From Candidatus Sumerlaeota bacterium (GTDB taxonomy: Bacteria > Sumerlaeota > Sumerlaeia > JADFCW01), in contig JADFCW010000026.1 in NCBI GenBank assembly GCA_017161705.1, positions 1 to 32,083 on the forward strand: a stretch of 32,083 bases of DNA, in the 5' to 3' direction. The position numbers and the translations under genes are program-made. Below, in pieces: positions 1-32,083 of this stretch. A model generated the notes under the pieces. The model was given only the letters and a program-made list of their open reading frames with translations. It made no database searches and had not been told where the DNA came from. Every line of letters starts with the position of its first letter. Position 1 is the stretch's first letter.

Positions 1-460
1 CGTTGAGACTCGCCAAGCCGGGAATGACATGCTGAAGCATTGGCGTTACGAAGGCCAGGGCAAAGTAGCCGTAGATGATCGTGGGAATCCCCGCCAGTAT
101 CTCCACGGCCGGCTTGAGTACCCGGCGGACGCGGCCGGAGGCGTACTCGCTCATATAGATCGCCCCCAGCAGACCGAGCGGCAGGGCCACCGCGATGGCG
201 ATGGTGCTCGTGAGGAGCGTCCCGGACATCAGCGCCCAGATGCCGAAGTGCTTCTGGGCGAACAAGGGTGTCCACTGGGTATCACCGAAGAACTGCCTGA
301 AGGATACCTCGCGGAAAAACCCGACCGTCTCGACCAGCAGCACCAGGATGATGCCCGCCGTGGTCAAGACCGATACGACGGCGCAGGCCAGCAACATGGT
401 TGAAACGACCCGCTCCGACAGCGGGCGTGGTTTTCGCAAGTCCTTCAATATCCGCGTCAT
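1..460 (-). CDS. pstC: Phosphate ABC transporter permease PstC, N-terminal part (cut by window edge)
   Basis: This is one of the two inner-membrane permease subunits of the high-affinity PstSCAB phosphate importer. The first 153 residues are visible and the frame stays open to position 1. The protein starts with a short basic cytoplasmic segment (MTRILKDLRKPRP). A transmembrane helix follows at about residues 20-45, then a periplasmic stretch with the PstC-type FFRE...QFFGDTQWTP, and a second membrane segment at about 73-105 ending in YMSEYAS. Next comes the family's cytoplasmic loop LKPAVEILAGIPTIIYGYFA. The ATG lies 7 bases after the pstS stop codon, so the two are co-transcribed. pstA, pstB and phoU would be expected beyond the left edge; that is inference from usual pst operon order. 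Confidence 0.93.
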   Translation of the reverse strand, partial: MTRILKDLRKPRPLSERVVSTMLLACAVVSVLTTAGIILVLLVETVGFFREVSFRQFFGDTQWTPLFAQKHFGIWALMSGTLLTSTIAIAVALPLGLLGAIYMSEYASGRVRRVLKPAVEILAGIPTIIYGYFALAFVTPMLQHVIPGLASLN

Positions 461-467
461 CGGGGTC

Positions 468-1481
468 TTACCGGCCCTCACGCTCCAGCAGTTCGTCGAT
501 CCTCACACCTACCTGCGAGCCCTTACCGCCGAACACCGAACCGGTGATCCGCTTGTCCACCCGCACTTGGGCCAGCGTGTAGGCCCGCTCTGGCAAAGGG
601 ATATAGCCGACTCCCCTGGCCAGTTTGGCGGCATGCTTCAGGTAGAAGTGGATGAATGCTTCGACCTCCGCCCGGTTGAGCGAATCCTTCCTCACATAGA
701 TGAAAATCGGCCGCGACAGCGGCTGGTATGTCCCGTCCATCACGGTCTCCAGGGATGGCGCGATGGGCCCCTTGCCGTTGGTGTCGTCCTCGTCGTCCAC
801 CGGCAGCAACTTGAGTTTGTCTTTGTTCTCCTCGTAGTAGGCCAGGCCGAAAAAGCCGAGGGCCAGTTCGTCGCCGGCGATACCCTGCACCAGGACGTTG
901 TCGTCCTCGCTGGAGGTGAAGTCGCCTCGGCTGGAGTGTTCCTTGCCGACGATAGCCTGGGTGAAGTAGTCGTAGGTGCCGCTGTCCACGCCGGCACCAT
1001 ACAGGTGAATCTCTCGGTCAGGCCAATCCGCGCGGACCTGGTTCCACCGCGTGATCTTGCCCTGGGCCTCCGGCTGCCAGAGCTCCTTGAGTTCCTTGAC
1101 CGTGATGCTTGTGGCCCAGGTGTTCCTCGGGTTGATCACCACCGCCAGCCCGTCATAGGCCACCGGCAACTCGATGTACTCGATGCCGGCCTTGGCGCAC
1201 GCCTCCGCCTCGCTGGGCTTGATCGGGCGGGAGGCATTGGAAATGTCTGTCTCTCCTGCGGCGAATTTCTCGAATCCGCCCCCCGTGCCTGAAACGCCCA
1301 CCACGACGCGCAGGCCGGGATTCACTTTCTGGAACTCCTCGGCTACTGCCTCCGTAATAGGGAACACCGTGCTGGATCCGTCAACCCGCACAGTTCCGCT
1401 TGCAACCACATTCTTCTTCTCGCACCCAGCCAGGCCGATTGCCAGAACGGCAACGAGAACACACACCATGCGCTTCTTCAT
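468..1481 (-). CDS. pstS: Phosphate-binding lipoprotein PstS
   Basis: This is the periplasmic, lipid-anchored phosphate-binding protein that feeds the Pst importer (337 aa). The N-terminus is a lipoprotein signal: MKKRMVC, a hydrophobic core, then the lipobox LAGC with the acylated Cys. The mature part has the PstS signatures [25 protein letters not shown] and SNASRPI, which contribute phosphate-binding Ser/Thr residues. The ATG at 1481 was chosen because an AAGGA Shine-Dalgarno lies about 9 bases upstream and the signal peptide begins there; a TTG six codons further upstream is in frame but less likely. It is first in the visible operon, directly before pstC. I saw no convincing Pho box in the 127 bases between the start and the IS remnant. 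Length is normal for the family. Confidence 0.95.
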
Positions 1482-1608
1482 TGTCCATTTCCTTTCCAAG
1501 GGTAGCTTGTACTTTAATTAGCGACCTCAGCCCAGCGAAGGGACTGATGATAACCACCTGATCAAGAGCATATTCTGACCCCGCCCCGTGAATTCAAGTT
1601 TTTTTCTT

Positions 1609-1636
1609 GATCCTTCACAGCCCCCTATCCTTCACA
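1609..1636. repeat. Left terminal inverted repeat of the IS remnant
   Basis: GATCCTTCACA at 1609-1619 is an exact inverted match to 2411-2421, and a second ATCCTTCACA copy at 1627-1636 partly matches the inner part of the right end. The doubled motif within each end is unusual and could be a transposase-binding repeat. Confidence 0.55.
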
Positions 1637-2285
1637 TGGTTTTGTCAAGCGACAGGTGGAGGCTCTGCCGCGGTGTATTGGGGGACGGCAGGGTAGGAAA
1701 CTCTCCTTGGGTCTTTCGGGGGGCTTCGCTTGGTTGTCGGGGGAACCTCGCTCGGTTGGCGAGGTGCGACCTCACCTCCTCTCTCGGCCAGCAGCCTCTA
1801 TCCACATCGGCAGCAGGCCGACCAAGTGTTGGAATTCGCGCTGAACCGTCTGGCAGCCCCCCCAGCAGATTGACCGTCACCCGGCGCGCGTGGTAGGCCA
1901 TGCGGGCCGGCAACGTCAGCAGGTCTTTGTAGCGGTTCTCCAGACCCGCCTTCCGCTCATACAACGACCAGATCGCCTCGGCGTAACCGATCTTCCGACG
2001 CACCACCCAACCCCAACAATGCCAATGCCGCGCTTTCGCCCTGCAGGTCCTCCGCTCCACAAGTCCCCTGAGAGCCCGTCAACAACCACATCACCACAGA
2101 CTTGATCATCGTCAGCCAGTCCATCCTGCGTGTCCGAGCCGGTAGCGCTCGCTTCACCTCCCTTTACAATCCCATCTGTCGCGCCGCTGCCTCCACAGCG
2201 GCAACCCGCCGAACGCCGTCACCGGCTCGTCGTCATACTCCCCCCGAATCGCCTTCACCTTCCTCTGCTTCCTGCTGGTCACCAT
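1632..2285 (-). pseudogene. Broken transposase, IS1380 family-like
   Basis: A strong ribosome-binding site (AAGGAGG, 7 bases before ATG 2285) opens a frame beginning MVTSRKQRKVK and continuing VTAFGGLPLW, similar to the IS1380 N-terminus. That frame stops at 2154. A shifted frame continues as MDWLTMIKSVVMWLLTG then EDLQGESAALALLGL, the family's N-terminal helical region. The third frame then jumps straight to the C-terminal region, IWSLYERKAGLENRYKDL followed by LPARMAYHARRVTVNL, so the central catalytic part is missing. I see at least two frameshifts and one large deletion. The family call is pattern recognition from memory, not a search. It is clearly non-functional as a transposase. Confidence 0.6.
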
Positions 2286-2394
2286 CTGACGTCCTCCTTG
2301 ACGTCGTTTGCGCTCTTCCCTCAGCGCGCAACTCCAACAACCACAAACTTCCTGACGCCCGGATGGTTTTTGCAAACGGTCTTTTCGAGGCGAA

Positions 2395-2421
2395 GTGAAA
2401 GATCGAGGGATGTGAAGGATC
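2395..2421. repeat. Right terminal inverted repeat of the IS remnant
   Basis: GTGAAAGATC followed by TGTGAAGGATC (2411-2421) mirrors the left end at 1609-1636. The outer 11 bases are perfect and the inner part is degenerate. Confidence 0.55.
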
Positions 2422-2485
2422 GAAGGCAGGCGCAGGGGCGTTGAAATAAGAGGTAGCGCAGGCTTGTAAGAGTGTACCGAGGTTT

Positions 2486-2785
2486 TTAGAGGAGGTCCTG
2501 AAATGCCCGAAGAAGCCACGCCAGAAGCGGGTCGCGCCACCGGCCGATCAGCGCCAGGCCGAGTGCGGCGGCCAGAGCGAGCATCCGGAAGGGGTAGCGG
2601 TGGCACCAGGCGGCAAGGCCCCAGCGGTGCTCGTTGTCATGGTGATAGCGTTCGTGGGCGTCGAGCCGAGCGGCCAGAAGGGCGCGGAGTTCGAGCATCT
2701 GGGCTTCGATGTCGGCGAGGCGCTCGTGGAGGTGGCGGAGTTCGGCGCGCATGAGGCCGCGCAGAATTTTGGGGATGTTGGACAT
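2486..2785 (-). CDS. Small coiled-coil/transmembrane protein, last gene of the tail-like block
   Basis: A 99-aa protein of unknown function. Residues about 10-45 are a charged, leucine-rich amphipathic helix (LRHLHERLADIEAQMLELRA) likely to form a coiled coil. A histidine-rich stretch (ERYHHDNEHRW) follows. Residues about 66-82 (FRMLALAAALGLALIG) form one membrane helix, and the tail is amphipathic. An N-terminal coil with a C-terminal membrane anchor is the layout of XhlA-type phage proteins and some holins, and the position after a tail-fibre-like gene fits that. The resemblance is one of architecture only, with no shared motif. The start is supported by GGAG 8 bases before the ATG. The spacer to the upstream fibre gene is 65 bases, so co-transcription is likely. 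Confidence 0.72.
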   Translation of the reverse strand: MSNIPKILRGLMRAELRHLHERLADIEAQMLELRALLAARLDAHERYHHDNEHRWGLAAWCHRYPFRMLALAAALGLALIGRWRDPLLAWLLRAFQDLL

Positions 2786-2850
2786 AGAAAAGGCTCCAAA
2801 AGATCAGACGGAATAGGCGATGCGGACAAAATGGACAAAGTGGGAGATTT
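2786..2850. repeat. Low-complexity TCCA/TCCG-type spacer
   Basis: Read on the minus strand, this spacer carries TTTGTCCATTTTGTCCGC and then ATTCCGTC, a loose run of short TCCA/TCCG units. Similar units occur in two other spacers of the same gene block (4640-4690 and 8110-8270). It also contains the ribosome-binding site of the 99-aa gene. Confidence 0.4.
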
Positions 2851-4587
2851 CTATTCGAGGTGATACTCGATCTTGAAGCGATAGAGGTTCATAGCGCCGG
2901 CACCGGAGTTGCTGAAGATCAATTTCAACACGTAGCTCTTGTTGTCGTCCATCGTATAATCGGTGTCCAATATTTGGTGTGTGGCGGTGATGTCGTCGGT
3001 GTGCTGGACGACCGCAGCGCCGGCGTCGTCCACGAGGGCGGCTTCGTCAATTAGGGTGCCGGAGCCGCCGGATTGAGCGCAGGCAACGGTGATGCGGTCA
3101 ATGACGACGTGGGCGCCAAGAACGTCGGCGGGGACGGCGAATGCGAAATACGCATGGCCGCTTGCGGCAAAGCTCAGACAGGGCAAATGCTGGGCGGGCG
3201 ATACGTTCGAGGCAGCCGCGATGTAAGCCGCAGTGGGGTGGATAGTCAGAATGAAAGGGGCGTCCGTGCCGTCGGGAAGGGTCAGGCGCGCATCGGCGGC
3301 CATGGCGACGTTGCCGTCGGAGTCGCATTGCCAGACGGCGGCATCCGCGGCGTCGCGGATTTTGACTTTCTTGGCACCGGCGGAGTCGTTGAGATCGAGC
3401 CAGATGTCCTCGTGCGACTGGATGTGGATATATCGGCTGCTGGCGCTGGTTTTCAGCGAGAGATTGGTGTGGCCGAAGCCGCTGACCTCGGCCGTGAACA
3501 TATTGGCGCAGTCCACCTGTGCGCTGGTCTTGAAGACGCCATCGGCACGCCAGTGGCGCGAGGCAGACTCATAGAGAAGATAATCGCCGCTGCCGCTGAG
3601 ACCGGAATTGGACAGATCAATGCCGCGCGTAGGGACGCTGCCGAGGTTCTTGATACTCAGCGCGGCGGTGGTGGCTAGGGCGCCGCCGCCGTCGAGCGTG
3701 AGGCGCGGGGCGGTGATCGAGCCGGTAGCCAGACCGTCGGCAAACGAAAGAGTCCCGAAGACGCGGATGGGGGAAAGAAAGTCCCACTGGCCGGCAATGT
3801 CTTCGTTGGCGGTGCGGCTGAGAAGGGCGCCCGCGCTAATGCCGTTAATGCTGACGAAATTGACCAGCGCCGCTTCGGGCAGGCCCGACAAGCCGCGGCC
3901 GTCGAGCGCAGTATGGATCCGGGCTGCGCCGACAGCGAGATGAGAGAGCGAAGCGCTGGTGGCGCGGACGGGACGCGAGAACTCGAACTCGCCGGGGTTG
4001 CCGAAATAGGAAAGGCGCGGAGAGTTGTAGCCAGCGCCGAATTCGAGGACGGCATTGGGGCCGGGCGCTTGCGGCTCGATGCGGAGCGTTCCAACGAAGA
4101 CAGGCGTTCCGGTGAAGCGCCATGCGCCGGCGATACTTTCGACGGCGTTCTTGAGGACGTGGATCTGGCCGTCTTCGACGTGGCCGCCCAGCGTGGTGTT
4201 GTTTCCAATGTCGGGCGGGATAGGCAACTCGGCGTTGTAGTCGGCCGTGTGACGCTGCCAGTGACGCGCGTCGTTGAGATAATGGGCGTGGTCATCGTCG
4301 GCGAGGCCAGTCAGTTGGCCGTGGTCGCTGCGGCCGGCCAGCAATTGGGAGAGTGTGACGGTGGCGGCGACGTCCTGGTCGCGGAAGGTCAGCGAGCCGG
4401 TGGTGCTGCGCGACAGGCAAACGGTGCCGTCATAGGCGCCGTTGCGGCCGAATTCGACGCGGCCGGTCTGGATGGCGGGGGCGGGAGCGGGAGCAGCGAG
4501 CACAGCGAGAACAGCGAGGGCGGCGGCCGCTTGTTTTTGAAATGCCCGAAAAGCCCCAGCGAACGGGATGCGATTTCTGTTATTCAT
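2851..4587 (-). CDS. Exported phage tail-fibre-like protein
   Basis: A 578-aa protein. The ATG at 4587 has a strong ribosome-binding site (GGAGGGAGA, about 4 bases upstream). Residues 1-38 look like a Sec signal peptide: a basic start (MNNRNR), an Ala/Leu/Val core, then APAPAPA before IQTG. After it comes a segment typical of phage fibres and baseplate appendages, including HGQLTGL and DDDHAHYLNDARH at 97-109. Repeated modules follow with similar ends (SIAGAWRFTGTPVFVGTL, DIAGQWDFLSPIRVFGTL) and a region resembling trimeric fibre shafts. The last 110 residues or so look like a beta-rich, jelly-roll-like binding domain (YIAAASNVSPAQHLPCL to MNLYRFKIEYHLE). A tail fibre with a signal peptide is unusual, because phage tails assemble in the cytoplasm. 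It lies just downstream of the hub-like gene. It could instead be a secreted adhesin. Confidence 0.75.
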   Translation of the reverse strand: MNNRNRIPFAGAFRAFQKQAAAALAVLAVLAAPAPAPAIQTGRVEFGRNGAYDGTVCLSRSTTGSLTFRDQDVAATVTLSQLLAGRSDHGQLTGLADDDHAHYLNDARHWQRHTADYNAELPIPPDIGNNTTLGGHVEDGQIHVLKNAVESIAGAWRFTGTPVFVGTLRIEPQAPGPNAVLEFGAGYNSPRLSYFGNPGEFEFSRPVRATSASLSHLAVGAARIHTALDGRGLSGLPEAALVNFVSINGISAGALLSRTANEDIAGQWDFLSPIRVFGTLSFADGLATGSITAPRLTLDGGGALATTAALSIKNLGSVPTRGIDLSNSGLSGSGDYLLYESASRHWRADGVFKTSAQVDCANMFTAEVSGFGHTNLSLKTSASSRYIHIQSHEDIWLDLNDSAGAKKVKIRDAADAAVWQCDSDGNVAMAADARLTLPDGTDAPFILTIHPTAAYIAAASNVSPAQHLPCLSFAASGHAYFAFAVPADVLGAHVVIDRITVACAQSGGSGTLIDEAALVDDAGAAVVQHTDDITATHQILDTDYTMDDNKSYVLKLIFSNSGAGAMNLYRFKIEYHLE

Positions 4588-4610
4588 AATTTCTCCCTCC
4601 AAAATAATGA

Positions 4611-4630
4611 AGGCGGGCGCATGCCCGCCT
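4611..4630 (-). terminator. Hairpin just upstream of the fibre gene, terminator or attenuator
   Basis: Perfect 8-bp stem AGGCGGGC/GCCCGCCT with a 4-base loop. Read on the minus strand it is followed by TCATTATTTT. It lies 96 bases after the hub-gene stop and 23 bases before the fibre ATG, so it could end hub transcripts or reduce fibre expression. The T-tract is imperfect. Confidence 0.5.
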
Positions 4631-4639
4631 GAGACAGCG

Positions 4640-4690
4640 AACACTCGGACGGATGAGCCGGATCCGATGGATCTGACGGATTCCGAATCG
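4640..4690. repeat. Low-complexity CGGA/GGAT spacer repeat
   Basis: The spacer has closely spaced units: CGGACGGATGAG, CCGGATCCGATGGATC, TGACGGATTCCG. It does not look like coding sequence and matches in style the other spacer repeats of this gene block. Confidence 0.4.
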
Positions 4691-4725
4691 TCAGCGGGGA
4701 TTCAGGACGACGATCGGCCCGCCCG

Positions 4726-7700
4726 CTATAGCGGCGCGTGCTCCACGAGGCTTCCGGCCAGATCGAGCCGGTCTGCCGCGGCACGGTACGCGGCGGCGGC
4801 TGTGGTCAGATCGCACGAAAACAGGAAGAGCGTCTCGTCGGCAGCGTGGCACGCGTCGGTGCTCAAGCCCGACAGATCGGCGGATTCGGCGACGGCGCCC
4901 CGCAGGAGCAAACGCCCGCTGCAATCCAGCGCCATGACGCTCCGGTAGCCGGCGTGCGGTTCGCCGACGCCAAAGCAGATGCGCTGCTCGGTTGGGTCGT
5001 ATTCGACAGCCGCAGACATGTCGCTCACGGCGAGGCCGTGCTCGACCGCCTCGCCGGCGAGGCGCAGACAGCCGGTGCGATCGAGGGAAGCGACGCGCCG
5101 GCCCGCGATAACGAACACTTTTTCACTGCCGCCGGGCGGATGCACAATGTACGTGTGCGAGTCCTCATACCAGCAATACAGGGCGATGGATTGCAGAGCG
5201 AGGGTGAGTCGGACGCGCTGCAGATCGGGAAACTCGACAGCGACAACCTCGCCAGGGGCGCTGTTCAGGCGCGACGGGGCATAGGTCAGCGCAACGACAT
5301 CGCCGCGTTCGAGGTGCGCATGCGAAATCGGCAGCAAGACCTCGACCGTCGGGCATGGGTGCGCGAGGCGGTCGAGCCAGGCGGCGGCCAGACGGAGCGC
5401 CTGACCCGACGGCGCGCTTGCCAGCCAGCGGGCGTGGAAATCGCGGACGAGGCGGCGAATTCCCTGTGCGGCGCCGAAGTCGGGCGATTCGACTTCAATC
5501 CATGCCGCGCCGGAACGCAGTTCTGCGCCTGTCAGGGAGTAGGAAGCGCCGTAGCGAAGGCGGACGGCATTGGCAAGGTCGCGCAACGGTTGGCGGCGTT
5601 TGGCCAGCGGTGCGGAAAGAAGAGTTGTGCTATCCACCGACGCTGCGGTGTCGGACGCCAGCAGAAGCGGGCGCGAAGGGAGCAGCCGGAGTTTTCCGGC
5701 TTCGCAAACGAGTCGGCAGGCGCTTTCGGCGGCGATCTCGTCGAGCAGTTGGCCGACGGGAATGTGAGCGGCGAGGCGGCGGGAAAGCCGCCAGTCGCGG
5801 GCGTCGAGCCAGTCGCGGGCCTGCGCAAACGATTCGGCGTCAATGGCATCGGCGGGCCATCCGAGCCCGTCGGGGCTGGTGGCGAGCCATTCGATAAGGT
5901 CGGCCGGATTTTCGAGAAGCGTTCCGGCGGGAGCGAGCCCTTCGGCGTCGGCGTCGAAGCGGTCGGCCGCGACGGCGTCCTCGCGCGGCGAATACTCGAC
6001 CTCGAAGGCAAGGCCGGAAATGCGGATGTGCGCGGGGTCGCCGGGACCGGAAAACTGTACCCGCACGAACGGACAGGACGTTTCCTTTGGGGCGAAAAAG
6101 GCCCAGCCGCCGTTGGCTGCCACCAGTGTGGTCAGGTCGAAAACCTGCCGATAGATTTTGGTTGGCAAGGCCAACGGGGCGGGTGTCGAGGCTTCCACAG
6201 TGCCCGATCGCCACTGCGGGATCGTGCGCTCGCGGCCGGCGATTCGGGGACGATAGTTCAGAACCAGCCATGCGCCGTAGAGTTTGATCTGGCGGCCGTC
6301 GAGCGAGCGGACGGCAAATTGTGTGGCGGCGTGAACGAGGTTGTCGGTCGTGAGGCCGTTGGCTGTCACGACGGCGGAACAGGTAGCGGGAGCGCTGGCG
6401 GCCAGCACGGTCCAACTGTTTGCATACTTGCCGGCCAGAGCGACATCCAGCGAAACAGAGACAGGAGCATTCTCGTTCGTAGAGAGGCGAACGTGGAACT
6501 CGACCGTTTCCAGGGCAACCTCGGAGGAAGCACCGAGCGGCCGGCGCAGAAGGCGAAACATGAGCGGCGATGCGACGGCCGGCTCGCCGACGGCTTTGTT
6601 CTGCGTCCAGGTGCCGAGATTGCCGTCAATGGCGCGGTCGCGGTCGCTCCAGCCGGAGGCGGGCGGCAAGGTTTCGTCAAATTCCACAACGGCCGTCTGC
6701 AGGCCGATTTCAAACAGCGGGCGCATGTCAGCGATCTGGTCGCGGATCGAGTCCACGTGGGTGTGGGCCGGCAAGACGGCCATGTTTTCGCTTTGCGGTG
6801 GACGAGGGAGAGGAAAAGCGGCGGTTGCATCGCCGCGGCCGGCGATGACGGAGACAGTGCTCGAAGCCAGCCAGTGCTCGGATGCGCAGTATTCAATGGT
6901 CAATCGGCAGTGTTCGAACCGGCCGTAGCGCAAGGCGCCGCCGCTCAGGTCGCCGCGGTATTCGACTTCCAGACGCGGGGCGGAAGCGGTCACAACGGCG
7001 GCCATGGGCGAGTGGGGGCCTTCGAGTGCAGCCAGCGGGTTTGCGGCCGTGTTTTCCGCAGCGGCAAACCACAGGTTCGGGTCTTCGCGGCTGTCCATGC
7101 GCCGGACGGCGCGCGCGGGCGCATAGCGGACTTCGGCAGGCAGAACGGGGAAGACCACTTTCTGGACGTCGCGGCCGGCGATGCGGTCGGCGGCGACGCT
7201 GTATTCGGCCGGATCAAGCACACGGGCGCCGGAATAGACGGGGCCCACGGACTGGCAGAGATGATCGGCGACGAGGTATTGAAAGCCGCCTTCGGGGATC
7301 GAGTCCACAGCGGCGCCGTCGCGATGGTAGGCGGGCGCAGGGCGGCGGACGGGCGAGTCGTCGCGTCCGAGCGTGCGGCGGATGCGGTCGAGCGCGGAAT
7401 AGAAAATGACCTCGTCGCCGATTTGCACTGCGCCTTCAGCGGGAAAGACTGTTGCGTCCTCGACGGGGATGACACGCGCGTCGGACGAAAGCGCCTCGCG
7501 CAGATAGCCGCGCCGTCCCACGCGCCAGGGCACAAGCGGCGAACGGGCGATGCGGCCGAACAGCAGCGGGATCATTCGGCCGATTGCCGCGGGCGACAGG
7601 GCCGGGTCCATCGTGCGGAACAGGCGGCGGCCGATCATGCGCCGGCCGTCTGCTTCGAGCGCTTCGAGCAGATGCAGAATGGCCTTGCCGCTTTCCAGCA

Positions 7701-8097
7701 CGCAGGACTCGACGCGATACGTTTGAATCCAAACAATATCGGCCGGTTGAAGAACAAGGTTGGGATTGGGGAAGATGAAACCGATGCGGACGGTGCGGCC
7801 TTCGATGCCGTCGGATTCGACGCGCAATTCGAAGCGGTCGGCCCCCTGTTCGGCGGTGTTGGCCAATTCGATGCGGACGGCCGGGCGGACGGGCGGCGAA
7901 TCGGGCAAGATCGAGGGCAACACCAGGCCGAGTCCCTCGATGGCAACCACGATGGGACGATAGGCGTGGCTGCCGACAGCAATAGGGCGCGTGCTGTATC
8001 GGCCGATGTTATCAGACCAGTCGAGCTCGACCAGCCAGGCAAGATCATGGCTGTGGCTCTGGCGCAGGATGTTCATTTCGAAGGAGAGCGTTTTCAC
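4726..8097 (-). CDS. Phage tail hub/tip-like multidomain protein
   Basis: A 1123-aa protein, intact throughout. The GTG at 8097 was chosen because AGGAG lies 8 bases upstream; codons further upstream fall in spacer repeats. Residues about 10-200 resemble the module found in tail-assembly proteins of gene-transfer agents and siphophages (DUF2163-like layout). Residues 211-233 carry PVEDATVFPAEGAVQIGDE, a motif recurrent in minor tail proteins. The middle is beta-rich, with likely sugar-binding or jelly-roll-type modules around 470-700. Residues 730-811 carry NPADLIEWLATSPDGLGW, then LLDEIAAESACRLVCEAG and LRLLPSRP. That is the pattern of the lambda J/siphophage hub region. The C-terminal 200 residues have short repeated strands (VFVIAGRRVASLDRTGCL, MALDCSGRLLLRGAVAE) like a partial beta-propeller. 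Assignments are from recalled motifs, not alignment. Confidence 0.7.
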   Translation of the reverse strand: MKTLSFEMNILRQSHSHDLAWLVELDWSDNIGRYSTRPIAVGSHAYRPIVVAIEGLGLVLPSILPDSPPVRPAVRIELANTAEQGADRFELRVESDGIEGRTVRIGFIFPNPNLVLQPADIVWIQTYRVESCVLESGKAILHLLEALEADGRRMIGRRLFRTMDPALSPAAIGRMIPLLFGRIARSPLVPWRVGRRGYLREALSSDARVIPVEDATVFPAEGAVQIGDEVIFYSALDRIRRTLGRDDSPVRRPAPAYHRDGAAVDSIPEGGFQYLVADHLCQSVGPVYSGARVLDPAEYSVAADRIAGRDVQKVVFPVLPAEVRYAPARAVRRMDSREDPNLWFAAAENTAANPLAALEGPHSPMAAVVTASAPRLEVEYRGDLSGGALRYGRFEHCRLTIEYCASEHWLASSTVSVIAGRGDATAAFPLPRPPQSENMAVLPAHTHVDSIRDQIADMRPLFEIGLQTAVVEFDETLPPASGWSDRDRAIDGNLGTWTQNKAVGEPAVASPLMFRLLRRPLGASSEVALETVEFHVRLSTNENAPVSVSLDVALAGKYANSWTVLAASAPATCSAVVTANGLTTDNLVHAATQFAVRSLDGRQIKLYGAWLVLNYRPRIAGRERTIPQWRSGTVEASTPAPLALPTKIYRQVFDLTTLVAANGGWAFFAPKETSCPFVRVQFSGPGDPAHIRISGLAFEVEYSPREDAVAADRFDADAEGLAPAGTLLENPADLIEWLATSPDGLGWPADAIDAESFAQARDWLDARDWRLSRRLAAHIPVGQLLDEIAAESACRLVCEAGKLRLLPSRPLLLASDTAASVDSTTLLSAPLAKRRQPLRDLANAVRLRYGASYSLTGAELRSGAAWIEVESPDFGAAQGIRRLVRDFHARWLASAPSGQALRLAAAWLDRLAHPCPTVEVLLPISHAHLERGDVVALTYAPSRLNSAPGEVVAVEFPDLQRVRLTLALQSIALYCWYEDSHTYIVHPPGGSEKVFVIAGRRVASLDRTGCLRLAGEAVEHGLAVSDMSAAVEYDPTEQRICFGVGEPHAGYRSVMALDCSGRLLLRGAVAESADLSGLSTDACHAADETLFLFSCDLTTAAAAYRAAADRLDLAGSLVEHAPL

Positions 8098-8109
8098 TTG
8101 GGGGTCTCC

Positions 8110-8270
8110 TGGGGGATGAATGGACAGCATGGATGACATGGGCAACAAGGATACAGTGGACGTTAGCAGCAGCTCCGAAAAGGGTTTTGTGTTTCTGCCT
8201 GGTTTGCTCAGTCCATGTAGTCCATTCCGACCATGCTTTTTGTTCCGACCATGCTGTCCATTTGGCTCCT
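8110..8270. repeat. Degenerate TCCA/TTCCGACC tandem repeats in a spacer
   Basis: The 174-base spacer between the 202-aa gene and the hub gene contains TTCCGACCATGCT at 8225-8237 and again at 8243-8255 (18-base period), GTCCATGTAGTCCATT just before, and ATGGACAGCATGGATGACATG at its other end written in the opposite sense. I see no convincing gene in it. The hub ribosome-binding site lies at its end. Confidence 0.55.
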
Positions 8271-8271
8271 C

Positions 8272-8880
8272 TCACACATACTCGCCTCGAGCGGTCAACT
8301 GGAGACAGAAGCTTACCGAAAGCAGGTGGCGTGCGTTGCGCGACCATTCGAGCGCGGGCGCATCGAGCGCCACGCGCCAGATGACCCGCGCGGCATCCAC
8401 ATAGGAGAACGGTTCGAGGCCCCCGGCGGCTTGCGTGTTGAACCATTCCGCCAGCTGCAATGCGCGCTCGTCGGTCAGATCCTCGAAGCGAACGGATTCG
8501 ACATAATGGGGCGGGCGCAATCGTGTGGCATAAGCCGGGCCGCCTACCGCGCGGACAATCTCGACGCCGGTCTGCTGCGTTCGTTTCGCGGCCGGTTCGA
8601 GGCCGACCGGCCACTCGAATAGCGACCGGGGCGTCCACAATTTTGCGCCCGGCGCCTTCCCCTCGCGCGTGGCAAAGGCCACGGTAATCGAGTCGGCAGC
8701 GACCGACTGGATGGTGCCGAGAAACTCGATCCGGGTCTGGTCGAATTCGCTGAGGAAAACGCGCCGGCCCGCGCGGAAGGAATCCGCCGCGCCAAGGGTC
8801 GGGATAATCCGCACACCGGCGCCGACCGCCCCGCTGGTTTCGCGCTGAACCTCTTTGCTCTGACAGAATAAGGGAATCAT
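8272..8880 (-). CDS. Distal-tail-like minor tail protein
   Basis: A 202-aa protein encoded directly before the hub-like gene. The C-terminal half (YVESVRFEDLTDERALQLAEWF, then GGLEPFSYVDAARVIWRVALD and a final run of alternating hydrophobic strands) resembles the C-terminal beta domain of siphophage distal-tail proteins and the gene-transfer-agent protein next to the hub. In those proteins an F-x-x-D turn is followed by an Arg-Trp/Val strand. The N-terminal half is beta-rich, with an SH3-like stretch around 30-70 (RVFLSEFDQTRIEFLGTIQS). Its ATG overlaps the stop of the upstream 155-aa gene by 4 bases (ATGA), indicating translational coupling. The position just before a hub gene matches siphophage order. 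The functional call is inference from weak motifs plus context. Confidence 0.6.
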   Translation of the reverse strand: MIPLFCQSKEVQRETSGAVGAGVRIIPTLGAADSFRAGRRVFLSEFDQTRIEFLGTIQSVAADSITVAFATREGKAPGAKLWTPRSLFEWPVGLEPAAKRTQQTGVEIVRAVGGPAYATRLRPPHYVESVRFEDLTDERALQLAEWFNTQAAGGLEPFSYVDAARVIWRVALDAPALEWSRNARHLLSVSFCLQLTARGEYV

Positions 8881-9344
8881 GGCCTGGACCTCCGGGAAGC
8901 GGGCGATGAAGCAGCGTTGGAACTCATCGCGACGGTTTTCGGTTCGAGGATCGGCCGGACTGCCCGTGCGGCTTCGACGGCTTCGCCGACCAAAAGCAGT
9001 GCGACGGAATAGGTCAGCGGCTCGCGCGTTTCAGCAGAGGCCGACGGCAGGAGAGCGCGGAAAAACCCATCGAGAGCGACATAGAGCGCGCGGACAGCGG
9101 CGCTCTCCCTGTCGGGCGATTCCGGGGGGCAGGGAGCACCCGCGTCGGCCAGTTGTCCGATTGCCCGCAGAAGGGCGGCGAAGGGTTCGAGCAAATGACT
9201 TTGGCTGACCTCGACAACGAGGCCGCCGAGCAGGAGGGCGTCTGCAGGCGGCGCGGCGGCGGGCGCGGCTGAGAGGACGTTGGGAGGGTCGGGTTTTCGG
9301 GGATGCGGGTGTTTCCATGCAGCGGCCTGGGGGTGGTAGCACAT
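8877..9344 (-). CDS. Hypothetical protein, first gene of the tail-like block
   Basis: A 155-aa protein I do not recognise. The first 35 residues or so are Pro/Ala/His-rich and probably disordered. Residues about 36-70 (LLLGGLVVEVSQSHLLEPFAALLRAIGQL) and 80-130 (VRALYVALDGFFRALLP and YSVALLLVGEAVEAARAV) are predicted mostly helical, and the C-terminus is a Ser/Ala/Arg tail. No signal peptide or clear membrane segment. The ATG at 9344 has GGAG 8 bases upstream. The stop overlaps the next start by 4 bases, so it is translated together with the distal-tail-like gene. By position it could be a tail-assembly or chaperone-like protein, but nothing in the sequence proves it. Confidence 0.6.
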   Translation of the reverse strand: MCYHPQAAAWKHPHPRKPDPPNVLSAAPAAAPPADALLLGGLVVEVSQSHLLEPFAALLRAIGQLADAGAPCPPESPDRESAAVRALYVALDGFFRALLPSASAETREPLTYSVALLLVGEAVEAARAVRPILEPKTVAMSSNAASSPASRRSRP

Positions 9345-9362
9345 TTGTTCTACTCCGAAGGC

Positions 9363-9395
9363 AAAAAATTTGGGGCGCGCATTTACTGCCGCGCC
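9363..9395 (-). terminator. Candidate intrinsic terminator or attenuator after pth
   Basis: On the minus strand a GGCGCG/CGCGCC stem with a 10-base loop is followed by CCAAATTTTTT. It lies about 120 bases after the pth stop and ends just 18 bases before the first ATG of the tail-like block. It could separate pth transcripts from the block or control entry into it. The short stem lowers confidence. Confidence 0.45.
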
Positions 9396-9515
9396 ACGCG
9401 CGCAACGTGCCGCCGATTGAAATCCGCTGACAGGCAAGTCGTCAATTCGCGCAGGCGCCCTTGGGGACACTTGCAGGAACCAAATCGTCGTGGATTGTTT
9501 GGAATCGGAGGCGGG

Positions 9516-10100
9516 TCAAGCCAGAAAATCGCGTCCGTTGAACTCGCTCAACAAGCCTGGGGTCAGGCCCTCGGCGACAGCGCGCTCGACGGCGTCGGCG
9601 GCGCCTTCGCAGACGCGCTCGACCGTCTCTCGGGTTTTGCCCCAGAACGGACGCAGGACATACTCGGTCAGGTCGTCTATCGGCTCGCCTGCGTCTATGC
9701 CGATGCGAAGGCGGGGGAACTCGTTCGTGCCGAGATGATGAATGATCGAAAGCAACCCTTTGTGGCCGCCGGCGCTTCCGCGGGCCCGGATACGCAACCG
9801 CCCCACCTTCAAAGCTACGTCGTCGCATACGACCAGCAGTTGCGATGGTTCGATTGCGTGGCAGCGGGCAAACGGCGCGACGGCCTCGCCGCTGAGATTC
9901 ATGTAGGTCGTCGGCTGCATGAGAACGACCTCGCGGCCGGCAATTTGCGCAGTAGCCAGAAGAGCGCGGTCTTTGCGCGATGCGCGAAACGCGGCGCCGT
10001 GGCGGTCGGCCAGAAGATCGGTCACCACAAAGCCGACATTGTGCGGCGTATGGCGGTAGTTCAGTCCCGGGTTTCCCAGGCCGACAATCAGTCGAATCAT
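9516..10100 (-). CDS. pth: Peptidyl-tRNA hydrolase
   Basis: Cytoplasmic enzyme that cleaves the ester bond of peptidyl-tRNAs released from stalled ribosomes, recycling tRNA. The 194-aa length is typical. The family residues are in their usual numbered positions: Asn10 (GLGNPG), the catalytic His20 (TPHNVGF), Asn68 (TTYMNLSG), Asp93 (VVCDDVAL) and His113 (GSAGGHKGL). Position 114, Asn in E. coli, is Lys here; I believe this occurs in other lineages. The start is the conserved MIRLIVGLGNPG. It lies 12 bases downstream of trpF and is probably co-transcribed with trpC-trpF, an unusual pairing for a translation-recycling enzyme. Confidence 0.96.
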   Translation of the reverse strand: MIRLIVGLGNPGLNYRHTPHNVGFVVTDLLADRHGAAFRASRKDRALLATAQIAGREVVLMQPTTYMNLSGEAVAPFARCHAIEPSQLLVVCDDVALKVGRLRIRARGSAGGHKGLLSIIHHLGTNEFPRLRIGIDAGEPIDDLTEYVLRPFWGKTRETVERVCEGAADAVERAVAEGLTPGLLSEFNGRDFLA

Positions 10101-10112
10101 GCGAACCTCGCC

Positions 10113-10748
10113 CTACTGTGTTTCCGTGACTTTGCGGATGAAGGCCTCGACTTTGGCGGGGTCCTTCTTTCCGGGCGAAGCCTCGACGCCCGAGGAGACA
10201 TCCACGGCCCATGGGTGCGCGGCGGCAATGGCGTCGGCGACGTTTTCGGGCGTGAGGCCGCCGGCCAGAATCAAGCGATAGGTTTTGCTCAGACCGGTGA
10301 CAAGCGAATGATCGAACGTGCGGCCGGTGCCGCCGGCGCGGCGCGGATCGTAGGTGTCGCACAGAATGTAGTCGGCGGCATCATAGCGGATGATCGGTTG
10401 GAGACCGGCGCGGTCGCGGATGCGAAACGACTTGATGACGGCGATGCCGGCGTGGGCGACGGCGCGGCACTGGTCGGGCGTTTCATCGCCGTGCAGCTGA
10501 GCGGCGGCGAGGTCGGCGTCGAGGCAGGCGCCGATGACGTCGCCGGGCTGGGCATTGACAAAGACGCCGACAGGGAGGACGTGAGCAAAACCGGCGCTGC
10601 GGACGGCGGCGACAATGTGGCGGGCCTGTTCGACCGAGACGCGGCGAGGGCTTTCGGCGAAGATAAAGCCCAGCAGGCTGGCGCCGCAGCGCGCCGCATG
10701 GAGCGCATCGTCCACATTGGTCAGACCACAGATTTTGATTCGAGTCAT
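10113..10748 (-). CDS. trpF: Phosphoribosylanthranilate isomerase
   Basis: Third step of tryptophan synthesis: Amadori rearrangement of N-(5-phosphoribosyl)anthranilate to CdRP, in the cytoplasm. It is a 211-aa single-domain TIM barrel. The catalytic general base Cys7 lies in MTRIKICGLT and the general acid Asp131 in YILCDT. The phosphate-binding loops are RAGGTG and LAGGLTPENV, followed by the family's end motif DVSSGVEASPGKKD. Full length and intact. It follows trpC by 56 bases and precedes pth by 12 bases. No other trp gene is in the window, so the pathway is split. I see no strong ribosome-binding site before its ATG. Confidence 0.96.
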   Translation of the reverse strand: MTRIKICGLTNVDDALHAARCGASLLGFIFAESPRRVSVEQARHIVAAVRSAGFAHVLPVGVFVNAQPGDVIGACLDADLAAAQLHGDETPDQCRAVAHAGIAVIKSFRIRDRAGLQPIIRYDAADYILCDTYDPRRAGGTGRTFDHSLVTGLSKTYRLILAGGLTPENVADAIAAAHPWAVDVSSGVEASPGKKDPAKVEAFIRKVTETQ

Positions 10749-10804
10749 GGCCGTTTGAAAGGATGGACAGGAGTTACAAGACCAGTCGTTCCTGGGGATT
10801 TTGT

Positions 10805-11620
10805 TTATCCCGGCGGATTTGTTTTTGCAATCAAGTTAGCCAGGGCTGCGCCGGGATCCGGCGAGCTCATAAAGTGTTCTCCGATCAGGACGGCGTGGAC
10901 ACCCAACCTTGCGAGGTAAAGCAAATCGTTGGCGGAGTGGATGCCGCTTTCGCTGACCGCCAGGACGTCGTCGGGCAGCAGCGGGAGCAGGCGTTCGGTT
11001 TGCCGGAGGTCCACTTCGAGTGTGTCGAGGTTGCGGTTGTTGATGCCGATGATGCCGGTGTTGGATTCGGCGGCGCGCTCGATTTCGGAAACATCGTGCA
11101 CCTCGACCAGCGCGTGCATACGCAAGGCCCAAACCACCTCGATGAGGTCGCGCATGCGGGCATCGTCGAGGATGGCGGCAATGAGCAGGACGGCGTCGGC
11201 GCCGGCGGCCCGCGCCTCGAAAATTTGATAGTCGTCGAGAATAAAATCCTTGCATAAGACCGGCAATCGCACGGCGGCGTGAACCGCCGCAAGGTGTTCG
11301 AGGGAGCCGCCGAAGTATTTCTCGTCGGCCAGAACCGAAATGGCCGCCGCGCCGTTGGCTTCGTAGGAGCGGGCGATGGCAACAGGATCGTAGGGATCGC
11401 GAATGAGACCGCGGGAGGGCGAGGCGCGTTTGCATTCCGCGATGACGGCGGGAGGCGATTGCGGATTGCGGATTCCGGACTGGGGATTGCGAAGGGCGTC
11501 GGCGAGGTTGCGCGGAACCTCGACGGCGGCCAGCCGTTGTTCAATATGGCGCAGCGGAACGCGTTTCTTGCGCTCTTGGATTTCGCTACGCTTGTGAGCC
11601 AGGATTTCGTCAAGAATCAT
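10805..11620 (-). CDS. trpC: Indole-3-glycerol phosphate synthase
   Basis: Closes the indole ring of CdRP to give indole-3-glycerol phosphate, the step after TrpF. A 271-aa TIM barrel with the catalytic Lys64 (ECKRASPSRG), Lys124 (LCKDF) and Glu173 (LVEVHD), the substrate-binding INNRNLDTLEVD, and the SESGI phosphate loop. It starts MILDEILAHKR, like many relatives. Residues 44-55 carry an extra RNPQS-GI-RNPQS duplication encoded by heptamer repeats; it sits between the N-terminal helices and strand 1, where an insertion should be tolerated. It is first of trpC-trpF-pth and divergent from the glycosyltransferase gene, with 242 bases between them for promoters. Confidence 0.96.
   Translation of the reverse strand: MILDEILAHKRSEIQERKKRVPLRHIEQRLAAVEVPRNLADALRNPQSGIRNPQSPPAVIAECKRASPSRGLIRDPYDPVAIARSYEANGAAAISVLADEKYFGGSLEHLAAVHAAVRLPVLCKDFILDDYQIFEARAAGADAVLLIAAILDDARMRDLIEVVWALRMHALVEVHDVSEIERAAESNTGIIGINNRNLDTLEVDLRQTERLLPLLPDDVLAVSESGIHSANDLLYLARLGVHAVLIGEHFMSSPDPGAALANLIAKTNPPG
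11455..11493. repeat. Heptamer tandem repeat inside trpC
   Basis: Degenerate 7-base units GCGGATT, GCGGATT, CCGGACT, GGGGATT preceded by GCGATT. Three units make 21 bases, i.e. seven codons, which gives the in-frame RNPQSGI duplication in TrpC. Confidence 0.65.
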
Positions 11621-11862
11621 TTCGGGATGCTTTTGGGAAAAGGTTCAACCTTCTTGTTCGTGATTCACACTCGTTGGGTATGTAGAAGATTTACTTAAAC
11701 CTGTCCACAATATTTGCAACATCGCTTGCATGGGGAAAGGAGCAATGTCAGCAATTATCCTGCATAGTTGTGTCGTTCCGGCAAAAAGCCTTGATTCTGG
11801 TGTTTTGCCGCGGAAGGGTGAAGTGCATTTCAAGTGTATTTGTGCGTGGTTGGATGGATCTC
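11621..11862. other. Divergent intergenic region between trpC and the glycosyltransferase gene
   Basis: 242 bases with no gene I trust. It must hold the promoter for trpC (minus) and probably that for the glycosyltransferase (plus). A short plus frame at 11745 has a good AAAGGAG ribosome-binding site, but it would run into the glycosyltransferase gene out of frame. I saw no clear trp attenuator or tandem Trp codons. Confidence 0.4.
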
Positions 11863-12987
11863 ATGCGTATCGGCATCAATGCACTGTCGGCAGAGAACCG
11901 GAGCGGCACGGGTCGCTATGCCACGGAACTGGTGCGGCATCTGGCGCGGCTGGATTCGCAGAATGATTATACCATCTTCCTGCACGACGATTCGCCGCTG
12001 TGCAAGACGCTCAGGGGCGTCGAGAACGTGCACCTCAGCCGGCAGCCGCGCCGGTCGCGTCTGACACGCATTATTTGGGAACAGGTGCGGCTTCCCAAAT
12101 TGATCGCGCGCAAGCATCTGGAGGTATTCCACGCGCCGGCGTTCGTTCTGCCGGGCCGATGCGCGGCCCGGATGGTGACGACGGTCCACGACCTTGTGTT
12201 CATGCGCTATCCGGAAACGTTCGGCTATTTCCGCCGCAACTACTTTCACTGGGCGATTCCGCGCTCGGCCTATCGCGCCGCACGCGTGATCGCCGACAGC
12301 GAGGCGACGCGCCGCGACCTCGTTGACCTGTTCGGAGTGACCGCCGAGCGCATTGCGGTGGTGCCGCTGGGTGTCGGGGCGGAGTATTTCGAGCCGGCCC
12401 CGCCCGAGGCCGTCGAGCAGGCGCGGGCGCTCTTCCCGCTGCCCGAACGCTACATTCTGACGGTCGGCACGATCGAGCCGCGCAAGAATCTGGTGCGGCT
12501 TCTCGATGCCTATGCCGCGGTCCGGAAACGGCTGAAGACCGACACGCCCGCTCTTGTTCTCGTCGGGCGCAAAGGGTGGAAATACGGCGAGGTCTTTTCG
12601 CGCATTGCCGAATTGCAGTTGGGCGGCGACGTGGTCTGGAGCGACTTTCTCCCCGACGATGTGGTGCGGGCGGTGTATCAGCGCGCTGCGCTGTTCGTAT
12701 GCCTGTCGCTCCATGAGGGATTCGGCCTGCCGCTGCTGGAGGCGATGGCGTCGGGCACGGCGGTCGTTGCGTCCGACCGCTCCTCGATGCCGGAGGTGGT
12801 GGGCGATGCAGGCGTGCTGGTGGACCCCTTCGCTGTCGAGGCAACGGCCGAGGCAATGACGGCGTTGCTCACGGACCACGAGCGGCGGGCGGCCTTGGCG
12901 GAGCGAGCGCGTGAGCGGGCGCGCGGCTTCTCATGGGAGTTGACAGCGCGGCGGACGCTGGCTATCTATCAAGATGTTGGGTCGTAA
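11863..12987 (+). CDS. GT4-family glycosyltransferase
   Basis: A 374-aa retaining GT-B glycosyltransferase that transfers a sugar from a nucleotide-sugar donor, most likely in envelope polysaccharide or lipopolysaccharide synthesis. The N-terminal acceptor domain starts MRIGINALSAENRSGTGRY, with the family's Gly-rich loop and VTTVHDLVFMRYPE. The C-terminal donor domain has ILTVGTIEPRKNL, LVLVGRKGW and the GT4 E-x7-E motif in HEGFGLPLLEAMASG, then EVVGDAGVLVDP. The closest familiar pattern is the mannosyltransferase-like WbaZ/MtfB group, but donor and acceptor cannot be read from sequence. The ATG at 11863 was chosen because the domain begins there; an ATG three codons earlier is possible. The ribosome-binding site is weak (GGAT). 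Transcribed alone; a terminator-like hairpin follows at 13091. Confidence 0.92.
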   Translation: MRIGINALSAENRSGTGRYATELVRHLARLDSQNDYTIFLHDDSPLCKTLRGVENVHLSRQPRRSRLTRIIWEQVRLPKLIARKHLEVFHAPAFVLPGRCAARMVTTVHDLVFMRYPETFGYFRRNYFHWAIPRSAYRAARVIADSEATRRDLVDLFGVTAERIAVVPLGVGAEYFEPAPPEAVEQARALFPLPERYILTVGTIEPRKNLVRLLDAYAAVRKRLKTDTPALVLVGRKGWKYGEVFSRIAELQLGGDVVWSDFLPDDVVRAVYQRAALFVCLSLHEGFGLPLLEAMASGTAVVASDRSSMPEVVGDAGVLVDPFAVEATAEAMTALLTDHERRAALAERARERARGFSWELTARRTLAIYQDVGS

Positions 12988-13090
12988 AGTTCACGAGCGA
13001 GCAGACAATCACCGCGTTAAGTTTCCAGCAAGGTTCCCAATCATATTAACGATACTGCAAGGGGATGAATTTTTGCTTCGTTGTCTTTTC

Positions 13091-13114
13091 CCCGCGTCCG
13101 GTGCGGGTATTTTT
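13091..13114 (+). terminator. Candidate rho-independent terminator of the glycosyltransferase gene
   Basis: CCCGC/GCGGG stem with a 7-base loop followed by TATTTTT, about 100 bases after the stop codon. Confidence 0.5.
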
Positions 13115-13159
13115 CGCGAGCAGCGAGTCAACAGGCGCGCTGCAGCGGGGGGAAAGAAG

Positions 13160-13206
13160 GCAAACTAAAGTTTGCACTGCGAACGGCAAACTGAAGTTTG
13201 GACTAC
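13160..13206. repeat. Two tandem copies of a palindromic CAAACT-RAAGTTTG repeat
   Basis: Copies at 13160-13180 and 13186-13206 share the core GCAAACTRAAGTTTG followed by NACTRC, with a 5-base gap. The core is near-palindromic (CAAACT/AGTTTG). A third, slightly diverged copy lies at 17655-17675, 4.5 kb away, in another spacer. Confidence 0.7.
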
Positions 13207-13323
13207 AAGCATCGCGAACGCCGTTCTTGTTCCCTTGGAGTGAAAAGGCTGCTAGCTTTCGGTCCTGGAGGCAAAATTCAAAATACTGAGACGGGAATTC
13301 TCAGAGCAATCAGGCAGGGATCT

Positions 13324-15147
13324 ATGTGTGGAATCATCGGGTGTCTCGGAACGGGCGATGTGACGCAGATGCTGATCGAGGGGCTCAAGCGCCTTGAGTA
13401 TCGCGGCTACGACTCGGCGGGCATGGCCGTGATAGCGCAGGACGGCATGAAGGTGCACAAGGTTGTCGGGCGCGTGGCCGAGCTGGAGCGGACGCTGCCA
13501 GAGGATTTTTGCGGTCCGGTCGGCGTAGCGCACACGCGGTGGGCCACCCATGGCGCGCCGTCGGTCGTCAACGCGCATCCGCACCTCGACAGCAAAGGCC
13601 AGCTGGCCGTGGTGCATAACGGAATCATCGAGAATCACCGGACGCTGCGGAGCGTACTGGAGTCGCGCGGCTGCGTGTTTCGCAGCGAAACGGATTCCGA
13701 GGTGCTTGCCCACCTGATTGCGCACTATTATCAGGGCGATCTTCTGGCCGCTGTGCGGCAGGCGCTGCGCGATGTGCGCGGCACTTACGGCATTGCGGTG
13801 ATCAGCACGCTCGAGCCGGATGTTCTGGTGGCGGCACGCAACGGCAGCCCGCTGATTGTCGGCGTGCGCGACGGCGGACTTCTGGTGGCCTCCGATGCCT
13901 CGGCGCTCGTGGCTCATACGCGCGACGTGATCTATTTCGAGGACGGCGAGATTGCAGCACTGCGGGCCGACGGCCTGCGCACCGTTACCCTCGAAGACCT
14001 CGAAGTCAGCAAGACGGTCGAGCGGATTGACTGGGATATGGACCGACTGGAGCGGGGCGGATTCGATCACTTCATGCTGAAGGAAATCCATGAGCAGCCG
14101 GAGGTGATTCGGAACGCGACGCGCGGGCGGCTGCTGGTCGAGGCGGGCGAGGTGAAACTCGGCGGGATCACGCTGTCGAACCGCGAGCTCAAGAAGATCC
14201 GGCGGATTGTGATCACGGCGTGCGGGACGTCATGGCATGCGGCGCTGGTCGGCGAGTACATGCTCGAAAGCTATGCGCACGTGCCCGTCGAGGTCGAGTA
14301 TGCCTCGGAGTTTCGCTATCGCCGGCCGCTGCTCGAACCCGACGATCTGGTCATCGTCATCAGCCAGTCGGGCGAGACGGCCGACACCCTGGCGGCGTTG
14401 CGCGAGGCCAAGGAGCGGGGCGTTGTCACGGTCGGCATCTGCAACGTCGTGGGCAGCACCATTGCACGCGAGACCGATATGGGCATCTATACCCATGCGG
14501 GGCCGGAGATCGGCGTCGCCTCGACCAAGGCGTTTACCGCTCAGCTGACCGTGTTGGCGCTGCTGACGCTGCGGCTGGGGCGGCTGCACTACATGACGCC
14601 GGAGACGTCGCGCGAGATTGTGCGGGCGATGGCGGAATTGCCCGTCAAAGTCGAGCGCGTGTTGGAACACGCCGAGGAGGCGAGGGCAGCGGCGGAGCTG
14701 TTTGCGGTCACCCAGAACTGCTTGTATCTGGGCCGCGGCTTCAATTTCCCCGTTGCTCTCGAAGGCGCCCTAAAGATGAAGGAAATTTCCTACATCCACG
14801 CCGAGGGCTATCCGGCCGCCGAGATGAAGCATGGCCCGATCGCTCTGGTGGACAAAAACATGCCGGTCGTGGTGATTGCCACGCGCGACCGTGTCTATGA
14901 CAAAATCCTGTCGAATATCGAGGAGGTCAAAGCGCGCGGCGGGCGCATTATCGCCGTGGCGACCGAGGGCGATCGCGAAATCCGCCGCCATGCCGATTGC
15001 GTGCTCTATGTGCCTGAAACGCTGGATTTGCTGACGCCGCTTCTGACGGTCGTGCCGCTGCAATTGCTGGCGTACTATGCGGCCGTGGCACGCGGGTGCG
15101 ACGTGGACCGCCCGCGCAATCTGGCCAAGAGTGTAACAGTGGAGTGA
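13324..15147 (+). CDS. glmS: Glutamine-fructose-6-phosphate aminotransferase (isomerising)
   Basis: Makes glucosamine-6-phosphate from fructose-6-phosphate and glutamine, the committed step to UDP-GlcNAc for peptidoglycan and lipopolysaccharide; cytoplasmic. 607 aa, close to the E. coli length. The N-terminal class II glutaminase domain begins MCGIIG, so the nucleophile Cys is exposed after Met removal, and has RLEYRGYDSAGM and HTRWATHGAPS. Two SIS sugar-isomerase domains follow, with CGTSWHAALVGEYMLE, ISQSGETADTLAAL and GRGFNFPVALEGALKMKE. The C-terminus is the hallmark PRNLAKSVTVE. The ATG at 13324 is fixed by the invariant MCGI and has AGGGA upstream; an in-frame upstream extension is not expected in this family. 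It sits between envelope-related genes. Confidence 0.98.
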   Translation: MCGIIGCLGTGDVTQMLIEGLKRLEYRGYDSAGMAVIAQDGMKVHKVVGRVAELERTLPEDFCGPVGVAHTRWATHGAPSVVNAHPHLDSKGQLAVVHNGIIENHRTLRSVLESRGCVFRSETDSEVLAHLIAHYYQGDLLAAVRQALRDVRGTYGIAVISTLEPDVLVAARNGSPLIVGVRDGGLLVASDASALVAHTRDVIYFEDGEIAALRADGLRTVTLEDLEVSKTVERIDWDMDRLERGGFDHFMLKEIHEQPEVIRNATRGRLLVEAGEVKLGGITLSNRELKKIRRIVITACGTSWHAALVGEYMLESYAHVPVEVEYASEFRYRRPLLEPDDLVIVISQSGETADTLAALREAKERGVVTVGICNVVGSTIARETDMGIYTHAGPEIGVASTKAFTAQLTVLALLTLRLGRLHYMTPETSREIVRAMAELPVKVERVLEHAEEARAAAELFAVTQNCLYLGRGFNFPVALEGALKMKEISYIHAEGYPAAEMKHGPIALVDKNMPVVVIATRDRVYDKILSNIEEVKARGGRIIAVATEGDREIRRHADCVLYVPETLDLLTPLLTVVPLQLLAYYAAVARGCDVDRPRNLAKSVTVE

Positions 15148-15166
15148 GGAGGCGTTGAGCGAGGCT

Positions 15167-15214
15167 GCGGGACGGAACGAAGTGCAACACTTCTCCTCTT
15201 GTCCGGCGTCCCGC
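15167..15214 (+). terminator. Nested hairpin after glmS, possible terminator
   Basis: Outer stem GCGGGACG (15167-15174)/CGTCCCGC (15207-15214) encloses a small GAAGTG/CACTTC hairpin (15179-15193). The downstream sequence is only mildly T-rich (GTTTGATTTTG), so termination is uncertain. Confidence 0.4.
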
Positions 15215-15270
15215 GGTGTCCAGGCTGTTTGATTTTGTCCATGATTCATTCCAGTAGAAAGGGAGTACTA

Positions 15271-15729
15271 ATGTCGGAAAAACCTACTCGCGTTCTGTTC
15301 TTGTGCGTCGGCAACGCCTGCCGCTCGCAAATGGCCGAGGCTTTGTTGCGGCATCTGGGCGGCGCGCGCTTCGAGGCCTTCAGCGCCGGCTCGATACCCA
15401 GCGGCATTTTTTCGATGACCATCCGCGCCCTTGAAGAAGTCGGCATTGACGCAAGCGCGCAGTTTTCCAAGCATTGGAGCATCTTTCTGAACGCACCGCC
15501 CTTCGATTACATCATCACGCTCTGCGAGCCTGAGGCAAAAAACTGCCCCATCATCCCGGCGGGCAAAGGCGAACGCCTCCATTGGCCGTTCGAGGATCCG
15601 GCCTCGGCCACGGGAAGCGACGAAGAGCGCATGGCGGTGTTTCGGCGCGTGCGCGATCAGATCGCCGCGAAACTATGCGAGTTTTTCAACCTCGAGCCGA
15701 TGAAAAAAACATCCGACGGATCGGCCTGA
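15271..15729 (+). CDS. arsC: Thioredoxin-coupled arsenate reductase, low-molecular-weight phosphatase fold
   Basis: A 152-aa cytoplasmic protein of the LMW tyrosine phosphatase fold. It has the P-loop C-x5-R as Cys12-VGNAC-Arg18 and the general acid Asp109 in WPFEDP. The pair Cys85 (ITLC) and Cys92 (KNCP) forms the redox relay of thioredoxin-dependent ArsC, so reduction of arsenate to arsenite is the likelier role over tyrosine dephosphorylation. The LHWPFEDP...RMAVFRRVRDQI end also matches ArsC. The ATG at 15271 has GGGAG 7 bases upstream. No ars regulator or arsenite pump is next to it, so it stands alone after glmS. Its last codons overlap the terminator of the convergent permease gene. 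Confidence 0.88.
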   Translation: MSEKPTRVLFLCVGNACRSQMAEALLRHLGGARFEAFSAGSIPSGIFSMTIRALEEVGIDASAQFSKHWSIFLNAPPFDYIITLCEPEAKNCPIIPAGKGERLHWPFEDPASATGSDEERMAVFRRVRDQIAAKLCEFFNLEPMKKTSDGSA

Positions 15730-15735
15730 TCCGTC
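15703..15735 (-). terminator. Intrinsic terminator of the ABC permease gene
   Basis: Perfect 8-bp stem GACGGATC/GATCCGTC (15715-15722 and 15728-15735), loop of 5, then on the minus strand a run of seven T (15709-15703). It lies 26 bases after the permease stop and inside the 3' end of the convergent arsC gene. Confidence 0.75.
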
Positions 15736-15760
15736 CCCTTGTTCCCGCTCCGGCCGCGCC

Positions 15761-17479
15761 TCACATGCGGAAGACCTCGCCGAGACGACGGCCCATGAAC
15801 CGCGCGGCGAGCAGGAAGCATACCAGCAAAAACACCATTCCCAGTATCCCCATGGCGCTGGCGACAAACGGCCCGTCGTCTATCCGGCCGACCAGGGTGT
15901 AGATGGCTTTGGCAATCGGATAATGCTCGCGGCGGAATGCCAGCATTAGGCTCTCGCTGACCTCGAGCATGGCGAAGGCAAACGCCAGAACGCCGCCGGC
16001 CATAAGGTGGGGAAAAATCAGCGGGATGGAAATGCGCCGCATGGTGGTCAGAGGCCGCGCGCCCAGATTGGCCGACGCCTCCTCGAAGACCACGCTGGTC
16101 TGCTCGAAGCCCGCAATCGCTGCCCGCACGGTGAACGGCAGTCGCCGGATGCTGTAGGCGACAACCAGCAGGAGTGTGGGATTGACGCGGGGATCGAGCC
16201 ACGGCACGCCGGCGAATCCGCTCAGATAGCCGAACGCCAGCACGATGCCGGGAAGCGCTAGGGGAAGCATAGCGAGAAGTTCCAGAAGGGCACGGCCGCG
16301 AATTCGCCGCCGCGTCAGATAGTGGGCGATGAGGAATCCCAGGGCCAGGTCGGCCGCGGTGCTGAACAGGCTCAATAGCAGGCTGAACCGGATGCTCGAC
16401 AGAGCCAGCGGATGGTGAAACAGCAGACGATAATAGTCGGCCGTGTAGCGTTCGGGCAGGATGGAGATACTCCAGCGCGCGGCAACGGACTTGAGAAACA
16501 CGCACAGGTGGGGCAGAACAGCCACAGCCGTGACGCCGAGCATGAGGGCCCAAATGGCCGCCGCCGTCCAGGGTGCGGCGCGGCGCTCGCGCGATCTCAG
16601 GCCGCCGCGTTCGCCCGTCGCCGTCCAGCGCGCACGGGCGGCCCAGCGCGACAAGACGAAAACCAGTGCCGTCACCAGCAGAACGATCAGGACCAGCGCA
16701 TAGCCGATTGGATTGCTCTCAGCCTCGTCCACCTGGTCGAAGATTTTCACCGGCGCGACTTCGCGGTAGCCGAAAATCAGCGGCGTGCCGAGATCGGTGA
16801 AGGCCCAGATGAACACAATGATGGCGCCGGCGAAATAGCCGGGCAGAATCAGCGGAAACGTAATGTCGCGGAACAGGCGCCAGCCGCGCGCTCCGAGGTT
16901 CCGCGCCGCCTCTTCGAGCGTCGCGTCCACGGAGGCCAGCGCTGCCATGAGGTTGAGATAAATAATCGGGTAGAGGTGGAGGCTCTCCAGCAGCACGACG
17001 CCCCAGAAGCGATACCGGCCCAGCCAGTCAATCGGATTCTGCTCGTTGATCAGACCCAGCCGCATGAGCAGAAGATTCAACGAGCCGTAGCGGGTGAGAA
17101 AGTGATAGACGCCGATGGCGCCGACAAACGGCGGCAGGATCATCGGCGCCAGCATCAGCGCCGACAGCGCCTGCTTGCCGCGAAACGCATAACGCGACAT
17201 GGGCAGCGCGAGGGCAAACCCGATCAGGCTGCTCACGACCACTACGCACAGCGCGATCGCAAAACTGTTGCCGAGCGAAATCCGGAAAATCGGATTGTCC
17301 CACAGAAGCCGAAACAACTCGAGCGTCGGCTTCCGATCCACCACAAACGCGCCGCGCACCACATAGCCGAGCGGATAGAGGAGAAATACCGCAAGAAACA
17401 CAACCACGAGCGCGAGAGCAGTCAGATCGAAACGACTGAACCGCCGGCCCATGAAAGCGTGAGGGGAGTATGCTGCCAT
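15761..17479 (-). CDS. ABC transporter permease, fused two-domain ferric-iron/thiamine type
   Basis: A 572-aa inner-membrane protein with about 12 transmembrane segments in two homologous halves. Each half carries the EAA loop that contacts the ATPase: EEAARNLGARGWRLFRD then ITFPLILPG, and EEASANLGARPLTTMRR then ISIPLIFPH. This fused permease is typical of the FbpB/AfuB iron(III) importers and relatives for thiamine or phosphonates. The ATPase gene upstream on the same strand completes the core transporter. No periplasmic binding protein is in the window, so the substrate stays open; iron is the default guess, helped by a ferritin-like gene nearby. The start at 17479 lacks a strong ribosome-binding site. 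A strong terminator follows. Confidence 0.9.
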   Translation of the reverse strand: MAAYSPHAFMGRRFSRFDLTALALVVVFLAVFLLYPLGYVVRGAFVVDRKPTLELFRLLWDNPIFRISLGNSFAIALCVVVVSSLIGFALALPMSRYAFRGKQALSALMLAPMILPPFVGAIGVYHFLTRYGSLNLLLMRLGLINEQNPIDWLGRYRFWGVVLLESLHLYPIIYLNLMAALASVDATLEEAARNLGARGWRLFRDITFPLILPGYFAGAIIVFIWAFTDLGTPLIFGYREVAPVKIFDQVDEAESNPIGYALVLIVLLVTALVFVLSRWAARARWTATGERGGLRSRERRAAPWTAAAIWALMLGVTAVAVLPHLCVFLKSVAARWSISILPERYTADYYRLLFHHPLALSSIRFSLLLSLFSTAADLALGFLIAHYLTRRRIRGRALLELLAMLPLALPGIVLAFGYLSGFAGVPWLDPRVNPTLLLVVAYSIRRLPFTVRAAIAGFEQTSVVFEEASANLGARPLTTMRRISIPLIFPHLMAGGVLAFAFAMLEVSESLMLAFRREHYPIAKAIYTLVGRIDDGPFVASAMGILGMVFLLVCFLLAARFMGRRLGEVFRM

Positions 17480-17654
17480 GGTCGTTTGTCTCTAAGCGCA
17501 AAAAGACCATCAGTCCCTGATATCGAATTTGGGGGTAAGCCATTTACCCTGCGTGTAGTTCGAATTTTTGTTTGCCGTGTTTTTTTCATTTCAACGAGCG
17601 TTTGGCCGACATCGGAGGCAAGAGAAATGCCCCGCTGAACCGCAAGAGCATACT

Positions 17655-17675
17655 GCAAATTAAAGTTTGAATTAC
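17655..17675. repeat. Third copy of the dispersed palindromic repeat
   Basis: GCAAATTAAAGTTTG followed by AATTAC matches the pair at 13160-13206 with a few changes (consensus core GCAAAYTRAAGTTTG). Confidence 0.6.
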
Positions 17676-17678
17676 AGA

Positions 17679-17707
17679 TCTTTGCGTCTCAGCTTCTCCG
17701 TGAAAGG
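17679..17707. repeat. Segment resembling a widespread TCTCYGYGTCTC-type intergenic repeat
   Basis: TCTTTGCGTCTCAGC followed by TTCTCCGTGAAAGG resembles intergenic repeats I recall from many environmental genomes, whose reverse reads like a 'cacggagaa...gacgcaaag' string. Only one copy is in the window, so the call rests on memory. Confidence 0.3.
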
Positions 17708-17710
17708 CCA

Positions 17711-18832
17711 TTATTTGTTTTCCGGCTTTAATAGAACAATATCTTCCGGCGCAACGGAGAGCGTAACTTCGCTGCCGTCGGGGATAGGCAGGCCGCTCCC
17801 GACCGTGCGAATCCTCAGGGGCACAGCGCCATCGGCCGCGCTCAGATCATACTCGATCGTATCGCCCAGGTAGTTGCCGCCAAGCACGCGCGCACGGAAG
17901 CAATTGACGGCCTCGGGCTCGGCAGCCCCGACCACGCGCGCCGATTCGGGGCGGAAACAGCAAACGACAGACTGTCCGGGGGAAAACCCGCCGGAATCGG
18001 ATGGATCCGCCGTCCCGGGGCTTTCGGCTTCGGCCGCAACCAGAAGGCGGCCAAGCGGGCCAGCCACCTCGCACCTGCCATCGGTCCGAAGGACCGCAAT
18101 GGTGCCATCCACAAAATTGGCGTCGCCCAAAAACCGTGCAGCAAACTGCGTCCGCGGACGCCGGTAGCAGGCGTCGGGCCGGCCTGTTTGCTCGATCCGT
18201 CCGGCGTTGAGAATGGCAATTCGCTGTGCCATCGAAAGCGCTTCTTTCTGATCGTGGGTCACATACAGCGTCGTAATACCGGTCTGGCGATGGATGCGAA
18301 CGATCTCCCGCCGCATTTCCAGCCGCAGGAGCGCATCCAGATTGCTCAACGGTTCGTCCATCAGGAGGACATCGGGCCTGACCACTAGAGCGCGGGCTAA
18401 CGCTACCCGCTGCTGCTGGCCGCCCGACAGCTCGCCAGGGTAGCGGCCGGCAAGATCGGCCAGATGGACGATCTCGAGCATTTCGGCCACGCGCCGGCGC
18501 CGCTCGGCCGCGCTCCACCGCCGTACGCGAAGTCCGTATTCGACGTTCTGCGCCACCGTCATGTGGGGCCACAGCGCATAGCCTTGAAACACCAGGGCGG
18601 CGTTGCGCCGGTGCGCCGGAACGGAGGTGATGTTGCGGTCGTCAAAAAAAACGGTGCCCGAATCGGGTTCGACCAAACCGGCGATTGCGCGCAAGAGCGT
18701 CGTCTTGCCGCAACCCGAAGGGCCGATGAGAAAAAACAGTTCTCCGGGGGCAACCTCGATCGAAACGTCGTCGAGAGCCACGGTGCTCCCATACCGCTTG
18801 CTCAGATGCTCGATGCGAACGCGAACCGCCAT
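17711..18832 (-). CDS. ABC transporter ATPase, ferric-iron/polyamine/thiamine importer type
   Basis: A 373-aa cytoplasmic ATPase that drives the permease at 15761-17479. Walker A is GPSGCGKTT (37-45), the Q-loop VFQGYALWPHMT, the signature LSGGQQQRVALARAL (from 135), Walker B VLLMDEPLSNLDA and the switch His VTHDQKEALSMA. The residues after about 230 form the TOBE regulatory domain typical of the FbpC/PotA/MalK class. The FGDANFVDG-like segment (LGDANFVDGTIAVL) marks the start of that domain. An AAGGA ribosome-binding site lies 7 bases before the ATG. Upstream, TTGACC and TAACGT spaced by 18 bases could be its promoter, but the second box is poor. The substrate cannot be deduced from the ATPase. 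Confidence 0.93.
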   Translation of the reverse strand: MAVRVRIEHLSKRYGSTVALDDVSIEVAPGELFFLIGPSGCGKTTLLRAIAGLVEPDSGTVFFDDRNITSVPAHRRNAALVFQGYALWPHMTVAQNVEYGLRVRRWSAAERRRRVAEMLEIVHLADLAGRYPGELSGGQQQRVALARALVVRPDVLLMDEPLSNLDALLRLEMRREIVRIHRQTGITTLYVTHDQKEALSMAQRIAILNAGRIEQTGRPDACYRRPRTQFAARFLGDANFVDGTIAVLRTDGRCEVAGPLGRLLVAAEAESPGTADPSDSGGFSPGQSVVCCFRPESARVVGAAEPEAVNCFRARVLGGNYLGDTIEYDLSAADGAVPLRIRTVGSGLPIPDGSEVTLSVAPEDIVLLKPENK

Positions 18833-18943
18833 GGCCGTCCTTCGGATGGTGAAGTGTTCCCTACTCGATGGACGTTAGGGCTGCAGGAAAGAAAAGGTCA
18901 AGTCTGAGGATTTGCCAGTGTAGCGAAGCGTCGCGCGGCGCGG

Positions 18944-19381
18944 TCAGGCAGCGGGCGGCTGCGCGTGGAGAGCATCCAGCCGGTCGCGCAGCGCGCGGTC
19001 TTCGGCGATCACGCGGGCCAAAAAGTCTTTGACCTCGCCGTCGGTGCACTGTGCATGATACTGCTCTAAAACGGCTAGGTCTTGTTCGACGGCTTGAAGC
19101 ACGCGCGGGAGCAGGTACCGGATGCACAGGTAGTTGCTTTCCACGACGCCGGGGGAAAATCCGCCGCTCTGTGGGACGCCTTCGAGTTTGAGAATCAACC
19201 GCGCGGCCTCGGCTGCCTGCCGCCGCCCGGCCGCCGCCGCGGCCTCGATCGCTTCTTGAATCGGACGGTCTTGCGGCGGAACATAGGGAGAGGCCTCGGC
19301 CAGATATGCTGCCAGCGAGTGGACCTTTCGCTGCATCACATCGTTGAGGATTTCGACTGTTTTCTCGGCTGTTTCGACCAT
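18944..19381 (-). CDS. Ferritin-like four-helix protein, function unknown
   Basis: A 145-aa, nearly all-helical acidic protein. Four long helices can be read: VETAEKTVEILNDVMQRKV, RPIQEAIEAAAAAGRRQAAE, YLCIRYLLPRVLQAVEQDL and EVKDFLARVIAEDRALRDRL. Recurrent Glu and His residues (LEQYHAQC) recall the ferritin/bacterioferritin-like superfamily, but I cannot place a full pair of E-x-x-H iron-site motifs, so metal binding is not shown. It starts 12 bases after the nuoN stop and so is the last gene of the nuo operon. An accessory or assembly role for complex I, or a stress/iron protein riding on the operon, are both possible. No signal peptide. Confidence 0.6.
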   Translation of the reverse strand: MVETAEKTVEILNDVMQRKVHSLAAYLAEASPYVPPQDRPIQEAIEAAAAAGRRQAAEAARLILKLEGVPQSGGFSPGVVESNYLCIRYLLPRVLQAVEQDLAVLEQYHAQCTDGEVKDFLARVIAEDRALRDRLDALHAQPPAA

Positions 19382-19393
19382 GGGACGTCGGCT

Positions 19394-20914
19394 TTAAAAC
19401 TCCGTCAGGTTCAGGGGAATGGAGCCGGCGATGTTTTGCACCGGGGTCCAGAAGACGAACAGGAAAAAGACTGCCGTCGCCAGCACAACCAGCAATCCGC
19501 CGCCAAGTGTCGTGATTTGCAGGGGCGACGGGTCTTCCGGAGGATCGAACACCATCGCCTTGACTATCCTTAAATAGTAGTGGGCGGAAACCACCACGTT
19601 GGCCACGGCGATCAGCGCCAAAACAATGGCCGAACTGGAACCGGATTTGATCAGCGCACCGAACAGTTTGAACTTGGCCAGAAAACCGGCCGTCGGCGGG
19701 ATGCCCAGAAGCGACAGCAAAAAGATGATGAACAGAACCGCGACCAGCGGCGACCGGTGGATCATCCCGCGATAGACCGCCAAGTCGCACCGGTCGGTGA
19801 GGTTTTCAATGTAGAGCACTACAAAAAATGCGCCGAGATTCATCACCAGATACACGGCCAGATAAATCAGCACGGCCTCGAACGCCTCGCGGTTCAACAC
19901 GGCAAAGGCTGCTGCCATATAGCCGGCGTGCGCAATGCTCGAGTAGGCGAGCAGCCGCTTGAGATTGGTTTGCCAGAGGGCGATCAGATTGCCCACGGAC
20001 ATGGTCAGAGCGGCCAGGAGCAGCAGGATTGTCCAGGGCTGGATACTCTGGATCGCGAGGGGAACCGCCTGGTCGGTTTCGACCTGGCAATAGAGGGGAT
20101 ATACGACGCGCAACAGTGCAGCGAACCCAGCCGCCTTAGAAGCCACCGACAAGTAAGCGGTGATTGCTGTCGGCGCGCCCTCATAGACATCGGGACACCA
20201 CGAGTGGAATGGGACGAGGGCCATTTTGAATCCGAGGCCGACCAGCAGCAGGATCAGTCCGACGCCCAGTGCGGCGGCTTTCTCGGGCGCCACACGGTAG
20301 AGATCGGGCAGGGTGGTCGTGCCGGTCACTCCATACAGATAGGACATGCCAAACAGCATGACTGCACTGGCCACTGCGCCGTAGAGAATATATTTGAGCG
20401 AAGCCTCGGTGGCCCGACGGTCTGTGCGGAAGTACCCCACCAAGACGTAGGAGGGCAGACTGATGGTCTCGATAGCTAGATAAAGAACCAGAAAATCGCG
20501 CGAGGCGGCCGTTATTGACATGGCGACGGTGGCCAGCATCAGAAGCGCGTAGTATTCGCCGGAGCGCTGGCCGCGCATGGGTTTGGCCTGCAAGGAAACA
20601 AAGACGGTCGCCAGTGCGGTTGTGACAAAAAGCAGCGTCAAGAGCAAACCGAGGCGGTCGAGAATGAGGCGCTGGCCGAAAATCGGGGCCGGGGATTGGA
20701 GCGGATGTGCAGCCCAGGCCGGCGCCAGATTCAGAAGGAGCCCGAGCAGCAAAGCGAGTGTTGCGCCCAGACACGCCAAAGCGACCAGGCCGGTGAGATA
20801 GGAACGCCTCGCCGGCAGAAACCAATCCACGACAATTACCAGAATCGCCGCCGCGCAGAGCAGCAGGATCGGCAATCCCGGCATCAGGTCATTGAGGATT
20901 TCCTGCCACGTCAC
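19394..20914 (-). CDS. nuoN: NADH-quinone oxidoreductase subunit N
   Basis: Proton-pumping antiporter-like subunit of complex I in the inner membrane, 506 aa, about 14 transmembrane helices. Visible signatures are YLAIETISLPSYVLVGYFR, with the conserved Glu of helix 5, and KMALVPFHSWCPDVYEGAPT, with the key Lys and the loop into broken helix 7. SNLKRLLAYSS-like and SIAHAGYM sequences (LWQTNLKRLLAYSSIAHAGY) follow. The GTG at 20914 was chosen because GAGG lies 9 bases upstream; a TTG three codons earlier would touch that site. It lies 32 bases after nuoM. Confidence 0.96.
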   Translation of the reverse strand: MTWQEILNDLMPGLPILLLCAAAILVIVVDWFLPARRSYLTGLVALACLGATLALLLGLLLNLAPAWAAHPLQSPAPIFGQRLILDRLGLLLTLLFVTTALATVFVSLQAKPMRGQRSGEYYALLMLATVAMSITAASRDFLVLYLAIETISLPSYVLVGYFRTDRRATEASLKYILYGAVASAVMLFGMSYLYGVTGTTTLPDLYRVAPEKAAALGVGLILLLVGLGFKMALVPFHSWCPDVYEGAPTAITAYLSVASKAAGFAALLRVVYPLYCQVETDQAVPLAIQSIQPWTILLLLAALTMSVGNLIALWQTNLKRLLAYSSIAHAGYMAAAFAVLNREAFEAVLIYLAVYLVMNLGAFFVVLYIENLTDRCDLAVYRGMIHRSPLVAVLFIIFLLSLLGIPPTAGFLAKFKLFGALIKSGSSSAIVLALIAVANVVVSAHYYLRIVKAMVFDPPEDPSPLQITTLGGGLLVVLATAVFFLFVFWTPVQNIAGSIPLNLTEF

Positions 20915-20946
20915 TGCAAGCAACCTCGGGCCGCGATCGGGCGGTC

Positions 20947-22503
20947 TCAGAATCCCGACGCAACCGGATAGAGTTGGTGAATCAGCGCGACCATCGTTCC
21001 ATCAAAAACGCGCAAGGCCAGGTTGGGGAAAATGCCCAGCACAATGCACAGCACCGCCAGCGGTGCGAGCGTGAAAATCTCGATGGCATTGGCGTCGGGA
21101 AAGGCCTTGTATTCCGGTTTCAGTTCGCCCAGATACACGCGCTGCATGCACCAGAGAATGTATCCTGCTGTCAGAACAACGCCCACGGAGGCCATCAGCG
21201 TAATGACGCGCGCATAGGGCAGAATGCTTTCATCGGCGGTGAAGGCGCCAAGAAACACCATTACCTCGCTGATGAAGCCGTTCAGACCGGGCAAACCCAG
21301 CGAAGAGAAGAAGCCGACAATAGCCAGAGCAAAATAGCGGGGCATGTGGGCGCCAAGACCGCCGAAGCGCGCAATTTCGCGATGATGGGCGCGGTCGTAA
21401 ATCACGCCCACGAGCAAAAACAGCATGGCCGACGACAGACCATGATTGAACATTTGAAATACCGCGCCGTTGACCGCCGCACGGTTCATGGCCGCAATCC
21501 CCAGCAACACATAGCCCATGTGGCTGACACTCGAATAGGCCACCAGTTTCTTGAAGTCCGTCTGAGCCATGGCGCAAAACGCGCCGTAGATGATGTTGAT
21601 CAGTCCGAAAACGGCGATGATATAGAGCGTCGAAACGCCGAGAGTCGTGCCGGTCGTAGTGTCCGTGAACATCGGCAGATTAATGCGGAAGATGCCGTAG
21701 CCGCCCATTTTCAACAGTACGCCGGCAAGGATAACCGAAATGGCGGTTGGAGCCTCGACGTGGGCGTCGGGCAACCATGTGTGGAAGGGGAACATGGGGA
21801 TCTTGATGGCAAAGCAAATAAAGAACGCCCAGAAGAGCAGTTGCTGAATGCCGAGGGCCGTGCGGAAGGGCTGTTGCTCGATGAGAAAGTCTATGTCAAA
21901 CGGGCGGCCGGTATGGCGGTATTGGAAATAGAGGGCCAGCATGGCCAGCAGCATCAGGACGCTGCCGACGAGGGTGTAGATGAAGAACTTGATGGCGGCA
22001 TACTCGCGGCGCGGGCCGCCCCACACGCCGATCAAAAAATACATCGGCAGGAGCATCAGTTCCCAGAACACATAGAACAGGAACAGGTCTTTGGCGCAGA
22101 ACACGCCCATCATGCCGCAGACCAGAAGCTGGTACATGGCGTGGAAACCCTTGACACCCTTTTGAATGCCAAACGCGGCAAAACAGGCGAGGAAGGAGAG
22201 CAGGCCGGTCAGAAAAATCAGCGAAACGCTCAGGCCGTCGGCGCCCATGTAGTATTGAATATGATACGTCGAGATCCAGTCGGCCTTGACCACAAAGTAG
22301 AAAGTCCCGCCGGACGACGGCCCTCCCAGGGCGAAATATCGCCCCAGCATCAGACACGTGAGGATAAACACGATGCCGGTGAATACGGCGGACGTCCACC
22401 GGATGGCTCCGGCTGCCCGCGCCGGAATGCACAAGATCACCAGCAGCCCGACAATCGGTACGAACGTGATCAACGTCAGCAAAAGGGAATCTGGAACAAC
22501 CAT
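20947..22503 (-). CDS. nuoM: NADH-quinone oxidoreductase subunit M
   Basis: Second antiporter-like proton-pumping subunit of the complex I membrane arm, 518 aa. Signatures are FYVFWELMLLPMYFLIGVWGG (conserved Glu of helix 5), KIPMFPFHTWLPDAHVEAPT and LLKMGGYGIFRINLPMF, then TDFKKLVAYSSVSHMGYVLLG. The second ATG, at 22503, is preferred because GAGG then lies 9 bases upstream; the ATG at 22512 abuts that site. Gap to nuoL is 23 bases. Intact and of usual length. Confidence 0.97.
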   Translation of the reverse strand: MVVPDSLLLTLITFVPIVGLLVILCIPARAAGAIRWTSAVFTGIVFILTCLMLGRYFALGGPSSGGTFYFVVKADWISTYHIQYYMGADGLSVSLIFLTGLLSFLACFAAFGIQKGVKGFHAMYQLLVCGMMGVFCAKDLFLFYVFWELMLLPMYFLIGVWGGPRREYAAIKFFIYTLVGSVLMLLAMLALYFQYRHTGRPFDIDFLIEQQPFRTALGIQQLLFWAFFICFAIKIPMFPFHTWLPDAHVEAPTAISVILAGVLLKMGGYGIFRINLPMFTDTTTGTTLGVSTLYIIAVFGLINIIYGAFCAMAQTDFKKLVAYSSVSHMGYVLLGIAAMNRAAVNGAVFQMFNHGLSSAMLFLLVGVIYDRAHHREIARFGGLGAHMPRYFALAIVGFFSSLGLPGLNGFISEVMVFLGAFTADESILPYARVITLMASVGVVLTAGYILWCMQRVYLGELKPEYKAFPDANAIEIFTLAPLAVLCIVLGIFPNLALRVFDGTMVALIHQLYPVASGF

Positions 22504-22526
22504 GGAACGCATCCTCGTGGATTATT

Positions 22527-24743
22527 CTAAATCTTCCAGAACAGCAGGAGCAGCACCGTTGCCCCCGCGACCAGAATCAGAATGTAATTCCTTACCAGGC
22601 CCGTTTGCGTGAAACGCAGAAGACGGCCGGCAAATCCAGTGGTCCAGGCCGTGCCGTTGACCGCGCCGTCCACTACGCCCCAATCCACACGGCCGACCAG
22701 CCACGCGCCCGCGCGTCCGGCCCAACCCCAGAAATTGACCACGGCATCTATCACGTAGGTATCCACAAGACGGATGAAATAGCACAACGCCAGATAAGGC
22801 AGAATGACGCAGGCGCGGTAGAGGTGGTCCATGTACCATTTGTTGAGGAATAAAACATAGAGCGGCCGGAAAAGTCGGGCAATCGCTTCGGCGCGAATCC
22901 ATTGAAAATAATACACTAAGGCTGCTCCGATCAGACCCGCTAGAAAGACCGTAATCGAGCCAACCAACGCCTGATGATGCGCTTCGGGAAGGAGATGGAC
23001 CGAATCTGTTCCGTGCTCTGAGCCGCGGCCTGCAGCGGCCGACTCCGCCCCATGCGCCGCGACGGGTTCAGCGGCCGGAGCGGTCTCGGCCGAATGCGCA
23101 CCCGGCGTGGGGCGCTTCACCAGCGTCGAGAACCAGCTGGCCTCGTGAATTAGCCCAAACGTACGGTTGCTGCCGACAAAGCCCAGAGACAGGACGGCCA
23201 GCACGAGCAGGGGCAAGACCATCGCCCAGGGCGATTCGTGGGCGTGGTGATAGAGGTGCTCGTTTCGCGGTTGGCCAAAGAAAGTCAGAAAGATCAGGCG
23301 GAACATATAAAACGAGGTCAGGCCGGCGGCGCCGAGAGCCGTCCAGCCGAGAATCTTGTGCGTCGGATGCTGCATGCCAAACTGCAGCGCCGCCCCGATA
23401 ATCCCGTCTTTGGTGAAAAAGCCCGAGGTCAAATACGGAAAGCCGCAAAGCGCCAGCGTGAAAATCAGAAACGTGGCAAAGGTGACCGGCAGTTTTCGCG
23501 CCAGCCCGCCGTATTGCCACATGGATTGCTCGTGATGCGCCGCATGAATGACCGACCCCGACCCTAGAAACAGACCGGCTTTGAAAAAGGCATGGGTGGT
23601 CAGGTGGAAAAGACCGAACAGGAAGCCCGCGGCGACGCCGCCGACTTCGCCGCCCACGCCCAGACCGAGCATCATGTAGCCCAGCTGGCTGATGGTCGAG
23701 TAGGCCAGCACCTTTTTGATGTCGTCCATGACCAGCGCGATCGTGGCCGAGAGCGCCGCCGTAATCGCACCGATGTAAGCCACAAACAACAGCGCTTCGG
23801 GCGGGAAGAACGGGTGCATCCGCCCGACCAGATAGACGCCGGCGGCGACCATCGTGGCCGCGTGAATCAGGGCGCTGACCGGTGTCGGGCCTTCCATGGC
23901 GTCGGGCAGCCAGACGTGCAGCGGGAATTGAGCCGACTTGCCCATAGCACCGAAAAACAGGCCGATCGCCGCCCAAAATCGCAGCGAGCCTTCGAGACCC
24001 AGAATACGTACGGAATCCGACATACCGCCGTCGTGAACGTAGCGGAAAATGTCCTCGTAGCGGAAGGAACCGACATTGGAATAAATCAGGAGGATGCCGA
24101 TCAACATGCCGACGTCGCCGATACGCGTCGTGATGAACGCTTTGATCGCCGCGTCGGCCGCCGATTTGCGCTCGAACCAGTGCCCGATCAACAAGTAAGA
24201 GCAAAACCCCACCAACTCCCAGAAGATATACAACGTCAGAAGATTGTCCGACAAAACCAGACCCAGCATCGAGGTGGCGAATAACGAGAGACAGGCGTAG
24301 TAGCGGCCATAGCGCACATCGCCTTTCAAGTAGGCCGATGAATAGAGAAAGACGAGGAAGCTGACCACCGTGACCACGACGAGCATGACGGCCGTGAGGC
24401 CGTCGAGCAGGATGCCTACGCGCACGGCGCCCGACGGCGATACGCCCTCGATCGGTGCATGAGCTGCGGCGCCGGCCGCACCGGTCTGGGCAGCGTGCGA
24501 TTTGGGGAAGTTGAGCCACAACCACTCCCAGCTGCGCTGCTGACTGAGAGGCTGATGGTGCGCCGCCGCGCGGAGGGCACCCCCGAATATGACCAGCGCA
24601 AGGATCAGCGCAATGCCCATGAAGGAGATGACAATCCAGTCGCCGTGGCGCGGCAGCCGGTTGTGAAACAGTGCGACAATCCCAAACGCCGCCAGGGGCA
24701 GCAGAAAGATGGCGATGCACACATGGATAAAATAGTCGGCCAT
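22527..24743 (-). CDS. nuoL: NADH-quinone oxidoreductase subunit L
   Basis: Distal proton-pumping subunit that also forms the long lateral helix of complex I. At 738 aa it is longer than the usual 610-660. Core signatures are YIFWELVGFCSYLLIGHWFE, GKSAQFPLHVWLPDAMEGPT, SALIHAATMVAAGVYLVGR, DDIKKVLAYSTISQLGYMMLG and HAFFKAGLFLGSGSVIHA. The extra length comes from two low-complexity insertions: residues about 62-105 (Ala/His/Gln-rich) and about 545-600 (Ala/Glu/His-rich, GAHSAETAPAAEPVAAHG and onwards), the second just before the C-terminal lateral-helix part. No strong ribosome-binding site before the ATG, which is 16 bases after nuoK, so translation is probably coupled. Confidence 0.97.
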   Translation of the reverse strand: MADYFIHVCIAIFLLPLAAFGIVALFHNRLPRHGDWIVISFMGIALILALVIFGGALRAAAHHQPLSQQRSWEWLWLNFPKSHAAQTGAAGAAAHAPIEGVSPSGAVRVGILLDGLTAVMLVVVTVVSFLVFLYSSAYLKGDVRYGRYYACLSLFATSMLGLVLSDNLLTLYIFWELVGFCSYLLIGHWFERKSAADAAIKAFITTRIGDVGMLIGILLIYSNVGSFRYEDIFRYVHDGGMSDSVRILGLEGSLRFWAAIGLFFGAMGKSAQFPLHVWLPDAMEGPTPVSALIHAATMVAAGVYLVGRMHPFFPPEALLFVAYIGAITAALSATIALVMDDIKKVLAYSTISQLGYMMLGLGVGGEVGGVAAGFLFGLFHLTTHAFFKAGLFLGSGSVIHAAHHEQSMWQYGGLARKLPVTFATFLIFTLALCGFPYLTSGFFTKDGIIGAALQFGMQHPTHKILGWTALGAAGLTSFYMFRLIFLTFFGQPRNEHLYHHAHESPWAMVLPLLVLAVLSLGFVGSNRTFGLIHEASWFSTLVKRPTPGAHSAETAPAAEPVAAHGAESAAAGRGSEHGTDSVHLLPEAHHQALVGSITVFLAGLIGAALVYYFQWIRAEAIARLFRPLYVLFLNKWYMDHLYRACVILPYLALCYFIRLVDTYVIDAVVNFWGWAGRAGAWLVGRVDWGVVDGAVNGTAWTTGFAGRLLRFTQTGLVRNYILILVAGATVLLLLFWKI

Positions 24744-24759
24744 GAGAACCGTGCGTCCG

Positions 24760-25068
24760 TTATTCCTTCAGTTTTGAGGCATAGTCCACTTCGACCGTGC
24801 CGAATCCGCGGAACAGATTGATGATGATGGCCAGGGCGACCGCTGCCTCGCAGGCAGCCAGGATAATGACAACGATGGCAAACACCTCACCGTCGAGGTT
24901 GTTCCAATAGCGCGCAAACGCCACCAGGTTGACATTGGCAGCGTTCAGGATCAACTCGATGCCGATGAGAATGCCGACGGCGTTTCGTCGGGCAATGCAC
25001 GCCACTATGCCCATGGCAAACAGAAAGGCTCCGGCCACAAGATAATGCGTCAACGTTATCGGAAACAT
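24760..25068 (-). CDS. nuoK: NADH-quinone oxidoreductase subunit K
   Basis: Small three-helix membrane subunit of complex I, 102 aa, the normal length. It carries the two conserved membrane Glu residues of the proton path in GILIGIELILNAANVNLVAF and AACEAAVALAIIINLFR. AGGA lies about 10 bases before the ATG. 16 bases from nuoJ and 16 from nuoL. Confidence 0.98.
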   Translation of the reverse strand: MFPITLTHYLVAGAFLFAMGIVACIARRNAVGILIGIELILNAANVNLVAFARYWNNLDGEVFAIVVIILAACEAAVALAIIINLFRGFGTVEVDYASKLKE

Positions 25069-25084
25069 GACAAGCCGTTCCTGC

Positions 25085-25591
25085 TCAATGGTCGTTGCGC
25101 CGCACCAGATAGGCCGCGCCGATCAGGGCGGCCAGAAGGGTCAGCGAGGCAAATTCGAAGGGGAACAGGTACTTCCCCAGCAAGAGCGTGCCTAGAGCTT
25201 CGAGAGAGGATTGCTGTTCCGCCGGTGCCGGCTGGCCGGCCCAGAACGCCCGGACGATAATCACCAACAGCGCAAATACCGCCGCGCCGGCGGCCACGGC
25301 CAGATAATAGGTCCGCCGCGTGGCCACGCCCAGGATGACCGGCAGCGGACTGGTCAATAAGATGCCGAACAGCAGCAGCACCAGAATTCCGCCGACATAG
25401 ACAACCACCTGTGTGACCGCGAGGAAATCAGCCCCCAGCAACGCATAAAACCCGGCTACGGCCAACAAGGTGAAGAGCAGCGCAAAGCAGGCGTTCACAA
25501 TGCTGTACGAGAATACGACAATGGCGCACGAAACCACCAGCATCGCTGCCAGAAAATAGAAGATGATTGCCTGGACCACTTCAGCGCTCAT
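25085..25591 (-). CDS. nuoJ: NADH-quinone oxidoreductase subunit J
   Basis: Five-helix membrane subunit of complex I, 168 aa. The family's third helix with its pi-bulge Tyr and Gly is visible in VTQVVVYVGGILVLLLFGILL, after ALLFTLLAVAGFYALLGADFLA. The ATG at 25591 overlaps the nuoI stop by 4 bases (ATGA), giving translational coupling; longer upstream frames are just nuoI in another frame. Confidence 0.95.
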   Translation of the reverse strand: MSAEVVQAIIFYFLAAMLVVSCAIVVFSYSIVNACFALLFTLLAVAGFYALLGADFLAVTQVVVYVGGILVLLLFGILLTSPLPVILGVATRRTYYLAVAAGAAVFALLVIIVRAFWAGQPAPAEQQSSLEALGTLLLGKYLFPFEFASLTLLAALIGAAYLVRRNDH

Positions 25592-26118
25592 GGGTTTTGG
25601 GCCTTTTCCGCCGGCGCAGTCTCGCGCGGTTTCTTGGGCGCGCGCGCCGGCAGGTCTTTCATTCCCGGCCACAGCCGCTTCCGTTGCTCGTCGGGATTCG
25701 TCTCGTGAAACCGAATCGTGCAGTCGGCGCGCCGATAGCACGCCAGGTCCCAGTCGGCCGTCATCCATAAACAGGCCGTGGGACAGACCTCGGCGCAGAG
25801 ATTGCAAAACAAGCACAGACCGTAGTGGATTTCATACCGAACCAGCTTGCGTTCCTTGCCTTTTCCTTCCACTTCCAACCGGATGCACTGGACGGGGCAG
25901 ACCTGCTCGCATAGCCGGCACATGGTGCACCGGTCGGTCTCGTAGGCATGCCAACCGCGCCAGCCCTCCGGCACATCGGGCAGGGCTTTGGGATACTCGA
26001 CGGTAACCGGGCGCGAAAACAAATGTTTCAGCGTGACGCCTAGACCGAGCGTGCAGCTCACAACGGCGCGCCAAACCGTCTGCCCGTATCGAACCAACGC
26101 CGAGGCCTGACTACTCAA
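25588..26118 (-). CDS. nuoI: NADH-quinone oxidoreductase subunit I, two [4Fe-4S] clusters
   Basis: Peripheral-arm subunit holding clusters N6a and N6b, which pass electrons toward NuoB and quinone. Two C-x2-C-x2-C-x3-C-P motifs are visible: CTMCRLCEQVCP and CLFCNLCAEVCP. Start is uncertain: TTG at 26118 has GGAGG about 9 bases upstream and gives 176 aa; a GTG at 26124 and a TTG at 26151 are also in frame. The basic, Pro-rich C-terminal tail (ARAPKKPRETAPAEK) is not conserved in the family. It lies between nuoH and nuoJ as in classical nuo operons. Confidence 0.95.
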   Translation of the reverse strand: MSSQASALVRYGQTVWRAVVSCTLGLGVTLKHLFSRPVTVEYPKALPDVPEGWRGWHAYETDRCTMCRLCEQVCPVQCIRLEVEGKGKERKLVRYEIHYGLCLFCNLCAEVCPTACLWMTADWDLACYRRADCTIRFHETNPDEQRKRLWPGMKDLPARAPKKPRETAPAEKAQNP

Positions 26119-26164
26119 GAGCACCCGCCTCCAACATCTCCGTTGTTGCAACCATCCCGAATTC

Positions 26165-27289
26165 TCACAACACCAGCGCCCAAACAGAGGCGCCGATCAG
26201 GCAGATAATCCCCAGCGGCACCAGAACCTTCATGCAAAGATACACAATCTGATCCACCCGCACGCGCGGATACGTCCATCGAAACCACAGCATGACAAAC
26301 ATCAGAAAGAACGACTTGCCGATCATGTTGGCCATGCCGATCAGCGCGCTCAGAACCGGTCCGGCTTCCCAGTGCACCTCGCCGCCCCAGGCCAGAACGC
26401 GCGGGATCGGCGCGTGCCAGCCGCCCAGGAATAACACCGCCGTCAGCGCCGAGACCACGTACATCGTGGCGTATTCCGACAGATAGAAGATGACAAACCG
26501 CATGCCGGAATACTCCGTATGATAGCCCGCCACAATTTCCGATTCGGCTTCGGGCAGATCGAACGGCGTTCGTTTGCTGCCGGCCAGACCGGCCAAATAA
26601 AAGGCAAACATGCCGAGGAACGCCCACGGGAAACCGCGAAAGATGTTCCAGCTGAAAATCCAATGCCCCTGCTGGTCTAAAACAATTGTTCGCAAATTCA
26701 AATGGCCTGACAGGACGGCAACGGTCAGTACGGCCAGCCCCATCGGAATCTCGTAGCTCATCATTTGAGCGGCCAGACGCATCCCCCCGTAGAGCGACCA
26801 TTTGTTGTTGGAGGCCCAGCCGGCCATGATGACTCCAACCACTTCGAGGGCGGCAAAAGAAAGCGCGTAATAGACGCCCAACGACAAGTTGGAAACCACC
26901 AGGGTCTCGCTGAACGGCAGCACCACGAACGGGGCAAAGGCGCCCATAAAAACCAGAATCGGCGCCAGACGAAAGAGAAACCGATGGGCTGTCTGGGGAA
27001 TAATATCTTCTTTGACCAGAATCTTGACGGCATCGGCGATCAGCTGCAGCAGACCAAACGGCCCCACAATATTCGGCCCCTGGCGCGCCTGCATCCGTCC
27101 GGCCACGCGGCGCTCGGCCCAGCCGAAAAACAACGCCACCACGGCCACGTAGCCCAGCATCGCCGCGCAGGCGATCAGCATTGCCGCGCCGATGCGCAGC
27201 ATTTCCGGCACGCGGGCGTAGTCCAGGCCGACCAGTGCGAGTGCGGTCTGGATGACAAAGTTGATAATATCGGTCAGGGTTCCGGGCAT
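26165..27289 (-). CDS. nuoH: NADH-quinone oxidoreductase subunit H
   Basis: Membrane subunit forming the quinone chamber with NuoB and NuoD, 374 aa with about eight or nine transmembrane helices. Signatures are [32 protein letters not shown], and the acidic loop [18 protein letters not shown] followed by [13 protein letters not shown]. The ATG has AGGA about 11 bases upstream, slightly far. Gap to nuoD is 22 bases. Confidence 0.98.
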
Positions 27290-27311
27290 TGCAAAACAGT
27301 CCTGCGACGGC

Positions 27312-28433
27312 CTATCGGTCCACCTCTCCCATTACCACGTCTATGCTGCCGAGGATCATAATGACATCGGCGACAAGGCAATTGCGGGCAATGCGGTTCA
27401 GAATGCTCAAGTTGCAAAAGGACGGCGCGCGAATGCGGCACCGCCACGGCTTGTCCGTCCCGTCGCTGATCACATAGAATCCCAGTTCGCCCCGGGGCGC
27501 CTCGGTGCGCACGTAGGCCTCATTGGCCGGCACTTTCAGAATGCGCGGCACTTTGGTCTGATACGGTCCTTCCGGAAGACCGTCGAGCACCTGCCGGCAG
27601 ATTTTGACCGACTCGCGGATTTCCAGCATTCGCACCCAGTATCGGTCCCAGCTGTCGCCGACAGTTCCCTTCAGGCCCTGCCCAATACATACCTGGAAGT
27701 CCAGTTTCGGGTAGCAGGCGTAGGGGACGGCCTTGCGAATGTCGTGCGCCACACCGGAGCCGCGCAGCACCGGTCCCGTCAGCCCGTAGGCAATGGCAAG
27801 GTCTGCTGGGATGATGCCAACGTTGGCCGTGCGGCGAACAAAGATTTCATTGTCGCTGAGAAGCGTGTTATATTCGACCCATCGGCGGTCCATTTCATCG
27901 AGAAAGCGGCGAATGGCCTTGGCGGTTTCGGGCGAGAGGTCGCGCATGACCCCGCCGATTCGGGCATAGTGGTACGTCAATCGAGCACCGCAGAGCTGAT
28001 CGAAGATGGACACGATGGTTTCGCGCTCGCGGAACCCGTAGAAAAACGGGGTGAACGCGCCGGCCTCCATGCCGAACGTGCCATAGGAAAGCAGGTGGCT
28101 TGCAATTCGGTTCAGCTCGGCCGCCAGGACGCGCAACCACACCGCGCGCTCGGGCACTTCGATCGCGGCCAGACGCTCGACGGCCATCGCCCAGCCGAGG
28201 TTGTTGTTGGCCGACGCCAGATAATCCAGCCGGTCGGTGTAGGGCATGAATTGAATGTAGCTGACCTTTTCGGCTATTTTCTCCTTGCAGCGATGGAGAT
28301 AACCGATGTAGGGCCAGACCTCGCGGACCCATTCGCCGTCGGTTTTCAACAGGCAGCGCAGCACCCCGTGCGTGCTGGGATGCTGCGGGCCCATGTTCAC
28401 CAGGATTTCATCGGTTTTCAGCGACTGCACCAT
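27312..28433 (-). CDS. nuoD: NADH-quinone oxidoreductase subunit D
   Basis: 49-kDa-type subunit, related to NiFe-hydrogenase large subunits, that lines the quinone-binding site; here separate from NuoC. Signatures are VNMGPQHPSTHGVLR (quinone His region), YGLTGPVLRGSGV, EAPRGELGFYV and the C-terminal DVIMILGSIDVVMGEVDR. The start is uncertain: ATG 28433 gives 373 aa and fits family length; a TTG at 28478 overlapping the nuoC stop is possible. Neither has a good ribosome-binding site. Confidence 0.97.
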   Translation of the reverse strand: MVQSLKTDEILVNMGPQHPSTHGVLRCLLKTDGEWVREVWPYIGYLHRCKEKIAEKVSYIQFMPYTDRLDYLASANNNLGWAMAVERLAAIEVPERAVWLRVLAAELNRIASHLLSYGTFGMEAGAFTPFFYGFRERETIVSIFDQLCGARLTYHYARIGGVMRDLSPETAKAIRRFLDEMDRRWVEYNTLLSDNEIFVRRTANVGIIPADLAIAYGLTGPVLRGSGVAHDIRKAVPYACYPKLDFQVCIGQGLKGTVGDSWDRYWVRMLEIRESVKICRQVLDGLPEGPYQTKVPRILKVPANEAYVRTEAPRGELGFYVISDGTDKPWRCRIRAPSFCNLSILNRIARNCLVADVIMILGSIDVVMGEVDR

Positions 28434-28474
28434 ACCGGATTGAGTCGGACTTAGAAATTGGGCTTTTCCGCCCG

Positions 28475-28951
28475 TCAATCGGGCGCGTTCGAGATTCCGT
28501 GATAGGATTCCGGAGCGACATAGTCCTTGCGCAGAGGATGCCCTTCCCAGTCGTCGGGAAGCAGGATGCGCCGCAGATCCGGATGCCCCGTGAACACAAT
28601 CCCCAACAGGTCGTAGGTTTCCCGTTCGTGCCAGTTGGCCGCCGGATAGATGTCCGAAATCGTCGCAATGCTCGGAGCCTCGTGCGAAAGAACGGCTTTG
28701 AGCGTGACACTATGGCCAAAACGCAGCGACGTGAGATGATAAACCGCCTCGAAACACTCGCCGCGATCCACGCCTGTGACCGCCTGCAACATATCGAATT
28801 GCAGGGCAGGGTGATCTTTCAGAAACGCTGCCACCTCGCGGATGCGCTCGGATTCGACAACCCAAAAGGGGTCGGCCGTGGTCGTGCGGAACTCGCGGAC
28901 GCAACCCGGAAGGTGCTGGATCAGGATTTCGTGGATTTCTTTCGCTTCCAC
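28475..28951 (-). CDS. nuoC: NADH-quinone oxidoreductase subunit C
   Basis: 30-kDa-type structural subunit of the peripheral arm, 158 aa. The signature [19 protein letters not shown], followed by [19 protein letters not shown], is clear. The GTG at 28951 was chosen because GAGGG lies about 10 bases upstream and the protein begins where relatives do; it lies inside the end of nuoB, giving a 31-base overlap in a different frame. The stop lies 42 bases before the chosen nuoD ATG. Confidence 0.95.
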
Positions 28952-29577
28952 GGCCAAAAGCCCTCGCGCCAGACGCGCAAAATCGTATCCTGACGAATCT
29001 TGTCCTGCAGCCGCATAATCCCATCGAGCAATGCCTCGGGCCGCGGCGGGCAACCCGGAATGTAGACATCCACCGGGACGACGCGGTCCACGCCCTTGAC
29101 CACGTGGTAGCCATGACGGGCGTAGGGCCCGCCGGCTATGGCGCAGCCGCCCATGGCAATCACATAGCGCGGCTCGGCCATCTGATCATAGACGCGCCGC
29201 AGCCGCGGGGCCATTTTATAGGTCAGCGTGCCGGCCACAATCATCAAGTCGGATTGGCGGGGAGAGGGACGGAAAGCCCCCGCCCCAAAACGGTCTATGT
29301 CGGTTTTCGGCCCGCCGGTGGCCATCATTTCGATGGCGCAGCAGGCCAGACCGAACGTTACGGGCCAGAGCGACCATGCGCGCGCCCAGTTGAGAACTGC
29401 ATCCACCGGCAGGACCAGCACATTGCGCTCCATCCGCCCCTCGCACAGCTGCTCGTAGAGGGACAGAATCCGCTGTTCCTGAAACGTGCGTTCTGCCGGG
29501 GGCTTTGCCTGGATTCGGGCAATTTCGCCGTCCAGCCGCCGAATCACTCGAGGTTGTTCACCGCTTCGATCTAACAT
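28921..29577 (-). CDS. nuoB: NADH-quinone oxidoreductase subunit B, cluster N2
   Basis: PSST-type subunit that carries cluster N2, the last iron-sulfur centre before quinone; 218 aa. The N2 ligands are in place: the tandem Cys pair in GLACCAIEM, Cys in [10 protein letters not shown] and Cys in [15 protein letters not shown]. An N-terminal extension of about 60 residues ([20 protein letters not shown]) precedes the conserved core, longer than in E. coli and charged. The ATG at 29577 overlaps the nuoA stop by 7 bases. Confidence 0.97.
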
Positions 29578-30017
29578 GGACGTGCTCGATCCGCAACTGT
29601 GCCGCCCGGCTCCGAGCGGCCGCTGTCTTTTTCCATGCCGGCGGTAATCCATTCCAGACACCCAAACCGCCATGCGTAGATCAAGGCTACGACCAATACG
29701 ACAACAAACACCATGATCTCGCCAAACGCAAGCCACCCGAGGCGTTTCAACACCACCACGACGGGAAAAAGAAAGACCACCTCGACGTCGAAAACGAGAA
29801 AAACCAGAGCCAGACGGTAGAAAGCGATACTGTAGCGAATCCAGGACGAGCCAATGGCAGGTTCGCCGCACTCATAGACTTTCATTTTTTCGGGATCAAA
29901 GCGATCGCGGCGGAAAAAACTGCCCAACGTCAGATTAAAAACTACAAATCCGACGGCGGCGGCGAGAAACAGCAATATATTTGCAAACCCGTATTGAAGC
30001 GGTTCTGAAGAACCCAT
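29571..30017 (-). CDS. nuoA: NADH-quinone oxidoreductase subunit A
   Basis: Small three-helix membrane subunit at the quinone entrance, 148 aa, first gene of the nuo operon. Signatures are [20 protein letters not shown] and [13 protein letters not shown], with the conserved Asp and Glu. The ATG at 30017 has GGAG 6 bases upstream. The C-terminal 25 residues ([19 protein letters not shown]) are hydrophilic and not typical of the family. Confidence 0.97.
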
Positions 30018-30123
30018 CGTTGCTCCAAAAAAGCGCCTGCAAGTCATGCCGGCCGCGCGAAAACGCGGTTACCGAATGGCAGTTCCTGCCGGTTCGATAA
30101 CGAACTGTCAAACAGATTTCCAA

Positions 30124-30135
30124 TCTAAATTTAGA
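30124..30135. promoter_or_regulatory. 12-bp palindrome, possible operator of the nuo operon
   Basis: TCTAAATTTAGA is a perfect palindrome lying about 20 bases downstream of the candidate -10 box and about 107 bases upstream of nuoA. The regulator is unknown and the site could be chance in an AT-rich stretch. Confidence 0.3.
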
Positions 30136-30153
30136 ATCTATGCGTATAGGAGA

Positions 30154-30159
30154 ATTATA
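30154..30159 (-). promoter_or_regulatory. Candidate -10 box of the nuo promoter
   Basis: Read on the minus strand the sequence is AATGTATAATTCTCC, a perfect TATAAT about 137 bases upstream of nuoA. No good -35 box lies at the usual spacing, so this is tentative. Confidence 0.35.
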
Positions 30160-30271
30160 CATTCTGTCCCCCCAGCAAGAGCCTGTCCGGGCAGCTGGGA
30201 ACCCGTCGAGAAATGCTTGTTTTACTCGATTTAGCGGGCGGTTTTTGTAGAAATACCACTGATGAAGGCGG

Positions 30272-31033
30272 CTATTCCATTTTCCGGTGCGTCAGAATGG
30301 CGCAGATTCGTTTGGCGTCGTTTGGACCGGCGGGAAGATACCGCTTTTCGTAAAGCCGGAACAAGGCGTTGAGCAACCGGCTCGATTGGAGTGCGAACAG
30401 CCGGTTGCAGAGCAGCCACTCGATCATCTTGACCGCGTGCGCGTTTCGATTGAGATAAAAAGTTTCCTGCGCCGCAAAATGCGGCTCCAGTATGCGCCGA
30501 AGCGAATCCGCGCTGAAATGCTGATAGTGTTTGCGCGGCACTGGCACGTTGGGCGTAGGAACGGTCACAATCAACCGCCCGTCGGGCAGAAGAGAACGCT
30601 GCAGACCGTCCACGAAGGCTTCGAGGCCTTCTGGCGGGATATGCTCGAGCGTTTCGATAACAGAGACCACGTCGAATTGCTGCGGCAGCATTAGCGGATC
30701 GCCAAAGTCGCCGCAAACCCACTCGACGTCCGGGCAGAAGGCCTGGGCAAAACGAATGGCTGCTTCCGAGCGGTCAATGCCGACGAGCGTCCGATCGGGG
30801 AATCGCGCCCGCAATTCGGCCAAAAGCCGGCCGTCGCCGCAGCCGACGTCCAGAAGCGATCGAAACGGCTGCGACTCTATCTTGGCGATGACAAAGCGAA
30901 GATAGGAGAGGTATTCATAGCCCCATCGCCACGTGCGGGTCGGCGAAAAGCGTCCCTCCTCGATCTGCGGGATATAATGATACGGGAATCGGTAGCGGCG
31001 TTCTTGGACTTGCTGGCGGTCGCTGGCGGCCAT
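30272..31033 (-). CDS. Class I SAM-dependent methyltransferase
   Basis: A 253-aa soluble methyltransferase. The SAM-binding motif I is LLDVGCGDGRL (from residue 61), motif II the acidic LVGIDRSEAAI, and motif IV/post-IV DVVSVIETLEHIPPEG, followed by LLPDGRLIVTVPTPNVPVP and KHYQHFSADSLRRIL. This is the Methyltransf_11/UbiE-like pattern common in polysaccharide and lipid-sugar clusters. The C-terminal 70 residues are basic and aromatic and may bind membrane or a lipid-linked substrate. The substrate is unknown. AAGG lies about 8 bases before the ATG. It follows the O-antigen ligase-like gene by 40 bases, so a role in cell-surface glycan modification is likely. Confidence 0.88.
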   Translation of the reverse strand: MAASDRQQVQERRYRFPYHYIPQIEEGRFSPTRTWRWGYEYLSYLRFVIAKIESQPFRSLLDVGCGDGRLLAELRARFPDRTLVGIDRSEAAIRFAQAFCPDVEWVCGDFGDPLMLPQQFDVVSVIETLEHIPPEGLEAFVDGLQRSLLPDGRLIVTVPTPNVPVPRKHYQHFSADSLRRILEPHFAAQETFYLNRNAHAVKMIEWLLCNRLFALQSSRLLNALFRLYEKRYLPAGPNDAKRICAILTHRKME

Positions 31034-31073
31034 CGGCAGGAACCTTGTCGGCCGAATTGGACTGGCAAATCAC

Positions 31074-32083
31074 TTATGCGGCATTCGGTGCCGCCGCGCC
31101 TTGCGGCGTCTCTTCGGGGATCGCCCGCGCCACAGCGGGCAACAGCGTCATCAATGCAAAGCAGACCCAGATCAACAGACCGATGGTATAGCGAAGCGAG
31201 TAGCTGGTAATGCCAAAGGCGGTTATGGCGATCAACAAGGCAAAGAAGCCGGCGACCACAAAGCGCCGTTTGGTTTGGCGCTGGGTAGCCCGCCATGCCT
31301 GACCGATCTGAAGCGCCAACCCCGCGGTAAAGGCGGCAAATACGGCCATGGCAATCAGCCCGGACTCGACGGCGATTTCGAGAAAGTTATTGTGCGCGTG
31401 CGGTGTCTCCATCTGGGCCGCGCGTTCCGGATAGGTGGTCTTGATATAGTCCTCAAAAACTTCCCAGCCGGCGCCGAGGCCCAGAACCGGATGCCGGCGG
31501 ATGATGTCGAGCGACCAGGCCCATAATTGCCGCCGCAGACCGAACGTTGTCTGATTTTCGGTATAGGTCGTGCGGTCGAAAATCGAAAGAAGCCGCTCGC
31601 GCACCTGCGTCGGGGCCACAAACCATCCCATCACCGCGACTGCGGCGAAAATCCACACGCTTCGCCAGTTGATCATCAGGATCAGCGCCAGCGCCGCCAC
31701 CGCCAGCGCCACATATCCGCCCCGCGTCAACGTGACCAGAATACACCAGATCGGCACAACGGTTGAAATGGCCGTCAGTGTTTTCAACTCCCAGTTTTGT
31801 GTGGAAAAAAACTGCAGCCAGACAAACAGCGTCACCAGAAGCGCAAACGAACACAGGCGGTTGTGGTGCTTGAACGGCCACTGGTTGCGCAATTCGGTCT
31901 GCCCGTCGGCGTTGACTTCCTCGCGGAGGATTTCGGCGCGCAAAAATTCGCTTTTCCACTCGTGCCCGCCGTGCAAGTATAAATACCGCGCCGTCAGCGA
32001 AACCGACGTCGTAATCACCCCCGTCAGATAGATTGTCGCTATGACCAGCCGATACTGCCGCCAGGAATACAGACTTTCGATCG
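31074..32083 (-). CDS. O-antigen ligase/polymerase-like membrane protein (5' end cut by window edge)
   Basis: At least 336 residues of a polytopic inner-membrane protein of the Wzy_C superfamily, which joins or polymerises lipid-linked glycans on the periplasmic face. The diagnostic periplasmic stretch is present: HPVLGLGAGWEVFEDYIK, then PHAHNNFLEIAVESGLIAM with its conserved His-Asn. Hydrophobic segments flank it (LVTLFVWLQFF, YVALAVAALALILMI, AMAVFAAFTAGLALQI, LLIWVCFALMTLLP). The frame stays open to position 32083, so the true start lies outside; a GTG at 32018 is internal. WaaL-type ligases and Wzy-type polymerases cannot be told apart from this part alone. Confidence 0.88.
   Translation of the reverse strand, partial: IESLYSWRQYRLVIATIYLTGVITTSVSLTARYLYLHGGHEWKSEFLRAEILREEVNADGQTELRNQWPFKHHNRLCSFALLVTLFVWLQFFSTQNWELKTLTAISTVVPIWCILVTLTRGGYVALAVAALALILMINWRSVWIFAAVAVMGWFVAPTQVRERLLSIFDRTTYTENQTTFGLRRQLWAWSLDIIRRHPVLGLGAGWEVFEDYIKTTYPERAAQMETPHAHNNFLEIAVESGLIAMAVFAAFTAGLALQIGQAWRATQRQTKRRFVVAGFFALLIAITAFGITSYSLRYTIGLLIWVCFALMTLLPAVARAIPEETPQGAAAPNAA

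Follow-up and report, generated by a model that had tools for sequence, protein, structure and literature searches.

Known gene transfer agents (GTAs) come from few lineages, mostly within the Alphaproteobacteria, and the Phage-tail_3 domain (PF13550), carried by the hub of the gene set described here, is also present in the hub of one of them, RcGTA. RcGTA-type elements (Rhodogtaviriformidae) combine phage-derived head, terminase, portal, protease, Dit and hub proteins with dispersed loci, vertical co-diversification and the lack of an integrase (criteria from PMC9662315), and the gene set of the Sumerlaeia described here is like them in these respects. However, its ancestor was a different one, with a Mu-like portal (PF06074), a phrog_1005 capsid and a phrog_38 terminase. 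Furthermore, in contrast to RcGTA, genus g1 has its portal, head, terminase and tail tip each at a locus of its own, the set has a terminator-Dit fusion and no tape-measure gene, and the host belongs to the Sumerlaeota instead of the Alphaproteobacteria. The GTAs of Bartonella (BaGTA) and Brachyspira (BhGTA, VSH-1) were likewise independently domesticated and are dispersed and vertically inherited (PMC9662315), but these were formally recognised on experimental particle evidence, whereas the Sumerlaeia system is known from its genes alone. Mu-like siphophages (JBD30/Chi/RDJL-like) have the same order of Portal_Mu, protease, cement, major capsid protein (MCP), gp36 and gp37, and the fold of the Sumerlaeia Dit matches chains of the JBD30 baseplate and the Chi tail tip. 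Unlike these phages, the domesticated set has no transposase, integrase, tape measure or tube (except for a tube candidate in genome G004), and its terminase is unlinked and has a host-like phylogeny. Among the papers searched we found none on GTAs or prophage capsids in Sumerlaeota, and a search for other comparable systems returned only the known GTAs.

The window, i.e. the whole stretch of DNA that was analysed, is a complete contig of 32,083 bases (G000:C114) from a MAG of 395 contigs (G000). The host is a Candidatus Sumerlaeota bacterium of the class Sumerlaeia; the phylum was formerly named BRC1. An earlier note had described five same-strand genes with good starts as an intact block. 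This was confirmed, as five open frames are present on the minus strand at 2486-9344 and their starts could be checked. The features of the locus are:

468-1499, minus strand: pstS, chromosomal flank on the other side from pth, outside the element; this join is seen in the window assembly alone
2486-2785, minus strand: coiled-coil and transmembrane (TM) protein, 99 aa; start checked
2851-4587, minus strand: fibre-like protein of 578 aa whose N-terminus is Sec-signal-like
4726-8097, minus strand: tail hub, 1123 aa, with a GTG start after AGGAG and a Phage-tail_3 domain
8272-8880, minus strand: distal-tail (Dit)-like protein, 202 aa, overlapping the 155-aa gene by ATGA
8877-9344, minus strand: 155-aa protein, first gene of the tail-tip unit; start located
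9440-9475, minus strand: putative promoter/operator with the direct repeats CAAGTGTCCC-CAAGGGCGCC, spaced 11 bp apart, that lead into GCGAATTGACG (-35-like TTGAC)
9516-10100, minus strand: pth, chromosomal flank outside the element, with the same neighbour and order in G001

The hub matched PF13550 with E=1e-7 (6.5e-10 for the orthologue in the sister species G001), and the hub profile was matched in 26 of the 41 genomes searched. In most of the relatives that have a hub, homologues of the fibre-like protein come after it, and the N-terminus is signal-like in most of these homologues. The 155-aa protein is 73% identical to its G001 counterpart, with a dN/dS of 0.37 between G000 and G001. Based on a weak blastp match (E=8e-5), it is possibly related to a small protein of 111 aa that is encoded upstream of Dit in G004. 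A Pfam search with the 99-aa protein gave no family. Members of its own family close the module in families f1, f2, f5 and f11, and a role as holin or lysis accessory is possible.

When searching the sister species, the same five genes were found in identical order behind pth-trpF-trpC (G001:C13), which independently supports the pth flank. Because of this arrangement, the right-hand join of the window is not an assembly artefact. At the pst side of the block, the G001 contig stops inside the TM gene, and no close orthologue of the window pstS was found in G001. As had been noted before, the window harbours no head, portal, terminase, tape-measure or integrase genes. In genus g1 no endolysin was found beside the tail-tip block, and viral contigs and phage records contained no close relatives of the window Dit and hub.

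The assignment of the Dit-like protein is supported by structure prediction. The AF2 model (pLDDT 90.3) matched the T1 tail tube, the JBD30 baseplate and the Chi tail tip in Foldseek. In addition, a Dit homologue lies directly after the tape measure in a prophage of G004, and the window protein is therefore a Dit by position as well. A tape-measure gene elsewhere in the genomes, which the earlier note had proposed to look for, came up only at ordinary prophages: the profile gave no match beyond genomes that contain such prophages or a phage fragment. The fragment, G014:C29, had been considered as a domesticated set on account of its hub. It has a large protein in tape-measure position beside Dit and hub, and was therefore classified as ordinary phage. 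The 'Ig' protein of G004 showed no homology to the prophage tube, so that it is a candidate tube only. A fusion protein is encoded directly ahead of the hub in families f8 and f13. The gp37/terminator profile (3e-5) and the folds of the terminators of Mu, lambda and T5 match its N-terminal portion, whereas the C-terminal portion is matched by the Dit profile (3e-15). In a normal tail the terminator closes the tube at its far end, and fusion to Dit thus implies that both rings would touch. Together with the missing tape measure, the fusion in these two families implies, as far as profiles and models can tell, a tail that would have no tube.

We then located the remaining parts of the particle outside the window; the earlier note had seen neither the head genes and terminase nor the promoter signature elsewhere in the genome. 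With a head query, the genes for protease, cement, capsid and adaptor were located at 33.9-36.8 kb of G000:C52. In G001 the head genes are on C45, and a solo portal is on a separate contig (C242). No portal was found in the G000 assembly when it was searched with the G001 portal. The large terminase (TerL) is at a further locus (G000:C318 and G001:C177); a Pfam Terminase_6N search had missed the real terminase, which was recovered by the phrog_38 profile. With head, portal, terminase and tail tip at separate loci, the set of genus g1 is therefore split over four loci. The terminase is usually a single domesticated copy per genome surrounded by housekeeping genes, and about 130 kb lie between head and TerL in the single-contig assembly G005. 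The domesticated portal matches Portal_Mu (5.5e-101), the MCP phrog_1005 (1.9e-81) and the protease phrog_976. The Walker A and B motifs (APRGxAKST, LDDxE) and the nuclease acids of TerL are kept in all or nearly all of 29-31 copies. Neither a small terminase nor an activator gene for the loci was identified. In most relatives that have Dit, the tail-tip genes are directly behind a Mu-like head module (portal, protease, cement, MCP, gp36 adaptor) and form one operon with it. The window block belongs integrally to a larger head-packaging set from which it was split off, and the stand-alone tail-tip apparatus or surface adhesin that had been suggested is not supported.

The unlinked terminase, portal/head and tail-tip units share a 36-bp upstream motif, tAAGggtc..tAAG.g.Cccta.GGGAATTGAC, which was found across the class in seven families. 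It consists of two 11-bp direct repeats, one helical turn apart, which run into a -35-like TTGAC. With the window's own family left out of training, the window site at 9440-9475 had a matrix score of 28.2, above 288 of 288 control upstreams. It is the only match above 14 in the window, and it is conserved in G001. Leaving out one family at a time, 31 of 61 operon starts scored above 99% of the 288 control upstreams. By raw pairwise identity, TerL and portal upstreams were only weakly alike in most genomes, and the likeness was resolved by the position-weight matrix. In the 4.67 + 4.70 Mb of the two whole genomes, a 21-bp core pattern was matched exactly at no place other than the head and terminase loci and, in G001, the portal locus; since this pattern was derived from the genus g1 sites themselves, its value lies in showing specificity. 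The genome scan with the matrix covered 36% of one genome: in 1.24 Mb of G013 (f12), a matrix without f12 sites gave three matches above 20. Two of these belong to TerL and the head operon, and the third to a primase-helicase-like gene (Toprim/AAA_25). Tail-tip genes that start their own unit (f1, f7) have the motif, and those inside the head operon generally have none of their own. Families f8 and f13 showed no detectable motif. This common motif is the strongest evidence that the window block would work together with head and terminase, and the link to a GTA encoded elsewhere, offered before as one option, holds up well.

Next we looked at distribution and inheritance. Matches in the Dit search came from 14 of 61 genomes, all of the class Sumerlaeia. 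Of 39 Sumerlaeia genomes, 34 have exactly one copy of the cellular-clade MCP, and the only genome from a different class that was searched lacks it. At least one of capsid, portal and terminase is kept in 37 of the 39. Among 84,980 species genomes, all MCP matches of at least 45% identity were in genomes named Sumerlaeota or BRC1, or otherwise in bacterial MAGs. Phage MCPs are 30-41% identical, 41% being the maximum for the nearest capsids outside Sumerlaeota. Two short contigs labelled 'viral' encode MCPs of 72-74% identity and resemble Sumerlaeia DNA. In the MCP and TerL trees the sequences group by host family as they do for rpoB, every phage copy falls outside, and the copies from ordinary prophages of the same genomes (G004:C26 and others) lie far outside the cellular clade. 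The splits shared with rpoB were 13/23 for MCP, 16/24 for TerL, 14/22 for portal and 8/13 for both Dit and hub, compared to about 0.3 in a permuted-label control. Between G000 and G001, dN/dS was 0.046 for MCP, 0.14 for TerL, 0.17 for Dit, 0.21 for hub and 0.17 for fibre, with rpoB (0.040) and trpF (0.14) as reference genes. Judged by these rates and trees, the head, terminase and tail-tip parts of the set are under purifying selection and co-diverge with the host, in agreement with the domestication proposed at the outset. According to the earlier note, the same genes within a complete prophage of a relative would speak against it. This applies only to distant paralogues of about 30-36% identity in G004:C26, a prophage with a tape-measure gene, which are outside the cellular clade, and not to the cellular clade itself. 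Neither an integrase or transposase nor a full head-to-tail set with tape measure at one locus was found in the window or around those loci of that clade that were inspected.

All this makes it likely that the block is the locus for the tail tip in a GTA-like particle system of the Sumerlaeia, which is dispersed, passed on vertically and derived from a Mu-like siphophage. An ancient phage-like particle is most likely encoded by at least four scattered pieces that are regulated together, and the block itself would be one of them. The best reading of the genes is an independently domesticated, Mu-like, dispersed GTA lineage in which DNA transfer is putative. Six criteria for GTAs are listed in PMC9662315, three of which were found here: Caudoviricete-derived structural proteins (profile matches of portal, MCP, protease, gp36, TerL and hub), endogenisation, often at multiple loci (four unlinked g1 loci among housekeeping genes), and vertical inheritance with co-diversification (congruence with the rpoB tree, single copy in 34/39). 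The others, packaging of mostly random host DNA, a head too small for the whole of its own gene set and delivery of the DNA to other cells, need experiments, and we therefore file the system as GTA-like and not as a proven GTA. In the proposed mechanism, an activator binding to the 11-bp direct repeats would switch on the scattered loci together. The protease would mature the capsid on the portal, and TerL would fill it with any cell DNA by headful packaging. Adaptor, Dit ring and hub would form a very short, tube-less, fibre-bearing tail. Lysis would free the particles, which would bind recipient cells and deliver the DNA. Packaging of the system's own genes is unlikely given their dispersal over four loci.

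The main doubt on the GTA reading comes from family f5, in which head, portal, terminase and TM gene are kept and hub and Dit were not detectable, so that with the assumed mode of delivery f5 particles would be unable to pass on DNA. The system may conceivably have another function than gene transfer, for instance as an intracellular DNA compartment, a kin-killing particle or a lysis weapon. We regard such DNA-packaging particles without transfer as unlikely. The lack of a tape measure in the domesticated sets and the Sec-signal-like N-termini of the fibre-like proteins would fit them as well. However, purifying selection keeps hub and fibre in most other families, and TerL retains the nuclease and ATPase residues that DNA packaging and delivery would need. 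To a wider statement, that of a class-wide, ancient, tube-less DNA-packaging particle run as one regulon including the Toprim/AAA gene, with the tail lost and the head perhaps repurposed in f5, we give only little credence.

Three further explanations are already disfavoured. A stand-alone adhesin, injector or tailocin-like apparatus would fit the window, where only tail-tip genes are present, but we hold it to be very improbable. The head and terminase loci of the same genome have the same promoter motif and history, and in most relatives the tail-tip genes belong to the capsid operon. A tailocin would have tube and tape measure and no head, and here tube and tape measure are missing while head and terminase are present. 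The dispersal of the pieces and the missing integrase/replication block nearby could also point to a decaying prophage scattered by rearrangement. The chance of this is slimmest of all, since all frames are open, dN/dS is far below 1, and the genes are kept in 34 of 39 genomes with host-like trees and a conserved promoter motif. A capsid-forming satellite or phage-parasite island (PICI-like) would fit gene sets for head and tail that are compact and not embedded in a full phage genome. Nevertheless, there is no integrase, the loci are scattered, the terminase is the system's own and at a separate locus, and inheritance is vertical across the class, which leaves this explanation with hardly any probability.

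If the GTA-like reading is true, the Sumerlaeia harbour an independent, class-wide GTA lineage retained by nearly every genome, in a phylum for which we know of no cultured model. The common promoter motif shows that the scattered phage genes are run as one system. The terminator-Dit fusion and the missing tape measure suggest that even a phage tail cut down to nearly nothing can be maintained. Viromes could reveal the portal and head genes, and this would make a direct test possible. In any Sumerlaeota genome, the motif can serve as a sequence handle for the remaining members, such as the activator and lysis genes. One extra motif match, at G001:C219, was considered as a regulon member; it adjoins sulfatase genes and was taken as a chance match.

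The promoter motif shared by the terminase, head and tail-tip units was also found in front of a gene of another kind in G013, a primase-helicase-like gene with Toprim and AAA_25 domains (L378/L379), whose promoter is the same as that of the terminase and head operon.

G013:C3:138520-140535, Toprim/AAA_25 primase-helicase-like gene; promoter at 140618

This gene may be an additional member of the regulon. In G029, the large terminase gene (TerL) of the domesticated type is present twice, at separate loci (L272 on C90 and L273 on C51), and both copies carry the shared motif. A weak match to the motif (score 19.9) was found in L113, which, like L114, is an IMG/VR contig labelled as viral. Both contigs harbour a capsid gene of the cellular type (72-74% identity) and look like fragments of Sumerlaeia chromosomes that were mislabelled as viruses.

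In G025 (L301, C183), the hub reading frame lies almost directly after the portal gene, and the protease, cement, capsid and adaptor genes, which are present in the genus mate G016, are absent. This gap reflects either an assembly collapse or a true deletion.

On the pst side of the tail-tip block, no convincing gene was found in the approximately 1 kb between pstS and the TM gene (1500-2485), and the sister genome gives no confirmation of the join on this side.

Most fibre-like proteins, from the window (2851-4587) and from relatives, have a Sec-signal-like segment at the N-terminus, which ends in a small-residue cleavage motif and is followed by the conserved start [IV]xT..VE.G..G.YDG. Such a signal-like segment is odd for a virion component. 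The segment is also present in the fibre copy of a Mu-like, siphophage-type prophage in G004 (L019/L075, C26; fibre copy in L019), a genome that holds this prophage alongside the domesticated set. The prophage encodes a tape measure and an Ig-domain protein as candidate tube.
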